Shown here: piece by piece, positions 1 to 64,000 of the stretch
Numbering within the stretch: the first letter of the stretch is position 1
Layout: the number at the start of each line of letters is the position of its first letter
DNA from: a virus
Reading direction: 5' to 3' (one strand)
Virus record (IMG/VR): IMGVR_UViG_3300027969_000063
Span: 1-64,000 of that record
DNA: 64,000 bases
Made by a program: the position numbers and the translations under genes
The notes under the pieces: model-generated
The model's input: the letters and a program-made list of their open reading frames with translations, nothing else
The model's database searches: none
Told to the model about the DNA's origin: nothing

Positions 1-256
1 GAGCCCATGATGAATCTTTCATAGGATCAACACCGATTTCTGCACCAAAAGGACCTAGACCATCACCATTGCAATCAATACGACCACACGAATACGATTG
101 AATAATCTCATTATACTCAAACGATTCACCAGCTTTTCTGCCAGTTAATTTAGAATCTTCGGTAAGTGTTCGTGTTACTCTTTTGGTTAATCCACGGTCA
201 ATATACCATTGCATATTGATAACACCCATCCAATTGGTTGAATATCTTACCGACAT
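1..256 (-). CDS. Hypothetical protein, 3' part outside window
   Basis: The reading frame is open from the ATG at 256 to the window edge (85 codons). The start overlaps the stop of the upstream gene as TAATG. The visible part is hydrophilic and contains a segment DCNGDGLGP that looks loop-like or metal-binding-like. I do not recognise the family. Confidence 0.65.
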   Translation of the reverse strand, partial: MSVRYSTNWMGVINMQWYIDRGLTKRVTRTLTEDSKLTGRKAGESFEYNEIIQSYSCGRIDCNGDGLGPFGAEIGVDPMKDSSWA

Positions 257-429
257 TAGTATCTTTCACCAGTGTAAACTTCTTCATAGATTGATTTGAT
301 AACTTCACTCTCATGCTCATCGGCACAATATTCCAATACATCTTGAACCGTATATTGGCCAATATGAATAACTCTACCCGATTGAAATTCAACCATGTAA
401 ACTCTTTCAAAATCTGAATCATAACTCAT
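256..429 (-). CDS. Small hypothetical protein (57 aa)
   Basis: This acidic 57-residue frame is coupled at both ends: its ATG overlaps the upstream TGA as ATGA, and its TAA overlaps the next ATG as TAATG. That arrangement is the main evidence for translation. No motif is recognised. A longer ORF in another frame here breaks the coupling and is rejected. Confidence 0.65.
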   Translation of the reverse strand: MSYDSDFERVYMVEFQSGRVIHIGQYTVQDVLEYCADEHESEVIKSIYEEVYTGERY

Positions 430-665
430 ACAAAATCCTTTTCATCAAGGTGCCAACCTTCAGCACGCAACTGTTCACGACCACCATAGGTCTTTTTCAT
501 TTCATCCATAGCATTATGGATGGCATTAATTTGTTCAATCAACCAATCACGGTTGACCCATTGTTCTGGTGTTGATGACCGAGGACGATAACCAAAATAA
601 TCCTTATGAAAATCGGAATAATAAGATTGTAATTCATCAACACTCATGCCATCAAAATAACTCAT
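426..665 (-). CDS. Small hypothetical protein (79 aa)
   Basis: Soluble, aromatic-rich and acidic protein. Its start overlaps the upstream stop as ATGA and its stop overlaps the next start. It resembles small early proteins of large myoviruses, but I cannot name a family. Function unknown. Confidence 0.7.
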   Translation of the reverse strand: MSYFDGMSVDELQSYYSDFHKDYFGYRPRSSTPEQWVNRDWLIEQINAIHNAMDEMKKTYGGREQLRAEGWHLDEKDFV

Positions 666-1117
666 GCAATTTCCTTTACTTTACAAAACTCTGTAAACTC
701 TTTTAGATTACCTTTGAATATAAAATCATGTTTATCACTCATGGTGACACCAAACATATTACAACCACAATCAATCACTTCAACATACAAACCCTTACCA
801 CTATTATAAATGTGATATTCATAATCTTGGCCACAATCTTTTTCATCGGTTGAATAAATGTAAAAAGCACCAGGCGTTTCTTTAAAATGAGCAACCATAC
901 TAGCGGCCAAACAACCCATACCATTATAAACCAATTCTTCTGCCGTTTCTGTATAGATTAATCCATTCACCAAACGACCAGAACTCAAAAACTCTGCCAA
1001 CTCAGCACCATGACCAGTTGGATAACCATCAAACTGCCGGTACATATTAACTACTGGTTTTTGGACTTCATCATACTTTTCATATACAAATGTCAAACTT
1101 CTGGTACCCATAATCAT
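662..1117 (-). CDS. Conserved phage-type hypothetical protein (151 aa)
   Basis: The protein begins MIMGTRSLTF; the second Met (1111) has a better-spaced GAGGT, while the first overlaps the upstream stop as TAATG, so the true start is uncertain by two codons. The MGTRSLT opening and the FDGYPTGHG segment look familiar from phage and bacterial hypothetical proteins. It has Cys residues near the C-terminus (IDCGCNMFG) but no clear metal site. Function unknown. Confidence 0.75.
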   Translation of the reverse strand: MIMGTRSLTFVYEKYDEVQKPVVNMYRQFDGYPTGHGAELAEFLSSGRLVNGLIYTETAEELVYNGMGCLAASMVAHFKETPGAFYIYSTDEKDCGQDYEYHIYNSGKGLYVEVIDCGCNMFGVTMSDKHDFIFKGNLKEFTEFCKVKEIA

Positions 1118-1305
1118 TACCTCGCTAAATGTGTATTAAACTGCTCTTCATACATTTCTACAATACTCTCATCGTGGCATTCACGGAGATTATCTTTCAT
1201 TAATACTTTGGTCAATTCTAACAACTCTGATTTCTTCATCTTTTTAACCATAACCATATCATCTTCAACAATCTCAGCAATCAAACGGTTAATCATTCTG
1301 CTCAT
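1117..1305 (-). CDS. Small charged hypothetical protein (62 aa)
   Basis: I chose the ATG at 1305 because it overlaps the upstream TGA as ATGA and follows an AGGTG. An upstream in-frame ATG at 1317 would lie inside the previous gene. The product is probably helical, with mixed charges. Function unknown. Confidence 0.65.
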   Translation of the reverse strand: MSRMINRLIAEIVEDDMVMVKKMKKSELLELTKVLMKDNLRECHDESIVEMYEEQFNTHLAR

Positions 1306-1628
1306 ACACCTGCCCATCTAATATGTTTAAATTCACCAGTCAATACATTACCACGGCCAAAATTACGAGCCGGTGCTTTCCAACTTGCCGACTTTAGAAT
1401 CTCACCTTGCTTAAACTGTTTATCATCATCAAGCATAATCCAAGAATGTGAAGAACGCTGACCAGCACTAAATTGACCAATATGTTTCATAATCACATGA
1501 GCATACTTACGACCAATCTCATAATAAAACTCTATGAATTGATTACCACCTCTACTATCATAATCTGCTTGTAGGTGTAATACATACTCTTGCAAACCAA
1601 TATCTAAATCTTTATACACATTACTCAT
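1302..1628 (-). CDS. Hypothetical protein (108 aa)
   Basis: Soluble protein whose C-terminal half is conserved-looking, with an ILKSASWKAPARN segment rich in Trp and basic residues. I have the impression of having seen this segment in small early phage proteins but cannot name a family. The start overlaps the preceding gene by 8 nt. Confidence 0.7.
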   Translation of the reverse strand: MSNVYKDLDIGLQEYVLHLQADYDSRGGNQFIEFYYEIGRKYAHVIMKHIGQFSAGQRSSHSWIMLDDDKQFKQGEILKSASWKAPARNFGRGNVLTGEFKHIRWAGV

Positions 1629-1839
1629 ATAATGTCACCTCGTCAATTTCCAAAGCATCTCTATCTTCATTAAAGCTTTTATCTTGCTTAATGTATGATT
1701 CGATCCATGCTTCAGCTTTTTCACGCTTGGTAAAAGCTTTGATGGTCATCCATTCCCAACCAACAAAATCAACCAATACACCAGATTTTACAACATAGAT
1801 ATTATTCATACCAACTTCTCTCAAAGAACTATTACTCAT
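1621..1839 (-). CDS. Small hypothetical protein (72 aa)
   Basis: The ATG at 1839 is chosen because a strong AGAGGTG lies 7 nt upstream and the site overlaps the end of the preceding gene. A later start at 1809 (MNNIYVV) is possible. The sequence resembles short cytosolic early phage proteins. Function unknown. Confidence 0.65.
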   Translation of the reverse strand: MSNSSLREVGMNNIYVVKSGVLVDFVGWEWMTIKAFTKREKAEAWIESYIKQDKSFNEDRDALEIDEVTLYE

Positions 1840-2020
1840 CGTTTTCACCTCTAAGATAATCTAATGCTTCAATAACACAATCATCAGCACAACTCATCAA
1901 ACTGGCAATATTGGAGTTAACCTTCAACTCACCAGCAGCTTTGGCATTAGCCCAATGGTATACATCAGAAAGCAAATGCTGTGCCTGTTGCAACTTATCA
2001 ATCAATTCAATATTACTCAT
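1832..2020 (-). CDS. Small helical hypothetical protein (62 aa)
   Basis: The start at 2020 forms TAATG with the upstream stop and has AGGAG seven bases upstream. The product is probably helical with an acidic C-terminus. No family is recognised. Confidence 0.65.
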   Translation of the reverse strand: MSNIELIDKLQQAQHLLSDVYHWANAKAAGELKVNSNIASLMSCADDCVIEALDYLRGENDE

Positions 2021-2328
2021 TAATGGCTCCTTGCATTTGCCCAATGAACGCCACGCTTAAAAGCATCACGCTCAATACGAATTTCCCTAGTATCACGGTC
2101 GCTACGCTGATATACATCAAAAGCATAAGCATCACGCTTACGGGTAGAATAACTACCATTAAAACGGGGACCACGAAAGCAAACATAATACTTGGTAAAA
2201 TCAATAAACCTTTTCACTTCTTCATACAAAGCAATTGGTGCTGCCTTATAAGTAGAACGAAAATTGGCTGGTGCCTGATAACTTTCTAATGCTTGACACA
2301 TTGCTATTTCTTTTAAACGATATTCCAT
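2020..2328 (-). CDS. Hypothetical basic protein (102 aa)
   Basis: The protein is rich in Arg and Tyr and moderately basic, compatible with nucleic-acid binding, though no domain is recognised. The ATG at 2328 is preferred over 2340 because of spacing to GAAAG. A hairpin terminator (2339-2375) lies just upstream, so this gene opens a transcription unit or is reached by read-through. Confidence 0.65.
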   Translation of the reverse strand: MEYRLKEIAMCQALESYQAPANFRSTYKAAPIALYEEVKRFIDFTKYYVCFRGPRFNGSYSTRKRDAYAFDVYQRSDRDTREIRIERDAFKRGVHWANARSH

Positions 2329-2338
2329 ATATACTTTC

Positions 2339-2375
2339 AAAAAGATGAGGTCTTATACCCGACAGGATGCCTCAT
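2339..2375 (-). terminator. Rho-independent terminator candidate
   Basis: Read on the minus strand, ATGAGG and CCTCAT form a stem around an inner ATCC/GGGT pairing and are followed by CTTTTT. It sits a few bases after the stop of the gene ending at 2383. Confidence 0.55.
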
Positions 2376-2382
2376 TGAACCA

Positions 2383-2667
2383 TTATACTTTACTTAAATT
2401 TACCACTCTAAAATCAAATTCCATAAAACTGGTTTGATGCGGTACAAAAGCATACTGATCAACACGGTTTCTAGCAGTAACTTTGGTTTCGTATTTCTTA
2501 AACTTATCGACCGTTACTTTTATTTTGTATGAACTAAAACCGGACTCATGAGAATTGGCATCAATCACCACACCTTCAATAAATGCATCATCACGACCTG
2601 CCATTGGTTTAAAATCGTATGCTCTGATAATATCACCAACTGTTGCAATACCTTCAAATTTCAACAT
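2383..2667 (-). CDS. Hypothetical protein (94 aa)
   Basis: I chose the start at 2667 (MLKFEGI) because AAGGAAT precedes it, rather than 2682. The predicted product is soluble and probably beta-rich. It is the first gene after the promoter at 2694-2721. Its TAA stop lies inside a TATAATGG string. Function unknown. Confidence 0.7.
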   Translation of the reverse strand: MLKFEGIATVGDIIRAYDFKPMAGRDDAFIEGVVIDANSHESGFSSYKIKVTVDKFKKYETKVTARNRVDQYAFVPHQTSFMEFDFRVVNLSKV

Positions 2668-2693
2668 ATAATTCCTTCTCAACTAAAAATACC

Positions 2694-2721
2694 ATTATAC
2701 AGGTACCACACTATACCACAA
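2694..2721 (-). promoter_or_regulatory. Promoter, TATAATGGT class
   Basis: On the minus strand TTGTGG is followed after 16 bases by TATAATGGT. The same GCTTGTGG-16-TATAATGGT arrangement occurs at 4831-4858. It precedes the gene starting at 2667. Confidence 0.6.
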
Positions 2722-2734
2722 GCACTTTGTCATA

Positions 2735-2893
2735 TTAGGCATGGTATACTTGGTCCTTACTTTTGGTAATGTTGTATCCACACAACAATATCCGTTCAAC
2801 ATATAATTCCGCAATTGGTTGTGGATCTTCAAAACCACGCTGTAATGCAGTTAATTCAGTAATTACAAATTTCCATCTATTTCTGTCATTCAC
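2735..2893 (-). CDS. Small hypothetical protein, GTG start (52 aa)
   Basis: The GTG at 2893 overlaps the upstream TGA as GTGA, and AAGGAA lies about 10 nt upstream. The 52-residue product is soluble and amphipathic. The 3' end runs into the promoter region of the next gene, and the element at 2771-2786 lies inside the frame. Function unknown. Confidence 0.6.
   Translation of the reverse strand: MNDRNRWKFVITELTALQRGFEDPQPIAELYVERILLCGYNITKSKDQVYHA
2771..2786 (+). repeat. 16-bp element GTTGTATCCnnnCAAC, copy 1
   Basis: Semi-palindromic GTTGTATCCACACAAC, about 50 bp upstream of the promoter at 2694-2721. Further copies are at 4908-4923, 12517-12532 and 13452-13467. A binding site for a repressor or activator is the simplest reading. 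Confidence 0.55.
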
Positions 2894-2997
2894 TTAATTG
2901 GTTCCTTAAATAGTTTAATAAATCCAATGCTGGCAATTACTAATAATGTACCAGTTAAGGCAAATAATACGATTAATACAGTTTGACTAATCATCAT
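2890..2997 (-). CDS. Small single-pass membrane protein (35 aa)
   Basis: Two adjacent ATGs (2997, 2994) follow GGAGATA and overlap the end of the preceding gene. Residues 6-29 are an unbroken hydrophobic helix, and the C-terminus is basic. It is one of several one-helix peptides in this early block. Function unknown. Confidence 0.6.
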   Translation of the reverse strand: MMISQTVLIVLFALTGTLLVIASIGFIKLFKEPIK

Positions 2998-3214
2998 TAT
3001 CTCCAAATACTGTTGAAATATCACGCTCACGCAATTCCGTTTCTAATTCATCATCAAAATACTCTTGATAACCTTTGAAACCAGAATATAGCATTTCTGC
3101 TATCATTGATTCATCATTAAATTCACCTTTCATGGTGAATATAGAATTAATATCATCGTTAATCAATGTTTCAATGGCTTTATCCCGCCATTCAGGTCTA
3201 AAACTAGTTACCAT
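2987..3214 (-). CDS. Small acidic hypothetical protein (75 aa)
   Basis: A strongly acidic soluble protein ending in Asp residues. The ATG at 3214 forms a TAATG junction with the preceding gene. No family is recognised. Confidence 0.65.
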   Translation of the reverse strand: MVTSFRPEWRDKAIETLINDDINSIFTMKGEFNDESMIAEMLYSGFKGYQEYFDDELETELRERDISTVFGDNDD

Positions 3215-3513
3215 TATTCTACCTCAGCATTTAAATAAGTTTCTAAATGACCAGATACTCTACCATCTTCTGCTGAATAGAATACATAATCACCCATTTC
3301 ATGGCGGAATTCTTTATCAACATATTCAAAACCACCATAATACTGTACCGCACGGTCATTTGCTTTATGAATAGCAATACAATCTGGTGATACAAACACC
3401 TTACCGCAACGAGGATCAAGTCCTAAACGATTTGCAGGCACCATTTCCATATTACCACCAACATAACTATCGGTCAATTCGGTAACTTCGTCAATCAATT
3501 TAAATAGATTCAT
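3214..3513 (-). CDS. Hypothetical protein (99 aa)
   Basis: The start at 3513 (MNLFKLI) is preferred over the upstream in-frame start, which would extend into the previous gene. The protein has a mixed alpha/beta look with a Cys pair (DPRCGKVFVSPDC). Function unknown. Confidence 0.65.
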   Translation of the reverse strand: MNLFKLIDEVTELTDSYVGGNMEMVPANRLGLDPRCGKVFVSPDCIAIHKANDRAVQYYGGFEYVDKEFRHEMGDYVFYSAEDGRVSGHLETYLNAEVE

Positions 3514-3514
3514 A

Positions 3515-3703
3515 TTAAAACTCCAACATATTATACAGTTTAGACATAATGACGGAGGTTGGATTATCATCCTCATCATCATTCCATTGTGGATAATCAT
3601 TTAATGCTTCATAGATTAAATCCATATCATCATCGGTCATGGTAACAGTATAATCTGCTTTACCTTCAACCGTTCTGGTAATGCTATAAATTGCTTTACT
3701 CAT
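3515..3703 (-). CDS. Small acidic hypothetical protein (62 aa)
   Basis: Soluble protein with an Asp/Glu-rich middle. Its start overlaps the end of the previous gene. Function unknown. Confidence 0.65.
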   Translation of the reverse strand: MSKAIYSITRTVEGKADYTVTMTDDDMDLIYEALNDYPQWNDDEDDNPTSVIMSKLYNMLEF

Positions 3704-3869
3704 CAGTCATTTCCTCGATTTCGCCGATTTCATCATCGGACAGGTTAATGTTATACTGCTCAGCAAATAATGCTTTTACTTTGGTAATATATTCTGCTTC
3801 ATTCTCTGCTTCGAGATTATTACCATAAAATTGAACTGACACTACGCTACTAAATTCTTTCGTACTCAT
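3696..3869 (-). CDS. Small acidic hypothetical protein (57 aa)
   Basis: Starts at 3869 after TAGGAGT, a good ribosome site, and overlaps the next gene by 8 nt. The C-terminal third is very acidic. Function unknown. Confidence 0.65.
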   Translation of the reverse strand: MSTKEFSSVVSVQFYGNNLEAENEAEYITKVKALFAEQYNINLSDDEIGEIEEMTDE

Positions 3870-3878
3870 ATAATACTC

Positions 3879-3995
3879 CTAGTTAATACTCACTAATGTA
3901 TATGCCATTAGTGAAAACATTGATAAAAACAGTATTGGTGCCAATAAATGGACAATCACCAATACCAATATAATAATTAATAATATTCTAATCAT
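3879..3995 (-). CDS. Small membrane peptide (38 aa)
   Basis: The start forms TAATG with the stop of the GP88-like gene. Residues 2-35 are almost wholly hydrophobic, giving one membrane helix. No cleavable signal is evident. Function unknown. Confidence 0.55.
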   Translation of the reverse strand: MIRILLIIILVLVIVHLLAPILFLSMFSLMAYTLVSIN

Positions 3996-4765
3996 TATGC
4001 CGCAATCTTAATAGTGAATTGATAATCACCAACGGGATATTTTACGAAACCACTTGTATCCTTCTTTGCCTTACCTTTGGCATATAGACCAACTACCACA
4101 CCTTTTGGATCTAGAAAGCGTAAATCACTTTCATCACCATTAAATACAGGCATATTAGAATTAAAGAATACCTTTGGCATTGGTGTATTCTTCTTAATAC
4201 CAAATACCGTAGCAATATTCATACCTTCAAGCACCGCCTGTTTGCAATCTAAGTAATTACCGTCTGCCATACTGAATGTAAGGTGATAATTAGCAATGCC
4301 TTTTACTTTACGACCAAGCACCTTGGTATAATCATAGAATTGAATATTATCAAAAGCTGAGAATATGTTAGTAAATACTACACCATCTTTGGTTACTGAA
4401 TACTTTTCCCATGATAAATCACTGGTGCCATTTAAACGGAATACTGGAATAAGACCTACTTTAGCAGATTGCTTAATCGCCAATTCAATATCTTTTACTA
4501 ATAATGACATAAACTCATCACGATTATCATAGAATAGGTTAGTTTTACGAATACGAGCTTTTTGAATATTATTAGTAAACTCACCTTTTTTAAACATACC
4601 ACCACGACCAGCAGTATTAAGGCAGGCAGATATACAACCTGCTGTCGCCTTAGGACAGGTATTATGACCTGATAATGTTGATGGTGCTAAATGTAGAATG
4701 TAGGTATTATAACCTTCCTTCATTCCTTTTAATGTTTTGGGATTACCCGTACTCAATAAATTCAT
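3995..4765 (-). CDS. GP88-like phage protein (256 aa)
   Basis: The start at 4765 (MNLLSTGNPKTLKG) is chosen over 4798 because similar proteins begin with such a segment. A Cys cluster of the form CPKATAGCISACLN (about residues 37-50) and a later LNGTSDLSWE segment match what I know of the phage gene product 88 family, whose biochemical role is not established. It is by far the largest gene of the early small-gene block and sits behind a sigma70-like promoter (4831-4858). The assignment is by pattern only. Confidence 0.65.
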   Translation of the reverse strand: MNLLSTGNPKTLKGMKEGYNTYILHLAPSTLSGHNTCPKATAGCISACLNTAGRGGMFKKGEFTNNIQKARIRKTNLFYDNRDEFMSLLVKDIELAIKQSAKVGLIPVFRLNGTSDLSWEKYSVTKDGVVFTNIFSAFDNIQFYDYTKVLGRKVKGIANYHLTFSMADGNYLDCKQAVLEGMNIATVFGIKKNTPMPKVFFNSNMPVFNGDESDLRFLDPKGVVVGLYAKGKAKKDTSGFVKYPVGDYQFTIKIAA

Positions 4766-4830
4766 AATATAACCTTTTCTAATAAAATCAATAATCAATA
4801 GAATACCGCAACTGCCGTACTTAAAAAACC

Positions 4831-4858
4831 ATTATACAGGCATTAGAATAGACCACAA
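4831..4858 (-). promoter_or_regulatory. Promoter, TATAATGGT class
   Basis: TTGTGG, 16 bases, TATAATGGT on the minus strand, about 65 nt ahead of the GP88-like gene. It closely resembles the promoter at 2694-2721. Confidence 0.6.
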
Positions 4859-4907
4859 GCAATATGGCATATTCTAATGACTATTCTTGGTGAATAATCA
4901 CTAACCT

Positions 4908-4923
4908 GTTGTATCCTCACAAC
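4908..4923 (+). repeat. 16-bp element GTTGTATCCnnnCAAC, copy 2
   Basis: GTTGTATCCTCACAAC, 50 bp upstream of the promoter at 4831-4858. This is the same spacing as copy 1. Confidence 0.55.
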
Positions 4924-5024
4924 AAGTAAAACTTATAATACATTATCTGGACGAATAGATTAAAGGCACAATATACACCAGTAATAATACATAATAATAC
5001 CGTCATATAATATACCTTTCTCAT
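4917..5024 (-). CDS. Small membrane peptide (35 aa)
   Basis: The ATG at 5024 overlaps the upstream TGA as ATGA; a second Met at 5006 is possible. The product is one hydrophobic helix with aromatic ends. Function unknown. Confidence 0.5.
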   Translation of the reverse strand: MRKVYYMTVLLCIITGVYCAFNLFVQIMYYKFYLL

Positions 5025-5224
5025 AATGGCGCCGCCTTAATCTCATGGTCACTCATTAATAAGGTATATACTGGATCGGTACGCCACCTTAATGTAATTG
5101 GATTATCTAGATTAACCGTGTAGATAATACGCTTACCATATACTCTACTGGATTCTACTTTACCAATAATCGCCTCATCCTTGAATAAACCAATTACCCG
5201 TGTATTATCTGCAATAAACTTCAT
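5021..5224 (-). CDS. Small hypothetical protein (67 aa)
   Basis: Starts at 5224 (MKFIADN) after AAGGATAT. The sequence suggests a small beta-barrel-like protein, basic in the middle. Function unknown. Confidence 0.6.
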   Translation of the reverse strand: MKFIADNTRVIGLFKDEAIIGKVESSRVYGKRIIYTVNLDNPITLRWRTDPVYTLLMSDHEIKAAPL

Positions 5225-5225
5225 A

Positions 5226-5360
5226 TTATATCCTTTCAATACGAGCATTACTAAAACCATCATTAACCAGTGAAATATAACGATTATACGCTTCAGTATA
5301 ATTATCATATAATACCGACCTGAATGTATCACCAATCCAAACAAAATAAAAATAACTCAT
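5226..5360 (-). CDS. Small aromatic-rich protein (44 aa)
   Basis: The start overlaps the preceding stop as ATGA, with GAAAGGT nearby. The sequence is rich in Tyr and Phe. Function unknown. Confidence 0.55.
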   Translation of the reverse strand: MSYFYFVWIGDTFRSVLYDNYTEAYNRYISLVNDGFSNARIERI

Positions 5361-5467
5361 AATGACCTTTCAATATTTAAATTACCACTCATAACCATAA
5401 ACTCCGTATCAATATCACTAAAATGATATGATAATGATACAACCAAACATAATACAATAATTTTCAT
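5357..5467 (-). CDS. Small protein with signal-like N-terminus (36 aa)
   Basis: Residues 2-12 are hydrophobic after a single Lys, like a short signal or anchor, followed by a polar tail. AGGAGT precedes the ATG. Function unknown. Confidence 0.5.
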   Translation of the reverse strand: MKIIVLCLVVSLSYHFSDIDTEFMVMSGNLNIERSL

Positions 5468-5523
5468 ACAAACTCCTAATAATATTACTAATAACCACTA
5501 TAATAATGGTTACTATAATATCA

Positions 5524-5697
5524 CTATTCTATCAGATTAATAGCGTCCTGAATATCACCAGAAGCATTAATAAGATAAGATAATGGTGAATCCATATCGT
5601 CCAAATCATTATCATCTGGATAATCACCAATAACAGTATCGATTAACTCCTGTGCTTTCTCTAATAATACTACCATATCTGATTTAGATAAACTCAT
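5524..5697 (-). CDS. Small acidic hypothetical protein (57 aa)
   Basis: A helical start is followed by an Asp-rich turn (DDNDLDDMD) and a second helix. AAAGGGG lies upstream. Function unknown. Confidence 0.6.
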   Translation of the reverse strand: MSLSKSDMVVLLEKAQELIDTVIGDYPDDNDLDDMDSPLSYLINASGDIQDAINLIE

Positions 5698-5708
5698 ATA
5701 ATACCCCT

Positions 5709-5828
5709 TTAAATTGGTTGATTTTCTGATAGTATATCTTGGATTCTATCTCGCTGTTCCCATGTAAAATCATAAGAAAAACGAGATAATAACATACAAA
5801 TAATGCTTACTACAATATCATTTACCAT
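5709..5828 (-). CDS. Small hypothetical protein (39 aa)
   Basis: Hydrophobic N-terminal half and charged C-terminal half. It is separated from the previous gene by one base. Translation is inferred from its place in the tight gene chain. Confidence 0.5.
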   Translation of the reverse strand: MVNDIVVSIICMLLSRFSYDFTWEQRDRIQDILSENQPI

Positions 5829-5829
5829 A

Positions 5830-5976
5830 TTAATGTCCACACGCTGTTAGAAAACGGTTAATATCGAATAATCTATTATCATTCTTAAACTGGACTGCCA
5901 GATTAGAACATAATAGAAAATCTGCTTTTGATTCAAATAACGATTTTGCTACGATAATATAATGCTTTTTACTCAT
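5830..5976 (-). CDS. Small hypothetical protein (48 aa)
   Basis: A 48-residue protein with a strong AAGGAAG upstream of its ATG. It opens the run of tiny genes downstream of the 250-bp gap at 5977-6227. Function unknown. Confidence 0.55.
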   Translation of the reverse strand: MSKKHYIIVAKSLFESKADFLLCSNLAVQFKNDNRLFDINRFLTACGH

Positions 5977-6178
5977 AATAACTTCCTTTATAATAATTAA
6001 TAATAACCTTTATTACTTTTGGTAATATAGTCGCTAATATGGTCGCTGTATATGTGCTCTGTATTGGTCTTAATTTCTATTCCTGATTATCCTAGTGCGT
6101 CCTAGTTAATCCAAAAAGATATTCCGAGCATTATCTCATACTACCACAATAAATTATCTAATATAATCAATAACTTAC

Positions 6179-6211
6179 TAATAATCTCTAAGCGTATCAG
6201 AGGTTATTATA
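6179..6211 (-). terminator. Long dyad, possible terminator or processing hairpin
   Basis: TAATAACCTCT and AGAGATTATTA pair over 11 positions with one mismatch around a 9-base loop, shortly after the stop at 6228. There is no U-run, so intrinsic termination is uncertain. The rest of 5977-6227 shows no gene. Confidence 0.35.
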
Positions 6212-6227
6212 AATCATCAATATGGTA

Positions 6228-6473
6228 TTAATTCATATCGTATTGAATTTCTTCTATAATCATATTCAATGCATCATTATAGTTATCGGTATAATCAATA
6301 CTGGTATAATCTTCATAATCACTATCAGCATTATGATATACTTCATATTGATTATCTCGTTCTACAAAATACCCGACCCGATTATCATTAAAATCATATA
6401 CTTCAAACTCATTTTCGGTACGGGATGCATATGATTGTAATACTTTATAATGGCGCTCTTTTTCTATTAACAT
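6228..6473 (-). CDS. Acidic hypothetical protein (81 aa)
   Basis: Very rich in Asp, Tyr and Asn (for example DSDYEDYTSIDYTDNY). Acidic proteins of this kind in phages are sometimes DNA mimics, but nothing specific supports that here. GAAAGAGA precedes the ATG. Confidence 0.65.
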   Translation of the reverse strand: MLIEKERHYKVLQSYASRTENEFEVYDFNDNRVGYFVERDNQYEVYHNADSDYEDYTSIDYTDNYNDALNMIIEEIQYDMN

Positions 6474-6549
6474 ATTTTCTCTTTCATAATAAGTGGTAAT
6501 AATACTTACTAATATACTCTGATTATCTCAAAGCATATTATAAGCACTA

Positions 6550-6768
6550 TTAACTTGCCAATTTAGCAGTTAATTTCGCTAGTTTATCTTGAGCAGCTTT
6601 TATTTGCGCTTCGATTTTCGCTTTCTTTTCATTTTCTTTTGCTTGTTTTGCAAATACTGCCATTATCTTTTTATCTTTTACTTCCTCAGAGATAATAGAA
6701 CGGATTGTTTTAACTAATGCTTTTTTATCTGATAATGATAATGCTTGAATGGTGTCGATTAATAACAT
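6550..6768 (-). CDS. Small coiled-coil protein (72 aa)
   Basis: The C-terminal half is a Lys/Ala/Glu-rich amphipathic helix (about residues 35-70). The N-terminal part ends IRSIISEEVKDKK. AAAGGAAA precedes the ATG. Function unknown. Confidence 0.65.
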   Translation of the reverse strand: MLLIDTIQALSLSDKKALVKTIRSIISEEVKDKKIMAVFAKQAKENEKKAKIEAQIKAAQDKLAKLTAKLAS

Positions 6769-6790
6769 ATAATTTCCTTTTAGTTTAATA

Positions 6791-7111
6791 TTAAAGTGAT
6801 ACGATTTTGGTTGATAATACAGTTAATGCTTTTACTGGTTTTCTCTTTGATTTTCTAGCATAATGGCAGATAATATGATTGCCACTATTAAGATAATCGA
6901 GAATATCTTTCTGGATTTGAATATCTTGCTTAATACGCTTATTCTCTACTGGTTTATCATATTGCTTATTAGTAAATCGTTTAGCAATATCATTACAAAT
7001 ATCATATTCGGACGGTATAATATCTGCTTTTTCTTTAGCGATTTTAATATCACGATTAACAGCATATAATAAGTGTTTTAATTCTGATAATGATAAATTT
7101 TCTATATTCAT
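6791..7111 (-). CDS. Hypothetical basic protein (106 aa)
   Basis: Starts at 7111 (MNIENLS), about 60 nt after the -10 of the promoter at 7175-7202. The protein is helical and basic with a Lys/Arg-rich C-terminal region. It is the first gene of the early small-gene operon. Function unknown. Confidence 0.65.
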   Translation of the reverse strand: MNIENLSLSELKHLLYAVNRDIKIAKEKADIIPSEYDICNDIAKRFTNKQYDKPVENKRIKQDIQIQKDILDYLNSGNHIICHYARKSKRKPVKALTVLSTKIVSL

Positions 7112-7174
7112 ATAATACTCAATAATAATAATACATAATAAAGCGCAATAATCGTGCGCAGATTCGATTTTATT

Positions 7175-7202
7175 ATTATACACGATTCCAGAAAAGAGTC
7201 AA
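7175..7202 (-). promoter_or_regulatory. Sigma70-like early promoter
   Basis: TTGACT, 16 bases, TATAAT on the minus strand. It feeds the small-gene block below 7111. Confidence 0.7.
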
Positions 7203-7469
7203 GCGCTCATTTTTGATGCGGTATGCTATTGATTATATTGATAATAATACTGTAGCATTTTGGTCAAGTATTATTGAGGCGCTCTGAAATTGATAGTACA
7301 GCGCTAGAGGGGGTAAGGCGGAGAGATACAGAAAATCGACTGGGAGCGCAGACCTGGTATGAGCAGTATAATAAAAAAGCGCCACCTGGTCAAACCAAGA
7401 GTTTAGTAACTTTTTCACACGGTGATTTTTTGAGGAAATAGAAAATTTCCTGGAGGGGTTTCGTGATTC
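7203..7469. other. Gene-free promoter region
   Basis: Together with the promoter just downstream, this makes about 360 bp (7112-7469) without a convincing gene. It contains a second good promoter at 7365-7393 and a further TTGACC at 7262-7267 with a weaker -10. The 61-codon frame within it has no usual start context and is crossed by these promoters. Confidence 0.5.
7365..7393 (-). promoter_or_regulatory. Sigma70-like early promoter
   Basis: TTGACC, 17 bases, TATACT on the minus strand. With the promoter at 7175-7202 it forms a tandem pair ahead of the early operon. Confidence 0.65.
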
Positions 7470-7760
7470 CTAATTTTTTTCCTGGATAGGAACCAGAGCC
7501 AATCTGTCTAGTCCACGGAGTTTATACACCGGTGATTCTTCCACAAGGTCCTCACAGACATACTCATTGGCATATGAAGAGAATACCCGCATGGTCACAC
7601 AGTCCTTGCCAGTAACGAAACTCAAAGCATGGTCAGTAGTGGATTTACCAGTCGTACCCCAAATCGCTGTGGATACTATGGTCGTTGGGTATTGAGTTAT
7701 TACAGCGCATCCGGAAAGGAGTGCTGGTATCACAGAAATCATAATATAAAAAATCTTCAT
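7470..7760 (-). CDS. Small outer-envelope lipoprotein (96 aa)
   Basis: The N-terminus is a signal peptide with a lipobox, LLSGC, at residues 14-18, so Cys18 should be lipidated and the mature protein of about 79 residues anchored in the envelope. A VSTAIWGTTGKSTTDH segment follows; two further Cys could form a disulfide. Phage lipoproteins can act in superinfection exclusion or lysis, but its family role is unknown to me. Confidence 0.75.
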   Translation of the reverse strand: MKIFYIMISVIPALLSGCAVITQYPTTIVSTAIWGTTGKSTTDHALSFVTGKDCVTMRVFSSYANEYVCEDLVEESPVYKLRGLDRLALVPIQEKN

Positions 7761-7766
7761 AATGTA

Positions 7767-8000
7767 TTAGTGGTCGTGTCTACATCCTTTTGGACAACCA
7801 CATATTTCCCATAATTTTACATAAGGTGTTAAATGAGCTAATGCCATGATTAACCACATAAGGGTCATTGATAAATCAGTACCACACATTAAAGGTGGTG
7901 AGTATATACTGTGTATAAACCCTACTAGGAATAGTGGTGCTGGTAAATATTTCAGTAATATCTTAGTGTAATAGAATAACTGTAATCTTCCTAGTTTCAT
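7767..8000 (-). CDS. Small membrane protein with Cys/His tail (77 aa)
   Basis: Two hydrophobic segments (about residues 10-32 and 40-60) suggest two membrane helices. The C-terminus has Cys and His residues (CGCPKGCRHDH) that could bind a metal. Function unknown. Confidence 0.6.
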   Translation of the reverse strand: MKLGRLQLFYYTKILLKYLPAPLFLVGFIHSIYSPPLMCGTDLSMTLMWLIMALAHLTPYVKLWEICGCPKGCRHDH

Positions 8001-8008
8001 ACAGTTAT

Positions 8009-8179
8009 TTATTTACTATCGTATTCTTGTATCCATACTAAGGCATCATCGAGATTCATCCAGTTACTAATAGGTTTATTCTTCATGTCCAACCATTGAT
8101 ACTCCAGAGTGCCTACTAACCATTTATTATTTTCATGGTCCCATCGAGCAGTCTGAGTATTCCTTTTCTTCAGAATCAT
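8009..8179 (-). CDS. Small hypothetical protein (56 aa)
   Basis: Trp-rich soluble protein. Its start overlaps the upstream TGA as ATGA. Function unknown. Confidence 0.6.
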   Translation of the reverse strand: MILKKRNTQTARWDHENNKWLVGTLEYQWLDMKNKPISNWMNLDDALVWIQEYDSK

Positions 8180-8436
8180 TCGAGTACATTATTAGAAGTA
8201 TCATATACACTATCTGATTCATACCAGTAATATTCTATGGCTTCTTTGGCCTTTTCGGAACTAATATACATTCCTAAGGTTTCACTATCTCTAGGGTTGG
8301 GATAAACTATACAAGAATACTTACTAGAGTTACCAGTACCGGTGATAGTCGTTTCAGCGATAATTCTACCTGTCTGGTTAACGTAGTAGTATAAATTGGG
8401 AAGGCCACCAGGAATCCAGGTTCTTTCGATTTTCAT
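8176..8436 (-). CDS. Hypothetical protein (86 aa)
   Basis: Tyr/Ser-rich sequence with probable beta strands in the middle. It is separated from the upstream gene by one base. No family is recognised. Confidence 0.6.
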   Translation of the reverse strand: MKIERTWIPGGLPNLYYYVNQTGRIIAETTITGTGNSSKYSCIVYPNPRDSETLGMYISSEKAKEAIEYYWYESDSVYDTSNNVLE

Positions 8437-8437
8437 A

Positions 8438-8665
8438 TTAGTCGATAAAGATAGAAATGGCCAGATTCTTAATTACGTTACCGTGATAATCTTGGCAATC
8501 CCACAGATCCTCTGAGGAATTCTTTTGAGGCTTACAAAGAATACTATCCTCGGTTATAGTGAAAATATAAGGTTTACCAATATACGCATAGACCCCGGAA
8601 GCGCTGGCAAAAACCAGAAGTGTGAGAAGGACTAGGCCGGCCAGTTTCGATTTTACGTTTCGCAT
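8438..8665 (-). CDS. Secreted or periplasmic small protein (75 aa)
   Basis: The start at 8665 is an ATG, whereas the longer frame would need TTG. Residues 1-28 form a clear signal peptide (basic start, LAGLVLLTLLVF core, ASGVYA end). The mature part has two Cys, probably disulfide bonded. Function unknown. Confidence 0.65.
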   Translation of the reverse strand: MRNVKSKLAGLVLLTLLVFASASGVYAYIGKPYIFTITEDSILCKPQKNSSEDLWDCQDYHGNVIKNLAISIFID

Positions 8666-8681
8666 TATGTTTGTTTCCAAT

Positions 8682-8852
8682 TTAATAGGTAGGTGGTTCT
8701 TTATATTCGTGTATAGAGCCTAAGATATGCATTGAAATAGTACCAGCAATTCCTTGTACTCTGAAATGGAAGTGTGTTGGTCCGTATTCTAAGTCTAACT
8801 CAATCTGTTCGGTGAGTGGTTGAAAATCTATATCGAGTTCCAACTGGTTCAT
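8682..8852 (-). CDS. Small hypothetical protein (56 aa)
   Basis: Beta-rich acidic protein. Its ATG overlaps the upstream TGA as ATGA and follows AGGACTC. Function unknown. Confidence 0.6.
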   Translation of the reverse strand: MNQLELDIDFQPLTEQIELDLEYGPTHFHFRVQGIAGTISMHILGSIHEYKEPPTY

Positions 8853-9061
8853 TTAGGAGTCCTGTCATGGTAATCATTCAGAATACCAGCAACCAGATTA
8901 GCCACCAGTTTCAATCTCATTTCAAGGTCTGGATCATTTAAGTCTTTAACTGCTCTATGGCAATCATCAGCAATATTCATTAACTTAATAATAGTCCTAC
9001 TTCTTGGAATATTTTCCCTAGGCATGGCGCTCAATCTATCTTCGGTTGTAAATGTTGTCAT
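8849..9061 (-). CDS. Helical hypothetical protein (70 aa)
   Basis: The start at 9061 (MTTFTTEDRL) follows CAGGAGAATGAC. The product is mostly helical. It is divergent from the plus-strand gene at 9123. Function unknown. Confidence 0.65.
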   Translation of the reverse strand: MTTFTTEDRLSAMPRENIPRSRTIIKLMNIADDCHRAVKDLNDPDLEMRLKLVANLVAGILNDYHDRTPK

Positions 9062-9122
9062 GTCATTCTCCTGTAACATTCTGGTACCTATATATTAGTA
9101 TAAACACTAATAAGGATTTACA

Positions 9123-9239
9123 ATGAACTTTCTAAACACTATCTATTCTTTTTTCTGCGCAATGGGTAAAGCCAAGTATGCAGCTGAACTATCTCGTAAC
9201 GGTAAGTACAAAGAAGCTCAGGCACTTTACAGAAGTTAA
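9123..9239 (+). CDS. Small plus-strand protein (38 aa)
   Basis: This frame runs against all its neighbours. It has TAAGGA eight bases before the ATG. The C-terminal half (NGKYKEAQALYRS) looks like a helical phage peptide. A TATAAACA at 9099-9106, one base off the late consensus, lies just upstream but leaves almost no leader. Its stop overlaps the convergent gene by 4 nt. Confidence 0.6.
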   Translation: MNFLNTIYSFFCAMGKAKYAAELSRNGKYKEAQALYRS

Positions 9240-9451
9240 TCTTTATAAGTAATCACTTCTCTTCGGTTGGCTTTTCTACATTCTTCGATTACTTGTGGTG
9301 GAACATCAGGATGCCAACCACCTATTAACATCTCACAATTATAACGGACTGTGAGGTGTTTGTCAAATTTATCATGGTAATCATTGTCATTTACCACAGC
9401 GTAGGCTACGGCAAGTAACATAATGAAACCGGTTATCTTTAGGGCTTCCAT
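9236..9451 (-). CDS. Small membrane-anchored or secreted protein (71 aa)
   Basis: A hydrophobic N-terminus (residues 6-20) is followed by a soluble part with the segment NCEMLIGGWHPDVPP. Two Cys residues may pair outside the membrane. The start forms TAATG with the preceding stop. Function unknown. Confidence 0.65.
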   Translation of the reverse strand: MEALKITGFIMLLAVAYAVVNDNDYHDKFDKHLTVRYNCEMLIGGWHPDVPPQVIEECRKANRREVITYKD

Positions 9452-9573
9452 TATTGTGGTCTCTGTGATTTTAATTGGTTAATAACATTCTCTAATTCGG
9501 TACGCATGGCATTATTTTTAGGAATCCAAACGTATACTCTATGTAGGAAAGCAATTAATTGGTTGATATCCAT
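9451..9573 (-). CDS. Small hypothetical protein (40 aa)
   Basis: Short helical protein joined by TAATG junctions to both neighbours. That coupling is the main evidence for translation. Confidence 0.55.
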   Translation of the reverse strand: MDINQLIAFLHRVYVWIPKNNAMRTELENVINQLKSQRPQ

Positions 9574-9848
9574 TATTTAAAAATATCTGACCAAGTTTCT
9601 AGTTTAATCTTTTTGGCTTCCATGGCTTCCATCATGGCGCTCTCATCTACCACACCTTGGTCTACGAGAATACCAATCATACAAAGTAATTGGCCAAGTT
9701 CCATATCTAGACATTCTTTGGTTGAGGCAGAATCTTCGGTTGGGTAACAAGAATCAAATCCAAATCTCATGACTTTGGATACTGCCTGAATTACTTCAGC
9801 ACATTCTTCTTGTGTTATAATTAATGCTTCTCTAACTTTATCTTTCAT
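9573..9848 (-). CDS. MazG-like nucleotide pyrophosphohydrolase (91 aa)
   Basis: The helix pattern EECAEVIQAVSK followed by ECLDMELGQLLCM matches the all-alpha NTP pyrophosphohydrolase (MazG-like) fold, whose metal site is made of ExxE and ExxD helices. Such enzymes hydrolyse (d)NTPs to monophosphates and are common in phages, where they may tune the nucleotide pool or act on alarmones. At 91 residues it is the length of a single MazG domain. The substrate is not inferable. Confidence 0.75.
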   Translation of the reverse strand: MKDKVREALIITQEECAEVIQAVSKVMRFGFDSCYPTEDSASTKECLDMELGQLLCMIGILVDQGVVDESAMMEAMEAKKIKLETWSDIFK

Positions 9849-10113
9849 TGGGATCTTCTATAAATCTAATTACGGGTAGAGTATTGGCTACGATAGTCTG
9901 CGCTTCTGTATAAGTGGTACAGACTACACGGCAGGTAAATACTCCGTCTTTAATGATGAGGTCAAAAGGTAATGCTTCTCCTCTTGGCATCCATTCTTCT
10001 TCAATATAACAATATACAAACCATTCTTTTGCCTGTTTTGCACGGTCAATCAAATCGTCATATATCTTCTTGGGATTAAAATCATCCGCTTCAACATATT
10101 CCATCTTATTCAT
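9838..10113 (-). CDS. Hypothetical protein (91 aa)
   Basis: Soluble alpha/beta protein. The start overlaps the end of the preceding gene by 8 nt; a second Met at 10104 is possible. Function unknown. Confidence 0.6.
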   Translation of the reverse strand: MNKMEYVEADDFNPKKIYDDLIDRAKQAKEWFVYCYIEEEWMPRGEALPFDLIIKDGVFTCRVVCTTYTEAQTIVANTLPVIRFIEDPNER

Positions 10114-10309
10114 TCAAAAAAGTAGGTTTAGAATTTTTACTTGTGTAATCCGATGCAAAGTCAGTTGCTTCAGATTCCGTCATAAACACTTTACTAAAAG
10201 AGGATGGTGCATCTGATGTACCATAATTTACTTTCCAAAAGCCTTCGCCTTCATAAATCACGGCCATAATTTTACCAGCTTCACCAACAAAAGTTGCTAT
10301 ATCTTTCAT
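10106..10309 (-). CDS. Small hypothetical protein (67 aa)
   Basis: The ATG overlaps the stop of the large VWA gene as ATGA. The layout FVGEAGKIMAVIYEGEGFWKV suggests two strands and a helix. Function unknown. Confidence 0.65.
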   Translation of the reverse strand: MKDIATFVGEAGKIMAVIYEGEGFWKVNYGTSDAPSSFSKVFMTESEATDFASDYTSKNSKPTFLNE

Positions 10310-12447
10310 GATATTAATCCTATAAAACGATTTAATACAACACGGTTATTCAAACGGTTACCAGCATACTTACTAAATGCTGAAACCAGACCACGGGTAG
10401 TGGCATTCTCTCTCACTTCAAAAGTCACATCTTCATCAGTATCTAATGCTTCAGTTTTCAACAAATAGTATTCATCAAAACCGGCATTCTTAACAGTCAA
10501 TGATTTGTTCTTGCGGAACTCTGCTTTGATTTTATCGTGTAACATATAATTGTTAGGATAAAAATGATGTAGTTCACGACCCAATTCACGGCCAGCCAAT
10601 ACATAGAAACCAACAATGTTACAATTAGTTCTTGCCTTCAACATCTTTATATATGATGCTGTCAACTCACGACTGTATGCGTTATCAACAAATTCTTGAT
10701 GTTTAGTAATTGGATCACGAATGACCATCTTACGTTGAGCCCGCCAATCGATTGCATCATAATCAATCTGTTTGTTGGTTGTACCATCTCTCATATTACC
10801 TTTGTCATCTTTGTAAAATACTTCTTTATTACTATGGCCTTCACCATCAGTTAGAAATACAGTATTTACAATCTGTAACTTATATTGTTTCTGAAATTCA
10901 GGAACAATCGTCATAGCAGAGATAACAGCTTCATTCAAAGGTGTACCGCCTTTTTGGAACCAGTTTGGTTTCCAGCCACGGCGTAACTCGGACATCTGAA
11001 CTAAGGCAGAACCGGCATATGTGAATTCAGCCGCAGTCATCTTACTTGATAACAGATTCAATAATTTGAACCGATGCATCACAATATCACCTTCAACTAA
11101 AGGTTGTTGGTACGGTTCATCATATTCACAAGAGAAAGCATATACATCATAAGGAATATTTACCTTCTTGCAGAACATTACCAAATTGATTAATTGCTTG
11201 ACGGTATTTTCTAAGTGATTAGACATAGAACCAGACCAGTCAAGGAACATAACAAGACCGTGTGATTTAGCACCAGGAACAATTGTCATCTTTTTAAAGA
11301 TATCATCGGTTAACTGATAAGAATAAATCTTACTCATATTCAAATCACCAGTTTTGGCAATACTTGCACGTTTCAGCTGGTCGGCATTTTTACGCAATTC
11401 GAATTCTTTGGCAAGATAACCAACAACTTTCTTAGAATCATTACGCAACTTCATAAACTTCTCGGTGTCAATACCCCGTTTGTATGCGTAAGGGTTTTCA
11501 GCATCTACACGAAAACGTTTCCATAAAGTCTTGTGGGGTACAATTGCATCAGTAAGGTCAATTTTAGGAATGTTACCATAGTAATGTGTACTACCATCAG
11601 TAGCATATAACTTCTTCTCATTCTTACGGAATGCCTCATCTGTATAAGATTTGGTTTCTAACGCTTCGTGTTCAGAAATTTCGGCACCACCAGCTTCATG
11701 ATGGCCATCAGATTCTAAATCTTTATCTTCATCTTTTGCATTTGGATATTCTTCGCCAGAATTACCATCTTGACGATTTTCTTCATTTTCATCAAATTCA
11801 TCAGAATCATCATAACCATCGGCATCGATGCCTTCATAATCACCATCTTCATCTTCTTCAAATTCTTCTGGATGATTTTTTCGATGTTCTTCGGCTTGTT
11901 TCTTCATGTAATCAGAAACGAGGCGAGCAACCTTCATCACATCATCGTAGGTCTCGGTACCTTCAATCATGTGAACGAGGGTTTGCTCATAGGGGGTAAA
12001 TTTGATACCTTGTGTTGCGCCGCCTTTAGTATAAAGGTTAACACGGTCAATAAAGTTCAAATCGTTAAGGTCTGTACCAGCAGTACCAAAGAAATCTTTA
12101 TCAATTAATTCTTTGTACGCACGGATAAAACTGGAACGAATTCCAGGATATTTGTTTTTGACTTTTTTCTCAATACGAGCATCTTCACACACATTCATAA
12201 TGCCAGATGGAATCTTTTCTTCGTGAGCTTTAATTAAACCATCAAGAGGAGTGTAAAGTGCATGGCCAACTTCGTGACCCATGAAAAGGTCATAAAGGTA
12301 ACCAGAAATGTTTTTGTCTAATACAGGTACCGTCAATACACGGTTTTTGACATCGAATGACGCAGTTGATACATTGCGTTGTTCGACAATAAGATTTTCT
12401 GTTGCCATAAGTTTGGCAAGTAGTGATTTTGATTGAATAAGTTCCAT
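10306..12447 (-). CDS. Metallopeptidase-like and von Willebrand factor A domain protein (713 aa)
   Basis: Residues 58-62 are HEVGH, a zinc-peptidase HExxH motif, in the context FMGHEVGHALYTP. Residues about 195-262 are a long Asp/Glu-rich linker. Residues 403-409 are DWSGSMS, an intact MIDAS metal site of a VWA domain (DxSxS). The layout recalls CobT/VWA proteins that work with a MoxR/CobS-type AAA ATPase, but no such ATPase is visible in this window. A consensus sigma70 promoter with TATAATGGT (12471-12499) stands directly upstream, so early expression is likely. The role in infection is unknown. Confidence 0.8.
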   Translation of the reverse strand: MELIQSKSLLAKLMATENLIVEQRNVSTASFDVKNRVLTVPVLDKNISGYLYDLFMGHEVGHALYTPLDGLIKAHEEKIPSGIMNVCEDARIEKKVKNKYPGIRSSFIRAYKELIDKDFFGTAGTDLNDLNFIDRVNLYTKGGATQGIKFTPYEQTLVHMIEGTETYDDVMKVARLVSDYMKKQAEEHRKNHPEEFEEDEDGDYEGIDADGYDDSDEFDENEENRQDGNSGEEYPNAKDEDKDLESDGHHEAGGAEISEHEALETKSYTDEAFRKNEKKLYATDGSTHYYGNIPKIDLTDAIVPHKTLWKRFRVDAENPYAYKRGIDTEKFMKLRNDSKKVVGYLAKEFELRKNADQLKRASIAKTGDLNMSKIYSYQLTDDIFKKMTIVPGAKSHGLVMFLDWSGSMSNHLENTVKQLINLVMFCKKVNIPYDVYAFSCEYDEPYQQPLVEGDIVMHRFKLLNLLSSKMTAAEFTYAGSALVQMSELRRGWKPNWFQKGGTPLNEAVISAMTIVPEFQKQYKLQIVNTVFLTDGEGHSNKEVFYKDDKGNMRDGTTNKQIDYDAIDWRAQRKMVIRDPITKHQEFVDNAYSRELTASYIKMLKARTNCNIVGFYVLAGRELGRELHHFYPNNYMLHDKIKAEFRKNKSLTVKNAGFDEYYLLKTEALDTDEDVTFEVRENATTRGLVSAFSKYAGNRLNNRVVLNRFIGLIS

Positions 12448-12470
12448 ATAATCTCCGAGTTAATAGAACC

Positions 12471-12499
12471 ATTATACGCTATATATCGCTTACCGTCAA
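12471..12499 (-). promoter_or_regulatory. Sigma70-like promoter, TATAATGGTTC class
   Basis: TTGACG, 17 bases, TATAATGGTTC on the minus strand, about 25 nt ahead of the 713-residue gene. This is close to consensus. Confidence 0.75.
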
Positions 12500-12516
12500 G
12501 TAGTTTCGGGAAAAGC

Positions 12517-12532
12517 GTTGTTTTTTAGCAAC
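12517..12532 (+). repeat. 16-bp element, divergent copy 3
   Basis: GTTGTTTTTTAGCAAC differs from the copy at 13452-13467 at three positions and keeps both arms. It lies 18 bp upstream of the promoter at 12471-12499. Confidence 0.4.
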
Positions 12533-12539
12533 ATAATGA

Positions 12540-12701
12540 TTATTCGTATAATTCCTTGCGTTTTTGGTAGTCGGCCTGATCTTTTTCATGCAAGGAAAGT
12601 ACTGCCCACTTGCGAGTTACTAAATCCAAGTGCTTCCAATCAGGAATTTCTGCATCCTGCACATTGGCATCGAGCCAAATGTAATGTCCAATATCACTCA
12701 T
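12540..12701 (-). CDS. Small hypothetical protein (53 aa)
   Basis: The start at 12701 (MSDIGHYIWL) overlaps the upstream gene by 8 nt. The longer frame begins inside the neighbour. Acidic N-terminal half and basic C-terminal half. Function unknown. Confidence 0.6.
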   Translation of the reverse strand: MSDIGHYIWLDANVQDAEIPDWKHLDLVTRKWAVLSLHEKDQADYQKRKELYE

Positions 12702-12882
12702 ATGATTTTCCTTGACTTTTTTCGAAAAAATTCTGTTCAATTGCAGCTGCCAACTTGTCGGCAAGCTTCGGATCGAACTTTACTAAAAAATACGCAACAT
12801 CTTCTGTTGGTACATGACGCAAGTTGAACATAATATTGTCAATTCCTTGCAAAATTTGTGTTTCTTCGTGTTTTGCTAGCAT
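12694..12882 (-). CDS. Small helical hypothetical protein (62 aa)
   Basis: The ATG at 12882 follows AAGGTG and is preferred over 12945, which lies in the previous gene. The predicted protein is helical. Function unknown. Confidence 0.65.
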   Translation of the reverse strand: MLAKHEETQILQGIDNIMFNLRHVPTEDVAYFLVKFDPKLADKLAAAIEQNFFEKSQGKSYE

Positions 12883-12889
12883 AATCACC

Positions 12890-13048
12890 TTACTGTAGTG
12901 TGTCATTTTGCTCGGAAGCGACTGTACTGCCTCTTTCTTTCGCAATTCCGACTGATTTTAACCATTCCAACTCAATTTTGAGTTCCGATTCTGATAAAGC
13001 TTTGAGATAATGTTCATATTCTTCCCAATCCAAATTACTAATCGTCAT
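12890..13048 (-). CDS. Small acidic hypothetical protein (52 aa)
   Basis: The ATG overlaps the upstream TGA as ATGA. The Glu-rich helical N-terminal part (LDWEEYEHYLKALSESEL) is characteristic. Function unknown. Confidence 0.6.
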   Translation of the reverse strand: MTISNLDWEEYEHYLKALSESELKIELEWLKSVGIAKERGSTVASEQNDTLQ

Positions 13049-13386
13049 CTTCTCATACTCGCAATCTCTTTTGCTTCATTATCTGTAAAAATTGGCACAG
13101 CATTTGACTTGTGCATCGTACCAATACCTTTAATCTTTGCTCCTGTGTAAGAATTTCCGAATTTCTTAGTACAAGCGATAAAACCAGTATCTAAGGACGC
13201 AAGACGAGGAGTTTCTCGACCTGCAGGAATGGAAAACATTGGAGTTATTTTGGAAAACTTCGTGGATTTATTTCTACTGAAATTGGTAGACATTGAATTG
13301 ATAGACCTTAACCATTGATCTTTTTGCTCTTGTTGAGCTTTAGTTAATTTCTTGGGTTTAGATTTGGGAATATAACCATATATCAT
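13045..13386 (-). CDS. Phage-type hypothetical protein (113 aa)
   Basis: A basic protein with a C-terminal segment MHKSNAVPIFTDNEAKEIA, which I believe recurs in phage hypothetical proteins. It is the first gene after a consensus promoter (13416-13444). Function unknown. Confidence 0.7.
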   Translation of the reverse strand: MIYGYIPKSKPKKLTKAQQEQKDQWLRSINSMSTNFSRNKSTKFSKITPMFSIPAGRETPRLASLDTGFIACTKKFGNSYTGAKIKGIGTMHKSNAVPIFTDNEAKEIASMRR

Positions 13387-13415
13387 AATAATGAGTTCTC
13401 CGTGACTGAAGAACC

Positions 13416-13444
13416 ATTATCTCATAATTACAAGCTGGTGTCAA
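13416..13444 (-). promoter_or_regulatory. Sigma70-like promoter, ATAATGGTTC class
   Basis: TTGACA, 17 bases, GATAATGGTTC on the minus strand. The sequence after the -10 (ATAATGGTTC) matches that of the promoter at 12471. Confidence 0.75.
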
Positions 13445-13451
13445 GTGCTTT

Positions 13452-13467
13452 GTTGCTAGGATACAAC
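13452..13467 (-). repeat. 16-bp element GTTGTATCCnnnCAAC, copy 4
   Basis: GTTGTATCCTAGCAAC on the minus strand, 7 bp upstream of the -35 of the promoter at 13416-13444. It is inverted relative to the other three copies. Confidence 0.5.
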
Positions 13468-13518
13468 ACTATTACCAATACCTCATATCAAAGGCGGACA
13501 TACCTACTTATGCCAAAA

Positions 13519-13704
13519 TTATCTATGTTGCTGAGTTTTTTCTGGTAAACTTGTATCTTCAAGGTCACTTAGTAACTCTTCTACATTCCTATTCTTCAAT
13601 TTCTTAATTTCGGAATGCTCATTACGATGTTTTCGTTTTGGCATATAAATGTAATCTTCATTATAATCTTGGTTCTTACGGAACTTACCTACAAACTTTG
13701 TCAC
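13519..13704 (-). CDS. Small basic hypothetical protein (61 aa)
   Basis: Lys/Arg-rich N-terminal half (MTKFVGKFRKNQDY), then a charged helix. It may bind nucleic acid, but no domain is recognised. Confidence 0.65.
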   Translation of the reverse strand: MTKFVGKFRKNQDYNEDYIYMPKRKHRNEHSEIKKLKNRNVEELLSDLEDTSLPEKTQQHR

Positions 13705-13713
13705 TTCAATCTC

Positions 13714-14088
13714 CTATTTCATGGTTTCAAAGGTTATGCCTCTAATCTTAGTTTCAGGCATATTATGCATATCCTCTTCCGAAATATAGGTAATATCGGC
13801 ATGAGGATAACAAATTTTTACGATTTTGAGTAATTGGCAGACGGTGCCATCGGAATCATTGAATGTAAACACTTCATCTACACATTTTAAATGTTGTATG
13901 ATATTTTTACGAGCAGGATAATCTTGTACATAACCACCTTCAGACCAAGCCATCCACCAGTCTGAATGAACACCAACGATAAGCCAATCACCTTTCGACC
14001 TACATCTTTTCAAGAAGTTTAACTCTTGATTAGATAATGGGTCAAAAGTACCACAAGTAATTATTATTCTATCTTTTCGACTTATCAT
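13714..14088 (-). CDS. Degenerate cytidylyltransferase-like protein (124 aa)
   Basis: The fold signature of small nucleotidyltransferases is present: TCGTFDPLS at residues 11-19, then a Rossmann-like strand GDWLIVGVHSD. The catalytic HxGH that should follow the GTFD strand is replaced by SNQE, so the usual histidines are missing. The C-terminus carries TKIRGIT where ISxT motifs occur in relatives. It may bind a nucleotide without classical transfer activity. It lies between small early genes and RNase H and shares an ATGA junction with the next gene. Confidence 0.7.
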   Translation of the reverse strand: MISRKDRIIITCGTFDPLSNQELNFLKRCRSKGDWLIVGVHSDWWMAWSEGGYVQDYPARKNIIQHLKCVDEVFTFNDSDGTVCQLLKIVKICYPHADITYISEEDMHNMPETKIRGITFETMK

Positions 14089-14507
14089 GGTATAAGATCG
14101 GGGAATGCCTCTTTAACAAATTTGTAAGTTAAACCTTTAACGCCTAAATCTTTTCTTAGAATACCACCAACAACTTCTGCTTCACGGGGTTCTATTGATT
14201 CAATCAACTGCAATAATAATTGTTTTCTCTTTTCTTGTGTCAATTGTTCAGCGGATGGATGTCCTTTTTTGAACAAATACAACTTACGAATCTCTGTTGA
14301 CAATTGGCACGGTGAAATGCCGGGAAGAGTATGTGGAATTTTATATTCCGCAGGAATATCATCAATCAACCATTCATGTGTTGGATGAAATGCCAACTCT
14401 AATACCTGTACCAATGTCTGAGAAAGATTCTTCTCAATTACTGCCATTTTGGCTTTTTTGCCATCAGCCTCTTCAAATTCATCAAATACTTCATAAATGT
14501 TTTTCAT
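14085..14507 (-). CDS. Conserved T4-like phage protein (DUF6433-like, 140 aa)
   Basis: The segments EVFDEFEEA near the start and ESIEPREAE...LGVKGLTYKFVKEAFP near the end are what I associate with a conserved family in marine T4-like phages (DUF6433, from memory). Soluble, helical. The start forms TAATG-type contact with the RNase H gene, and a late-type TATAAATA lies about 95 bp upstream (14602-14609). Function unknown. Confidence 0.7.
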   Translation of the reverse strand: MKNIYEVFDEFEEADGKKAKMAVIEKNLSQTLVQVLELAFHPTHEWLIDDIPAEYKIPHTLPGISPCQLSTEIRKLYLFKKGHPSAEQLTQEKRKQLLLQLIESIEPREAEVVGGILRKDLGVKGLTYKFVKEAFPDLIP

Positions 14508-15346
14508 TAGAATTCCTCTATCACTTCCATTAAGTTTTTCAGTTTATGTTCAATAAAATAATTCAACAATTTACCTTTAGCAGGTTTTGTTTCTTCATAG
14601 GTATTTATAATCTTTTCTCTTATCTCTTTTGGAGTAAAAGATAGGTCGATTAGTGTGGAATTACGGATAAAATTAGCCTTGATGGATTCATTCTGGTCCA
14701 AGTAATTCTCACTCATCAACTTGTCTAATACCTTCTGTGTAATAGGAGTTTGGCGGAGGTCACGGACAAAACAATCGGAAGAAGAAAGTACATTAGGTAT
14801 ACCGTCACCCTTATCTCCACGGATAATCTTCTCCTTGAGTTCTAAGATTGGTTCCTTTGATACCACATATTTCTTCTGTGATGGATTGTATTGTTTCACA
14901 TTTGCATAGTTCTGTAACTGTAGGAAATCACCATCACTTGATAGAATCAGTACTTTTTCGTGAGCAGCTTGGCGTGGTGCTAAAGTACCAATAATATCAT
15001 CGGCTTCGGCACCATCAACATCAATTACTTTGTATGGGAAGTTTTCTTTGAGTTCTACTTTGAATTTGGCAAGCATTTCAAAAATCATGTGCCAATCTAA
15101 GTTGGACTTTTCACGACTTTTCTTACGACCTGCTTTATAGAATGGAAAATACTCTTTACGCCAGTATTTACGGTTATCACAACATAATACCACTTCACCA
15201 TATTCTGCTTTAAAATTCTTAACATGGTTTCGGATAATATTCAGAATCATATGGCGAACCAGACTTTCATCTAGTTTGCCTTTATGATTGGCAATTTGTG
15301 CCATAAGTCCGGCAAGTAATACTTGGTTTAGGTCAACGAGAATCAT
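14507..15346 (-). CDS. rnh: RNase H, T4 Rnh-like 5'-3' flap nuclease (279 aa)
   Basis: Acidic motifs of the FEN/5'-nuclease family are visible: DLNQ near the N-terminus, CDNRKYWR in the middle, EADD about residue 113, SSDGDFLQL, then a GDKGDGIPN helix-hairpin segment binding K+ and DNA. T4 RNase H removes Okazaki-fragment primers behind the fork. The length is close to T4 Rnh. A near-consensus sigma70 promoter lies just upstream, inside the end of the previous gene. Confidence 0.92.
   Translation of the reverse strand: MILVDLNQVLLAGLMAQIANHKGKLDESLVRHMILNIIRNHVKNFKAEYGEVVLCCDNRKYWRKEYFPFYKAGRKKSREKSNLDWHMIFEMLAKFKVELKENFPYKVIDVDGAEADDIIGTLAPRQAAHEKVLILSSDGDFLQLQNYANVKQYNPSQKKYVVSKEPILELKEKIIRGDKGDGIPNVLSSSDCFVRDLRQTPITQKVLDKLMSENYLDQNESIKANFIRNSTLIDLSFTPKEIREKIINTYEETKPAKGKLLNYFIEHKLKNLMEVIEEF
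14602..14609 (-). promoter_or_regulatory. Late-promoter-like TATAAATA inside rnh
   Basis: Exact T4 late -10 sequence on the minus strand, within the rnh coding region and about 95 bp ahead of the next gene. It could be chance in AT-rich DNA. Confidence 0.35.
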
Positions 15347-15377
15347 AACAAACTTTCAATAGTTTCAATAGGAGGCT

Positions 15378-15406
15378 ATTGTATCACACTTTTTCTAATT
15401 TGTCAA
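15378..15406 (-). promoter_or_regulatory. Sigma70-like promoter for rnh
   Basis: TTGACA, 17 bases, TACAAT on the minus strand, 32 bp ahead of the rnh start. It overlaps the 3' end of the upstream gene. Confidence 0.75.
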
Positions 15407-15737
15407 ATATTCGTTGGATGAAGCCACCAGAAGTGGTAGTTTTCCTTACAACCATACCAAACCAATTTTGTGGTATTAGATTGGAAATGTATTCATATGG
15501 ATCCAAGAAGATTGCCTCGAACCGATCAACATCATATAACTTATCGTTTTCGGTATCATCTTTGAATAATACCACTTCATAAGAATCACCCAATGCATTA
15601 CCACCTAATTTTTCTCCTGGTGTTTTAAATATTGAAGCTTCGATATGAACTTCATCATCCTTTTCACCTGGTAGAAAGAAGATTGCATCAAATGGTCCTT
15701 CAGGATCATTCTTTAATTTTTTGAGATAGTCTAACAT
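15384..15737 (-). CDS. Hypothetical protein (117 aa)
   Basis: Soluble alpha/beta protein without a recognised motif. The start overlaps the GIY-YIG gene end by 32 nt. Conservation cannot be judged from one sequence. Confidence 0.7.
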   Translation of the reverse strand: MLDYLKKLKNDPEGPFDAIFFLPGEKDDEVHIEASIFKTPGEKLGGNALGDSYEVVLFKDDTENDKLYDVDRFEAIFLDPYEYISNLIPQNWFGMVVRKTTTSGGFIQRIFDKLEKV

Positions 15738-16143
15738 TGTAATCCTTGAGATGTGATTTTCTCACTCTTACCATAATCCAACTGTTGTAGTATTCTTCCG
15801 TTTCCATAACGCCACGGATGAATTGTTCTTTTGCTTCAACATAACTACATTCGCCTTTGGATTGGCAAAGATGTAAAATTTCACGGGTGAATTTGTCATG
15901 ACCTAATGATAACACATCTGTAGTTAGTTCGGCACTACTTCCATAGTAAGTTTGCCAATCACTTGATGCTTTGTACCGTTTCTTTTTACCTTTGACTTGT
16001 TTGGTTTTGGAAGAGTAAAAGAATTTCTTCCCAATATATTTTCTACCATTCGTCAGATTGGTTATCTGATACACGAACCCGTAATTATTACCAATCAAGT
16101 CTTCCGTAAAATCTGTATTATTATATGTCCAGTTTATTCCCAT
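15706..16143 (-). CDS. GIY-YIG nuclease-like protein (145 aa)
   Basis: The segment YGFVYQITNLTNGRKYIGKK (residues 21-40) carries the paired aromatic (GFVY) and YIG strands of GIY-YIG nucleases. YVEAKEQF near residue 106 supplies the metal-binding Glu. Lys/Arg-rich sequence in between fits DNA binding. No extra specificity domain of a homing endonuclease is apparent, so a phage recombination or host-DNA nuclease is more likely than an intron-type enzyme. It sits directly behind the RNR genes. Confidence 0.8.
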   Translation of the reverse strand: MGINWTYNNTDFTEDLIGNNYGFVYQITNLTNGRKYIGKKFFYSSKTKQVKGKKKRYKASSDWQTYYGSSAELTTDVLSLGHDKFTREILHLCQSKGECSYVEAKEQFIRGVMETEEYYNSWIMVRVRKSHLKDYNVRLSQKIKE

Positions 16144-16319
16144 GCCTCATCATCCAAATCATCTTCATCCTCTATATAGGATTCGGATAATTCTTCGATG
16201 ATTTCGCCACAGAATGGACAATGTTCAGGTAGTTCTTGTGAAACCAATTCTTCTGTGAATTGAACTGTGTATTGTGATTCACAACTGAGGCAATCGCCTG
16301 ATAGTGCTTTGTCTGTCAT
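16134..16319 (-). CDS. Small zinc-ribbon protein (61 aa)
   Basis: Two CxxC pairs (CLSCES and CPFCGE) separated by about 22 residues form a zinc ribbon, followed by a very acidic tail. The ATG at 16319 is used; the longer frame would need TTG. It lies between nrdB and the nuclease gene, so a partner role in either is possible. Function unknown. Confidence 0.7.
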   Translation of the reverse strand: MTDKALSGDCLSCESQYTVQFTEELVSQELPEHCPFCGEIIEELSESYIEDEDDLDDEAWE

Positions 16320-16328
16320 ATGCAACCT

Positions 16329-17315
16329 TTAATGAGCCCAAACATCACCCCAATCTCCTGATAAAGAACCTTTAGCATAATCAGTTGCTCTGTTCTCAAA
16401 GAAGTTTGTGTGTGTTGGTGCGTTAATCATTTCTTCTACCCACGGCAGAGGATTACGTTTCACTTTAAACTGACCTTTGAGTCCTAAAGAAATCAATCTA
16501 CGGTCGGCAATATAACGAATATACTTCTTAACATCTTCAGATGATAAATCTTCCATGGCACCCATTTGAAATGCCAAATCAATAAACTTATCTTCTAATT
16601 CTACCATGCGTTCAGCAATGGTATATAATCTACCTTTTAATTCATCGTTCCAAATTTCACGATTCTCTTCTATGTATGTACGGAACAATTTGACCATATT
16701 CTCGGTATGTTGTGTTTCATCAACAATAGACCAAGTAACAATCTGACCCATACCTTTCATCTTACCGTGGCGTGGGAAGTTCAACAACATAATGAATGAT
16801 GAGAACAATTGCATACCTTCAGTAAAGGCCGAGAATACGGCAATATGTGTTGCTGTATTTTCTTTGGTTGTATTTTGGCCAGAGATATTCATGACATAAT
16901 CATGTTTCTCTTTCATTTCGGCATAAGCCATAAATTCATTATATGTTGTATCTGGTAGACCGAGAGTTTCGATCAAATGTGAATAAGCAGCAATATGTAA
17001 GGCTTCACGAGCAGCAAATCCCAATAACATCATTCGTATTTCGGGTTGAGGGAAATAAGGAAGATAATTATTAACATAACCGCCAGCAACGTCAATATCT
17101 CCTTGGGTGAAGAATCTGAAAATGTGAGTGAGGAATTGTTTTTCTTCTTTTGTAAGTTTTTTCTTCCAATCTTTAACATCTTCAAGCATTGGTACTTCAG
17201 TATGTAACCAATGAGATTGCTCATGCTTAAGCCATGCATCATAAGCCCAAGGATAATTAAAAGGTTTAAAATATGAGCGATCATCGGTCATCCTTGATTC
17301 TGTTTTTTTGATCAT
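16329..17315 (-). CDS. nrdB: Ribonucleotide reductase class I small subunit NrdB (328 aa)
   Basis: NrdB houses the di-metal centre that generates the radical for ribonucleotide reduction. The segment REALHIAAYSHLIETLG contains the metal-binding ExxH and the Tyr four residues later, matching E. coli Y122. A second metal helix, VDETQHTENM, supplies the other E and H. The C-terminus is intact. It closes the operon nrdA-iscU-iscA-nrdB. The early in-frame Met at residue 9 could also be the start. Confidence 0.95.
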   Translation of the reverse strand: MIKKTESRMTDDRSYFKPFNYPWAYDAWLKHEQSHWLHTEVPMLEDVKDWKKKLTKEEKQFLTHIFRFFTQGDIDVAGGYVNNYLPYFPQPEIRMMLLGFAAREALHIAAYSHLIETLGLPDTTYNEFMAYAEMKEKHDYVMNISGQNTTKENTATHIAVFSAFTEGMQLFSSFIMLLNFPRHGKMKGMGQIVTWSIVDETQHTENMVKLFRTYIEENREIWNDELKGRLYTIAERMVELEDKFIDLAFQMGAMEDLSSEDVKKYIRYIADRRLISLGLKGQFKVKRNPLPWVEEMINAPTHTNFFENRATDYAKGSLSGDWGDVWAH

Positions 17316-17330
17316 TCTTTTCTCTTTACA

Positions 17331-17657
17331 TTAAAATGCTACTGATGAACCACAACCACAGGTTGATTTAACTTCTGGATTGGTTATAATAAATTGTGAA
17401 CTAAATTTTACATCTTTATAATCTAAAGTAGCTCCCATTAAGTATTGTGCCGACATTGAATCAACAAACACTTTAATGGAATCTTTTTCAATCACAAAAT
17501 CATCTTCTTCTTGTTTGTCATCAAAGGTGAATTCATATTGAAAACCCGAACACCCTCCACCTCTTACTGACATTCTTAATGCCAAATTACTGTTGTCTTT
17601 TTCTTCAAAAATTAAATCTCTAATTTTATTAAAAGCGTTATCTGTTACAGTAATCAT
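17331..17657 (-). CDS. A-type iron-sulfur carrier, IscA/ErpA family (108 aa)
   Basis: The three conserved cysteines are present: GGGCSG about residue 36 and CGCGSS near the C-terminus (ending VAF). In bacteria A-type carriers receive Fe-S clusters from IscU or Suf scaffolds and deliver them to apo-enzymes. The terminal TCGCGSS is closest to ErpA/IscA of proteobacteria. It follows iscU by one base and precedes nrdB, so co-expression with RNR is expected. An iron-sulfur carrier is unusual in phages. Confidence 0.93.
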   Translation of the reverse strand: MITVTDNAFNKIRDLIFEEKDNSNLALRMSVRGGGCSGFQYEFTFDDKQEEDDFVIEKDSIKVFVDSMSAQYLMGATLDYKDVKFSSQFIITNPEVKSTCGCGSSVAF

Positions 17658-17658
17658 T

Positions 17659-18045
17659 TTATACCTTACATGAACATTTAAGTTCGTAGTCTTTTATTGC
17701 TGCTTTAATTGCATCTTCAGCCAAGATTGAGCAGTGTATCTTGACAGGTGGTAGAGCAAGCTCTTCCGCAATCTGAGAATTCTTAATTGATCCTGCTTGT
17801 TCTAGCGTTTTACCTTTAACCCACTCAGTAACGAGCGAACTGCTAGCAATCGCCGATCCGCAACCGTAAGTTTTAAATTTAGCATCCGTAATAATTCCAT
17901 CTTTGACCTTTATCTGGAGTTTCATTACATCACCACAGGCAGGTGCTCCCACCATACCCGTGCCAACATTTTCATCAGTAGAATCCATTTTACCTACATT
18001 TCGTGGATTTTCATAATGGTCTAATACTTTATCTGAATATGCCAT
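17659..18045 (-). CDS. iscU: Iron-sulfur cluster scaffold IscU (128 aa)
   Basis: Full-length IscU: the start MAYSDKVLDHYENPRNVG, then cysteines in GAPACGD, YGCGSAIA and KIHCS, with the Asp next to the first Cys. The motif LPPVK immediately before IHCS is the HscA chaperone recognition site, kept intact. The protein assembles [2Fe-2S] clusters from IscS sulfur. Since no IscS or HscA gene is in the window, it probably plugs into the host Isc machinery. It lies directly downstream of nrdA, with its ATG next to the nrdA stop. Confidence 0.95.
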   Translation of the reverse strand: MAYSDKVLDHYENPRNVGKMDSTDENVGTGMVGAPACGDVMKLQIKVKDGIITDAKFKTYGCGSAIASSSLVTEWVKGKTLEQAGSIKNSQIAEELALPPVKIHCSILAEDAIKAAIKDYELKCSCKV

Positions 18046-19839
18046 TTAACCTTCACAAGCAATACAATCGTTACCTTGAGCAATCTGTGTCATATCTAGC
18101 TCTTTAATAACATTTCTTTCAATCCTCTTAGACACCTTGTCTGCCTTACCAATCTTTTCAGAACGGCAGTAGTAAAGAGTTTTCAGTCCTTTTTTCCATG
18201 CCATAAAGTGAATGGCGTGAATATATTTAATGTGTGCATCTGGTCTAAAGAATAGGTTCAATGATTGTGCTTGGTCGATATACTGCTGTCTATCACCAGC
18301 CAATTCGATTACCCATCTTTGGTCAATTTCCATGGATGTTTTGAATACATCTTTATCGTGCTGTGACATCCAATCTAAATGTTGAACAGAACCATCGTTA
18401 GCAATAATTGTTGACCAAACATCATCGTACCATTCGGCTGGCTTATCATGTGATAATTTAATAATTAATTCATTCAACCATCTATTCTTATTTAAGAATG
18501 ATCCCGAAAGAGTATCTTGTCGATAAGCGTTAGCACGGTAAGGCTCAATACTAGGGCTAGTGTTACCCATAATAATTGAAGAAGATGCGTTTGGTGCGAT
18601 AGCCATAAGATGGCTGAAACGATTGCCAGTTCCCACCGCATCAGGAGCCTCACCTCTTTCCAATCCAAGTTCTTTATTAGCATTATCTAGTCCTTCTCGA
18701 ATAGATTTGAAAATGCGGTTGTTGGCAACTTTGGCCATAACACCTTCAAAAGCGATTCCGTTACGCTGTAGATAAGCATGAAACCCGAGAGCACCAATGC
18801 CAATAGAGCGCTCTCGTTGAGCGGAGTATCTAGCACGACTGATACTGTCAGGAGCATTATCAATGAAGTAATTGAGCACGTTATCAAGCATCTCAGCAAC
18901 GTCTTTAAGAAATAGTTTGTTATCTTTCCATTCATCATATGTCTCCAAATTTAAACTTGATAAACAACATACTGCTGTTCGCTGTTCATTGGTGGGTAAA
19001 ATAATTTCAGAACAAAGATTTGATTGATGTACTTTTAAACCTAAATCTTTTAAGTGTTGTGGTAACTGATTATTACTTGTATCAATATAGTGAATGTATG
19101 GTTCACCTGTGTGCATACGCAATTCAAGGATCATTTGCCATAACATCTTTGCTGATACAGTTTCACGAATTTCTTTTGATGCTGGGTCTACTAAATTCCA
19201 AGAATCATCAAATTCGGGATCCAACATAGATTGTTCAATGAGGTGCATGAACTCATCAGTAATATTAATACCGTGATGTAAATTTAAACACCGCTGGTTT
19301 GGATCACCAGTCGGTTTACGCATCTCTAAGAAACCAATGATATCTGGATGGCTGATGTCGAGATAAGCAGCATAACTGCCCCTACGAGTGCGACCTTGAC
19401 GATATGCAAGAGAACTAGCATCGTAGATTTTGAGGTGAGGCATGACACCAGTAGATTTATCATCTGCTGAACGAATACCAAAGCCAATACCAACGCCACC
19501 ACCAAGCATAGAAAGCCAATTAGTTTCAGAAAGATTATCAACTAATCCTTCTGCAGTATCTTCAATATAATTAAGGAAACATGATATAGGCATGCCACGC
19601 TTACTACGACCAAAACTGAGAATGGGAGTAGAATAAGAGAGCCAATGTTTACTGCTGTATTCATATAATCTTTGTGCATGTTTTTGATTACTCCCGAATG
19701 ATTTTGATACAAATGCGAATCTATGTTGTGGAGATTCTTCATCTTCCTTCATGTAGCTTTCTTTTAATCTTTTAATCCCAAGTTCATCAAATAATTTATC
19801 TTGTTCCAAATCTATTCTAATGCCTAGGTATTCAGTCAT
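18046..19839 (-). CDS. nrdA: Ribonucleotide reductase class I large subunit NrdA (597 aa)
   Basis: Catalytic subunit reducing NDPs to dNDPs. Visible landmarks: SYSTPILSFGRS near residue 70, QSNLCSEI with one active Cys, AVCCLSSLNLE with another, SIGIGALGFHAYL, APNASSSIIMGNTSPSIEPY, and a C-terminal CIACEG carrying the redox Cys pair. At 597 residues it is short for the family because the N-terminal ATP-cone seems to be missing, so allosteric activity control may be lost. First gene of the RNR/Fe-S operon. Confidence 0.95.
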   Translation of the reverse strand: MTEYLGIRIDLEQDKLFDELGIKRLKESYMKEDEESPQHRFAFVSKSFGSNQKHAQRLYEYSSKHWLSYSTPILSFGRSKRGMPISCFLNYIEDTAEGLVDNLSETNWLSMLGGGVGIGFGIRSADDKSTGVMPHLKIYDASSLAYRQGRTRRGSYAAYLDISHPDIIGFLEMRKPTGDPNQRCLNLHHGINITDEFMHLIEQSMLDPEFDDSWNLVDPASKEIRETVSAKMLWQMILELRMHTGEPYIHYIDTSNNQLPQHLKDLGLKVHQSNLCSEIILPTNEQRTAVCCLSSLNLETYDEWKDNKLFLKDVAEMLDNVLNYFIDNAPDSISRARYSAQRERSIGIGALGFHAYLQRNGIAFEGVMAKVANNRIFKSIREGLDNANKELGLERGEAPDAVGTGNRFSHLMAIAPNASSSIIMGNTSPSIEPYRANAYRQDTLSGSFLNKNRWLNELIIKLSHDKPAEWYDDVWSTIIANDGSVQHLDWMSQHDKDVFKTSMEIDQRWVIELAGDRQQYIDQAQSLNLFFRPDAHIKYIHAIHFMAWKKGLKTLYYCRSEKIGKADKVSKRIERNVIKELDMTQIAQGNDCIACEG

Positions 19840-19879
19840 TCTTATTTCGCTTTCTTTTTATTATATTTACTGCACAAAT

Positions 19880-20890
19880 TTAAATCTTTTTCCAATTAAT
19901 AAATTCTGCTTTTGCTCGCAAATTCACAAAGGTATTGTTACTTATAATGTCTTGGATTTCGTCTGGTGAGAACCCATCTAGCACCATATCATTAATGTCT
20001 TTAGATTCAATCATTTCTGGCCAGATGACCACATTATAATGATTTTCGATTGCTTTGTCAATCTTCATCACAATTTCTTTATTTCTTGGTTCGTTGTCAA
20101 ATACCAAAGTAACCATGGACTTATCGTATATATTACTGATGGATTCCAAGTTAGAATCAGCAGTCGCCACGGCATTCTCTAGGAACATGCTGTCAATAGG
20201 ACCTTCCACTACATAGATCATCTCCTCCTGATTGATCCTATCCATTCCAAAGACCTTTTGGTTATCGTCATGGAGTTTCAGAGTGATGTATCTTAGTTTG
20301 GATTCGCCTAGCGCTCTCCCCTGAACAGCGACCAGGTTCTTTTCTTTATCATAAAACGGTATGACGAGGCGGCTGTCTTTCTCTTTAAGGCTTGTGTTCT
20401 TAATCCCAAGATTTTGTATGAAGGCGGCGAAATCTTCCGCATAGTATAGTTGCGAGTGAAAGGCCTGTGGAATCCATCTCTTCTGAATATAGACCTTAGC
20501 ATAATGCGCCTCTGGTAAACTGTCGATTGATGGAAGTTCCAAGGACTTTTTAAACTTCGGCGCTTCTTGCTTAATTTCCTCGAAATCGGGCTTCGGATAG
20601 TTTCCATTGTCTGTTCCATTTTTATATCTTTCAAGTGAATACTCAGCAACTAGGTTTGGATCAACTTGGCTTAGAAAATTGTAAAAAGTAGTCGATGCAC
20701 CACAATTATGACACATATAAAAATAGTCATTCTTTTTGCGGTAAACGTAACCACGGGTTTTTGTTTTATTTTTCTGTGAGTCGCCACAGAGAGGACATCT
20801 AAAGTTATAGAGGTCGTCCTTTTTCTTGGCGAACCTCTGCAACTTGGGAGAAACCAATAACAGGAACTTCCTGTCGATAAACACGCTCAT
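19880..20890 (-). CDS. 61: DNA primase, T4 gp61-like (336 aa)
   Basis: The N-terminal zinc finger is CPLC (about residue 32) with CHNC later, followed by a TOPRIM core including VEGPIDSMF and TLVFDNEPRN. It makes the short RNA primers for lagging-strand synthesis with helicase gp41. Length matches T4 gp61 (342 residues). It is far from gene 41 here, unlike in T4 where they are close. Confidence 0.93.
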   Translation of the reverse strand: MSVFIDRKFLLLVSPKLQRFAKKKDDLYNFRCPLCGDSQKNKTKTRGYVYRKKNDYFYMCHNCGASTTFYNFLSQVDPNLVAEYSLERYKNGTDNGNYPKPDFEEIKQEAPKFKKSLELPSIDSLPEAHYAKVYIQKRWIPQAFHSQLYYAEDFAAFIQNLGIKNTSLKEKDSRLVIPFYDKEKNLVAVQGRALGESKLRYITLKLHDDNQKVFGMDRINQEEMIYVVEGPIDSMFLENAVATADSNLESISNIYDKSMVTLVFDNEPRNKEIVMKIDKAIENHYNVVIWPEMIESKDINDMVLDGFSPDEIQDIISNNTFVNLRAKAEFINWKKI

Positions 20891-20917
20891 AATATAAATG
20901 CCAAATAGGGTTAATGA

Positions 20918-21337
20918 TTAACGTAATGCTTTCAGTATTGTATCAAAACTGGAGTGAGAAATCAACCATGTTATAACAACAATACCACCGGCAAGTGTCC
21001 ACTTCCATTGGTTCAATTTCTCATATTGGTCTCTAGAAGATTCCACATGGCTAGACATGGTATCTTTCAATTGTTTAATTTCTTCCATAATACATTTTTC
21101 GGATTCTTGGACCTTGTCCAATACCATATCAATTCTTTCATGGATTTCGGCAATATTAGTATCTTTTTCTTTTCTTTGATCGTCCATATCGTCATACACT
21201 TTACTAAGGTGGCGGTCGTGTTGGTCTACCAGTTTTTCTATTACCTGGTCCATTTTATTACACAATGCTGATAAAGTCAATACTTGGGTCTTTAATACAC
21301 CAACATCAACTTTGATTTCCGAGATATCGTCTGCCAT
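20918..21337 (-). CDS. Coiled-coil protein with C-terminal membrane helix (139 aa)
   Basis: Residues 1-110 form a long amphipathic coiled coil, and residues about 113-128 (WTLAGGIVVITWLI) a membrane helix. This layout is like XhlA/hemolysin-type or holin-accessory proteins of phages. Its position next to the lysis genes supports a lysis role, but this is inference. Confidence 0.65.
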   Translation of the reverse strand: MADDISEIKVDVGVLKTQVLTLSALCNKMDQVIEKLVDQHDRHLSKVYDDMDDQRKEKDTNIAEIHERIDMVLDKVQESEKCIMEEIKQLKDTMSSHVESSRDQYEKLNQWKWTLAGGIVVITWLISHSSFDTILKALR

Positions 21338-21513
21338 TATTTTTTCTTTTCTGGTACTTTAGTGGCTTCTAGTTTTTTGTGTGTCTTAACATTCTTACAC
21401 ACTTCTTTTTTGGTCTTTTCATCCGTGTGGCAAACTTTCTTTACCACAGATTCAGCATAAGAAACTTGTGAAAAACAAAATATCAATCCAAATGAGATTA
21501 ATAATTTCTTCAT
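21337..21513 (-). CDS. Small secreted protein (58 aa)
   Basis: The start at 21513 is chosen because a signal peptide (MKKLLISFGLIFCFSQVSYA) begins exactly there, with AAAGGAAA upstream. The mature part of about 38 residues is Lys-rich with two Cys. A periplasmic or outer-spanin-like part in lysis is possible but it has no lipobox. Confidence 0.65.
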   Translation of the reverse strand: MKKLLISFGLIFCFSQVSYAESVVKKVCHTDEKTKKEVCKNVKTHKKLEATKVPEKKK

Positions 21514-21514
21514 T

Positions 21515-21634
21515 TTATTTTCCTTTGGCCAACATAGCCTGGATTTTTGCTTGAATTGCTTTAGCCCAAAATGGCTGTGGAAAATTCCATCCAACAAATG
21601 CGCCTACTGCGATCCAAAAAATTATGTCTAACAT
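21515..21634 (-). CDS. Small membrane peptide (39 aa)
   Basis: Begins MLDIIFWIAVGAFVGW, one membrane helix, then an amphipathic basic helix. Its stop lies one base before the next start. It may be a holin-like or lysis-accessory peptide. Confidence 0.6.
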   Translation of the reverse strand: MLDIIFWIAVGAFVGWNFPQPFWAKAIQAKIQAMLAKGK

Positions 21635-21646
21635 GATGATTATCCT

Positions 21647-22027
21647 TTATAGTTCTGGTTGTGGTGCTGAGGGAGGAGCAATCTTTCCACCCATTGTTGT
21701 TAACATTGGTCCTGGTGGTTGTACAGGCATAGGTGTGGGTGCAAATGTTTGAACAGGATTTACAGCAGTGCCGGCCACCTTTTCTTGTGTTCTACCAAAA
21801 GCAGCAATACCAAGAACTGCACCCATAGCAAGGTGAAATAAACCTGCACCTTGTAATGTTAATGGTTGCCATTGGTTATGTACTTGGCCATGTTGCACTG
21901 CTTGTAATATGCTCCACAAAACAGGAAATATAACCATATCAAACATACAGACAACCATATACATCCAGCCCATGGCAGGACGCCACTTCTTTTGCATCCA
22001 ATCTTCGTCTTTTTTGATGTCGGCCAC
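21647..22027 (-). CDS. Holin-like protein, three-TM gene-transfer-agent type (126 aa)
   Basis: After a charged start, WRPAMGWMYMVVCMFDMVIF and two further hydrophobic stretches give about three membrane helices, ending GLFHLAMGAVLGIAAFGRTQEK. This matches the GTA holin 3TM pattern (WRP...GRxxEK) as I know it. The tail is Pro-rich. Holins open the inner membrane to release the endolysin, and the GH19 lysozyme lies 0.6 kb upstream in the same operon. Confidence 0.75.
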   Translation of the reverse strand: MADIKKDEDWMQKKWRPAMGWMYMVVCMFDMVIFPVLWSILQAVQHGQVHNQWQPLTLQGAGLFHLAMGAVLGIAAFGRTQEKVAGTAVNPVQTFAPTPMPVQPPGPMLTTMGGKIAPPSAPQPEL

Positions 22028-22028
22028 T

Positions 22029-22352
22029 TTATTTACCTTTATTAATTGCAGCTTTTAATTTTTCTTCAATAACAGCAATGTGTTCTTTATTTGCTTGAAT
22101 ACTATCACGATTCTTTTGAATAGCTTCTGTTAAGTCCTGACGTAGTTTTTCACGGGCAAGTTCGCTGCCAGTATTACTAGCTTGTTTATTGTCCTGTGTT
22201 ACTACTAGACTTACTTTGCTTTCTAAGATAGTAACTTGGTGATTAAGTGTTGCTACTGAACTTAACAAATAACCTACACCTGCTATAATTAAGGGTAGTA
22301 GAGCAAACAACATTTTCTCTATAAACACACCTTTTGATGATTCTTCTGCCAT
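22029..22352 (-). CDS. Membrane-anchored coiled-coil protein (107 aa)
   Basis: One membrane helix (about residues 13-33) followed by a coiled coil. It is part of the lysis cluster and may be a second holin or antiholin. Function not established. Confidence 0.65.
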   Translation of the reverse strand: MAEESSKGVFIEKMLFALLPLIIAGVGYLLSSVATLNHQVTILESKVSLVVTQDNKQASNTGSELAREKLRQDLTEAIQKNRDSIQANKEHIAVIEEKLKAAINKGK

Positions 22353-22361
22353 TTTAATTCC

Positions 22362-22607
22362 TTATTTTGGAGGATTATTGATTAGATCCAAAGCTCTTTG
22401 TAGGATTACTTTGGTTTCTGTGTTTTCTGGAAGGTCAATTTCAGTAGCAAATTCTGTCATGATTCCAGGAATATCAAACGGATCGATACGGCTTCTAAAT
22501 TCAGTATAATCGATCTTGTACTCATCAATAATGTGTTGTTGGTGGTAAAGATGAGCTCTACCGACTGCTTCATTAAATCGCTGTTGATCTTCTTGATTGT
22601 CTAACAT
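22362..22607 (-). CDS. Small acidic hypothetical protein (81 aa)
   Basis: Soluble acidic protein. TTAGGAGAT precedes the ATG, and a late-type CATAAATA lies at 22641-22648. Function unknown. Confidence 0.65.
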   Translation of the reverse strand: MLDNQEDQQRFNEAVGRAHLYHQQHIIDEYKIDYTEFRSRIDPFDIPGIMTEFATEIDLPENTETKVILQRALDLINNPPK

Positions 22608-22640
22608 ATTAATCTCCTAATACTATAAAAGTTATTGATA

Positions 22641-22648
22641 TATTTATG
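22641..22648 (-). promoter_or_regulatory. Late-promoter-like CATAAATA
   Basis: One base off TATAAATA on the minus strand, at the end of the lysozyme gene and about 35 bp before the next gene. Confidence 0.4.
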
Positions 22649-23255
22649 CCAAAACGCTTAGTGCATGGTCATAATGTTTGATCCTATCGTCCAAACCAAT
22701 ATAACCACCATTAATCACTTTTGTCATACCTTTGATGTCACCGGTATCGGCAAATCTATTTAAATTGTTAGATTCCCAAAACCAGCAAGCGGACTGAGCG
22801 GCACCTTCAAAAGATTGTAGATATTCTGGAACATCTTCAACATTCATCTCCAAACTGTCCGCAAATGCTTGATAGTTGCTCTTACCAGTTAGTTGAATTA
22901 GACCACGACCACAGTAACGGAAACCATCGCCAGACGCTTCATCTCCATTACCCATACGATTAGCGTAGACCTTGTTAGCAATCATCTCCTGCTTACCTGC
23001 ATAGGCATTGGATAGGTCGTCATTTGGAAAATACTTTGGAAATACCTTGCGCAATGTAACAGCACGGTAATTCAAGTTTTCTTTCAAGGCAGTGAAACCA
23101 CCACTCTCATGTGAACATTGGGCTATGAAAGATGCAATTCTTTTTGATGTGTCGATTTCGTAATCCGGTAATAATTGGGATAAGGCATGGTGCCATTGAT
23201 CGATGTATGGATTATTTGGTAATAGATAACTTAATTGTTCTCTAGTAAGTTCCAT
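22644..23255 (-). CDS. Endolysin, glycoside hydrolase family 19 (203 aa)
   Basis: The GH19 chitinase/lysozyme signature is clear: QCSHESGGF with catalytic Glu near residue 50, and FRYCGRGLIQLTGKSNY near residue 110. Phage GH19 enzymes cut peptidoglycan. There is no signal peptide, so it depends on a holin (the candidate lies downstream). The typical YxxRGxxQLTGxxNY motif is complete. Confidence 0.92.
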   Translation of the reverse strand: MELTREQLSYLLPNNPYIDQWHHALSQLLPDYEIDTSKRIASFIAQCSHESGGFTALKENLNYRAVTLRKVFPKYFPNDDLSNAYAGKQEMIANKVYANRMGNGDEASGDGFRYCGRGLIQLTGKSNYQAFADSLEMNVEDVPEYLQSFEGAAQSACWFWESNNLNRFADTGDIKGMTKVINGGYIGLDDRIKHYDHALSVLA

Positions 23256-23842
23256 TATTTCACACTTTCAAAAATTTGTTTCTGTTCACTATACCACTTT
23301 TGCCAACCTTTCACCGTGTTGACTAACTCATAGTATGTACCATAATTTTCATTTACTGTTGTGAGGAGGTCAACTGCTTTAAAGTTGCTGGTTCCCGTAA
23401 TAGTTCCGATGGTGCTTGAGGGAACTTCGTTACGACTGGAACTGTTGTGCAGGCCAACAGCAATATTAGACAACTTACACTCATCAGTAATGTACTTAGT
23501 AATCGCTTTAGAATTTGCATTACTATTCTCCTTAATAATATTATTTTTTACATTAATTTCATATGCTAATTTTGTATTTGCTTGAGCAGATTGTGCTTCC
23601 GCTTTGGCAACTTTTAATTCCATTTCTTTTACTTTGGCCAACCAATCATTATTATTGCTTATACCACCTTCGAACCAAATGCCAATAACTAACATTATGA
23701 TAGAAACAATTTTAATTGGTGTTGTATATGTACCAACAAAAGGAATGTAACTGAAAAACGTGGCCGCAAGCAGACCTAAAATTGCAATAATAACAATTAA
23801 GTGAAATACAAAATCAGGTAATAAACTTAATAACCATATCAT
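23255..23842 (-). CDS. Membrane-anchored spanin-like protein (195 aa)
   Basis: Two or three N-terminal hydrophobic helices are followed by a coiled coil (about residues 68-100), then a domain with ECKLSNIAVGLHN and ending GWQKWYSEQKQIFESV, which recalls Rz/i-spanin proteins. Spanins fuse inner and outer membranes in the last lysis step. It overlaps the endolysin start. The spanin call is by analogy of layout. Confidence 0.65.
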   Translation of the reverse strand: MIWLLSLLPDFVFHLIVIIAILGLLAATFFSYIPFVGTYTTPIKIVSIIMLVIGIWFEGGISNNNDWLAKVKEMELKVAKAEAQSAQANTKLAYEINVKNNIIKENSNANSKAITKYITDECKLSNIAVGLHNSSSRNEVPSSTIGTITGTSNFKAVDLLTTVNENYGTYYELVNTVKGWQKWYSEQKQIFESVK

Positions 23843-24366
23843 TGTGGTGCCTTTCTACGAACATTCATCATAATAGGAGTATTATCTTTCTTTTTCTTTA
23901 GATAAACACCAGGTTCTCCACCCTTACCACCTGTACCAGCGATAGCGCCACCGCCAACAACATTAGTTGGTCCAGCAGAACCATCTTCTTTAAGCCTAGA
24001 ATGTTCTTTATCTAAATCTAAACGGCGTTGTTGAACTGCTTTTTGATCAACATCTTTATTTCTGGATAGGTCTTGCAATACTTTAGATTTTGATGCATAA
24101 TCTTTATGTGGATCCGCAGGATTTAATTTTGATTCTTTAACCGGCACACAGTTAGGAACTGTTCTACCATTCTTCTCTTTAGTGCCTACGGCAGTATAAC
24201 CTTTCCAACAAGCCGACTTTAAATCGCCTGTAGGTTGTTTAACTTTCTCTTCAATCTCTTCTTCTTTAACACAAGAATCTTTTGAAAATGCCTTCTTACC
24301 TGGAACAGGTTTATATCCTGTCCAGCAACGGCCTTTTTCATCCAAGTATTGTTTAAATTTTTTCAT
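23839..24366 (-). CDS. Virion-type protein with CTS-like N-terminus and CW-GY repeats (175 aa)
   Basis: The start at 24366 gives MKKFKQYLDE, which fits the T4 capsid-targeting pattern (MKxF/Y, hydrophobic at 7-8, Glu at 10). Two imperfect repeats follow, CWTGYKPVPGKKAF and CWKGYTAVGTKEKN, each ending in a Cys. The C-terminal half is Gly-rich and basic. Similar small Cys-repeat proteins occur in T4-like phages, function unknown. The TAATG junction links it to the next gene. Confidence 0.7.
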   Translation of the reverse strand: MKKFKQYLDEKGRCWTGYKPVPGKKAFSKDSCVKEEEIEEKVKQPTGDLKSACWKGYTAVGTKEKNGRTVPNCVPVKESKLNPADPHKDYASKSKVLQDLSRNKDVDQKAVQQRRLDLDKEHSRLKEDGSAGPTNVVGGGAIAGTGGKGGEPGVYLKKKKDNTPIMMNVRRKAPQ

Positions 24367-24848
24367 TAGCAGTTCCACTTTCTTAGTGCTAGTGCTTTGC
24401 GAGTTGGTTCACCATTTGGTTTTTTCATAGCACCTTCCATGCCACCCATGCGAGCACAGAATGATTTTCTACGATTAGCCGCTTTAGAACCTGGTTTTAA
24501 TTTAGATGGAGGTGTTGTGACAGCCATCGATAACTTGGAACCAGGATTTTCTCTACGATAAGAAGCAATACCTTTACGATTTAATCCGCCTTCAGGATTC
24601 TTACCTGCTTTTCTTTGCCACGCAGCAGATTCTTCTATTTGTTCTTTAATCCACTCATCGGGAGTTTTACCGTGTCTGGATACAAAATCGTTATGCAATT
24701 CTTTACCCGTAGTGTTACCTTTTTTAGATATATTCATCATCAATTTATTAATTGATTCATAATCATGATTATCTAATTTCTTTAAGCCTTTTTCTAAGGC
24801 GGTAACGTTACAGTAACTTTCTTCTACAAATTGTTTAAAAGATTTCAT
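24366..24848 (-). CDS. Virion-type protein with CTS-like N-terminus (DUF6321-like, 160 aa)
   Basis: Begins MKSFKQFVEE, again matching the capsid-targeting pattern. The C-terminal part contains GGLNRKGIASYRRENPGSK and RRKSFCARMGGM, which I associate with DUF6321 of large phages (from memory). A strongly basic protein ending RKWNC. DNA binding inside the head is plausible, not shown. Confidence 0.72.
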   Translation of the reverse strand: MKSFKQFVEESYCNVTALEKGLKKLDNHDYESINKLMMNISKKGNTTGKELHNDFVSRHGKTPDEWIKEQIEESAAWQRKAGKNPEGGLNRKGIASYRRENPGSKLSMAVTTPPSKLKPGSKAANRRKSFCARMGGMEGAMKKPNGEPTRKALALRKWNC

Positions 24849-25231
24849 AGTTGTCTTAACATTTCTGCAATGTGCATGTCTAAAGGTATCTCGTCTACCT
24901 TTATATTCTTTCCATTAATACCTTTTACTGTATCTGGTAAAACATTCAGATATAATAAAAAGGTTTTCAATATATCATAATCTCTTTCATCTATCCTATA
25001 GAATAGTATTCTTGTGGTCGCTTCTGGACCAAAAACATTATTCAATAGAATGATATGATTTAAAATCAATCGTTCTTTTAAAGCCTTAGTAACCTTGTAT
25101 CTACGAAACAATCTTTTTAAATATTTGGTCCTTTTCATGTCGCCTTCAAATTCCGACATGACACAATTAGGCGATTCGTAACACTTCATCGCAAATAATA
25201 AAAAATTGTCATCATTCAAATCATCAAACAT
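24845..25231 (-). CDS. Conserved T4-like phage protein (128 aa)
   Basis: Helical soluble protein with the segment LKTFLLYLNVLPDTVKGING. It resembles a conserved small protein of T4-like marine phages, without assigned function. ATGA overlap with the next gene. Confidence 0.7.
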   Translation of the reverse strand: MFDDLNDDNFLLFAMKCYESPNCVMSEFEGDMKRTKYLKRLFRRYKVTKALKERLILNHIILLNNVFGPEATTRILFYRIDERDYDILKTFLLYLNVLPDTVKGINGKNIKVDEIPLDMHIAEMLRQL

Positions 25232-25258
25232 ATTATTTTGTAAACCTATAAATTAGAA

Positions 25259-25286
25259 ACGGAGATATCAGTTAAGCTATCTCCGT
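25259..25286 (-). terminator. Rho-independent terminator after virion gene
   Basis: Nine perfect base pairs (ACGGAGATA / TATCTCCGT) around a 10-base loop, followed on the minus strand by TTTCTAATTT. It ends the strongly expressed-looking gene at 25313. Confidence 0.75.
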
Positions 25287-25312
25287 CTATATATCAACTT
25301 CAAATTTCAATA

Positions 25313-26188
25313 TTAAGCGTCTGGTAATGCAATATCGTCAGAACCATCACCAGTTGGATTAGCTAAAGCAACTAGAGTTTCATATTGAACACGGCCAGCA
25401 CGACCACCAGTTCCAACTCTCTTTATATTCCAGCCAACGTGTGCTGCATTTGTAAAACCAGAATCACTACCACCGGCTTGACCTAAACCTTTAATAGCAA
25501 TTGCTGTTGTTGCGGTTGAAGCAACTTTCTCAAAGTACTGAGCATTATTACCAGTACCGGTAATATTAACAGAGGCACCCTCAAGAGTTTCTGACACCTT
25601 GAATGCGTTAGCAGTTAAACCAGAGGCAATAACATAGTAGGTATTACCACTAGTTAATCCAGTAGCAGAAGCACCGCCACCGTTTTGATATACCACTTGG
25701 CTATTAGCAGTTAGTCCGTGCGTTGTGTAAGCAATAGTATCGGTACCAGTATTGATACCAGTAGTAGGGATTGTTACCCTAGCTTTTGGAATTGTTACAG
25801 TTGGAACTGTTTCATATGATGATCCAACATTGGTAACGACAATCTTTGTAACGACTCCACCAGAAATCGTTGCAGTAGCTGCAGCACTTGCGCCGCCTCC
25901 ACCAGAGAATGTTACGGTTGGTGCTTCCACATACAATGTACCACCATTGATGATGGAAACATCGGTAACATTATCGGAACCGGCAAATCTTTCGGTTGCA
26001 TCAACCAAAAATAGGCCAACGGTTTCATTGGTAATATAGGCACTAGGTGCAGTATTACCGTAAAGATAGGCTACGTTTGTAGCGTTAGGCGCAGCATTTA
26101 CTTTAGATGGTGCAGCTTTTGTGATTGTAGCATTTACAGCCCATTTTGGTGCGCTGGATGCTTGATCGACTTTTCCCCAAGATGACAT
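25313..26188 (-). CDS. Virion surface-type structural protein (291 aa)
   Basis: Rich in Gly, Ala, Thr, Val with beta repeats such as GGTLYVEAPTVTFSGGGG and VTNVGSSYETVPTV, typical of head decoration or fibre proteins of tailed phages. It has its own late-type promoter (CATAAATA, 26219-26226), a good ribosome site (AAAGGAGAA) and its own terminator, pointing to high late expression. The exact location on the particle is not inferable. Confidence 0.72.
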   Translation of the reverse strand: MSSWGKVDQASSAPKWAVNATITKAAPSKVNAAPNATNVAYLYGNTAPSAYITNETVGLFLVDATERFAGSDNVTDVSIINGGTLYVEAPTVTFSGGGGASAAATATISGGVVTKIVVTNVGSSYETVPTVTIPKARVTIPTTGINTGTDTIAYTTHGLTANSQVVYQNGGGASATGLTSGNTYYVIASGLTANAFKVSETLEGASVNITGTGNNAQYFEKVASTATTAIAIKGLGQAGGSDSGFTNAAHVGWNIKRVGTGGRAGRVQYETLVALANPTGDGSDDIALPDA

Positions 26189-26218
26189 TTTTTTCTCCTT
26201 TAATGTCTGTTTATATGT

Positions 26219-26226
26219 TATTTATG
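26219..26226 (-). promoter_or_regulatory. Late-promoter-like CATAAATA
   Basis: One base off TATAAATA, 30 bp ahead of the structural gene at 25313-26188. Confidence 0.5.
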
Positions 26227-27954
26227 TTAATTGCCCTTCTTACCAAACTCTTTATTGAACTGATTTTGGCCTGGTCTATTCTTCATCATAGGATCAATTT
26301 CCACCTCATCTCGCTTTTCACCAGTTAGTGTGGTTCCACCAGTCATTACTGCCAATGCTTCTGGTTTCTTTTCACCAAAACTATCTTTCTTATCGGTTTG
26401 ATTAAACTTAGGCTTTTTACCATAAGTCTGTACCGATTTATCTTCCTTTTCATGGTCATAGGTATCTTCCTTGACCATACCCTTACTCTTATATAAAGCC
26501 TTAATCATACGAGCAGATTTGGACCTCTGGCTTTTTATGCTGGTAGTTTCACCACCGTTGGCACCATCACATGGCGCTTGAGTTGCAGCCAAAGAATCTA
26601 GTGTATTCTCACTTGTTGGTTTGTAACCAGATAAACGGTCTAGAGCTCTATTCCAACTTTTAGAGCGAGTTTTGACTCTTTGGTTATGTGCCTTCTTATC
26701 CATACCTGGTTTTTTCTCAGGTACAACTGGTTGTTGTTTTAACCAAGAAAATACTGTGGATTTTTTGAGTTCATCCAATTGTTCAAATTCTTCATTCTGT
26801 TTACCATAGTAAGCACCCAAAGCCATTTTCTGACGTTCTTTTTTGGACTTACCAACAAACTTAGGATTATCTGAATGAATGAAATCATGGATCCAATCAC
26901 CAGCAGAAGCATCCTTACCTAGAACTTCATTAATCATTTGGTCGAGTTCTTCTTCATCTAACTCCACACCTTCTTTATTCAATAAAGCACGATGGTGTTG
27001 GTCAATCGGAATCTTATGTTTACGAATCAGAGCACCCAACATCTGTCTAGTTGTACTTTTTGTTGATGTTTTACCAATAGTAGATACTTTTTTGATAGCT
27101 GCATGGGCGGCTGAAGTGGCAGTAGGTTCATCAGAATCGATGGCCATAATATTCTTTAAATGCTTCTTAACAGTATCATGGTCTAATTGAGTCGGACCAT
27201 AAACTTCATCCAATTCAACTTCTTCTTTCAATTTTAATTCAGATTTTCTTTTACCAAAAGTCTTATGAACAAGAGTATCTAAGTTTTTATGAAATGATGT
27301 TTCTTTAGCCTTACTAATTCCTGCATCTTCTTTATTTAAATGTTTCTGTAAACGGTCAATAGCAGAAGTCATTCCACCGGAATTCTTTGCAAGATCGTCA
27401 TGTTTCTTTTGACGCTCATCGGATGCTTTACGAAATCTATCCAATGCACTTGGCTTTGGTTTTTTAACTGATTCGTTTACTTTTTCATTCTTACTAGTAA
27501 TGTAGTTACCAACAGTATCGATGTAATCTGTAGCCAAAGTTACTTTAGCTTGAACCCATGATGGCAATTGTTTTTCATAGTCCTTACCAATATGTGAACG
27601 AACCATATTAATAGCTCTTTCCATCTGTTCTAGTTGGCCTAAAACCATACTACCTTCATCATCTAACATATTACCCATGGCAATAGCAATGTGATTCTCT
27701 TTAACTACCTCTTCTGTGAATTCGTGGTCTCTTCTCCATTTCAAAAATTCACCAGATTTAGAATGTGCAATTTTAGTTTCTTTGGAAACAAAATTTGGAT
27801 TGATTCCTCTAGAATTCAGAAAACGATGTAACAACTCTTCTTCAGATGCTTCAGCAATACCAGACTTTGCCTGCCATGGATCCATTGGATTTACACCCAA
27901 AGGTTTAGCAGCAGGCGATTGATTGATGTTAACAACTTTTACTTTTCTTGACAT
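26227..27954 (-). CDS. Large charged virion-type protein with EEVELDE motifs (575 aa)
   Basis: Hydrophilic Lys/Glu-rich protein. Three related acidic motifs occur: EEVELDE, EGVELDE and EEFEQLDE, spaced through the middle. A segment KSKKERQKMALGAYYGKQNEE resembles modular segments of T4-like phage head or scaffold-associated proteins. It lies in the late operon behind the ligase-like gene. Function unknown; an internal head protein is the best guess. Confidence 0.7.
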   Translation of the reverse strand: MSRKVKVVNINQSPAAKPLGVNPMDPWQAKSGIAEASEEELLHRFLNSRGINPNFVSKETKIAHSKSGEFLKWRRDHEFTEEVVKENHIAIAMGNMLDDEGSMVLGQLEQMERAINMVRSHIGKDYEKQLPSWVQAKVTLATDYIDTVGNYITSKNEKVNESVKKPKPSALDRFRKASDERQKKHDDLAKNSGGMTSAIDRLQKHLNKEDAGISKAKETSFHKNLDTLVHKTFGKRKSELKLKEEVELDEVYGPTQLDHDTVKKHLKNIMAIDSDEPTATSAAHAAIKKVSTIGKTSTKSTTRQMLGALIRKHKIPIDQHHRALLNKEGVELDEEELDQMINEVLGKDASAGDWIHDFIHSDNPKFVGKSKKERQKMALGAYYGKQNEEFEQLDELKKSTVFSWLKQQPVVPEKKPGMDKKAHNQRVKTRSKSWNRALDRLSGYKPTSENTLDSLAATQAPCDGANGGETTSIKSQRSKSARMIKALYKSKGMVKEDTYDHEKEDKSVQTYGKKPKFNQTDKKDSFGEKKPEALAVMTGGTTLTGEKRDEVEIDPMMKNRPGQNQFNKEFGKKGN

Positions 27955-27965
27955 ATTATTACCTA

Positions 27966-29039
27966 TTATTTAATTTTGGTTTTGTCTTGAACTCTTTTCA
28001 AAGCTGATTTGGCCAGGTCACGAGCACGGCTCATTGGCGTATGAACTGCACCAGATTTATCTTTAGCATCCTTCTTCATTGGCTCCCAACCAGATGTTCC
28101 AGCAATAGTTGCTTCATGAACTTCATGTGATTTCATTGCAGGAGTTTTTTGTATTTTAACAGCTTCAGGAGTATCATCGCCTGGTTTACGTTCACCTTCT
28201 TTATCTAAAGGACTAACTTTTAGTTTATAAGATTTGAATGAATTGATTTTGCCTCCAGGCATACGACCAGCTAAAGTATCAGTTGTAATAGGAGCATCGT
28301 CACATTGTTTGTAATTTTCTTCATCCAACTCGACTTCTTCTTTTCTTACCATGTCAGTATCATCGCTAGATTTTCCTGGACGCTTATCCACAGGAGGTTT
28401 TGCATATGGTGATGGTTTACCACCATAATTAGTTATGGGTTTGCTGATCGGTTTCATTTTTAATTCATCAATACGTTCAACTTCTTCGTTACGAGCTTTA
28501 GCAAGGTTCTCGGGAGCAGAGATAGAATCTTTCTTAGGACCTTTAGCATCAGCCATAGTCAATGGTGTATCACCTTTTGCTTTACGGAGATAAGCGGGTA
28601 CATCAGACTTACGAACTGCTTCTAAGAGTTTACCAGCAAAATGCATGCCTTCGCTGACTTTCTTTTTACCTTTGAGAATTTTAAAATCTTGGCCATCAAT
28701 CTTATTGTTGTGGTTGGCATCAATCTTATGTTGATCACCTTTCAATTCTTCTTTTACCGGTTTATCAGCAATAGCCTTTTTCATTGGCTCTTTTTTGTTA
28801 CCATCTTTATCCATATCTAAGAAATCTGGCTTAGCACCTTCTTTCATCTCTTTAGCTTTTGGACCTTTAAGATTATCAACGGCAGATTTAGTTTGGTCTT
28901 TCTTTGCTTTAGCGGAATTACCATAACTTCCACCAAACACTCTCATTCCTGTAGGTGTAGGTTCTTTAATTGGTGCAGTTTCCACAACTTGGTTAACTGC
29001 ATCAATCATTGATTGACTTACTTTATCTTTTGCAAACAT
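27966..29039 (-). CDS. Charged virion-type protein with EEVELDE motifs (357 aa)
   Basis: Low-complexity Lys/Asp/Pro-rich protein. It carries the same acidic motifs as its neighbour (NEEVERIDE, KEEVELDE). A stretch DANHNNKIDGQDF looks like an EF-hand or dockerin-type calcium loop (DxNxNxxID). It probably belongs to the same head-internal group. Function unknown. Confidence 0.68.
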   Translation of the reverse strand: MFAKDKVSQSMIDAVNQVVETAPIKEPTPTGMRVFGGSYGNSAKAKKDQTKSAVDNLKGPKAKEMKEGAKPDFLDMDKDGNKKEPMKKAIADKPVKEELKGDQHKIDANHNNKIDGQDFKILKGKKKVSEGMHFAGKLLEAVRKSDVPAYLRKAKGDTPLTMADAKGPKKDSISAPENLAKARNEEVERIDELKMKPISKPITNYGGKPSPYAKPPVDKRPGKSSDDTDMVRKEEVELDEENYKQCDDAPITTDTLAGRMPGGKINSFKSYKLKVSPLDKEGERKPGDDTPEAVKIQKTPAMKSHEVHEATIAGTSGWEPMKKDAKDKSGAVHTPMSRARDLAKSALKRVQDKTKIK

Positions 29040-29041
29040 TT

Positions 29042-30883
29042 TTATTCTCCGTTTTTTTGCTTTTTTTTCTTCTTTAATAAATTATCTACACGAACTTTAT
29101 TATCAGCTGGTGTAACTAATGGTTCTTTATTTGTTGATCCGCCAAGAACTCCACCTACACCCATGTCACGGGCGCCTGGATCATCAATGGCCTCCGTTTT
29201 TATATTCTTTCTAAACTTCTTAAAATCTTTATTATCATAAGCACTACTCAATGGATTTACAGAACCACCAGAAGGCATTACTGTGGAAGCTGGACTTGCA
29301 TTACTGTAATCTATACTCTCACCTAATCCAGCACCACCAGTTAAACCACTACCATTGGTTCTTGTATTCCATTCTCCACCTAAACCTGATGGATCACTCG
29401 GTCTTGGATCAGATAATGTTCTGTTCTTCTTTACTTTTTCTTTGTCTTTGGAGAAGTTGCTTTCTTTGGGGCTTGGTCTCCAGCTGACTTTGGGCTGGCT
29501 TTCTTCGTAGGTGCGGAACGTGTAGCCGCCCGTTTTTTTGGTGCCGTCCCACTTGATGGTGTCACCGGCTGGATCGTTGGCTCGGTTGTCGGCTGGGATG
29601 TCGCTTGGTCGCTCTGCTCTTCCAACTTTGGTTTTCTGAATAAATCGATTAGTGCTTTTAACATTTTTTTCTTCCTTATATAAGTCAAAATTCATAACCA
29701 TTGGTTTATTATTTCTATGTAACCAATCATTAACGGTTTCATTTACCGATTTGCGATCCAAGAAGGATTCCGTCATTTGGTAAATTTCATGTATGTCACC
29801 ATCTTTACTATCTATGTCGCCTGTATTATCAAAGGAAACAAAATTTGTGAACATCTCATTGAAATATTTAGTGTTTTCTTGCGCTTTCAACCATTTATCT
29901 TGGCGTACAGATTCTACCATCATTCTAGACAATAGTGTGTTCCGTTCTTTACTGGCTTGATTGGTGGTATTGACAAACACCATTAGGGTTTCATAACCCA
30001 ATTCTTCTAGTTCTTCTCTTACATAAGAGAGTTTTTCTCTATCATCGGCAGGACCATTAATGATCAATGGACCACGATTACGAATGGCTTCTCTACGAAA
30101 ATCACTGGTTTTCTCTGATAACTTTTGTTTATCACCAAGGTAATCTCTGGCCTGTATCAGATTCAATTCAACGATACGAGCTTCAGCAATGGCTTCACGA
30201 ATGATAATATCTTTACCTGAACCAGGTCCACCAGTTACAAAGATTGCTTTAAAATGACCACGGGAAGTATCTTCATGTAGACCCATACCTTTACGAGTAT
30301 CATGCATTAATTCTTTTGAGTGCTTATCTGAAACATGAGAAGGAACACCCTTACGAAACTCTTTATGGTTGCCTGTGGAAGCGTGTTGGCGCATCTTAGT
30401 ACCAGACATACCTTCTGAACCTTCGGCATCCGGATCACGGTGACCAGCAGAATGTACAGTAATCTTTTTAAAGTTATACAAAGCACCTTTATGTGTACCA
30501 TTGTATTTGTTTAACTTTTCTTTCATTTCTTTAACACGGTCAGAACCAACAACCATATGTAAATGAGTTACACCGGATTTATGTAATTCGGTTGCATGGT
30601 GTAAAAATGTTGGATGTTCTTTAGAGGAAGTTTTGAAGTTTGTTCCTGGTGAATATCTTTGCAGGTGCTTCAATTTTTGTGCACCACTTAAAGGATTCTT
30701 TTTAGCGTCTTGTGAATGGGAAGCAACAACTGTGTGACCAGCATTGTGTTCTTTTGCTACCTCTTTTACTTTATCAATTAACTTTAAATGGCCGGTTGTG
30801 GGAGGATTCATGCGACCAAAGGTCATAACATGGTGGTTTTCACCTTGTTTGGTTTCTTCGACTAGTTCTAAGAATGATTTCAT
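29042..30883 (-). CDS. Nucleotidyltransferase (NMNAT-like) and P-loop kinase fusion (613 aa)
   Basis: Residues 23-32, GRMNPPTTGH, are the nucleotide-binding HxGH-type motif of adenylyltransferases, and MSGTKMR (159-165) the matching SxTxxR motif. A Walker A, GGPGSGKD (218-225), starts a kinase domain. This order, NMN adenylyltransferase then kinase, resembles NadR-type NAD salvage enzymes. The N-terminal ten residues, MKSFLELVEE, match the T4 capsid-targeting pattern. The C-terminal 200 residues are low complexity and hold another gene in a different frame. The substrate is inferred only. Confidence 0.78.
   Translation of the reverse strand: MKSFLELVEETKQGENHHVMTFGRMNPPTTGHLKLIDKVKEVAKEHNAGHTVVASHSQDAKKNPLSGAQKLKHLQRYSPGTNFKTSSKEHPTFLHHATELHKSGVTHLHMVVGSDRVKEMKEKLNKYNGTHKGALYNFKKITVHSAGHRDPDAEGSEGMSGTKMRQHASTGNHKEFRKGVPSHVSDKHSKELMHDTRKGMGLHEDTSRGHFKAIFVTGGPGSGKDIIIREAIAEARIVELNLIQARDYLGDKQKLSEKTSDFRREAIRNRGPLIINGPADDREKLSYVREELEELGYETLMVFVNTTNQASKERNTLLSRMMVESVRQDKWLKAQENTKYFNEMFTNFVSFDNTGDIDSKDGDIHEIYQMTESFLDRKSVNETVNDWLHRNNKPMVMNFDLYKEEKNVKSTNRFIQKTKVGRAERPSDIPADNRANDPAGDTIKWDGTKKTGGYTFRTYEESQPKVSWRPSPKESNFSKDKEKVKKNRTLSDPRPSDPSGLGGEWNTRTNGSGLTGGAGLGESIDYSNASPASTVMPSGGSVNPLSSAYDNKDFKKFRKNIKTEAIDDPGARDMGVGGVLGGSTNKEPLVTPADNKVRVDNLLKKKKKQKNGE
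29431..29664 (-). CDS. Nested basic Pro/Ala/Lys-rich protein in another frame (77 aa)
   Basis: This frame lies wholly inside the NMNAT-kinase gene (its residues about 407-484). The ATG has AAGGAAG eight bases upstream. The product begins MLKALIDLFRKPKLEE and continues as Thr/Pro/Ala/Lys-rich sequence with KKAxxK repeats, like histone-type or head-internal proteins. The local base composition is more GC-rich than the surroundings. Expression is not proven. Confidence 0.55.
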   Translation of the reverse strand: MLKALIDLFRKPKLEEQSDQATSQPTTEPTIQPVTPSSGTAPKKRAATRSAPTKKASPKSAGDQAPKKATSPKTKKK

Positions 30884-32073
30884 TTACGAACTTTTAAAAG
30901 ATTCTGTTTAGCAAACTCAGCACGGTTAACCAATTTAGTTGGCTGATTATCGTGATGAACTACGAAACCTTCGGGTTTGGACTTCTTACCTTCAATGTGG
31001 TGTTGGTAGTGTCCTTCATGTGTTTCTAATGATTTAACTAAAGCATTTTTTGCTTGGTGTAAATGATGGTGCATTGAGAATAAGTTGCTATAATGTTCTT
31101 TGTGTTTTTCAACATGAGCAATTTGTTTTTTACCTTCGCCAGTTTTTTCAGCCTTAGATTTTTCAGTTGAAACTTTGGCAGCCAGCTTTTCGTGTATATT
31201 GTGTAAATGTTTTTTAAAACCCTCGACACTTGGCACTTCATCATGTCTTACAGTATGGTTTATGTATGTTGATAGGTGGCCATGTTCACCGCTATGTTTT
31301 GGATGAATTGCGTTATACATTTTGTGACCGTGAGTATCGTGAATTTCTTTTGCTGCAGCCATGTGTTTATGAAATTCTTTTTTGTTGGCTTCAGAATGTT
31401 GTACTTTACTGGTATCATGTTCTGCGCCATGAATATGGACATCCGGATGTTGTTTAAATTTACTCACATCTACATGAGGCGAAGCATGCTTCATGTCATC
31501 ACTATACTGGTGGTGAACCACTACACCAACTTTAGATTTTTTAATCTTTTTTGCCTCATCACCGTGAGCAGTATAGGTAATTGTGTTCGGTGTAAATGAT
31601 ACTTTACCTTCTTTAGCTTCTACGATGTAACCTTCATTTAACTTACCACTATCTTGGTGGTGCATTAAATCGCCTTGATAAACACCGTGTTTAGGTGTTA
31701 CTTTTGGTAAATGTTTAAGTGCGTGTTTGAGTGCTCTGGCTAAACCAGGAGCGTGACCGTGGTTTCTTTCAATATCTTTTTCTGTGTGATTAATCTTTGG
31801 ATTCTTGTTAAAGGCAGATTTGGTCGCCACAAAGAATTTACCATTCTTAGGATGATGGCCAAATACAATCGATGGAGAACCATCATACTTCATTGTCAGA
31901 TTTGTATTCTTGTGGCCGCCGGTCATGTGAGCATGGGCTTTCATTAGAGCTTCATGAGCATGTTCAAAACCAGCATGGCCGTGCATCAGAGGTCTATCTT
32001 CGGCATGATGGATATGCTTGAGTTCGGAACTTTTTTCCGTTTCTTCCGTTAGGAATGATCTAAATGATAACAT
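30880..32073 (-). CDS. His-rich nucleotidyltransferase/ligase-like virion protein (397 aa)
   Basis: Start at 32073 (AGAGGAAA upstream). Residues 62-67, KYDGSP, match motif I of covalent nucleotidyltransferases (DNA/RNA ligases), and near residue 368 EGFVV followed by KLV resembles motifs IV and V. The first ten residues MLSFRSFLTE fit the capsid-targeting pattern. The protein is remarkably His-rich. It follows a perfect late promoter (32119-32126). A ligase activity is inferred from motifs and not certain. Confidence 0.7.
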   Translation of the reverse strand: MLSFRSFLTEETEKSSELKHIHHAEDRPLMHGHAGFEHAHEALMKAHAHMTGGHKNTNLTMKYDGSPSIVFGHHPKNGKFFVATKSAFNKNPKINHTEKDIERNHGHAPGLARALKHALKHLPKVTPKHGVYQGDLMHHQDSGKLNEGYIVEAKEGKVSFTPNTITYTAHGDEAKKIKKSKVGVVVHHQYSDDMKHASPHVDVSKFKQHPDVHIHGAEHDTSKVQHSEANKKEFHKHMAAAKEIHDTHGHKMYNAIHPKHSGEHGHLSTYINHTVRHDEVPSVEGFKKHLHNIHEKLAAKVSTEKSKAEKTGEGKKQIAHVEKHKEHYSNLFSMHHHLHQAKNALVKSLETHEGHYQHHIEGKKSKPEGFVVHHDNQPTKLVNRAEFAKQNLLKVRK

Positions 32074-32118
32074 TGAATTTCCTCTTGATTTGCAACACAC
32101 TTTGGTTGCCGATTTGCT

Positions 32119-32126
32119 TATTTATA
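32119..32126 (-). promoter_or_regulatory. T4-type late promoter TATAAATA
   Basis: Exact TATAAATA on the minus strand in the intergenic gap, about 45 bp before the ATG at 32073. It probably drives the virion operon 30880 down to 26227. Confidence 0.75.
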
Positions 32127-32186
32127 CAACTTTTAAACTTTTGGAGCCAATTCTAGAAAGATTCGGTTCGATACATAGTGTCGTTT

Positions 32187-32681
32187 TTATTGGCTTTTTT
32201 CACCAACAATCATAAATGAATCGTTTAAATCACGGTCGGAGTAGAATATATTGGTGTAACCTCTAGATTCCATATAATCTTTGATGATTCCTGCTGAGAA
32301 CATATGAATGTGTTTTCTATTATTCCATGGTCTCCAGTATTCTTGGGCATAGTGTGGTAGATATAGAAACAGAACTCCACCATTCTTTAGATTTGCTGTC
32401 CAATAATCGAGTGCTGTAACCCAATCAGGAAGATGTTCCAAACAATGGCTAGAATAAACATAGTCTAAATCTGTGTATTCAAAATTATATGCTGTATTAC
32501 CATCGTTGAAATTCAAATCGATACCGATGGCACCAGGAAAACACCACTCTTGTCTATTGCATCCAACATCTACACCATAACCTTTACAGAAGTGTTTGGC
32601 ATAAGCAATAGCAAACTGTGAGGCATTACCTTCAGCTTGAAAGTGTGGATATGTTTTTTTGTTATAGTTTAAAATATTCAT
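32187..32681 (-). CDS. SAM-dependent methyltransferase, type 11-like (164 aa)
   Basis: Motif I GYGVDVGCNRQE, an acidic strand end GIDLN, then YVYSSHCLEHLPDW and LKNGGVLFLYLPH give the class I methyltransferase fold in its short form. The likely substrate is a sugar or another small molecule, given the glycosyltransferase neighbours. Shorter than typical (about 200 or more residues). Confidence 0.78.
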   Translation of the reverse strand: MNILNYNKKTYPHFQAEGNASQFAIAYAKHFCKGYGVDVGCNRQEWCFPGAIGIDLNFNDGNTAYNFEYTDLDYVYSSHCLEHLPDWVTALDYWTANLKNGGVLFLYLPHYAQEYWRPWNNRKHIHMFSAGIIKDYMESRGYTNIFYSDRDLNDSFMIVGEKSQ

Positions 32682-33393
32682 TTAGTTTAGCCAGTTCAAA
32701 GTCGTTAAGATACATCAATTTAGAATTACGATTACCGTAAAAATGTTTTTCAAATGAATAAGTTATTGGCTTATTATCCCAATTACGAATATCATCACCC
32801 CACAATACCACTTGTTGTTTGTTCAACAAGTCAGCAACACCAGAAATACCAGTAAATGTGGAAACAAATGGATGTTTGCTATTTTTAATAATATAGGCAT
32901 TTCTCATCAGACTATCATTATAATCTAAAAATTTGATTCCGTCAAGATGTGATAGTGTCCAAGACGATCTTCTACCATCTATATTTGGACCACTCCATCG
33001 ATCACCACCATACACATCATTACCAACATCAAAACCTAAATCTTCCACTTTCAATACGAAATCATCATCCACTTCAAAAACAATTCGGTAATTGTCATTG
33101 ATCCAATTTTCATAACGGCAAGTTTCAATTGGTCTATCTGAATCTTCTTTATCTTCTCTTGTCCAAGAGCTCATTTTAATAATGTCATCACCATATAAGA
33201 ACACTTCATCATCAAATTCGACCGATGAGAATATATCTTGATACATTAGAAATTCTTTGATGCCATTAAACTTTTTCATTTCACCACGAATAATGAAATC
33301 TATTTTACCAATACTTTTAGATAGACCAGATAATACGGGTAAACTATTTACAAAGTCGCCAAGATTGGCGGTACAATCAATTTGAACTTTCAT
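32662..33393 (-). CDS. Glycosyltransferase-like protein, possibly GT9-type (243 aa)
   Basis: The start at 33393 follows AAGGATTTT. The opening MKVQIDCTANLGDFVNSLPV recalls the heptosyltransferase (GT9) N-terminus with its G-D near a helix. The rest is not clearly assigned. It lies inside a block of sugar genes, so a role in building a glycan is likely. Confidence 0.6.
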   Translation of the reverse strand: MKVQIDCTANLGDFVNSLPVLSGLSKSIGKIDFIIRGEMKKFNGIKEFLMYQDIFSSVEFDDEVFLYGDDIIKMSSWTREDKEDSDRPIETCRYENWINDNYRIVFEVDDDFVLKVEDLGFDVGNDVYGGDRWSGPNIDGRRSSWTLSHLDGIKFLDYNDSLMRNAYIIKNSKHPFVSTFTGISGVADLLNKQQVVLWGDDIRNWDNKPITYSFEKHFYGNRNSKLMYLNDFELAKLNEYFKL

Positions 33394-34180
33394 TAAAATC
33401 CTTAAAAGCAATAAACCAATCAGATTCAGATACTCTATGTAGTTCAAATAAATCTGGTGATGATAGGTACGACATTAACAATAAAGTTTGGTCGTCATCG
33501 ATTAAATTATTATCCAATAGTTCTGTAGTGTTGTGGTGTACTAGATGTTCCAACTTAGGCCACATATCTTTACCGGCAACAATACAAGGACCTGTAATGT
33601 GGACATTGTTATCAACAATAACATCTTGTATGAATGTTCCTTCTTTCCAATCTTTGATATTGAAGAAATGGATCTTATCTTTATTGAATGGATATCTCCA
33701 ATGTTTAACGCCATTGAGTGTAGATTCATCACGACAGTAACCAAAGTCCAACCAAGCAACCAAATCTGTATTGATTAGATTGGATTGAATGGCTCTGTTT
33801 ACAAATGATGATTTCAATAGATTCACTAAAACATAATCAGCATTCCAATATTCTGGATTGCGTACTTGTGTTGGATTTATTTTGCTTTGATAGTTTTCAT
33901 CTTTTTGTACTTTAGAGATTGATGTTCTCAATTCATTAAAGTTACTTTTGAAATCAACTATCAAAATATCTAGTGGTCGGTCTTGTCGTAAAAATTTAAC
34001 CTCGTCTGCCAAATCTTTTGTTGTATAAACAACCATATTATTTTCCAACTTGGCCATATGGCCAAATCGTTCAAGATATGTCTTGGTTGTTCTCTGTAAG
34101 TAATGAGGCAGACCCTTATCTGGCGTCCAATCACCACGACCAATATCAAAGAAAGCAGTAACTATGGTTATATCGTTCAT
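33377..34180 (-). CDS. HtrL/YibB-like glycosyltransferase (267 aa)
   Basis: The start MNDITIVTAFFDIGRGDW and the later WLDFGYCRD match the HtrL/YibB family of putative glycosyltransferases. The ATG overlaps the dehydratase stop as ATGA. Substrate unknown. Confidence 0.78.
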   Translation of the reverse strand: MNDITIVTAFFDIGRGDWTPDKGLPHYLQRTTKTYLERFGHMAKLENNMVVYTTKDLADEVKFLRQDRPLDILIVDFKSNFNELRTSISKVQKDENYQSKINPTQVRNPEYWNADYVLVNLLKSSFVNRAIQSNLINTDLVAWLDFGYCRDESTLNGVKHWRYPFNKDKIHFFNIKDWKEGTFIQDVIVDNNVHITGPCIVAGKDMWPKLEHLVHHNTTELLDNNLIDDDQTLLLMSYLSSPDLFELHRVSESDWFIAFKDFNESSN

Positions 34181-35205
34181 TTTAACCAACGATTATTTTC
34201 CAATGTCCATTCAACCACTTCTTTAATTCTTTCACGGAAAGAAATCTTTGGTTCCCATCCTAATGATTTCATGTATTCACCAGATAAAGCATATCGTAAA
34301 TCGTGTCCTGGTCTTGCAGAATGAAAATCATTTAATTCATAATTCAATTCTTTACCTTGTACTTTAGCAATTAATTTAGCCAATTCGAGGTTATCAATCT
34401 CTTCAGGTCCAACCAAATTAAACTTAGGACACTTTGCACCACCATAATCATAATCAGATAATTGTTCTTCTTTTAAACCCAACACAAACAATAAACCATC
34501 AGCTACATCTTTTGCATGAATGTAATGGCGAGAACCTGGAATTGTTTTGGTTGGATCGGAATGTATGGTGATTGTACCACCATCACGAATCTTACGAATA
34601 CACATTGGAATATATTTCTCCGGATGTTGTCTTTCACCAAACACATTCATTGTGTGTGTAATATAGATTGGCATCTTATAGGTGTTTTCAAATGCAACAC
34701 AAATCTCTTCTGCTGCAGCCTTAGATGCTGAATACGGATTGGTTGAGTTGTATCGGTCACGTTCTTTATAGTTAACACCTTTTGGTGCTGGACCAAATAC
34801 CTCATCTGTTGAGAAGTATACAAATCTTTCTAAATTAGGAAGTGTTCTTGCATACTGCAGTACATTTGCCGTACCAATTACATTATCTTGAATAAATTCC
34901 ATTGGAAATTCAATGGATCGGTCCACATGAGAACCTGCGGCCAAATGCAAAATAATATTTACATCACCTAGTAGTCCAACAATTTGTGGATTAAGTTCTG
35001 CTCGCAAGTCGTGATATACGATTTCAATCCTCTTACGAACTTCTGGTGCAGTATCTTTTAATAAATCAGCAAGGCGATTTAAATTACCTGAATAATCTAG
35101 TCGGTCAAGAGTTACAATTTCCCAATCAGTTTCTTTTAATATTTTGTCAACCACATGGTGGGCAATAAATCCGGCACCGCCGGTCAATAGTACTCTCTTA
35201 CTCAT
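34177..35205 (-). CDS. NAD-dependent sugar epimerase/dehydratase, RmlB-like (342 aa)
   Basis: Short-chain dehydrogenase fold: GGAGFIAHHV (glycine-rich NAD motif near residue 9), the FSTDEVFG segment and YSASKAAAEE (YxxxK catalytic pair). STDEV with the neighbouring motifs is typical of dTDP-glucose 4,6-dehydratases. The product would feed a deoxysugar pathway for a virion or DNA glycan. Confidence 0.88.
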   Translation of the reverse strand: MSKRVLLTGGAGFIAHHVVDKILKETDWEIVTLDRLDYSGNLNRLADLLKDTAPEVRKRIEIVYHDLRAELNPQIVGLLGDVNIILHLAAGSHVDRSIEFPMEFIQDNVIGTANVLQYARTLPNLERFVYFSTDEVFGPAPKGVNYKERDRYNSTNPYSASKAAAEEICVAFENTYKMPIYITHTMNVFGERQHPEKYIPMCIRKIRDGGTITIHSDPTKTIPGSRHYIHAKDVADGLLFVLGLKEEQLSDYDYGGAKCPKFNLVGPEEIDNLELAKLIAKVQGKELNYELNDFHSARPGHDLRYALSGEYMKSLGWEPKISFRERIKEVVEWTLENNRWLK

Positions 35206-35207
35206 AA

Positions 35208-36062
35208 TTAACTCCTGTAAATAAACATTTGTGATTCATCATCTTGGCCAAACTTCTTCTCGACAAACTTTTTAATCTCCGGTACACGATCATATTGATG
35301 TACTATAGGAAATATTCTTCCATCTAGTGGTGGTATTTTAACCAATCCATTTTCCCAAATTGGTTCACTAAACAATAAATTTGGTTTGAACTTTTCAATT
35401 TTGGATGGATCCATAACTGTGCCGAGTTCACAAGCCCAATCATGTGTATATGTAACAACATCTTTAAATGGTAGTGTATTGATTAATACATTGAATACAG
35501 CTTGGTCACAAATAGGAATTGGCCGGTTGATTGCGTTGGTAAAGATATTGAACACCATATCTTTTACATATTCTGAAGTGCCACCAAATGTTCCAACATT
35601 AAAAATTTCATTATTTTTAAACTGTTGATAGATATACGGACCATAAGATTGTAGTAAGTTTTCATTACCCCAAGCTTCGTCTTTATATCTTAAACCTTCT
35701 GAAGCAACCACAAGTTTATGTCCAATTAACTTCTCAAATGGGTCACATTGAAAATACACATCTTTAACATCTGTGGTAATCACATACTCATATTTTTGCC
35801 AATGTTTGTAAAGATAATCATAGATTGAATGAAAGCGTAACACATGAATTGGTATGCGTATACCTTCAACTCCCAACATAGGAACAATAATGACACCTTG
35901 TGATTCTAACCAATCTAGAGTTTCATCAGATGCGTTACCATAAACTAGAACAATATCACAATCATTATCATCGCCCGAATGTACCTTTGCTGATAATACC
36001 CAAGGTCTTAACTGGTTAGCGTTATAGTTTGTGAACCCACCGATGATGAGATTTTTTGCCAC
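35208..36062 (-). CDS. Glycosyltransferase-like protein, GTG start (284 aa)
   Basis: The frame starts with GTG at 36062, preceded by GGAGAG, and overlaps the end of the upstream gene by 55 nt. Segments YVITTDVKDVYFQ (DxxD acidic metal site) and DQAVFNVLI look like the nucleotide-sugar site of GT-A enzymes. Substrate unknown. Confidence 0.7.
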   Translation of the reverse strand: MAKNLIIGGFTNYNANQLRPWVLSAKVHSGDDNDCDIVLVYGNASDETLDWLESQGVIIVPMLGVEGIRIPIHVLRFHSIYDYLYKHWQKYEYVITTDVKDVYFQCDPFEKLIGHKLVVASEGLRYKDEAWGNENLLQSYGPYIYQQFKNNEIFNVGTFGGTSEYVKDMVFNIFTNAINRPIPICDQAVFNVLINTLPFKDVVTYTHDWACELGTVMDPSKIEKFKPNLLFSEPIWENGLVKIPPLDGRIFPIVHQYDRVPEIKKFVEKKFGQDDESQMFIYRS

Positions 36063-36766
36063 GGGAACTCTCCATTATATTTTTTATTCATTACTGCATT
36101 ACCATTGATAAAGAATTCAGCATTAACTGAACCTTCACCGCCATCAACACGATAGTTCACGGTGTATTCACCTGTACAATCGAATTTATTGAAGTGTTGA
36201 GCAATCGTTGCCAGAAACACTCGATCCTGTCCCCAACCACCATGCCAAACGGAAGCCAATTTTACACCAATTTCCGTTTTAAGGCAATACGAATTGGTAT
36301 CAACATGATTAACTCCGTGGTAAGTTTGCCATTTACCTAACGATTCACAGTCATCATGGCAAACAAATGTACCATCTTTGTTATAGATATCTCTTAATGA
36401 ATAACACCAGTCAAGATTTTTTGATTTGATTATATTGATACAAGATTCAACATGATTAGGTTTCAACCAATTATCTTGGTCAAGGTATAACACATATTCA
36501 GTATCAATGAGGTGAGTAAAGGCTGCATAGACACGGTGACCATAAAATCCATTGGCACCCACATTCAAAGGCAAATTACAAAGCACAATCTTTTTATAAT
36601 TTGGATGTTTCTCAAATTGTTTAATATGGTTCTTTACAGCATAAACAAATTCTGGACCATCACAAACAATATAACACTTGGTATCATAAGTTTGATTCAA
36701 TACTGATTTAATTGCTTCATGTACTGGTGCACCACCAGTAGTTGGTATAATCACAGTTGCGGACAT
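36008..36766 (-). CDS. Glycosyltransferase family 2-like (252 aa)
   Basis: SATVIIPTTGGAPVHEAIKS at the start and LYLDQDNWLKP (metal-binding DxD-type) in the middle identify a GT-A fold, family 2 enzyme. First gene of the sugar cluster after a short gap. Acceptor unknown. Confidence 0.85.
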   Translation of the reverse strand: MSATVIIPTTGGAPVHEAIKSVLNQTYDTKCYIVCDGPEFVYAVKNHIKQFEKHPNYKKIVLCNLPLNVGANGFYGHRVYAAFTHLIDTEYVLYLDQDNWLKPNHVESCINIIKSKNLDWCYSLRDIYNKDGTFVCHDDCESLGKWQTYHGVNHVDTNSYCLKTEIGVKLASVWHGGWGQDRVFLATIAQHFNKFDCTGEYTVNYRVDGGEGSVNAEFFINGNAVMNKKYNGEFPWQKISSSVGSQTITLTS

Positions 36767-36768
36767 AA

Positions 36769-37047
36769 TTAATTCCTAGTTAATTTCAATATTCTTTCTA
36801 TTTGCTTTTCGATTAATGGTTTACGATTAGGCCAATATATGTATTCTTTATCTCCAGTCGAGTGGAGTTTGGTTAGAAAAGGAATAATAATCTTTTCAAC
36901 CTCAGTAAGGCGTGTCTTATAATCATCAGCCGTTTCGGCTGTCTTGTTGATGACCGAGTTATAATCGGCTTCTGAAACGGCGGAGAACCCAAAGTCGTCC
37001 TCCATTTCAAATTCTTTTGCTAGTTTATCAAAGTCTATGAGTGCCAT
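36769..37047 (-). CDS. Small conserved-type phage protein (92 aa)
   Basis: The start at 37047 (MALIDFDKLAKEF) follows AAGGATAT. The protein has an acidic N-terminal region and a basic C-terminal helix. Similar proteins occur next to structural genes of T4-like phages. Function unknown. Confidence 0.65.
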   Translation of the reverse strand: MALIDFDKLAKEFEMEDDFGFSAVSEADYNSVINKTAETADDYKTRLTEVEKIIIPFLTKLHSTGDKEYIYWPNRKPLIEKQIERILKLTRN

Positions 37048-37057
37048 TAGTATATCC

Positions 37058-38368
37058 TTATTTTGCAACTACAAATTTTGCTGAATCGGATGACATTGAA
37101 GCCGCATAAGCATATGCCATTCTAACAAATGATGATTTTGTGTTTTCATCGGTAAAAATATTTTTAATTATGATAGGCCAGATTTTATTCGATACATGTA
37201 TAGCACTAAGTTGACCTACTCTCTCATCATAATTAATTTCTTTTTTAGATTCCTTTATCACTTCTTTAGTTTTTTCATCTTTATTTTTCATATCAAAACC
37301 TTTAGTTTTGACTTTATCTGTCAATTCTTTTCTTATGGGTTTTTTCAGTTCTTTAAAAGTTGTGTTTGCTGTTTTAAATTTATTTTTAATGTCATTTGTG
37401 ACACCATCGCTAATTAAAGATATAATACCTAAAATTTGTTCTAGCCCAAGACTTCCACCTCTAGCATTCATTCCTTTTAACATAATTTCACCTTTAATAC
37501 CTGCCGTAGAGGGATCATGTCGAATTAATATCTTATCGTTTTCACTATTGGTATTTTTTAAAAATAGTTTTAAATCTCTTGCTGGAGGTTTTCCAATGAT
37601 ATTTCCTGTTGGATAAGCAGTCCATGAAACATCACCTCCTTCATATTTTTCCAATTCTTTCCAATCTTGAGTTCTGTTAAAGTTTACTTTTTTTACTGTA
37701 ACTTTATCCGGAGCAAATTTTAAAGACAGCGGTAATAACTCACCATTATCAATTAATTTACTTATCATCGAATTTAATGAAAAAAATGTTGTTTTACTTA
37801 AATTGCTCTGTGATGCAGCAGTAATAATTGTTTTTTTGGCCAAAGGTGTTGCAAAATAGATATCGGCCGGAGACCACTTATTCAATTCACCAAAAGGTAT
37901 AAATCTTCTTTTAGTTTTTGTTTCTCTATTGTTTTTTTGTTTTTCATTAGCCACTTCAAATAATTTTGATATATTGTCCATTATTTCGTCTTTGTGTTCA
38001 TAAAACACATCAGACCATCCAAAAGGAGCAATCTTAGCATGAAGTTTATTTAAACCATTAACCTTGGCTACCAATTCTTTTCCAATATTAGAAGATGAAA
38101 TATACCAAGCTTTTTGTTTTGTTAGAAAATCATCTACTTGTTGAAATGATGCTTGGCCCGATTTAACGTGATTTTTAAAAATTTCTTCAACAGAATTTTT
38201 TTTCTTTGAATACATCATATTCCAAGCTGTTTTAAAATCAGGATAAGTTTTGTAGGTGTTTACATCAAATAAACTTTTTGATAGTTTAATTTTATCTTGG
38301 CCAAGGTAATCAGCCATAGCACAAAACAATGCTTGAGCAGTTTCTTGTATATCTTCTTTAGAAGCCAT
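37058..38368 (-). CDS. Large hypothetical protein under late promoter (436 aa)
   Basis: Soluble, basic, mixed alpha/beta protein without a recognised domain. A perfect TATAAATA (38458-38465) lies about 90 bp upstream, within the previous gene, suggesting late expression and a virion or assembly role. The C-terminus ends SAKFVVAK. Confidence 0.65.
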   Translation of the reverse strand: MASKEDIQETAQALFCAMADYLGQDKIKLSKSLFDVNTYKTYPDFKTAWNMMYSKKKNSVEEIFKNHVKSGQASFQQVDDFLTKQKAWYISSSNIGKELVAKVNGLNKLHAKIAPFGWSDVFYEHKDEIMDNISKLFEVANEKQKNNRETKTKRRFIPFGELNKWSPADIYFATPLAKKTIITAASQSNLSKTTFFSLNSMISKLIDNGELLPLSLKFAPDKVTVKKVNFNRTQDWKELEKYEGGDVSWTAYPTGNIIGKPPARDLKLFLKNTNSENDKILIRHDPSTAGIKGEIMLKGMNARGGSLGLEQILGIISLISDGVTNDIKNKFKTANTTFKELKKPIRKELTDKVKTKGFDMKNKDEKTKEVIKESKKEINYDERVGQLSAIHVSNKIWPIIIKNIFTDENTKSSFVRMAYAYAASMSSDSAKFVVAK

Positions 38369-38371
38369 ATA

Positions 38372-39481
38372 TCACCTAATAATTTGAATGTCTTTACCTG
38401 AAGTCCAGATTTCGAGTTCTGTCCTTAATCTACCCTCGGTTCTAAGGGTTTCGTATCTATTTATAGCTTTACTCCGCCACCATTCAATAATATTGGCCAG
38501 TTCATGTTTGGCATAGTTTTCACCAGGTAAAAGAGTATCAGTTTTACAGTTCATGTAATCTACTGTATTTTTGAAACCATAGTCCGATGTATAATATCTT
38601 TTCTTCTCTGTCAACTTTTTGGCGTTCTCAATCGTTAGGTTGAAAGTGTCACCTTCAGTTGTTCCTTTTAGAGCGGCTTTGGTTAAGGCAATAATTTTGG
38701 TAAATGTTCTTAACTTTCTACTGGTCGTTGAAGTATCACCACCCAATAAATCTCCAGTAATGTTCTCAACATAATCTTTTAGGTCATGATATCTTTGGCC
38801 GTGCATCATGGGTACCATATCAGATTCGGTCAGACCTCTAAATCGAATATAAGGTTTCATACCATCGTATTGTGATACTGACTTTGTAGAACCATATAAA
38901 CTGGTGGTTTCAAATAGGCAAAGATTCATACCATATTTCTTATTACAGATTTCTCTTACTGTATGGCTGGTACAAATGGCCGATAGAAGTTTGCCACCTA
39001 GGTAATTAAAACCAAATGGTTGAGCTGGTACAATTACAAATCCCATAGCACAAGAAACATTGAATCGTTTGGCAGTATCTTCCTGTTGGATCCAGACCTG
39101 TCCTAAGAGTTCGTTTCTAGGTTTCATATAGATTACTGGTGAACCTAAACGAATGAATCCTAGAACCTTTCCTGAGTTCTTCTCTCTAACTGCCAACTGT
39201 ATATTCTTACCAACTGGAGATTTATTGATGTGTGAAGAGGTAATGGCAAGTAATGTTTCAAATTGAGTATTTGGTATTTCACACACCTCAATATCCATAT
39301 CATTTGGGTGCATGGAGAAATCAGAGAACAAATCATCTTCGGGTGGAAATAAAGAAGATGGCAATTCTGCCACCGACTTTAACTTCTCATCACGCATGTA
39401 TTCTTCGGTACTTCCAATGTTACTAAAATAATCATTGAACACCTTAGAACAATGTAAGGCTTGTTCTCTAGTTAGTATCAT
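38372..39481 (-). CDS. DruA-like (DUF4338-type) protein A (369 aa)
   Basis: The core PFGFNYLGGKLL, then TTSLYGSTK and SQYDG, matches the pattern of DUF4338, the domain of DruA in Druantia defence systems, and a second protein at 55920-57179 has the same three motifs. The family is GNAT-like in fold as I understand it; activity in phages is unknown. It lies directly downstream of helicase gp41 with overlapping stop and start. Confidence 0.65.
   Translation of the reverse strand: MILTREQALHCSKVFNDYFSNIGSTEEYMRDEKLKSVAELPSSLFPPEDDLFSDFSMHPNDMDIEVCEIPNTQFETLLAITSSHINKSPVGKNIQLAVREKNSGKVLGFIRLGSPVIYMKPRNELLGQVWIQQEDTAKRFNVSCAMGFVIVPAQPFGFNYLGGKLLSAICTSHTVREICNKKYGMNLCLFETTSLYGSTKSVSQYDGMKPYIRFRGLTESDMVPMMHGQRYHDLKDYVENITGDLLGGDTSTTSRKLRTFTKIIALTKAALKGTTEGDTFNLTIENAKKLTEKKRYYTSDYGFKNTVDYMNCKTDTLLPGENYAKHELANIIEWWRSKAINRYETLRTEGRLRTELEIWTSGKDIQIIR
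38458..38465 (-). promoter_or_regulatory. T4-type late promoter TATAAATA
   Basis: Exact TATAAATA on the minus strand, inside the DruA-like gene end, about 90 bp ahead of the 436-residue gene. Confidence 0.5.
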
Positions 39482-40857
39482 ACTTTAAAGCCTTCAAAGT
39501 TCTTCTTTTCATGTTTAATTTTATTATTGGCACCAATATGACCGGCATCAGCAAGACCGTGTTGTGCTGATTGTTCAACATCATATAGTTTCATCTTGGC
39601 TCTATCGACACCAATGGTGAATCGTTTGTAATATGTTGGATCATTATAACGATTCTTTAATTGTTTAACCATCATCTGACCCATCTCTTCCAATTCTTCA
39701 GAAGAAATCAACGCAAACATTAGGTCGGCGGTTGCAGGCAACCCGAAACTCTCACTCGTATCCTCCAAGCCTGGATCGCTCGATGTGAATCCGCTTCTGG
39801 TAGTTTGAGTAGCAGATACAATAGGAACATTACATTCAACCGCAAGTCCCCTAAGTTCTTCTGCGATGGACTTGACATAGGTGTAAGAGTTAATATTCGC
39901 ACCAGCTTTGATACGAGAAGAACAGCAGATATTAAGATAATCCACAAAAATAATATCAGGCACGAAAGACCTTTTGAGGTTGAGTTCATTTAGTAAAGTC
40001 CTAAAATGTGTTGTCGATGCAGATGCTGTAGGATATTCTTTGATGATTAATTTACCAGTTACCTTCTCTTTAACCTTGGCAACCTTTTTATCATACATAT
40101 CTTTTGGTAAATCCATTAGGTCATCAAGAGTTACATTCAATAAGTTCGCATCTATTCTTTCTGCAATCTTTTCTTCAGCCATTTCAAGTGTAATGTATAA
40201 CACATTTTTTCCTTGAACCATAGCACCGGCAGCAACATGACACATAAACAAAGATTTACCAACGCCAGTACCAGCAAGAGCAATATTAAGGGTTTTGGCA
40301 GGTAATCCTCCCTTTGTAATTTTGTTAAAACATTCCAAATCAAAGGGGATTCGTTCTTCTTTTCTGTGATAGAATTCATATCGTTCATCGCTGTTCTCTA
40401 AGTAATCATGTCCTACGGAGTTATCGAAACTGACGGCCAAAGCGTCCGATAATATAGAGGGAATTGCACCTTTCTCGTTGCTTTTGTCCTTACCATCGAG
40501 AATTGAAATAGCCCGTAATACACCATTGTATATCGCCTTCTCTTGGCAAAACTTTTCCGTTTTGTCAACAAGCCATTGAACCTCGGTTTCTGTTTTGCTA
40601 CCAGCCTCAATTTCTTGGAGATAAGATTCACAGTTCTTAACTTCGTCATCCGAGAGATTATTCTTTTCTTTGAAGGCAATACTAATTGCTTCAATCGTAG
40701 GCGAAGAATTGTAAGTTTCCGTGAATGATGTAATCTCATTAAATAATGTCTTTTCAGTTCTGTCTGAAAAATATTCAGGCTTTAAAAATGGTAATACTTT
40801 CCTAAGAAAATCTTCATTGTAAATCAGATTCTTTAATATCGTCTGTTCCAGTTTCAT
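39478..40857 (-). CDS. 41: Replicative DNA helicase gp41 (459 aa)
   Basis: DnaB-type helicase: Walker A GTGVGKS, then YITLEMAEE, IIFVDYLN (Walker B) and SATQTTRSG, ending near VDRAKMKLYD. It unwinds DNA at the fork and pairs with primase gp61. Start at 40857 chosen over the Met one codon upstream. It overlaps the upstream small gene by 44 nt. Length fits T4 gp41 (475 residues). Confidence 0.95.
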   Translation of the reverse strand: MKLEQTILKNLIYNEDFLRKVLPFLKPEYFSDRTEKTLFNEITSFTETYNSSPTIEAISIAFKEKNNLSDDEVKNCESYLQEIEAGSKTETEVQWLVDKTEKFCQEKAIYNGVLRAISILDGKDKSNEKGAIPSILSDALAVSFDNSVGHDYLENSDERYEFYHRKEERIPFDLECFNKITKGGLPAKTLNIALAGTGVGKSLFMCHVAAGAMVQGKNVLYITLEMAEEKIAERIDANLLNVTLDDLMDLPKDMYDKKVAKVKEKVTGKLIIKEYPTASASTTHFRTLLNELNLKRSFVPDIIFVDYLNICCSSRIKAGANINSYTYVKSIAEELRGLAVECNVPIVSATQTTRSGFTSSDPGLEDTSESFGLPATADLMFALISSEELEEMGQMMVKQLKNRYNDPTYYKRFTIGVDRAKMKLYDVEQSAQHGLADAGHIGANNKIKHEKKNFEGFKV

Positions 40858-41137
40858 CAATTATATCCTGCTCAAGATTGGATGACATAATTTCTACAAG
40901 TAGGTCACCAATATGGTTTTTAAAATTACTATCTTTTTGCAACTTCTTTGGTTTGTGTCCTATAGATTCTAACACATCATAAGCAAAAAGTAAATACATT
41001 TGTTCATCTTTTTCTTCAAACTTTACTCTACCATACTTAAATGTGGTATCTTTGTAAGGTCCATCCAAAAGTTTAATATGTACCGCAGTGTCATCCGTTT
41101 TAGGATAGATGTAACAATAATCAATTCCTTCAATCAT
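40814..41137 (-). CDS. Small protein between uvsX and 41 (107 aa)
   Basis: Position matches T4 gene 40, which lies between uvsX and 41. The sequence (DGPYKDTTFKYGRVKFEE) looks beta-rich. Function unknown; similarity to gp40 is not evident by eye. Confidence 0.68.
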   Translation of the reverse strand: MIEGIDYCYIYPKTDDTAVHIKLLDGPYKDTTFKYGRVKFEEKDEQMYLLFAYDVLESIGHKPKKLQKDSNFKNHIGDLLVEIMSSNLEQDIIDETGTDDIKESDLQ

Positions 41138-42206
41138 CTTCTACTCCGTTTGTTGTCTCCACTTCAAATGCTTGGTCAACATCTCCTTGCATGATATTAC
41201 CTGAAGCAATTTGATAGGTGTTCTGTACAAAATCTTGGAAGGATTTTTGTTTGAGTATTGGTAGCCAAAATTCAGATGAATCGGTTTCTTTGATACGGTA
41301 TTTTTTATCTTCTATAACACCATCTGTGTCCACTTTGCTGTACCAACCATTAGTTGGCTTAACAACATGACCCGAATCAAGTGCAATATCAAGTAACCCG
41401 CTCCACTTACTAATGCCACCATCGTGACGAACAGTAACAGGAATTTTAGATTTCTCTCTAACATATCTACTCTTTTCTACATTGATGATAAAGTTATAAC
41501 CTACAACTTCAGTACCTTCTTTTTCTTGTTGCCGGCCAATAATGAAAACATTATCAGCCGAATACATTGAACCTGTTCCACCACCAACAATGGCTTTAGG
41601 GAACATTCCAATTTCCATGTAAGTATGATTTACCACAATCATTGGAATATCTTTAAGATTCAGGTGTGGTGTTACCATTCGAAATAATGATTTAACTTGT
41701 TTTGCTCTTGACATATCAGCAACAGACTTTTCAGCCAAGGCATCTTCTACTTCTTTCTTCGATGCTAAGTTACCAATAGAATCAATTATGATGATGAGTT
41801 TGTCACCCCTATCAAGTTTCGTAAGTTGTTGCATAATGTCGAATTTGAGTTGTTCGATATCTGTGAGGGGAGTGTGCAGTACACGCTCGGTATCGATACC
41901 AAAGCTGTCAAAATAACTCTGAGGAGTACCAAACTCACTATCGTAGAATAAAAGAGCCGCATCTTCATATTTGTCCAAATAAGATTTTGCCATCAAAAGT
42001 GAGAAAGCAGTCTTAAAGTGTTTTGATGGACCTGCCCACATTGTAAGACCTGGTGTTAAACCACCATCTAGTTTGCCACTCAATGCCACATTAATAATTG
42101 GCACAGAAGTAGGAATCATATCCTTGGCAGTAAAGAACTTTGATTTCGACAGAATGGCCGAATCTTTAATACTACTGTTCTTTTTAATTTTATCTAATAT
42201 ACTCAT
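41130..42206 (-). CDS. uvsX: UvsX RecA-like recombinase (358 aa)
   Basis: RecA fold: Walker A GPSKHFKT (about residue 59), YDSEFGTP, IIIIDSIGNL (Walker B) and VVNHTYMEIG. Homologous strand exchange and recombination-dependent replication in T4-like phages use UvsX with UvsY and UvsW, both encoded at the right end of this window. The ATGA-type junction joins it to the membrane protein gene. Confidence 0.93.
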   Translation of the reverse strand: MSILDKIKKNSSIKDSAILSKSKFFTAKDMIPTSVPIINVALSGKLDGGLTPGLTMWAGPSKHFKTAFSLLMAKSYLDKYEDAALLFYDSEFGTPQSYFDSFGIDTERVLHTPLTDIEQLKFDIMQQLTKLDRGDKLIIIIDSIGNLASKKEVEDALAEKSVADMSRAKQVKSLFRMVTPHLNLKDIPMIVVNHTYMEIGMFPKAIVGGGTGSMYSADNVFIIGRQQEKEGTEVVGYNFIINVEKSRYVREKSKIPVTVRHDGGISKWSGLLDIALDSGHVVKPTNGWYSKVDTDGVIEDKKYRIKETDSSEFWLPILKQKSFQDFVQNTYQIASGNIMQGDVDQAFEVETTNGVEDD

Positions 42207-43213
42207 TTCTTATCCTTTTCACGAAATGCAAACTCTGCTTCATAATCATACTTAGGTTCTAATTTCTTAACTGGTTCTTCATCATGATGTTCACTATAAA
42301 ATCCTGGTGCATGATGAACTCTTTGGAAATTAGATATAGGTGGAATACTTTCACCAGTAACTCCATCGATAACAATATCTTCTTCCGGTTTTATTTCTGC
42401 AATGTTTTCCTTATCAACTTTAACTCTATCATCAACCGGATCTTCTGGCTTTTGAGGCTCTTCTGGCTCAGGCTTTTTATCTGTGAATACGGGAATATCG
42501 TTGGCAGTTAAACCTACCACTTCACCATTACGAACAATTGGCTTACCAACTGATCTGTTGTTCATAGACATATTTGCTGCTATCAATAATAACACAGCTA
42601 GCGGGTCAAATACAACCATGATTAACATGATTACCAATCTTACTGCTTTATCTAAGGCATTATCATCTTCCACTCCATAGATCATATCACCAACATACTT
42701 GATAGGACCAACTTCTGCGGTAAGTTTATTATTCTCTTTGAGTAATGGCAACTTCCGTTTATTGATTTCGGTAAGTTCTTTTTGAGTATCTTGAATTTGT
42801 TTATCGAGGCGGTTACTTGCCGTTGATGGATCTTTGGCACGAGCAAGTAAATAATCCAATCGTTCTTTGGTAATCTTTTCTTGTTGTACTAAAGTTTTAA
42901 TCTCTACTGTATTCATACCAGAGTCCATGGTAGAATCAATATGTGCTTTTGATAAGAAACCAAAAATACCCATCGAGGTAATAATCATCAGAATGACAAC
43001 GGCAAATGTCAAGTATGATTTTAATAAAAGTGGGCAGGTTTTCCAATTACGATACAGCCATGATGTAGTTACCAATTTGCTCAACTCAAGAACCGAACCC
43101 ATAAAAACGATTGGCCAAAATGCGCCAGTAAAAATTGCAGCCAAACCAATAACGGAATAATAGGCTGCAATACCTGATAGTAGTAGTGCTGATAATAGTG
43201 TTAAGAATATCAT
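42203..43213 (-). CDS. Membrane protein with coiled coil (336 aa)
   Basis: The start at 43213 overlaps the polymerase stop as ATGA. About four hydrophobic segments occur (three in residues 1-90, one near residue 205), with a coiled coil between (about 100-165) and a Pro/Glu/Lys-rich acidic cytoplasmic tail. Between gene 43 and uvsX, but not recognised as a replication protein. Possibly a membrane anchor or sensor; function unknown. Confidence 0.72.
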   Translation of the reverse strand: MIFLTLLSALLLSGIAAYYSVIGLAAIFTGAFWPIVFMGSVLELSKLVTTSWLYRNWKTCPLLLKSYLTFAVVILMIITSMGIFGFLSKAHIDSTMDSGMNTVEIKTLVQQEKITKERLDYLLARAKDPSTASNRLDKQIQDTQKELTEINKRKLPLLKENNKLTAEVGPIKYVGDMIYGVEDDNALDKAVRLVIMLIMVVFDPLAVLLLIAANMSMNNRSVGKPIVRNGEVVGLTANDIPVFTDKKPEPEEPQKPEDPVDDRVKVDKENIAEIKPEEDIVIDGVTGESIPPISNFQRVHHAPGFYSEHHDEEPVKKLEPKYDYEAEFAFREKDKK

Positions 43214-45744
43214 GAGAAAAAATCCTCTAGTGAACTTACCTTTTCTGTCGACCAACCCATACATTCTAGAATAACCCTAATTGGTTCTATGAATGCTTTA
43301 TCAAACTGTGTGTCATAATCGATATACTGTTGCATTTCAAATTCCTTTGGTAAGCGTGACGGAAATGAAATGACCATATCTTTAAACGGGTTTGGCATTT
43401 TCAAATAAGTAAATTTAACTTTCTCACCTTCTTGTATGAGTGGATATTTTTTGGTTAGATTTAATTTATTTAAGTTATGATTATATATGATGGCACCCTT
43501 CACATGAATGGGTGTTCCCTTTTTATATAGTGATAAAGAATCGGAGTAATTCTTCAAACCGTTCAGGCCTCTTGGAAAAGAGATATCTTCTACCGGTAAA
43601 GTTTTAAAATATTCTTTAAACTCAGCAATAAATTTATGTACATCATCTTCTGTACCAGTTACCAACAGTTTAATCAACTCATACATCTTACCACGAATAA
43701 CGGATGGTGTCGATGACTTCACCATTTCAAGACCCATTACCTTGAGTTGGGGTTCATTATACTGTACGCCTTCGTTATTATACACATTAAGGATGTATCG
43801 TTTCTTGGCAGTCCAAATACCTTTGTCAGAGAGGCCTTCCCTCTTCATCTCCATTTTCTGCTGATACGCATTAACATACTCACCAAGTTCATCGTAACTT
43901 TTATCAATGAAAGGTTGTATTTTATCTTCACATATCTTATCCATGAAGGAGATGACTTTGTTAGGTTCGCTTGTATCTTTAATAAATTTGCTGACCAACG
44001 GACCAAGCTTAAGATAAATCGAATCTGTATCTGATGCAATGACATAATCTTCCTTACTTTGTAATAACTTATTCATCCAGCCATTAAGTTTGGCTTCTAT
44101 CCAACGAATACTTAATTGCCCAGCAGTTGTGACACCGAGTGCCATGCGTAAATCGTAAAAGCGAAAGTACTGAGAGCCCAGAGCACCGTAAGCTGAGTTG
44201 AGGGAAACTTTCTTTGCCAACTGGATGTTATTGTACTTTGCAATTCGTTTTTCAATTTCATAAAGCTTGGAAGGATCTTTTTCATTCTCATATTCCTGTT
44301 TTGCTTTTAACATTAAGTTCTTAAACTTCTTACGATCAGTATACATCTCTTCCATCATCTTAGGTAAGAAACCTTGGAAGTCTGTACGAAAGAATTGGCC
44401 ATTAGGAGTTATTGTTGCACCTTCAAGTTTAGATAAATCAATTTTCTTATCCAACAACTTATTCACATCAACGCCTGATGAAAGTATTTTACGCATCTCA
44501 TCTGTATAGTTCTCAGGTTCAATCAATGTTTCTGGACTGATATTGTATTGCATCATCAAATGTGGATACAAAGAGTTCAAGTCAAATGAGGCAACCCAAT
44601 CGTGCTTGCCTACTTGAACCTCTTTAACATAGGCACCTTCAAATGCCGAATCTTTACTCTTGGTAATTCGTGGTGGAACAATAATACCTTTCTCAAAGAG
44701 ATAGGCATATGTCATTGAATCCCACATACGAGTTTGAGCAAAAATATCTTCAAAGTTGGTTTTAGTATCATAGGCCAAGGTTACTCCTAGTTCAAGTAAC
44801 TTTAACTTTTCTTCCAACTTGATAATGATCTCAACGTCACGAATGTTATATTCAATAAATTTCTGGAAGTTTAGTCGATATAAGGTATGGAGATTATCAT
44901 ATTCATCATAGGCAATCTTACCTTCACCCAACTCAACTTGAGCAATGTTATCCAACCGATACGATTCTTGCGACTTACCACCAGGAGCATACCATTTGTA
45001 TAGTTCGATATAATCAAGTGAGGCAACACCAACAAGATAGTATTCGGTCATCTCACGACCATTGATGATGGCTTTTCGTTCTGAAATATAATTCCAAGGA
45101 GATAGTTTCTTGGTTGCATCTTCTCCAAGAAGTTTCTTAAAACGATTTACGATGTATGGTATATCAAAGAATTTGGTATTCCAACCAGTAATGATGTCAG
45201 GACATTTACTTGTCCACAAGGCCATGAATTGTTTACATAAAGAATATTCATCTTTACATTTCACATAGATTTCTTTACCTTGTGTTTCATAGATTCCACA
45301 ACCAAAGACATAGGTCTCACCATTAAGATATTTCACACAAATGGCTGTGATAGGTTCATCTGCTTTATATGGATCAGGAAACCCATTCTCAGAACCTACC
45401 TCGATATCGATTACGGCAATTGAAATTTTCTCATAATCATAGTCGACCATACCATTGTGTTCATCGGCAATAAAAGCATATTCAAAACGAGTTTGACCAT
45501 AGATTTTAGAGGCGTTAGCCACACCATCAAATTGCTTGATAAAATCTCTGGCCGATTTGGTATTGCCAAAGATTTTCTGGTCGAGGTAATCACCTTCGAG
45601 TGTGGTGAAGTTTGTTATTTTCTTGGATGGCAAATACAAAGATGGAGAATACTCTATCTTATCTTTGATTCTTTTACCATCAACAACACCCCGATAAAGG
45701 ATGTTGTTACCAAAACATTGGACATTTGTGTAGAATTTTGTCAT
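43210..45744 (-). CDS. 43: DNA polymerase gp43, family B (844 aa)
   Basis: Exonuclease motifs: DIE at 113-115, the NTKFFDIPY segment with D194, and YNIRDV near 300. Polymerase motifs: DLNSLYP (388-394), NSAYG (516-520) and SDTDS (571-575). All catalytic acids are present. It is shorter than T4 gp43 (898 residues). The stop overlaps the next ATG. In T4 this gene lies next to regA, while here a 5 kb island intervenes. Confidence 0.97.
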   Translation of the reverse strand: MTKFYTNVQCFGNNILYRGVVDGKRIKDKIEYSPSLYLPSKKITNFTTLEGDYLDQKIFGNTKSARDFIKQFDGVANASKIYGQTRFEYAFIADEHNGMVDYDYEKISIAVIDIEVGSENGFPDPYKADEPITAICVKYLNGETYVFGCGIYETQGKEIYVKCKDEYSLCKQFMALWTSKCPDIITGWNTKFFDIPYIVNRFKKLLGEDATKKLSPWNYISERKAIINGREMTEYYLVGVASLDYIELYKWYAPGGKSQESYRLDNIAQVELGEGKIAYDEYDNLHTLYRLNFQKFIEYNIRDVEIIIKLEEKLKLLELGVTLAYDTKTNFEDIFAQTRMWDSMTYAYLFEKGIIVPPRITKSKDSAFEGAYVKEVQVGKHDWVASFDLNSLYPHLMMQYNISPETLIEPENYTDEMRKILSSGVDVNKLLDKKIDLSKLEGATITPNGQFFRTDFQGFLPKMMEEMYTDRKKFKNLMLKAKQEYENEKDPSKLYEIEKRIAKYNNIQLAKKVSLNSAYGALGSQYFRFYDLRMALGVTTAGQLSIRWIEAKLNGWMNKLLQSKEDYVIASDTDSIYLKLGPLVSKFIKDTSEPNKVISFMDKICEDKIQPFIDKSYDELGEYVNAYQQKMEMKREGLSDKGIWTAKKRYILNVYNNEGVQYNEPQLKVMGLEMVKSSTPSVIRGKMYELIKLLVTGTEDDVHKFIAEFKEYFKTLPVEDISFPRGLNGLKNYSDSLSLYKKGTPIHVKGAIIYNHNLNKLNLTKKYPLIQEGEKVKFTYLKMPNPFKDMVISFPSRLPKEFEMQQYIDYDTQFDKAFIEPIRVILECMGWSTEKVSSLEDFFS

Positions 45745-46055
45745 TAACCTGTAATAATTTGTTTTTGTGGAGGTACAACAAGGCCGGAACCAAAGATTTG
45801 CTTGTAATTATTAACAAAATCTTCTGCCGGTACATAGGAGTATACTACATGTTTCTTGGCCAAGGCAACCGTGGCACCAGTCTTTTGTTCGGCATGAAGT
45901 GGGAATGGAGAGAATCCAATATTAGGTTGGCCATCTTTACCACGGACTACCGTGATACCTACTGGATTGACAATGACAAATTCAGTTTCGGATTGAGAAT
46001 CGATCTCACCTAAGATATCTTCACCGGTGATTAATTTTAAAGCAATGATTTCCAT
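45744..46055 (-). CDS. Sm-like fold candidate protein A (103 aa)
   Basis: The opening LKLITGEDILGEIDSQSETE resembles that of another protein here (61529-61909: VRLQNGEDIVGTVISQDDDQ), and both look like Sm/Hfq-type strands. RNA-related function is inferred from that pattern only. A consensus sigma70 promoter lies upstream (46102-46130) and the stop overlaps the gp43 start. Confidence 0.68.
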   Translation of the reverse strand: MEIIALKLITGEDILGEIDSQSETEFVIVNPVGITVVRGKDGQPNIGFSPFPLHAEQKTGATVALAKKHVVYSYVPAEDFVNNYKQIFGSGLVVPPQKQIITG

Positions 46056-46071
46056 GTTATTTCCTTTTTAT

Positions 46072-46079
46072 TATAAATA
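46072..46079 (+). promoter_or_regulatory. Plus-strand late promoter TATAAATA
   Basis: Exact TATAAATA on the plus strand, 72 bp ahead of the plus-strand gene at 46151. It overlaps the divergent sigma70 promoter region for 45744-46055. Confidence 0.65.
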
Positions 46080-46101
46080 CTTACAATGATTTGAACATTT
46101 A

Positions 46102-46130
46102 ATTATACTATTTTTTATCCTTTTTGTCAA
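46102..46130 (-). promoter_or_regulatory. Consensus sigma70 promoter
   Basis: TTGACA, 17 bases, TATAAT on the minus strand. It drives the Sm-like gene and probably gene 43 and beyond. Confidence 0.8.
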
Positions 46131-46150
46131 CACAATAATGGTATACTTAG

Positions 46151-46594
46151 ATGCCCGATCCAATATCTGCTGGCGGCCAGACCGCTGTTTCCTCTTTGAA
46201 AAGTGCGCAACAAGTTGGTAAACAACTAGGCGCTGTGGTTGCTGATCAACAAGCCGACATGGAAAAATCGGTCCAAGAACAGCATAAACAAAGGCTCTTG
46301 GCACAAAAAAGAAAAGACTATGAGCACTCAATAGAAGAGTTTAGAGCCTTTGAAAGATATGAGAAAGATAAAGCTCACGAAAAAGAAATAGCAAAAATTA
46401 AAGCTCAAGCCATTGCAAAATATGGTGCTGGTGCTTGGAATGAAATTGAATCATTAAAACAGAAATTGAAAAAAGAAAAAGAAGAAGAAGCAAAATTAAT
46501 GGACAAAGATCGTGAAAAGGTCCAAGAATTATTCTGGTGGTGTATGACGGCAGCAGCTTTAATAACATATTTTTTTAAGTTGTATAAAATATGA
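46151..46594 (+). CDS. Coiled-coil protein with C-terminal membrane helix (147 aa)
   Basis: Residues 60-120 form a Lys/Glu-rich coiled coil and residues about 125-143 (FWWCMTAAALITYFF) a membrane helix. No good ribosome site precedes the ATG. Together with two tiny membrane peptides it forms the only multi-gene plus-strand operon, led by a late promoter. Phage proteins with such layout are sometimes virion or lysis-related. Function unknown. Confidence 0.72.
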   Translation: MPDPISAGGQTAVSSLKSAQQVGKQLGAVVADQQADMEKSVQEQHKQRLLAQKRKDYEHSIEEFRAFERYEKDKAHEKEIAKIKAQAIAKYGAGAWNEIESLKQKLKKEKEEEAKLMDKDREKVQELFWWCMTAAALITYFFKLYKI

Positions 46595-46680
46595 AAAAAT
46601 TGCAACCAACAGTTTTTATTTTAGTTTTGATTCTTTGTTTGGTATTAATGGTAGTTGAATCGGGACACGTTTTCAAATAA
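46591..46680 (+). CDS. Tiny membrane peptide (29 aa)
   Basis: The ATG overlaps the upstream TGA as ATGA. Residues 7-23 are one hydrophobic helix. Translation is supported by the coupling and by a second similar peptide downstream. Confidence 0.6.
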   Translation: MKKLQPTVFILVLILCLVLMVVESGHVFK

Positions 46681-46697
46681 ACTAAAGTGAGGTTATT

Positions 46698-46778
46698 ATG
46701 TTATCTAAAATTGTTTTTATATTTTGTTTTTTAGGAATGTCGTTGTTAATGATAATGGAATCTTTAGCTAAGTTTTAG
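46698..46778 (+). CDS. Tiny membrane peptide (26 aa)
   Basis: GTGAGGT precedes the ATG by 6 bases. The sequence is one membrane helix ending MIMESLAKF, echoing the MVVES of the preceding peptide. The convergent minus-strand gene begins one base after its stop. Confidence 0.5.
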   Translation: MLSKIVFIFCFLGMSLLMIMESLAKF

Positions 46779-46779
46779 C

Positions 46780-46920
46780 CTATCTTCCTCTTCCCGCTTT
46801 TCTCATCACATTAGGTTTTGGAACAAACTTAGGTTTATTAACCTTTGGTGCTGGTCCTACTGGCTTTAGATCACGAACCTTTTTTAATTGTTCTTCACGA
46901 AATTTTTTGTCATCAGACAT
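46780..46920 (-). CDS. Small basic hypothetical protein (46 aa)
   Basis: Lys/Arg/Pro-rich peptide ending RKAGRGR, with AAGGAGAA upstream. It may bind nucleic acid. Function unknown. Confidence 0.6.
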   Translation of the reverse strand: MSDDKKFREEQLKKVRDLKPVGPAPKVNKPKFVPKPNVMRKAGRGR

Positions 46921-46929
46921 ATTTTCTCC

Positions 46930-47166
46930 TTAATAGATAAAAACAACTTCCGTAATGGGGATAACATAATCTTCATCGGCTACCTTAACCGCTTTATTCC
47001 AATTCACCAGTAACTCATCACCAATCTGTACTTCATCAACTTTAGGACCAAGAGCAACAACTTTTGCACGGTCTGGTGCTTCTGTGTACTTTAGAATGAT
47101 ACCTGATGCCGTCTGTTTCTCTGCGGCGATTCTTGTCACAATGATATTATTTTTTAATGGTTGCAT
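46930..47166 (-). CDS. GroES-like co-chaperonin (78 aa)
   Basis: MQPLKNNIIVTRIAAEK and TASGIIL (mobile loop), then AKVVALGP and VQIGDELLVNW are a Cpn10/GroES core. At 78 residues it is short compared with GroES (97) and T4 gp31 (111). T4 gp31 replaces GroES for folding the capsid protein gp23; a similar role here is an inference. It overlaps the next gene. Confidence 0.87.
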   Translation of the reverse strand: MQPLKNNIIVTRIAAEKQTASGIILKYTEAPDRAKVVALGPKVDEVQIGDELLVNWNKAVKVADEDYVIPITEVVFIY

Positions 47167-47324
47167 AATTTTCTTTCCGCAATAGCTCTTTGAATTTTGT
47201 TGATATGTTTTTTACGAGCACCTTCAAGTAGTTTCTCTAACTGTTCAATATTCAACGGACCTAATCTCTGTTTACCATTTTTGGTCAACATTGGATTTTT
47301 CTTTTTAGATTTTGCAACAGCCAT
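47154..47324 (-). CDS. Small basic phage-type protein (56 aa)
   Basis: Begins MAVAKSKKKNPMLTKNGK and is basic throughout, with a helical C-terminal half. It overlaps the start of the GroES-like gene by 13 nt. Small basic proteins of this kind are frequent in T4-like phages. Function unknown. Confidence 0.65.
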   Translation of the reverse strand: MAVAKSKKKNPMLTKNGKQRLGPLNIEQLEKLLEGARKKHINKIQRAIAERKLCNH

Positions 47325-47341
47325 AATATACCTTTTAAAAG

Positions 47342-47415
47342 TGGAGCGGGATATTGGAATCGAACCAATAACGAGAGGTTGGAAACCTCTAGTTTTACCA
47401 TTAAACTAATCCCGC
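47342..47415 (-). tRNA. tRNA-Gly (anticodon TCC), with encoded CCA
   Basis: Acceptor GCGGGAT pairs with ATCCCGC. The anticodon stem AGAGG/CCTCT holds loop TTTCCAA with TCC. The T arm TTGGTTCGATTCCAA and D arm are normal, and CCA is encoded. It is the third of three consecutive CCA-ended units. Confidence 0.93.
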
Positions 47416-47416
47416 A

Positions 47417-47476
47417 TGGACTACATTAGCCACAGTTTCTATGTTTGCTACCGATAACTCGGTTCGTCTAATGCAG
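47417..47476 (-). ncRNA. tRNA-like CCA-ended unit B (60 nt)
   Basis: CTGCATTA pairs with TAATGTAG (one G-U) to make an acceptor-like stem ending in TCCA. Inside are two hairpins (ACCGAGTTATCGGT and CATAGAAACTGTG) but no normal anticodon arm. One base separates its CCA from the 5' end of tRNA-Gly. It recalls the small stable RNAs C and D in the T4 tRNA cluster. Confidence 0.5.
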
Positions 47477-47483
47477 TTTAAAC

Positions 47484-47550
47484 TGGAGCGGTGGTCTGCT
47501 ATGCTCAGATAATATAAGAGGGTATCTCACATCGTACTATTACACACCGC
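47484..47550 (-). ncRNA. tRNA-like CCA-ended unit A (67 nt)
   Basis: GCGGTG pairs with CACCGC and is followed by TCCA. A T-arm-like hairpin TCTGAGCATAGCAGA has a 7-base loop, but it lacks the TTCRA sequence. The anticodon-like arm is irregular. Spaced by 7 bases from unit B. A degenerate tRNA or stable RNA is likely. Confidence 0.45.
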
Positions 47551-47553
47551 ATA

Positions 47554-47673
47554 TTACTTTTCTTTATCTTTTCTTGCCTTACCTTTTGCTTCAATTCTGG
47601 CAAGTAAATCTAATAATTCTTTTTTAGTTAACATTCTACCCCAAGAAGGAGTGTTATTTGCTTTTTCTGTCAT
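47554..47673 (-). CDS. Small basic hypothetical protein (39 aa)
   Basis: Charged peptide (WGRMLTKKELLDLLARIEAK) with a helical core. No strong ribosome site is seen. It follows a promoter at 47681-47710 after very few bases. Function unknown. Confidence 0.55.
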   Translation of the reverse strand: MTEKANNTPSWGRMLTKKELLDLLARIEAKGKARKDKEK

Positions 47674-47680
47674 ATGTAAC

Positions 47681-47710
47681 ATGATATCATTACTTATACA
47701 TCATTGTCAA
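47681..47710 (-). promoter_or_regulatory. Sigma70-like promoter ahead of small gene and tRNA cluster
   Basis: TTGACA, 18 bases, TATCAT on the minus strand. It overlaps the 3' end of the gene at 47690 and precedes the tRNA region. Confidence 0.6.
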
Positions 47711-47875
47711 ATGGTTATAGCAAAATATACCAAAATAAACTTTACTATAACCACTCTTCTTAGACTTCTCTAAACGCCTTACTGCTTTGTTACTTTTACG
47801 ATGAACTCCAGCCTTACGAAACAATGCCAACTTGACAAGATAGTTTCGTGGTTGAGGAGTAGTTTTCTTTTTCAT
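47690..47875 (-). CDS. Small basic phage-type protein (61 aa)
   Basis: Begins MKKKTTPQPRNYLVKLALFR and continues KAGVHRKSNKAVRR, a combination that I have seen in small basic proteins of T4-like phages. Function unknown. Confidence 0.65.
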   Translation of the reverse strand: MKKKTTPQPRNYLVKLALFRKAGVHRKSNKAVRRLEKSKKSGYSKVYFGIFCYNHLTMMYK

Positions 47876-47906
47876 GATACTCTCCTGTTGATAATACTTT
47901 ATAAAC

Positions 47907-48419
47907 TTATTGTGGGGGTTTCCAACCTAGAGATTCTGGAACAATCTGACTGTCCGGATCTTGAATGCCAAAGAATACTTCCCACAATTTCTCTTTTATT
48001 GCGAACTTACTAAACAAACCAACTTCTGTTCCAAATGCTTCTATTTCCCAAGGCTGAACCCAATAATCCATACTATCAGAATCAACCTTCTTTCCTTTCC
48101 AACGAGTTAATGTTTCGTTGGTTTCATTATAAGCATATTGCTTAATGTGTGTCATTTCGTGTGCCAAGGTTTTTAATATCTCAGCTGCACCAATTCCAGG
48201 ATGAAGTTCAATTTGAAACTCTCTCGCCTTACGACTTTCATTGTACTCTAAAATTTCAGCGTAACCATAGGCCTCAATCTTAGGATTAAATCTAATCCGT
48301 AGATAGATATTTTCTCTTAACTTTGGTGATATAAGTTGTTCAGCATAAAATACAGCAGCTCGTTTTACATACGGCCTGAAGTGCTTTTTATCGGGACAAC
48401 CAACTATACTTAGCTGCAT
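47907..48419 (-). CDS. SprT-like zinc metallopeptidase (170 aa)
   Basis: The motif LAHEMTHIKQ places HEMTH at 87-91, a zinc-peptidase HExxH in a SprT-type context. The C-terminal WVQPWEIEAFG may supply the third ligand or substrate site. SprT proteins in eukaryotes act on DNA-protein crosslinks; roles in bacteria and phages are less clear. A consensus promoter at 48516-48544 lies upstream, with a palindrome (TTTCACCTGGTGAAA) in the leader. Confidence 0.8.
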   Translation of the reverse strand: MQLSIVGCPDKKHFRPYVKRAAVFYAEQLISPKLRENIYLRIRFNPKIEAYGYAEILEYNESRKAREFQIELHPGIGAAEILKTLAHEMTHIKQYAYNETNETLTRWKGKKVDSDSMDYWVQPWEIEAFGTEVGLFSKFAIKEKLWEVFFGIQDPDSQIVPESLGWKPPQ

Positions 48420-48515
48420 TTGGGGCCTCTCTCCTTAGTAAATTGACCCAATACAAAGCTATTTAGGAACCAAACTCTTTTCACCAGGTGAAATCACAAT
48501 ACTACTTTAGATACC

Positions 48516-48544
48516 ATTATAACACACTTCTCCAAGAAAGTCAA
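48516..48544 (-). promoter_or_regulatory. Consensus sigma70 promoter, TATAATGGTA class
   Basis: TTGACT, 17 bases, TATAATGGTA on the minus strand, about 100 bp ahead of the SprT-like gene. Confidence 0.75.
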
Positions 48545-48556
48545 GCCGTCTGTCTA

Positions 48557-48730
48557 CTACCATTCACCATTATCAAACCATAAACGAATTGTAACAGGCA
48601 ACAATTCAATCACCAAAGCATCTTGTTCCCAAGCTTCATTCGACTTGTTATAATTAAAACTAATTCTCCAATGAAATGGATTTAATTTAAAAGTAATATT
48701 ACAACCAGAGTACATTAGCCAATCAATCAT
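48557..48730 (-). CDS. Small phage-type protein (57 aa)
   Basis: Begins MIDWLMYSGCNITFKLNPFH and is beta-rich with several Trp. It has TAATG contact with the previous gene. I consider it a recurring small protein of myoviruses. Function unknown. Confidence 0.65.
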   Translation of the reverse strand: MIDWLMYSGCNITFKLNPFHWRISFNYNKSNEAWEQDALVIELLPVTIRLWFDNGEW

Positions 48731-48933
48731 TATATTCCTAACTGAGATTTAATATATTTGTCTTTCAACATATCTGGTATGTTTAGATATGGTTCTTCTA
48801 ATAGAAAAGGACAAGGAGATCCCCACCTGTTTTCATTTAAAAAATATCTCAATAAATTTATATGATACTTATTTCTTGGATCAAACAAATATTTTGGATT
48901 GCCCAATGTTTGTTGCTGTGTTAGAAAACTCAT
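48730..48933 (-). CDS. Small hypothetical protein (67 aa)
   Basis: The sequence includes GNPKYLFDPRNKYHINLLRYF and a WGSPCPF segment. It is a soluble protein coupled on both sides. Function unknown. Confidence 0.65.
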   Translation of the reverse strand: MSFLTQQQTLGNPKYLFDPRNKYHINLLRYFLNENRWGSPCPFLLEEPYLNIPDMLKDKYIKSQLGI

Positions 48934-49175
48934 TTAATATACTCCACATTATCTTTGCGCATGTAAAAAACCACCTGATTTTTTTTTGGATCAGGTACTT
49001 CTCTAACTACGGGAATAAAAGTTATACCTTCAATCTCATTGGTTGACCAATTCGAATAAGTGTAATAGACATCTTGATTCGTTTTTGAACGAACCTTTTT
49101 AAGAATGGCTTTACCGCCAGTTGTCATGGCAATATAACCAGGTCGAGAGGGTTTAGTTTTGTTCCAGTTTTTCAT
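48930..49175 (-). CDS. Small hypothetical protein, leaderless candidate (81 aa)
   Basis: I use ATG at 49175 (MKNWNKT); the longer frame needs a TTG. The consensus promoter at 49182-49210 would start transcription at about this ATG, and no ribosome site precedes it, so the mRNA may be leaderless. The basic, beta-rich product is of unknown function. Confidence 0.62.
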   Translation of the reverse strand: MKNWNKTKPSRPGYIAMTTGGKAILKKVRSKTNQDVYYTYSNWSTNEIEGITFIPVVREVPDPKKNQVVFYMRKDNVEYIK

Positions 49176-49181
49176 GATATA

Positions 49182-49210
49182 ATTATAACTCAAAAGGAGG
49201 GGGCTGTCAA
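49182..49210 (-). promoter_or_regulatory. Perfect sigma70 promoter within a terminator stem
   Basis: TTGACA, 17 bases, TATAAT on the minus strand, a full match to consensus. Its -35 lies in the loop of the hairpin at 49198-49219. Confidence 0.75.
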
Positions 49211-49219
49211 GAGCCCCCT
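49198..49219 (-). terminator. Rho-independent terminator overlapping a promoter
   Basis: AGGGGGCT / AGCCCCCT makes an 8-bp GC-rich stem with loop CTTGAC, followed by CCTTTT on the minus strand. It would end Hsp20-side transcripts. Confidence 0.6.
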
Positions 49220-49222
49220 GTA

Positions 49223-49288
49223 TTATCTACCGTTTGGGTAGTTCAATTGTTCCCATTCCTCATCGGATACAGGCCACCAGTTACTCAT
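49223..49288 (-). CDS. Tiny acidic peptide (21 aa)
   Basis: The ATG overlaps the Hsp20 stop region by 8 nt. The sequence MSNWWPVSDEEWEQLNYP is plausible as a small protein, but only position supports it. Confidence 0.4.
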   Translation of the reverse strand: MSNWWPVSDEEWEQLNYPNGR

Positions 49289-49748
49289 CTTTTGATTTTA
49301 CGGCAATCTTCTTTACCGCATCCTGTGCTTTTACCATGGCTTCTAACCAGATTTTAAGCATACCATTAGTAATTACGGCATCCTTAATCTCTACCTTATC
49401 GGCAAGAGTAAAGGTACGAGAAAAATTACGGTTGGCAATACCTCTGTAGATGAAACTAGCCGGATCTTCTTCAGATTCAACTGCAGAACCTTTGATTACC
49501 AATTTACTACCGTCTAAGGTAACTTCAATATCAGTTTTAGCAAAGCCAGCAACTGCCAGTTCGATGACATACTTGTTGTCTTTTACTTGTTTGATATTGT
49601 ATGGAGGGTAGCTAGTTGTTGCTTTAGCGACTGTTTCAGATACTTCACGGATTTGGTCCAATACGTCATCGAAACCAACTGTGAACGGATCCAAAGTTTT
49701 GTGGAGGGAAGCCCATTGTGGGATTAAAGATAAAGTTGTGCTTGTCAT
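49281..49748 (-). CDS. Small heat shock protein Hsp20 (155 aa)
   Basis: The alpha-crystallin domain is present from residue 50 to 140: YNIKQVKDNKYVIELAVAGF, DIEVTLDGSKLVIKG, FSRTFTLADKVE and NGMLKIWL. It resembles IbpA-type chaperones and the Hsp20 of T4-like cyanophages, which may protect virion proteins. A structured leader of about 150 nt precedes it (49749-49905). Confidence 0.93.
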   Translation of the reverse strand: MTSTTLSLIPQWASLHKTLDPFTVGFDDVLDQIREVSETVAKATTSYPPYNIKQVKDNKYVIELAVAGFAKTDIEVTLDGSKLVIKGSAVESEEDPASFIYRGIANRNFSRTFTLADKVEIKDAVITNGMLKIWLEAMVKAQDAVKKIAVKSKDE

Positions 49749-49784
49749 AGATTTCTCCTTAATTAAGCGAGTTACATTAAATTA

Positions 49785-49803
49785 AGATACCCCGAAGGCA
49801 TAT
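49785..49803 (-). ncRNA. UUCG-loop hairpin in the Hsp20 leader
   Basis: On the minus strand GATAT-G-CC, UUCG, GG-GTATC folds into a hairpin with a tetraloop and one bulged base, 40 nt before the Hsp20 start. Immediately downstream CUUAAUU can pair with AAUUAAG, covering part of the ribosome site. Confidence 0.45.
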
Positions 49804-49808
49804 CTGGT

Positions 49809-49901
49809 TTATACTGGTTACGGTATCCAGCGGCATCGTAACGTCATGCCCGCTTTAAAACGCTTCGTAAACTTAGCGGTCCTAAGGTGAAGCCAGTATA
49901 A
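49809..49901 (-). ncRNA. Three-way-junction RNA ahead of Hsp20
   Basis: Closing stem P1 pairs 49893-49901 with 49809-49817 (nine bp). P2 is CTTAGGACCGCTAAG (49872-49886). P3 pairs 49866-49870 with 49818-49822, and P4 inside it pairs 49846-49853 with 49830-49836 (one bulge). P1 and P3 strands are adjacent, so they should stack. The opposite strand contains CGGTCCTAAGGT as in 23S rRNA. Confidence 0.55.
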
Positions 49902-49904
49902 TCT

Positions 49905-49912
49905 TATTTATA
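49905..49912 (-). promoter_or_regulatory. T4-type late promoter TATAAATA
   Basis: Exact TATAAATA on the minus strand over the stop codon of the permease gene. Transcription would begin at about the first strand of the structured leader of Hsp20. Confidence 0.6.
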
Positions 49913-50948
49913 CTAGAAAAGTAAATAGTCCAGCGGTTATTAATAATAAACCAGCCCAACTACCTAGTGCTTTATAATATGTTTTGAGTGGTGTACCAAA
50001 ATAACGGTTACCAACCATAACACATTTATGCGTAGGACTTAATAAGTAACCAGCATAATCTACTGCAAAGAACCACATAAAATATTCTTGGCCAAATACT
50101 TGAGCCATCAATACGGCGATTGCAATAAACTTACCGCTACTACCCATCAGGAAACTTACAACAAATCCAACAAGCGAAATCAAGGTCATACCAATTAAAG
50201 AGTGTGGGTCAAAACCCGAACCTTTAATGTATGTAATAAATTCGTTATTGTAGGATTTAAAGAAGTTACCTAGAATGATAACTGCGGCGACTGTACCTAA
50301 TACTTCCCAATTCACATAACTTAATAATTTTGGAATACGCCATTGTTGTGTAATAAAAACATAATACAATGCCAACAAACCAAAAATTATAAAAACATTA
50401 TCTTTACCGCCACCATAAATGTAAGCACCCAAGGCAATAAACATAGGAAAGACATTACGCATTACTGTGCTGAGTTTGAAGGTGTCTGGTTTGATAACCA
50501 CATCTTCTTCTTTTACTTCATGCCAAATATACCAAGAAATAAAAATAAAACTAACAATCAGTAATGGTGCAATCATGCCCATAAATGTTGCATAGGTAAG
50601 ACCAAATGCTGCAATAGGAAGAACAACTGTTTTCTCTAAAGGTGACCACATATAATAGTGGTGTGTCGATAGATAATCAACGATGCCCATCTTCTCACGA
50701 CCTGGACCATTTTTTGGAACTACGGTGTCTAATAAACCTGCTGATACTGTTACTCTGCCTTCAATTGGTAAAATACCGCCAATAGCACTTAGAAGAACAA
50801 CAACAAATTTATTAGAACGGAAGGTGTTCTTAATATAAGAGTACGCTGGGGCAAAAAGAGAATACTCTTTGGCTAGTCCAGCAGCAATCATTATAAAGAA
50901 TACCATCCATAGATAGCCTAGGCCATCTAATAGTTTTAATACATCCAT
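49908..50948 (-). CDS. DUF401-type integral membrane permease (346 aa)
   Basis: About ten hydrophobic segments. Characteristic parts are EGRVTVSAGLLDT near residue 62 and DYAGYLLSPTHKCVMV near residue 305, which correspond to the LSPVHLC motif of DUF401 proteins (uncharacterised permeases related to the citrate/GntP transporter groups). A full-length transporter of this type is rare in phages. It lies between regA and the Hsp20 leader. Substrate unknown. Confidence 0.75.
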   Translation of the reverse strand: MDVLKLLDGLGYLWMVFFIMIAAGLAKEYSLFAPAYSYIKNTFRSNKFVVVLLSAIGGILPIEGRVTVSAGLLDTVVPKNGPGREKMGIVDYLSTHHYYMWSPLEKTVVLPIAAFGLTYATFMGMIAPLLIVSFIFISWYIWHEVKEEDVVIKPDTFKLSTVMRNVFPMFIALGAYIYGGGKDNVFIIFGLLALYYVFITQQWRIPKLLSYVNWEVLGTVAAVIILGNFFKSYNNEFITYIKGSGFDPHSLIGMTLISLVGFVVSFLMGSSGKFIAIAVLMAQVFGQEYFMWFFAVDYAGYLLSPTHKCVMVGNRYFGTPLKTYYKALGSWAGLLLITAGLFTFLV

Positions 50949-51009
50949 ATAATACTCCTCAAATCAAATGCACCACAGAATCATGGTATAATCATATTTA
51001 TTACATCAA

Positions 51010-51417
51010 TTAATAGGCGCCTGGTTTTTTACCAATATTGTATTTTGGTACCAGTTCCCAATCATCTTTTTCTTTATGAGATAGTATCTTAATCTGTGAT
51101 AGAAAAATAGGAGGAGGATTCTCTGCCTTATCTCTATTGATAATCTTTACCAGTCCCCAATCTTCCAATAACTTAGCAATTGCATTTCTACGAGATAAAT
51201 CGTTTTCAGAAATGTCACTAGGCTTACCATCCAAAGCAAATAGTTCTTTGAAATGTACGATATAATATCTACCTTGTTTATGTAAGATATGGCAAGATTG
51301 GTATAAAATTCTGTCTTTTTTGGAAGCCACACCGATTCGTGTGAGAGTTTCACGCACTTTGAGGAAATCGTCCTTCTCACCTAATGTAACTTCAACCAAA
51401 TCTAAAATTGAAATCAT
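51010..51417 (-). CDS. regA: RegA translational repressor (135 aa)
   Basis: Close to T4 RegA: EDFLKV-like KDDFLKVRETLTRIG, LYQSCHILHKQGRYYIVHFKE and the C-terminal WELVPKYNIG. It binds mRNA start sites to shut down early genes. It follows gene 62, as in T4, and the stop overlaps the next gene, but gene 43 has been displaced. Confidence 0.95.
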   Translation of the reverse strand: MISILDLVEVTLGEKDDFLKVRETLTRIGVASKKDRILYQSCHILHKQGRYYIVHFKELFALDGKPSDISENDLSRRNAIAKLLEDWGLVKIINRDKAENPPPIFLSQIKILSHKEKDDWELVPKYNIGKKPGAY

Positions 51418-51806
51418 TACTTGTTCACTCCGCCTTTTGCTGTTTTTATTTTTATTTCAGCGAGTTGTTCATCATTTAGAATTCGTAAGGCTTCCTTGGC
51501 TCTTTCATTAGAATAGCCAAAATATTGCTTCACACATTCTATATCTTTGTCGACCTCTGATTTCTGCCACGGTTGAAATTTCCGTTTCATTGGTCTTATG
51601 GTATTTAGAAGATATGAATATTGCATATCGGAGTCAAGCCCCGTATGAATATTCATCTCATTCACATATAGAACACAGTCCATATGATACGACAAAGCAC
51701 GATTTACAACAAAAGGTTTGTAATCCTTGTAATCATATTCATCTTGAAAAACAGACTTCTTCTTCTCCAGTATAGACGGAAGAATCTCTTTGAATAAATC
51801 TGGCAT
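51417..51806 (-). CDS. 62: Clamp loader small subunit gp62 (129 aa)
   Basis: Assigned by order 44-62-regA and by helical sequence with WQKSEVDKDIECVKQYFGYS. It is shorter than T4 gp62 (187 residues), and sequence similarity is weak by eye. It would hold gp44 tetramers for loading the gp45 clamp. Confidence 0.82.
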   Translation of the reverse strand: MPDLFKEILPSILEKKKSVFQDEYDYKDYKPFVVNRALSYHMDCVLYVNEMNIHTGLDSDMQYSYLLNTIRPMKRKFQPWQKSEVDKDIECVKQYFGYSNERAKEALRILNDEQLAEIKIKTAKGGVNK

Positions 51807-52738
51807 TATTTGAACTCACAATCCACCATAATTTCTGTCAGACAAGCAACCATATTAATCTCATGATCAGCCACGAAAGCTGCCTGATATTGATACTTAG
51901 CAAGAATCAAAACTAGTTGAGGAACGGATTGAGGTTTCAATACCTCATAAAGAGTATCGTATAGTTTACGATAGATTTTGACCGGATCATTGTCAAGGTT
52001 AGCAGTAACCCATTTACGAGTTGAGCCAAAGTCTTTAGATTTTAAAGCTGTAATGAGGGTATCAAGTTGAATGTCAGCAACATTAGAAAGAATACCAGAA
52101 TCAATTGTGCCAGAAACCGAATATCGTTGCAGTTCATTAAGAACCCTACGATTATCAGGAAAGTGTTTTGTGATAACTGCCGCAACGACATCTTTTGAAT
52201 AGGTGATATTTTCCTTTTCAAGAATCCATTCAACTCTTTTAAAGAATTGAGCAGCCATTTTTTGTTTGGCGCCATTGATTTTAAAATCGACCACAGAACA
52301 ACGAGAGTGGATTGGATCGATGATACGATTCTTATAATTACAAGTGAATATGAACGAACAGTTTGAGGAGAACTCTTCAATCGCTCCACGCAATGCTGGT
52401 TGAGTTGAATTAGGATTAAGATAGTCGGCCTCATCAATGATAACAACCTTCCGGCCACCAGCAAGAGAAACTGATGAAGCATAGTTCTTAATCTTTGTCC
52501 GAAGGACATCAATACCTGATTCGTCTGAACCGTTAATAACAATAAAGTCACACCCAACTTCATTACATAGTGCTTTAGCAATAGTTGTTTTTCCAACACC
52601 TGCTGAACCAGATAATAATAGATTAGGTATTTCTTTTCGGTTAACGTACTCTTGAAAGGTAGATTTAATCGCATCAGGTAAGATACAATCTTCAATAGTT
52701 TTTGGCCGATACTTCTCGACCCATAGTAAATGTTCCAT
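51806..52738 (-). CDS. 44: Clamp loader ATPase gp44 (310 aa)
   Basis: AAA+ clamp loader: LWVEKYRPKT start, Walker A GSAGVGKT (44-51), Walker B VVIIDEADYL, sensor TCNYKN and an SRC-type arginine region IHSRCS. Start at 52738 rather than 52741. The ATPase loads gp45 at primer ends. Confidence 0.96.
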   Translation of the reverse strand: MEHLLWVEKYRPKTIEDCILPDAIKSTFQEYVNRKEIPNLLLSGSAGVGKTTIAKALCNEVGCDFIVINGSDESGIDVLRTKIKNYASSVSLAGGRKVVIIDEADYLNPNSTQPALRGAIEEFSSNCSFIFTCNYKNRIIDPIHSRCSVVDFKINGAKQKMAAQFFKRVEWILEKENITYSKDVVAAVITKHFPDNRRVLNELQRYSVSGTIDSGILSNVADIQLDTLITALKSKDFGSTRKWVTANLDNDPVKIYRKLYDTLYEVLKPQSVPQLVLILAKYQYQAAFVADHEINMVACLTEIMVDCEFK

Positions 52739-52764
52739 CACAAACTCCCATAATATAATACATC

Positions 52765-53373
52765 TTATTCAAAAATACAATTAATAATCAAGCGATACTT
52801 CTTGTCCGTTGGTATGTTACCGGAATGTATCTGGTTAGAATCAAATATGATAGCACGACCTTTAACTGCTTCTATCCTTTGTTGTATAGTTAACTCTTCT
52901 TTAATAGGCACTCCATTATACTTCTCATTATATAAAATGGTTTCACCGTCAGAATTGTTTACATAGTACAACAATGTTTTTCTATTTCCAATATAACCTG
53001 TTGAATCATATGAAGATTCATCACCATCATCCGTATGTGGTCTTTGTAGTTTTACTCCGACCTGAGGCATTAATAAATTAGCTTTGATTCTTGATGCAGA
53101 TTTTATCTTACCAAATTGATTCTCATAACAAGCAATCAATGGTGCAATATAGTGCAGGTGTGCTGATTTGATTTTATTGTTTTCAATAAACGTATGTCGG
53201 AATTGAATATGTTCAGCCGTTGGTTGATTTGTAAAAAACAAATCTTCTAACTCCGTACTACTACTCACCGAATGTTTATGGAACGACCAAGCGATATCTT
53301 CACCACCCATTAATTTATAAATTGAATCTATATAAACTTCTGGTAAGAAGTTATCAATAATGATTGGTTCCAT
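52765..53373 (-). CDS. 2-oxoglutarate/Fe(II) oxygenase-like protein (202 aa)
   Basis: The segment RPHTDDGDE supplies HxD, and SNQIHSGN, some 55 residues later, the distal His, with RLIINC after. This is the iron triad of the 2OG-Fe(II) dioxygenase fold. It lies between clamp loader and clamp genes with no intergenic gap on the clamp side. Such phage enzymes can hydroxylate proteins or nucleobases; substrate unknown. Confidence 0.8.
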   Translation of the reverse strand: MEPIIIDNFLPEVYIDSIYKLMGGEDIAWSFHKHSVSSSTELEDLFFTNQPTAEHIQFRHTFIENNKIKSAHLHYIAPLIACYENQFGKIKSASRIKANLLMPQVGVKLQRPHTDDGDESSYDSTGYIGNRKTLLYYVNNSDGETILYNEKYNGVPIKEELTIQQRIEAVKGRAIIFDSNQIHSGNIPTDKKYRLIINCIFE

Positions 53374-53573
53374 TAATTGGTGGCCAATGCACCGTTAATA
53401 ACACCAACCACTTCACTATAGTTTTGTGTAACGCCAATCGTTGCACTAGGAATACCAATGACAACAACCTCTTCATTGAGTTCTTCATTTTTATGTGTAA
53501 CAACACACAAAACGTGTTTTGGATTAATTGCAACTGGATTACCAGTCATTTTGTCCGTGAATTGAACTAACAT
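53373..53573 (-). CDS. Small phage-type protein (66 aa)
   Basis: The start at 53573 (MLVQFTDKMTGNPVAINP) follows AGGAGAA in the clamp gene end. Beta-rich, with VVVIGIP and ITVTQ-like strands. It is a recurring small protein in T4-like phages. Function unknown. Confidence 0.7.
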   Translation of the reverse strand: MLVQFTDKMTGNPVAINPKHVLCVVTHKNEELNEEVVVIGIPSATIGVTQNYSEVVGVINGALATN

Positions 53574-53574
53574 A

Positions 53575-54246
53575 TTATTCTCCTGTTTTAGTTTCTTTTG
53601 CTTCAAATGCGATCCAATATTGGATATCTTCTTTCGTATTCTTGAAATGACCAATACCCTTGAAAGAGATTTCAACATCATAACTTCCAGGAATCATTTT
53701 GATATTTTCAGTTTTGAATACAATATTATACTTCTTGCCATTACCTTCGCCAACTTGGGTCGAGTTTGTGTGTGCGGAATTATCTAAGGCATCAAATGTA
53801 ACCACTTCGATTGCATCACCATCGGACTTGATACCAATGTGTGGTGAACTCAAAACAGAAGATGATGACATGATTGATTTGTAATCTTCTTCAGAAAGAG
53901 TGAAAGAACAATCAACAGAAGGAAGAGTAATCTCTTTTTCTGGAGGAGTAACAATCATCTCCTTTGCCGTCATACGATAGTTTGTTTTTCTCTTACCACT
54001 CTTAAAAATGATATCGGAATCACTAAAATCAATTTCAGAATCTTTAAACAAAGAATGTACCGATAGGAATTGATTCAAATCGTATACACAAAAATCTTGT
54101 GGAAAAGAATCTTTCAGAACGGCTTGTGCCAAAACAGTTTTACCAGATGATACTGTGGTAAGTTTGGTGCCTTTTTTGAATTGAATACCTTGATTGATAC
54201 TTGAAAAGTTTTTCAATACGGTTAGTGTTTCATTTGATAACTTCAT
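53575..54246 (-). CDS. 45: Sliding clamp gp45 (223 aa)
   Basis: Recognisable MKLSNETLTVLKNFSSINQG start, CVYDLNQFLSVHSL, then clamp domain strands to the C-terminus. The trimeric ring holds gp43 to DNA and, with gp55, activates late promoters. T4 gp45 is 228 residues. Confidence 0.94.
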   Translation of the reverse strand: MKLSNETLTVLKNFSSINQGIQFKKGTKLTTVSSGKTVLAQAVLKDSFPQDFCVYDLNQFLSVHSLFKDSEIDFSDSDIIFKSGKRKTNYRMTAKEMIVTPPEKEITLPSVDCSFTLSEEDYKSIMSSSSVLSSPHIGIKSDGDAIEVVTFDALDNSAHTNSTQVGEGNGKKYNIVFKTENIKMIPGSYDVEISFKGIGHFKNTKEDIQYWIAFEAKETKTGE

Positions 54247-54269
54247 TTATTTCTCCATTATGTAAAATT

Positions 54270-54692
54270 TTACTGCTCTTTCGAATACATTATATCATGT
54301 TCATACAGAAACATCAAGCAGCACATGGCGTGTGCCAAGTGATGTAAACCGGATTCAGGATCAAACTTCTCTCCTTCTTTCCAAGCCCATGTATGCCGTT
54401 GCATTGCATCAAAGTACCTACGCTTTGCTTCTGGTACATGGATCCAATTATCTCTTTCATACTTCTGAGCACCAAAAGTTAAAACTTCTGTAAGGGCTTT
54501 TAGCCCGTGAGGGGGAACTAAACCATATTCTAATTTACCACCATCAAATTTACGGCCAATATTTGTATTAAAAGCATCTTCATAACCTGGATGATAAGGT
54601 GCTTCTTCAACTAGTTTGTTACTTGTAGATTCAAAAAGCTTTGTTCCATAAGTTATTTCTTTACCTTTAACACCATACTTTTTTGTTCCCAT
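54270..54692 (-). CDS. dATP/dGTP diphosphohydrolase-like protein (140 aa)
   Basis: The pattern GRKFDGGKLEYGLVPP, LTFGAQKYERDNW, RRYFDAMQRHTWAW and GLHHLAHAMCCLMFL matches a phage hydrolase family of dATP/dGTP (PF18909-type, from memory). In phages with modified DNA it depletes normal purines, but no PurZ-like gene is in this window. The role here is uncertain. Confidence 0.75.
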   Translation of the reverse strand: MGTKKYGVKGKEITYGTKLFESTSNKLVEEAPYHPGYEDAFNTNIGRKFDGGKLEYGLVPPHGLKALTEVLTFGAQKYERDNWIHVPEAKRRYFDAMQRHTWAWKEGEKFDPESGLHHLAHAMCCLMFLYEHDIMYSKEQ

Positions 54693-55510
54693 TACATTTC
54701 TCCAACATAATTAGCAACAGCTGGCATATCTCCTTGGAAATGATATGTACCAATGTGTGCAGTTCTCATCCAAGGACATAAGAAGATTTCTCCACCAATC
54801 TTACGCCACATCTGGCAGAACATATAATCTTCTGATAGGTAACGGTCTGAACCACCACCTGTAATAGAATCTTTGGTGTCAATTACTGTATCAAAATAAG
54901 CATGAATGTAACGAGTACCATCAAAGTGTGCCTGACCTACATGGTCTGGTTTATATTTGATTTCAGGATAAGCTTCTTTCATTTTGGTAAATACTTCACG
55001 CTTAATCATCATGAATCCCGTTCCAATTTCCAAAACATCTAAAGGTTCTGTTACACTAAACTGTGCCGTTCCTTGTACTGGATTGAATACAAAGTCACCA
55101 GCAATTTTTTCTAATGTCTGTGGGTCAATGTCAGGATTCTTTATAACACCTTTTTTAATAGACGACCACTTAATTGCTTTTTTAGGATAAGGACCACCAA
55201 TCACATCTTTGTCTAGTGCCAACATGGCAATAACATCCTGTGGCTGGAAGTGTACGTCAGAATCTATAAACAACATATGAGTACATTCTGAACGATTTAT
55301 AAATTCGTCAACAAGGTAATTCCTTGCTCTTGTAATTAGTGATTCATTAAACAGAAATGAAAATTTTATATTTACGCCATATTGAATACAAGAACTCTGT
55401 AAGTCTAAACAGGCCTTCATGTATAGTCCGTGGTTCATACCACCGTACATGGGTGTGGCCACAAATAAACTTTTCTTTTGTAGTTCTTCTTTTTTGATTG
55501 ATATTTCCAT
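54692..55510 (-). CDS. Glycosyltransferase family 2-like (272 aa)
   Basis: SLFVATPMYGGMNHGLY, then LFIDSDVHFQPQD (DxD) and ISGTGFMM-like GTGFMMIKREVF identify a GT-A type enzyme. It is far from the sugar cluster at 32-37 kb. It may glycosylate DNA, protein or host surface. Its start region overlaps nothing, and the terminator of the next gene lies upstream. Confidence 0.83.
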   Translation of the reverse strand: MEISIKKEELQKKSLFVATPMYGGMNHGLYMKACLDLQSSCIQYGVNIKFSFLFNESLITRARNYLVDEFINRSECTHMLFIDSDVHFQPQDVIAMLALDKDVIGGPYPKKAIKWSSIKKGVIKNPDIDPQTLEKIAGDFVFNPVQGTAQFSVTEPLDVLEIGTGFMMIKREVFTKMKEAYPEIKYKPDHVGQAHFDGTRYIHAYFDTVIDTKDSITGGGSDRYLSEDYMFCQMWRKIGGEIFLCPWMRTAHIGTYHFQGDMPAVANYVGEM

Positions 55511-55527
55511 TTGTGCTCCGTGAATAG

Positions 55528-55561
55528 TAAAAAAGGGAGTATCTCCTATGAAGAACTCCCT
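55528..55561 (-). terminator. Rho-independent terminator
   Basis: AGGGAGT pairs with ACTCCCT, followed by TTTTTACT on the minus strand. It lies just after the stop of the HTH gene. Confidence 0.75.
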
Positions 55562-55569
55562 ATGCTAGA

Positions 55570-55833
55570 TTAGGCTAAAGAATAACCTGATTTGATAGCC
55601 GCCTTAACCAAAGCTTTGGTTGGCTTACCCATGCGATAGAAGGCAACCTTCTGACCATCTACAACTTTTTTATTTGTGTAGATTACATGGCCTTCTTGAC
55701 GCAGTTCATCAATACGGGCTGAAACATTGGTGATGCCGAAACGGCGTTGTGCTTGTTTGACGGTAAAAGTGTTGTAACCTTCGGTTTGTTGTAAGGCATT
55801 CAACATCTTTTGTTTAGCAGATAAATTGCTCAT
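55570..55833 (-). CDS. Winged-helix/HTH DNA-binding protein (87 aa)
   Basis: A helix-turn-helix is seen in FTVKQAQRRFGITNVSARIDELRQEG, followed by a hairpin wing VIYTNKKVVDGQKVAFYRMG. It lies alone between a promoter (55886-55915) and a terminator (55528-55561), a layout typical for a phage regulator or a Dam-independent small DNA-binding protein. Target unknown. Confidence 0.8.
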   Translation of the reverse strand: MSNLSAKQKMLNALQQTEGYNTFTVKQAQRRFGITNVSARIDELRQEGHVIYTNKKVVDGQKVAFYRMGKPTKALVKAAIKSGYSLA

Positions 55834-55862
55834 TGTAATACTCCATAGTAAAGTTAAAAAAT

Positions 55863-55877
55863 CCTTGCCTTAAGCAA
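55863..55877 (-). promoter_or_regulatory. Attenuator-like hairpin in HTH leader
   Basis: CTTGC and GCAAG pair around TTAAG, followed by GATTTTTT on the minus strand, between the promoter and the HTH gene. The stem is short, so termination would be weak. Confidence 0.35.
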
Positions 55878-55885
55878 GTATTCAC

Positions 55886-55915
55886 ATCATATCATTTATG
55901 TATGTGATTTGTCAA
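55886..55915 (-). promoter_or_regulatory. Sigma70-like promoter for HTH gene
   Basis: TTGACA, 18 bases, TATGAT on the minus strand, directly after the stop of the DruA-like gene. Confidence 0.7.
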
Positions 55916-55919
55916 GCGT

Positions 55920-57179
55920 TTATCGACCAACTTGTGGTAAATATTTCGCTTTGGTATCTTCCCATGACAGGTAAATAAGGTCGTCATAGAAAAGAGTTTC
56001 GTAGGATACCGTATTCTTTTTCTGTAATTGCCGAATACGGCCTTTGGCATACTTTGTTTTCCAAATAGTTGCCAATGCTTGTTCACTGGTATCGAATGAT
56101 TTTACCAATGCCTCATCTGTAATTTCTTTACGGAGAAATTCATTGGTATTATTATAGAGCGGACTAAAATAGATACCACGTTGGTGTTCGGTACGAATCA
56201 ATTCTTTTGGTATACCAAGTTTAGAATAAGCAAAGTTCAATGAACGATTCTTATGATCACGCTTGAGTGGAAGTCCTTGTGTGTTCTTGGCTTCCCACCA
56301 TTCAAAATATTTACGAGTATGGTTTTCTTTAATCCAATCGAATACTAATTTTTTAGTCGATCTACTTGGTTCGAAAGCCACAGAACCAGAAGAAAAACCC
56401 ATAGGAGTCCAATGGTCAAGACCATCATACTGTGAGAGGCCTCCGGTTTTTGTTTTTCCATATAGTGATGTTGTAGTAACGCCGACAAGAGTGTCTCCAT
56501 ATTGCCTCTTCCAATCTGCTTGAACTGTATCAGATAAACACATCAATGCCAATAATTTACCACCCATGTAATTAAAACCAAGTGGTTGTAACGGAACGAT
56601 GGTGGATCCAATCGCTGTATGATTAATCATATGTTGTTGTGTCTTAACATCTCTCGACCATCCGATTGCATTATCTCTCGGAGTCAAGTCCAGGAAGTCT
56701 GAGGAGATACAAATAACACCAAGGTATTTACCTGTTACTTCATCTGTCAAAACATAGAATAAATTACGACCAATGTTGGAATTGTTTTTCATTGTGGATG
56801 AAAATGTACGAATGGCATTCCACTTTTCGGCATCAGGACCATTTGAAAGAACCATAACAGGTTTCAATTTCTCATAATCATCAGGTTGTGTTGGCATCCA
56901 GAAATTTGATTTCATTTTATCAACCAATTTCTTTTGTTCAGGATCAACCATCTGTGTTTCTTGGCCAAACAATGTAGATACTTCTTGAACTGGATATCTC
57001 TCTTTTACTTCACACCACTTTTGATATAAGGTATATTCACGAACATCCATTTGAGAAGCATAAGTTAAGTCCTTGATGAGGACTTCTTTCATGTTACCTT
57101 CATCGATGTGTTCAAAGATAGTGTTCTTTTCAGACCACTCTTTCCATTGTTTTTCTACATACTCAATTGGTGTTGCCAT
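55920..57179 (-). CDS. DruA-like (DUF4338-type) protein B (419 aa)
   Basis: Core motifs PLGFNYMGGKLLALMC, DWKRQYGD, TTSLYGKTK and SQYDG match the DruA domain and the paralogue at 38372-39481. The N-terminal 110 residues and C-terminal 120 are extra. It overlaps peptide deformylase by one base. The activity is unknown; DruA is an anti-phage protein in bacteria, so its presence in a phage is notable. Confidence 0.7.
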   Translation of the reverse strand: MATPIEYVEKQWKEWSEKNTIFEHIDEGNMKEVLIKDLTYASQMDVREYTLYQKWCEVKERYPVQEVSTLFGQETQMVDPEQKKLVDKMKSNFWMPTQPDDYEKLKPVMVLSNGPDAEKWNAIRTFSSTMKNNSNIGRNLFYVLTDEVTGKYLGVICISSDFLDLTPRDNAIGWSRDVKTQQHMINHTAIGSTIVPLQPLGFNYMGGKLLALMCLSDTVQADWKRQYGDTLVGVTTTSLYGKTKTGGLSQYDGLDHWTPMGFSSGSVAFEPSRSTKKLVFDWIKENHTRKYFEWWEAKNTQGLPLKRDHKNRSLNFAYSKLGIPKELIRTEHQRGIYFSPLYNNTNEFLRKEITDEALVKSFDTSEQALATIWKTKYAKGRIRQLQKKNTVSYETLFYDDLIYLSWEDTKAKYLPQVGR

Positions 57180-57754
57180 TATCGTATTCTCAAACCATTC
57201 ATAATTTTATTACGCTTCTTGATACCTTGTTGTAATGCCAAAGGTTTTACTTTACTAGTATACACTATTCCATTCATGTGGTCAAGCTCATGTTGGAAAC
57301 AACGAGCAGATATACCAGAGAATGTAGTTTGTTGCCATTCACCTTTAAAGTCTTGGTATGTTACCGCAACTTCTTCTGGTCTTGTAATTCTTAATGCCAG
57401 AAAAGGATAAGAAAGGCAACCTTCCACCATGTGAACTTCCGTTTTAGAATTCAATACAATACTAGGATTGAAAAATGCCACATAATGATCACCTGAACCC
57501 ATCACAAACATTCTATATGGAAATCCACATTGATTGGCTGAAAGTCCTACACCACGATGTAGTTTACAGGTTTCTACCATCGATGATGCAAACTCAACTG
57601 GATCAACCGGTGGATTTTTAAAATCAAATTCCGGCATTACTTCACGGAGAATTGGATGTTGTTCTGATACCAACTCAAAGGTTTTAAATTGTTCAATGGG
57701 AGTATTCGGTTGTATTAACGAATCTTCTGTATTAATTTTAATTACATCACTCAT
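57179..57754 (-). CDS. def: Peptide deformylase (191 aa)
   Basis: All three motifs are present: GVGLSANQ (I), EGCLSYP (II) and QHELDHMNG (III), giving the metal ligands Cys, His, His and the catalytic Glu. The enzyme removes N-terminal formyl groups from new proteins. Phage deformylases are known from marine T4-like phages. It sits between gp46 and DruA-like B, coupled by ATGA. Confidence 0.93.
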   Translation of the reverse strand: MSDVIKINTEDSLIQPNTPIEQFKTFELVSEQHPILREVMPEFDFKNPPVDPVEFASSMVETCKLHRGVGLSANQCGFPYRMFVMGSGDHYVAFFNPSIVLNSKTEVHMVEGCLSYPFLALRITRPEEVAVTYQDFKGEWQQTTFSGISARCFQHELDHMNGIVYTSKVKPLALQQGIKKRNKIMNGLRIR

Positions 57755-59466
57755 TGTGCTATCCTACTAAAGTTATTATGTTTCTCGAATTTAATAATGG
57801 ATCTAAACTTATCAAACAGTTGGTCTCCTTTGTGTGAGATAACAAACACATTGGTGTCGGTTCCCATCTCATGAAGCAACTTTAAGAATTCTTCTGTACC
57901 AACACCGTCTAATGATGAATCAAATACCTCATCTAGAATTAATAGATTGGTATTGGTGGAGTTCTTCAACTTGGCAATCTGACGCCATGTAAACAATAAG
58001 GCCAAGTCAATACGCATTTTTTCACCTTCTGAAAAGTTAGCATAAGAGAACTCATCACGGTGCCTACTTTTAATTGTTTCTTCAAACGATTCATTGATAT
58101 TAAAGTTTACAAAGAAATCCATGGCAGTCAAATACTTATTAATTAACTTATTCATAATAGGTAAGTATTGACGAATAATCTTGGTCTTAATACCAGTATC
58201 TTTTAATAGATTTCCAGCAAACTCATAATACTGCTTCTCTACTGATAGTTCTTCCATCTTGCTGAGCAACACGGACAACTGTTGTTTGAGTTCCTTAAGC
58301 TTCTGATTTTCTTCCTCAACAGTATCTTTACCAATCGATAACTCATCGATTTCTTTTTGTAATTTAGTAACATAAGCATTAATTGCCGATATCGTGGAAT
58401 TATGTTTAACAATTTCATTATTATGTCCAGAAATGTGTTTGTTGATATTAATAATTTCTTCTATTCGTTGGTTTGTTTTAGCAATCTCCGCTGAGATTTC
58501 CGTAAGGCCTTCCCGTTGAGTAACGACTTTGGATTTTCTTTCGCTGACTTGTTCTGACTTGAAGTCTCCTTCAATGGTTTGTTTACAGGTTGGGCAGTTG
58601 TCGTGTTCTTCATAGAAAGCAATGTCCTTTTCATTTTTCTTAATGTTGGTTTCAATCTTTGATTCTAGTTGTAACAACTTCTTACTCTTCTTTTCCACAG
58701 AAAGTTTATCTTCAATCTTTCTTTGTAGTACATCAATGTGTTTTTGGATTAAATCCACATCTCGTTTGAGTGTAAAGATTTGGTCTATGCTATCAGCAAT
58801 TTCTTTTCGTTTCTTACCAATCTCTTCGTCACTTCTATTCTTGTGGTCCTCAATACTTTGTTTTTGGAAATTAATTCTTTCAGATGTCAAGTCCATCTCA
58901 TGTTTACTTTTAACCGAGAGGTCTTTAATTTCTGCCATCTTCTCTTTAACAACACCATTCATTGAGGAGAAGATATTAATATCCAATAAGTCCTCAATAA
59001 TTGCCCTACGATCCGCAGGAGTTAATTGCATAAATGGAACAAACGATGCAGAACCTAATATAACAACTTGAGTAAAGGATTTAAAATTTATTTTGAGAAT
59101 GAACTTCTCTAAGAACTCTTGATAGTCCTTTGCTTTGGCATCTTGGTCTAGTAGTTTATCACCAAGGTACACTTCAAATACATTTGGTTTAATACCACGA
59201 ATAACCTTATAGTTCTTTTGGCCAATGGCAAATTCAATCTCCACAACACAAGCTTGTTGGTTGATAGAGTTTAATAACTGTGGTTTGTTTATCTTACGAA
59301 ATGGTTTACCAAAAAGACCAAAGCACAAAGCATCCAGAATTGTGGACTTGCCTGCACCATTATGGCCAATGATTAGTGTATTGGGTGACTTCTGAAAATT
59401 AATTTCTGTAAAGGTGTTACCTGTTGATAAGAAATTCTTCCAACGGACTTTCTGGAATATAATCAT
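57751..59466 (-). CDS. 46: Recombination endonuclease subunit gp46 (571 aa)
   Basis: SbcC/Rad50-type ATPase: Walker A GHNGAGKST (about 34-42), coiled-coil arms with zinc hook CPTC near residue 295, ABC signature NFSEGEKMRI and Walker B LLILDEVFDSS. With gp47 it resects double-strand ends for recombination-dependent replication. Length fits T4 gp46 (560). Confidence 0.95.
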   Translation of the reverse strand: MIIFQKVRWKNFLSTGNTFTEINFQKSPNTLIIGHNGAGKSTILDALCFGLFGKPFRKINKPQLLNSINQQACVVEIEFAIGQKNYKVIRGIKPNVFEVYLGDKLLDQDAKAKDYQEFLEKFILKINFKSFTQVVILGSASFVPFMQLTPADRRAIIEDLLDINIFSSMNGVVKEKMAEIKDLSVKSKHEMDLTSERINFQKQSIEDHKNRSDEEIGKKRKEIADSIDQIFTLKRDVDLIQKHIDVLQRKIEDKLSVEKKSKKLLQLESKIETNIKKNEKDIAFYEEHDNCPTCKQTIEGDFKSEQVSERKSKVVTQREGLTEISAEIAKTNQRIEEIININKHISGHNNEIVKHNSTISAINAYVTKLQKEIDELSIGKDTVEEENQKLKELKQQLSVLLSKMEELSVEKQYYEFAGNLLKDTGIKTKIIRQYLPIMNKLINKYLTAMDFFVNFNINESFEETIKSRHRDEFSYANFSEGEKMRIDLALLFTWRQIAKLKNSTNTNLLILDEVFDSSLDGVGTEEFLKLLHEMGTDTNVFVISHKGDQLFDKFRSIIKFEKHNNFSRIAQ

Positions 59467-59684
59467 TTATTAAAGTGGTCTTTGATCGCTTCACATACCA
59501 GAACTTTACCATCATAAGATTCAGAAAGTCCTGAATGTTCTAATGTGTGTTTTCTAGCCACATCCATACAGGTATTAATAATCAATTCCGCAAAGAATTC
59601 AATTTCTTTATCGGTCACTTCACGATTGTCATATGCAATGTATAATCCAGACCTCTCAACCAATTCTCTAATTTTATTATTCAT
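59463..59684 (-). CDS. Small protein between 46 and 47 (73 aa)
   Basis: Soluble, helical. Segments IAYDNREVTDKEIEFFAELI and HSGLSESYDGKVLVC recur, I believe, in many phages as a small conserved protein. Its ATG overlaps the stop of gp47 and its own stop overlaps gp46. Confidence 0.72.
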   Translation of the reverse strand: MNNKIRELVERSGLYIAYDNREVTDKEIEFFAELIINTCMDVARKHTLEHSGLSESYDGKVLVCEAIKDHFNK

Positions 59685-60757
59685 GCTTGCTCCTGATTCA
59701 ATGCCTCAATATACAGTTCTTTTAATACCGTTTTGAGTTTGTCATTATCAATATGTTCTTCTTTAATACCATCCACAAACTTGTTAATAATCGTGATAGT
59801 ATCTTCAGCTTCATTAATCATATCATCATCCACGCCTTCTGTCAAGTCAGCAAAGTCTTCCGCAATGGTAATATCGACTGGATTGACCTTGTATAATTTG
59901 TCCATGAACCGGTCAAATAGATGTGGATTGATCTTGTTCACTACCACAACTTTCACATATGTTCCGGTATACTTTTCTAAATCTTTGGCTAACATCTCGG
60001 AAATGGTGGTTTCTTTATCATCATATGTAATACGATGAAACATTACGTTGGGGTTCTCAATAAATTCCAAATCAAGAGAACTAAGATCAAACAAATGAAA
60101 GCCCCTCGGATCATTATAATCCTGCCAGGTGAGTTCGTAAGGATTACCAAGATAACGGATATTATCCTGATTTGAACGATGATGATAGTGACCTGAAAAA
60201 ACAGTATCAAACTTTTTAAATAATCCACGGTCTAGTCCTTCTTGTGATGGCATACCACGATGCATGGCAAAGCCGGCAATTTCAAGATGTCCCATACAAA
60301 TATTAGCATCGGTATCAGACAATACAAAAATTGAATCGTCATAATTTTCTGGACAAATCCAAGGTATCATGCAAATAGGATATTTTTCATTGTCTAACCA
60401 AATTGTAGTTGGTTCATCAATTACGGAAATGTTATTATATTCTTTTAATAGTAAACGTACCGAATTAACTTCATTGGTATTTTTGAAATAGGTATCATGA
60501 TTACCTGCCAACATATGAACTTGAATGTTCCTTTTGGCCAATTCATCAAAGAACATCTCCTTGGTTCGTTTTAAGGAGTAAAAGTTTACATACTTACGGC
60601 GGTCAAAAGTGTCCCCAAGTATGAGAACAGTATTAATACCATTACTGTCAAGAGTAGGAAAGAATGTATCTTTATAGAACTTCTCATAGTAATCCAAAAA
60701 GTGGGGTGAATCGTTTCTAGCTCCGAAGTGCTGATCTGTTATTACTGCTATCTTCAT
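59681..60757 (-). CDS. 47: Recombination nuclease subunit gp47 (358 aa)
   Basis: SbcD/Mre11 phosphoesterase: DQHFG, GDTFDRR, GNHDTY, GHYHHR are the metal-binding motifs in order. The start at 60757 (MKIAVITDQHFG) fits the family; the longer frame is less likely. Forms the nuclease half of gp46/47. T4 gp47 is 339 residues. Confidence 0.95.
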   Translation of the reverse strand: MKIAVITDQHFGARNDSPHFLDYYEKFYKDTFFPTLDSNGINTVLILGDTFDRRKYVNFYSLKRTKEMFFDELAKRNIQVHMLAGNHDTYFKNTNEVNSVRLLLKEYNNISVIDEPTTIWLDNEKYPICMIPWICPENYDDSIFVLSDTDANICMGHLEIAGFAMHRGMPSQEGLDRGLFKKFDTVFSGHYHHRSNQDNIRYLGNPYELTWQDYNDPRGFHLFDLSSLDLEFIENPNVMFHRITYDDKETTISEMLAKDLEKYTGTYVKVVVVNKINPHLFDRFMDKLYKVNPVDITIAEDFADLTEGVDDDMINEAEDTITIINKFVDGIKEEHIDNDKLKTVLKELYIEALNQEQA

Positions 60758-60884
60758 GTAGTTTAATCTCAATTACGCTGTTAATGGGACTCGAATTAGA
60801 AAACAAAGTGGCTTCAAACAAAGTTTTAAAAAATTTATAACTAACGGTTGAAGAACCATTTAAATAATAAGATACTCTGTACAT
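60717..60884 (-). CDS. Small protein overlapping gp47 start (55 aa)
   Basis: MYRVSYYLNGSSTVSYKFFK, then SSPINSVIEIKLHED; this segment is familiar from T4-like phages. The C-terminal third overlaps gp47 in another frame by 41 nt. Function unknown. Confidence 0.65.
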   Translation of the reverse strand: MYRVSYYLNGSSTVSYKFFKTLFEATLFSNSSPINSVIEIKLHEDSSNNRSALRS

Positions 60885-60888
60885 TATA

Positions 60889-61446
60889 TCATTCTCCTAA
60901 GAATTTTTCAATACCTTTTGGTTTCTTTACCTCTTTTTTCTTTTCTTTGGCTTCCTCATAGTTCTCAATAAATTCTGCAATGTTATCATAGAGTTCGAAC
61001 TGTTTAGAGGTACCATCTTCAAACTCCATTAGTTCCATTTCATCAAGTATGCCCATTTGCTGTGTGGCTTTATACTTCACATATAACTGTTTCTTCTCTT
61101 TTTGGATCCTACGCAGAAAGGCATAGTAAATAATTTGAGTAAAGTAAGCAAAAGGGTTTTTGGATTTGGTAGGATCAAAGTTGCTAAAATACATTAAACA
61201 GTTTTCAATACCATCCGATATCATTTCATCACGGTAAGTATAGTTAATGAAATTGGGTTTATGTGATAGACCTTCTGCTATCTTCATGAAGCACTCACCA
61301 ATATAGTTTGGAATAGGAGGAGGTGTAGTTTTATTCTTCTTAGCTTCTTTGGATTTTTCTTGATAGTCCATCAAAGCTTGTAGAAAGTCCCCATTATTGA
61401 CATATTGTTTAGGTTTCTTTGGTGCTTTAGGTGCTGGTGTATTCAT
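60889..61446 (-). CDS. 55: Late sigma factor gp55 (185 aa)
   Basis: Similar to T4 gp55 in its core: GECFMKIAEGLSHKPNF, YRDEMISDGIENC, FDPTKSKNPFAYFTQI and RIQKEKK. It directs RNA polymerase to TATAAATA with gp45 as activator. The start at 61446 (MNTPAPK) is preferred over the GTG at 61455. It lies next to 47, as in T4-like phages. Its C-terminal FLGE is the possible clamp-binding tail. Confidence 0.93.
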   Translation of the reverse strand: MNTPAPKAPKKPKQYVNNGDFLQALMDYQEKSKEAKKNKTTPPPIPNYIGECFMKIAEGLSHKPNFINYTYRDEMISDGIENCLMYFSNFDPTKSKNPFAYFTQIIYYAFLRRIQKEKKQLYVKYKATQQMGILDEMELMEFEDGTSKQFELYDNIAEFIENYEEAKEKKKEVKKPKGIEKFLGE

Positions 61447-61464
61447 ATTTACCACATAATGTTA

Positions 61465-61493
61465 TTGACATGTGCTTGACAAGTGTGTATAGT
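61465..61493 (+). promoter_or_regulatory. Plus-strand sigma70-like promoter, antisense
   Basis: TTGACA, 17 bases, TATAGT on the plus strand in the gap between 55 and the Sm-like gene. It would read into 61529-61909 antisense. The same 20 bp carry a weaker minus-strand -35 for gene 55. Confidence 0.35.
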
Positions 61494-61528
61494 CGAGTAT
61501 GTCCTTGGTTGAAAGTAATAAAGGATCA

Positions 61529-61909
61529 TTAATGTATGTTATGTCCATCGTATTTTAATTCGTCTAATGCTTCCATAATATCTAGGGATTCTATATCATC
61601 TAAATCGTCCATGATATCTCTTGCCTTAAGCAGCTTCTTAATTTTTTCCACAGAGTTGACATAGAACTCACAGAGGTCGTCAAGTGGTTCAAACACACAC
61701 ATAATATCTTTAGTTGATATTACCGCTTCATTCTTCTTCAACAACTGTACCGGCAACCAGTGATTCATTATCAATCCAGATTCATTATTTTTAAATTGTA
61801 TTCCAACTGTCATAGGCTCACATATAGTGAACTGGTCATCATCTTGACTAATCACGGTACCAACAATATCTTCACCATTCTGTAAGCGAACTATTTTAAT
61901 ATTATCCAT
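61529..61909 (-). CDS. Sm-like fold candidate protein B (126 aa)
   Basis: The N-terminal VRLQNGEDIVGTVISQDDDQ resembles protein A (45744-46055). The C-terminal half is an acidic helical tail (DDLDDIESLDIMEAL). It overlaps UvsW by 8 nt. RNA-related role inferred only. Confidence 0.68.
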   Translation of the reverse strand: MDNIKIVRLQNGEDIVGTVISQDDDQFTICEPMTVGIQFKNNESGLIMNHWLPVQLLKKNEAVISTKDIMCVFEPLDDLCEFYVNSVEKIKKLLKARDIMDDLDDIESLDIMEALDELKYDGHNIH

Positions 61910-63425
61910 TTTTTAGTCCAATCTTGTATATTTTAAATGGGAACTTCTCTTCATTATATATCTTAGTCCTATCCACAAAATGTTTCAAAGTAAAATTCAT
62001 GTGTTTTCCAACACGGAGGTCATCAGATATATCATAGAGTGTGGCTATTTCTTTGCCATCACTTTGTCGTAAGCCTCGTCCAATGCTTTGCAGAGTTCGA
62101 ATGCTCGATTTTGTTGGCATTGCAAATATAATGTTATGCAGGTTCCTAATATTAATTCCAGTACTAAAAGTACCAAAACTAGCCACAATAATAGCATCTT
62201 GTTCTATCTCCATAATTCTTCTAACTTCTTCACGGTCTGATGTATCTACACCACCATGAATAAAGAAAACTTTTCTGTTGCCAATCTTCTCTGTATCCTT
62301 TATCATATCATACAGGATCTTGCCATGTTTGTCAACCATTTGATATAGTACCAGAGTATTTTTGCCTAAGCTAACTGCAAGATTCTTAACGAATTTATTT
62401 CTTGCCTCATGCGATATCAAGTAACCAATCTCTTCAGCATATGTCATACCTTTAACTGCCTTAGATTCTTCATTGGTATGTTTTAATACAAGACATTTAA
62501 TTTCAAAGTTAGATAGCTGGTCTTTGTCGATCAGTTCTTTTGTGGAGATTACCTTCTTAACTGGACCAAACAAACCTTCTAATACTAATTTGTGTGTCTT
62601 GGTACCATCTAAGGTACCCGTAAGGCCAATACGGTATTTGGCATTAGTACAAGAAGTAAGAATAGTAGTAAGTGATTGTGCTTTAAAGTTATGTGCCTCA
62701 TCACCAATTACATAATCAAACTGTTCAAAATATTCTTTTGGCATTTTATACAAGGACTGCCAAGTGGATATTGTCAACGGTTTGTCTGTGGTCTTTTCTT
62801 TACCTTGATAGATTCGGTGTAAATGTTCTTCCATACTACCATCATTGTAATCACCAAAGTCGGAGAATAACTGTTCCACCAAAGATGTAGTTGGAACAAT
62901 AACAAGGCCTTTTAAGTTTTGGTATTTCCAAAGTTGTCTAAAGATGAGGTAGATAATAAGGGATTTACCTGAAGCTGTTGGAGATAATAGTAACGCTCTT
63001 CGCTTCTGCATTGCATGAACATAGGCATTGATTTGGTGTTCTCTAACTTCAATTGGTTCGCCACGAGCATGTGGGTTAATTTCTGAGATAAATTTCTTTG
63101 CATGGTATATCGAGTATTCACTTTCTATATCTAAATCATTTTGACATTCATATGTGTAACCTCTTGATTCACAAAACTGTTGGATATAATCCAATAGACC
63201 CAAATACAACTGTGATGTTTGTAAGTTGTATAATCTTATTTTGCCATCCCAAATTTTATTTCGGAATGCTGGAACAAATTGGTAACCAGGAACAAAGAAC
63301 GTAAAAAACTCCGATAACTCTCGAGCAATATGCTTCTCGCAAGTTATCTTGGCATATACTTCATCCTTTTTGGAGATTATTATATTACTGTCCGCCAATG
63401 AACTTTTCCCATCCAATAAAATCAC
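61902..63425 (-). CDS. uvsW: UvsW helicase (507 aa)
   Basis: SF2 helicase: SPTASGKS (Walker A about residue 132), DEAH, GLTGTLDG and the C-terminal GVDTSDREEVRR, GTFSTGINIRNLHN, QSIGRGLRQSDG motifs. It remodels forks and R-loops and dissociates origin RNA late in infection. The start overlaps uvsY. Confidence 0.95.
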   Translation of the reverse strand: MILLDGKSSLADSNIIISKKDEVYAKITCEKHIARELSEFFTFFVPGYQFVPAFRNKIWDGKIRLYNLQTSQLYLGLLDYIQQFCESRGYTYECQNDLDIESEYSIYHAKKFISEINPHARGEPIEVREHQINAYVHAMQKRRALLLSPTASGKSLIIYLIFRQLWKYQNLKGLVIVPTTSLVEQLFSDFGDYNDGSMEEHLHRIYQGKEKTTDKPLTISTWQSLYKMPKEYFEQFDYVIGDEAHNFKAQSLTTILTSCTNAKYRIGLTGTLDGTKTHKLVLEGLFGPVKKVISTKELIDKDQLSNFEIKCLVLKHTNEESKAVKGMTYAEEIGYLISHEARNKFVKNLAVSLGKNTLVLYQMVDKHGKILYDMIKDTEKIGNRKVFFIHGGVDTSDREEVRRIMEIEQDAIIVASFGTFSTGINIRNLHNIIFAMPTKSSIRTLQSIGRGLRQSDGKEIATLYDISDDLRVGKHMNFTLKHFVDRTKIYNEEKFPFKIYKIGLKNG

Positions 63426-63819
63426 GCAACTGCCAAGTTCTTTGTTTTAATTCATTCATAATAGATTCGATCACAGATACCGTTTCTTCATGATATACTT
63501 TCTTTTCTAACATACGAATAAGGTCATCATCACCTTCCAAGTAAGCATTGATATCCGATTTCAAAACAAACTGAAACGGTTCCCATCCATGTTCTTTTAA
63601 CTCATCGGCATCCATACGGCCAGAATAATAGTTAATCTTTACCTTACGCATACGCAAATAATCAAAGTGTGCCTTTTTAGAGGCAATCTTATGTTTGGTA
63701 AGAATGGAGAGGTACTTGTTGTGTAGAGTGGGTATCTTGATGAGTTCTTTACCAGGTTCGGTTTGGTCCATCTCTGCATCTTTTTCCCAATACTTTAATA
63801 CTTGTTCTAAGTTTTCCAT
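63385..63819 (-). CDS. uvsY: UvsY recombination mediator (144 aa)
   Basis: The segment RKVKINYYSGRMDADEL matches the conserved region of UvsY (LDYYSGRGDGDE in T4). It loads UvsX onto ssDNA. The order uvsY-uvsW is as in T4. T4 UvsY is 137 residues. Confidence 0.9.
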   Translation of the reverse strand: MENLEQVLKYWEKDAEMDQTEPGKELIKIPTLHNKYLSILTKHKIASKKAHFDYLRMRKVKINYYSGRMDADELKEHGWEPFQFVLKSDINAYLEGDDDLIRMLEKKVYHEETVSVIESIMNELKQRTWQLRDFIGWEKFIGGQ

Positions 63820-63849
63820 AATATAATAAAAAAGTTATCCTAAACCTGT

Positions 63850-63878
63850 ATAATATCACATATACATTACGTTGTCAA
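63850..63878 (-). promoter_or_regulatory. Sigma70-like promoter for uvsY operon
   Basis: TTGACA, 17 bases, TATTAT on the minus strand, about 30 bp ahead of the uvsY start. Confidence 0.75.
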
Positions 63879-63881
63879 TAC

Positions 63882-64000
63882 TTAAACACTTTCAAATTCA
63901 AAATAATCAAATATAAAAGTGGCATCTGCCGTCATGATGTCATCTGCCGATTGAGAACTATCAAAAATAATATCCGATAGACTAATTGGGAACATGTTAA
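63882..64000 (-). CDS. gp19-like tail tube protein, C-terminal fragment
   Basis: Only the last 38 codons are in the window. They read FPISLSDIIF and end TADATFIFDYFEFESV, like the end of T4 gp19-type tail tube proteins (DYWE or DYFE C-terminus). The rest lies beyond the right edge. Confidence 0.65.
   Translation of the reverse strand, partial: NMFPISLSDIIFDSSQSADDIMTADATFIFDYFEFESV

Follow-up and report, generated by a model that had tools for sequence, protein, structure and literature searches.

Four proteins encoded on the minus strand of a T4-like phage begin with a ten-residue leader that is very likely (probability about 0.9) a capsid-targeting sequence (CTS) of the type borne by the internal proteins (IPs) of phage T4; the packaging role is well supported, while for the four proteins of this phage it is inferred, without virion data. 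The analyzed window comprises bases 1-64000 of a virus record 105,516 bases long, and its relevant features are collected in Table 1. The initial annotation had reported these four N-termini and described in them an aromatic residue at position 4, hydrophobic residues at 7-8 and Glu at 10; each N-terminus is indeed present at its start on the minus strand and the pattern holds in all four. Residue 4 is always Phe and residue 10 always Glu, and residues 7-8 read YL, FV, LV and FL in the order of Table 1. At residues 8-10 two leaders offer an exact [LI]-x-E motif (LDE, LTE), and the other two have VEE, a conservative variant whose Val8 is present in 11% of the leaders of relatives.

Table 1. Features of the 64,000-base window that bear on the leader sequences
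Feature	Position	Strand	Remarks
Leader MKKFKQYLDE	24337..24366	-	N-terminus of 175-aa VPNCVP-module protein, ATG 24366
Leader MKSFKQFVEE	24819..24848	-	N-terminus of 160-aa DUF6321 protein, ATG 24848
Leader MKSFLELVEE	30854..30883	-	N-terminus of 613-aa nucleotidyltransferase-kinase, ATG 30883
Leader MLSFRSFLTE	32044..32073	-	N-terminus of 397-aa DUF6267 protein, ATG 32073
175-aa protein	23839..24366	-	VPNCVP-type module; basic (22% K+R); PHROG matches
DUF6321 protein, 160 aa	24366..24848	-	PF19846, E=6.1e-22; basic (21% K+R)
575-aa neighbor without leader	26227..27954	-	3 [LI]DE sites, top count in genome
357-aa neighbor without leader	27966..29039	-	2 [LI]DE sites, among highest in genome
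613-aa protein	29042..30883	-	HxGH nucleotidyltransferase, P-loop kinase and low-complexity tail; PF01467, phrog_3041
DUF6267 protein, 397 aa	30880..32073	-	PF19782, E=1.1e-94
TATAAATA	32119..32126	-	T4-type late promoter -10 element, 53 nt upstream of DUF6267 ATG

In-frame GTG codons lie shortly upstream of two of the ATGs (24378 and 32100) and the longest ORFs begin there; the ATG starts are preferred because AGAGGAAA stands immediately 5' of the ATG at 32073 and the other three genes each overlap their upstream gene. A search with the strict pattern M..[FYW]..[FYLIMW][LIVMAF].E in all six frames of the 105,516-base record recovered at plausible starts only the four leaders, and elsewhere two internal starts within other ORFs. 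Similarly, a weight matrix placed the four at ranks 1-4 of 2398 possible starts in the whole record (scores 17.4-23.2), the best-scoring start after them being an internal TTG (10.3). Simple homology among the four tagged proteins was ruled out by their differing Pfam and PHROG assignments; the two small ones (starts 24366 and 24848) do have some PHROG modules in common.

Relatives retrieved with the DUF6267 and 613-aa proteins amounted to 157 IMG/VR loci (1.77 Mb), in which the pattern occurs at the start of 293 of 2061 genes. Sixty position-permuted control patterns gave a mean of 1.45 (sd 3.5, max 27), ruling out a chance origin of the tag. Of the matching windows, 314 lie within the first 45 residues, as against 26 at internal and 2 at C-terminal positions, even though internal windows are more than four times as numerous. 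The carriers form 30 coverage clusters, namely DUF6267 (121), the nucleotidyltransferase-kinase (46), DUF6321 (37) and numerous small clusters that include an adenylate kinase (PF00406, E=4.2e-44), a HAD/PNK-phosphatase-like protein and a 5'-nucleotidase-like protein. Since at least one cluster (UvsX-like, FAM 28) is likely due to chance and certain others represent pieces of a single family, only about 25-30 families are claimed; the check suggested by the initial annotation, whether in related phages the leader moves among unrelated proteins, is hence positive. In loci anchored on DUF6267 the carriers lie mostly at -3 to +9 kb, and none of the 450 genes at -4 to -9 kb is a carrier. Given that selection by the pattern itself fixes residues 4, 7, 8 and 10, conservation was re-measured with pattern-blind starts. 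In DUF6267 these yielded entropies of 0.96, 1.07, 1.17 and 1.12 bits at the four residues, compared with 2.2-3.3 bits at the remaining residues of 2-16, and DUF6321 is likewise conserved at residues 4, 7 and 10.

An alternative explanation for these observations would be that the resemblance stems from inherited homology or a translation-level sequence, with no function of the peptide itself. In its favor, three families supply most of the matches, and the match counts are therefore not independent. Against it, the tag is common to unrelated families and only N-terminal, and conservation falls directly after residue 10. Moreover, synonymous codons vary at the fixed leader residues, which indicates that selection acts on the peptide and rules out an RNA-level element. 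This alternative is all but excluded, and the tag, its conservation and its modularity can be taken as shown. A C-terminal version of the tag, an idea that came from the ends of S-SCSM1 gene 93 (TFKEFLEYIE) and S-CREM2 ORF12 (KTFRDFLN), was rejected as not enriched (12 observed versus 42 expected). Only weak versions are seen in HTVC008M, where the cytidylyltransferase begins with MKTLKELLRK and the DUF6267 protein (L005:14819-16051) with MYNDLLVE. The latter keeps the aromatic-x-x-L-L-x-E spacing intact with the first two residues missing, and the minimal signal might thus conceivably be shorter than ten residues. The tag was absent from the equivalent region of S-PM2, which is a weak negative control because its proteome also missed true structural proteins.

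Suppressor genetics of T4 IPIII assigned residues 4 and 7 to targeting and residues 8 and 10 to processing, and the cleavage motif of gp21 is L/I-x-E (PMC9026906). The coincidence of the conserved residues 4, 7, 8 and 10 with these targeting and processing residues is the reason for reading the tag as a T4-type signal. Scoring 3052 T4 starts with the environmental-leader matrix gave ranks 2-4 to IPIII and IPII (14.1) and IPI (8.0). The top rank went to gp61.1 (MKTFKEFIKE), a T4 protein of 54 aa and unknown function (L170:18966-19130, NC_000866, minus strand), which outscores IPII and IPIII and, by its leader-matrix score, could possibly be an unrecognized T4 internal protein. Another matrix was trained only on 39 leaders of 19 families filtered as unrelated to the four of the window; it still returned the latter at ranks 1-4 and the T4 IPs at ranks 2-4, and on S-CREM2 ranks 1-4 of 4800 starts were four virion proteins. 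Its training set includes one MKSFKQFVEE, the same sequence as a leader of the window, and the lowest-ranked of the four proteins scored barely above the start that follows it (10.7 versus 10.6). The injected T4 enzyme Alt is without the tag (leader-matrix score -6.6), implying that the tag is not the only packaging route. The equivalence to the T4 signal is regarded as shown, and the T4-type capsid-targeting reading put forward in the initial annotation is supported by the conserved residues, the recovery of the T4 IPs by the matrix and the virion mass spectrometry of relatives (see below); packaging in this phage, cutting at Glu10 and injection remain inferred.

The same genome possesses a T4-like gene set at ~64-75 kb, comprising gp23, gp22, gp21, gp20, tail tube, sheath and terminase, where the names of gp22, gp20 and the tail genes rest only on reading and position. 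That a gp21-type prohead protease is encoded is shown by a match to Peptidase_S77 (E=2.0e-32) and also to the T4 gp21 structure 5jbl. The PDB contains T4 gp23 chains in both full-length and mature form, and from their difference of 65 residues the gp23 cut can be placed in AFGSFLTE/AEIGG (the slash marking the cut). The cleavage site FLTE of T4 gp23 is identical to the last four letters of the DUF6267 leader, in which the predicted cut is after Glu10 (FLTE/E); on alignment with T4 gp23, the gp23 of this phage displays QALNE/TSSDG, a site of similar type, opposite FLTE/AEIGG. Cleavage after Glu10 is a likely inference. The tagged genes belong to a single series on the minus strand, in which neighbors overlap or are separated by short gaps and which ends in spanin-like and endolysin-like genes. 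A T4-type late promoter element, TATAAATA, is present upstream of the DUF6267 gene (Table 1). The element occurs 5 times in the window against 9 expected by chance and 7 times in the 105.5-kb record, one of the other copies preceding the gp22 scaffold gene by 36 nt; a trial of CTAAATA as a different late-promoter motif was uninformative.

It could alternatively be proposed that the ten residues dock to a partner outside the head, with the tail, the replisome and the late transcription machinery as candidates, and in relatives the block does lie near uvsX, gp41, primase and nrd genes, outside the head module. However, the T4 capsid signal is defined by the same residues, the matrix retrieves the T4 IPs, tagged proteins occur in virions, and the strict pattern was not found at plausible starts of any tail or replication gene in the whole record. 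Docking outside the head is accordingly judged very unlikely.

Published virion proteomes of cyanophages provide evidence on the presence of tagged proteins in particles. The virion list published for S-CREM2 names 52 proteins (PMC10665884). When all 219 annotated proteins of this phage were scored, the five ranked highest were without exception on that list (hypergeometric p = 6.5e-4): the cytidylyltransferase ORF154, the SAM hydrolase ORF6, the APH-like kinase ORF14, ORF136 and ORF13. After the fifth protein the score drops from 8.1 to 1.9, and by annotation four of the five lie outside the families dominating matrix training. The Cas9-like virion protein ORF12 of the same phage (L167:7704-10313) lacks the leader at its annotated start, the core of the leader, RFASFMAE, being present at residues 18-25. 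In S-SM1 the sole high score is that of the cytidylyltransferase GC190 (15.8; next 7.6), which was detected in virions (PMC3037559); the tag is absent from the virion-detected GC15 and GC969, and it thus marks just a subset of virion proteins, as would be expected. The top score in S-SCSM1 belongs to the NMNAT ORF91 (25.6), found in virions (PMC9602691), around which genes 89, 90, 92, 93, 95 and 97 are virion-annotated and untagged. As a side observation, 7 of the 10 genes 89-98 (L178:6358-13713) are virion-annotated by mass spectrometry and only the NMNAT has the leader. The second annotated carrier of this phage, ORF30 (106 aa, L179:44215-44535), has a strong leader, MKTFKQFMSE, and is near virion-protein genes; it was not detected or annotated as a virion protein, and might perhaps be too small for detection. 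Seven of the eight predicted carriers for which virion data exist, all in relatives, have thus been found (S-CREM2 5/5, S-SM1 1/1, S-SCSM1 1/2).

The authors of the S-CREM2 and S-SCSM1 studies raised the possibility of carried-over cytoplasmic proteins in CsCl preparations (PMC10665884, PMC9602691), and the detection of tagged enzymes could accordingly be attributed to contamination, with the tag having no role in packaging them. This is very unlikely, because in S-CREM2 all five proteins selected by the tag were detected whereas polymerase, helicase and ribonucleotide reductase are off the virion list, and because the independent preparations of S-SM1, S-SCSM1 and S-CREM2 concur.

As for the cargo, the DUF6267 protein displays KYDG (KxDG type), QGD, PEG-V and K..R motifs that are kept in 38 relatives, in which K62, D64, G65, E368, G369 and K380 are invariant. 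In its AlphaFold2 model (mean pLDDT 87.5) residues 1-18 have pLDDT below 50, whereby the leader is interpreted as a detached tail. The top PDB fold matches are to archaeal ATP-dependent DNA ligases and are weak (E 0.03-0.05, low TM), and a PDB sequence search gave no meaningful match. Based on the conserved motifs and the weak fold match this protein is likely, though not proven, to be a diverged ligase-like nucleotidyltransferase. Analysis of the 613-aa protein recovered PF01467 (E=1.1e-6, over the cut-off) and the phrog_3041 cytidyltransferase family (E=6.9e-67), along with both an HxGH-type motif (TTGH) and an SxTxxR-type motif (SGTKMR). These motifs and PF01467 establish it as a cytidylyltransferase/NMNAT-like protein; NMNAT activity and the substrate are only inferred. 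Its fold matches include an ATP sulfurylase with a fused kinase and polynucleotide and adenylate kinases; as the model has a pTM of 0.50, they speak for the domains and not for their arrangement, and a PDB sequence search again returned no meaningful match. The earlier claim that two of the four proteins are enzymes hence held for the NMNAT-like/kinase protein, the DUF6267 protein being only probably ligase-like. Homologs of the DUF6321 protein are annotated as 'structural protein' in S-P4 and RB11-B, and the 175-aa protein belongs to no Pfam family, its PHROG matches being to portions of larger phage proteins. The 575- and 357-aa neighbors without leaders could be core proteins cut by gp21, a possibility inferred from their [LI]DE sites. 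In the same block, a 291-aa protein (25313-26188) has a repeat-like region common to head-closure, baseplate and other virion structural PHROGs.

A further rival explanation accepts that the leader targets the prohead core and holds that the proteins act in assembly only, without being delivered as active enzymes. This is compatible with the fate of the T4 core proteins, which are cleaved into pieces that are largely lost from the head (PMC9026906), with the small, basic nature of two cargo proteins that are without a recognized enzyme fold, and with the richness of the neighboring proteins in [LI]DE sites. Nevertheless, it appears unlikely, as carriers have intact enzyme motifs (the HxGH and P-loop of the NMNAT-like protein, adenylate kinase) and in S-CREM2 include a SAM hydrolase and an APH-like kinase; such enzymes are without an evident assembly role and are retained in mature virions.

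Under the preferred reading of a T4-type capsid-targeting sequence, the late operon would be transcribed along with the head genes, and the nascent tagged protein would attach to the gp22-type scaffold core through Phe4 and the hydrophobic residue 7 and be enclosed in the prohead. The gp21-type protease would then cut after Glu10 ([LIV]-x-E), freeing the mature protein among the packaged DNA, with which it would enter the next host. The tag is modular, with the NMNAT-like nucleotidyltransferase-kinase, the ligase-like DUF6267 protein and the two small basic proteins as unrelated cargo. Injection as active proteins is inferred, with the balance of evidence leaning slightly in its favor, and a function of the cargo early, before phage gene expression, is likewise an inference. 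One such function might be NAD supply by the NMNAT-like and small-molecule kinase domains, a proposal we make tentatively and with the odds slightly against it; another possible one is the repair of nucleic acid ends by the polynucleotide-kinase-like domain beside the ligase-like protein. Present evidence does not separate the two.

The signal is known from T-even phages, in which many ip genes were discovered through it (PMC12373910; PMC3012670). A full-text search found no literature linking it to aquatic phages, 'capsid targeting' and 'cyanophage' co-occurring only in a T4 review; subscription journals and preprints were outside its scope. What is new here is the presence of this known tag on large enzymes and a far wider range of cargo. 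This extends a signal of enteric T-even phages to enzymes and to viruses that abound in marine and fresh waters, and provides a sequence rule predicting from the genome alone which proteins uncultured aquatic T4-like phages carry in the particle. It would also explain why cyanophage virions have repeatedly yielded NMNAT-like enzymes, kinases and SAM hydrolase, detections that earlier authors were unable to tell from contamination. If injection holds, phage-borne NAD and nucleic-acid enzymes would be present in the first minutes of infection. A bolder reading, at present only marginally more likely than not, is that aquatic T4-like phages have a general protein-delivery system based on a ten-residue head-loading tag across dozens of families. 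If so, their particles would bring in NMNAT-like/kinase, ligase-like, adenylate kinase, nucleotidase, phosphatase and SAM hydrolase enzymes whose action would precede all phage gene expression, restoring NAD or mending nucleic acid ends in the face of host defenses being examples.

Among known systems, the closest is the CTS of T4 IPI, IPII and IPIII, with which the tag has in common its position and length, the aromatic residue 4, aromatic or hydrophobic residue 7, hydrophobic residue 8 and Glu10, as well as a gp21-type protease in the same genome, a late promoter and non-homologous cargo. It differs in that large enzymes (397 and 613 aa) are among its cargo, as opposed to T4 precursors of 95-193 aa, Phe4 is favored over the Tyr4 of IPII and IPIII, the genes form one late operon ending in lysis genes, and the relatives of this phage infect aquatic bacteria. 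The injected ADP-ribosyltransferase Alt of T4 is likewise a head-packaged, gp21-processed enzyme, but has no such tag. DarB of P1, a large antirestriction protein, is comparable in that it is taken into the head by means of an N-terminal signal (PMC9024508), a parallel drawn without sequence comparison; P1 is, however, another type of phage, and there the first 30 residues were shown to be sufficient (PMC9024508). Finally, the NMNAT-like proteins of S-SM1, S-SCSM1, S-CREM2 and S-CBWM1 are homologous enzymes reported in virions, with the genes of S-SM1 and S-SCSM1 in an equivalent genome place, whereas the protein of the window has an extra kinase domain. The papers on these cyanophage enzymes offer no packaging mechanism, and the tag, seen in S-SM1, S-SCSM1 and S-CREM2, supplies one.
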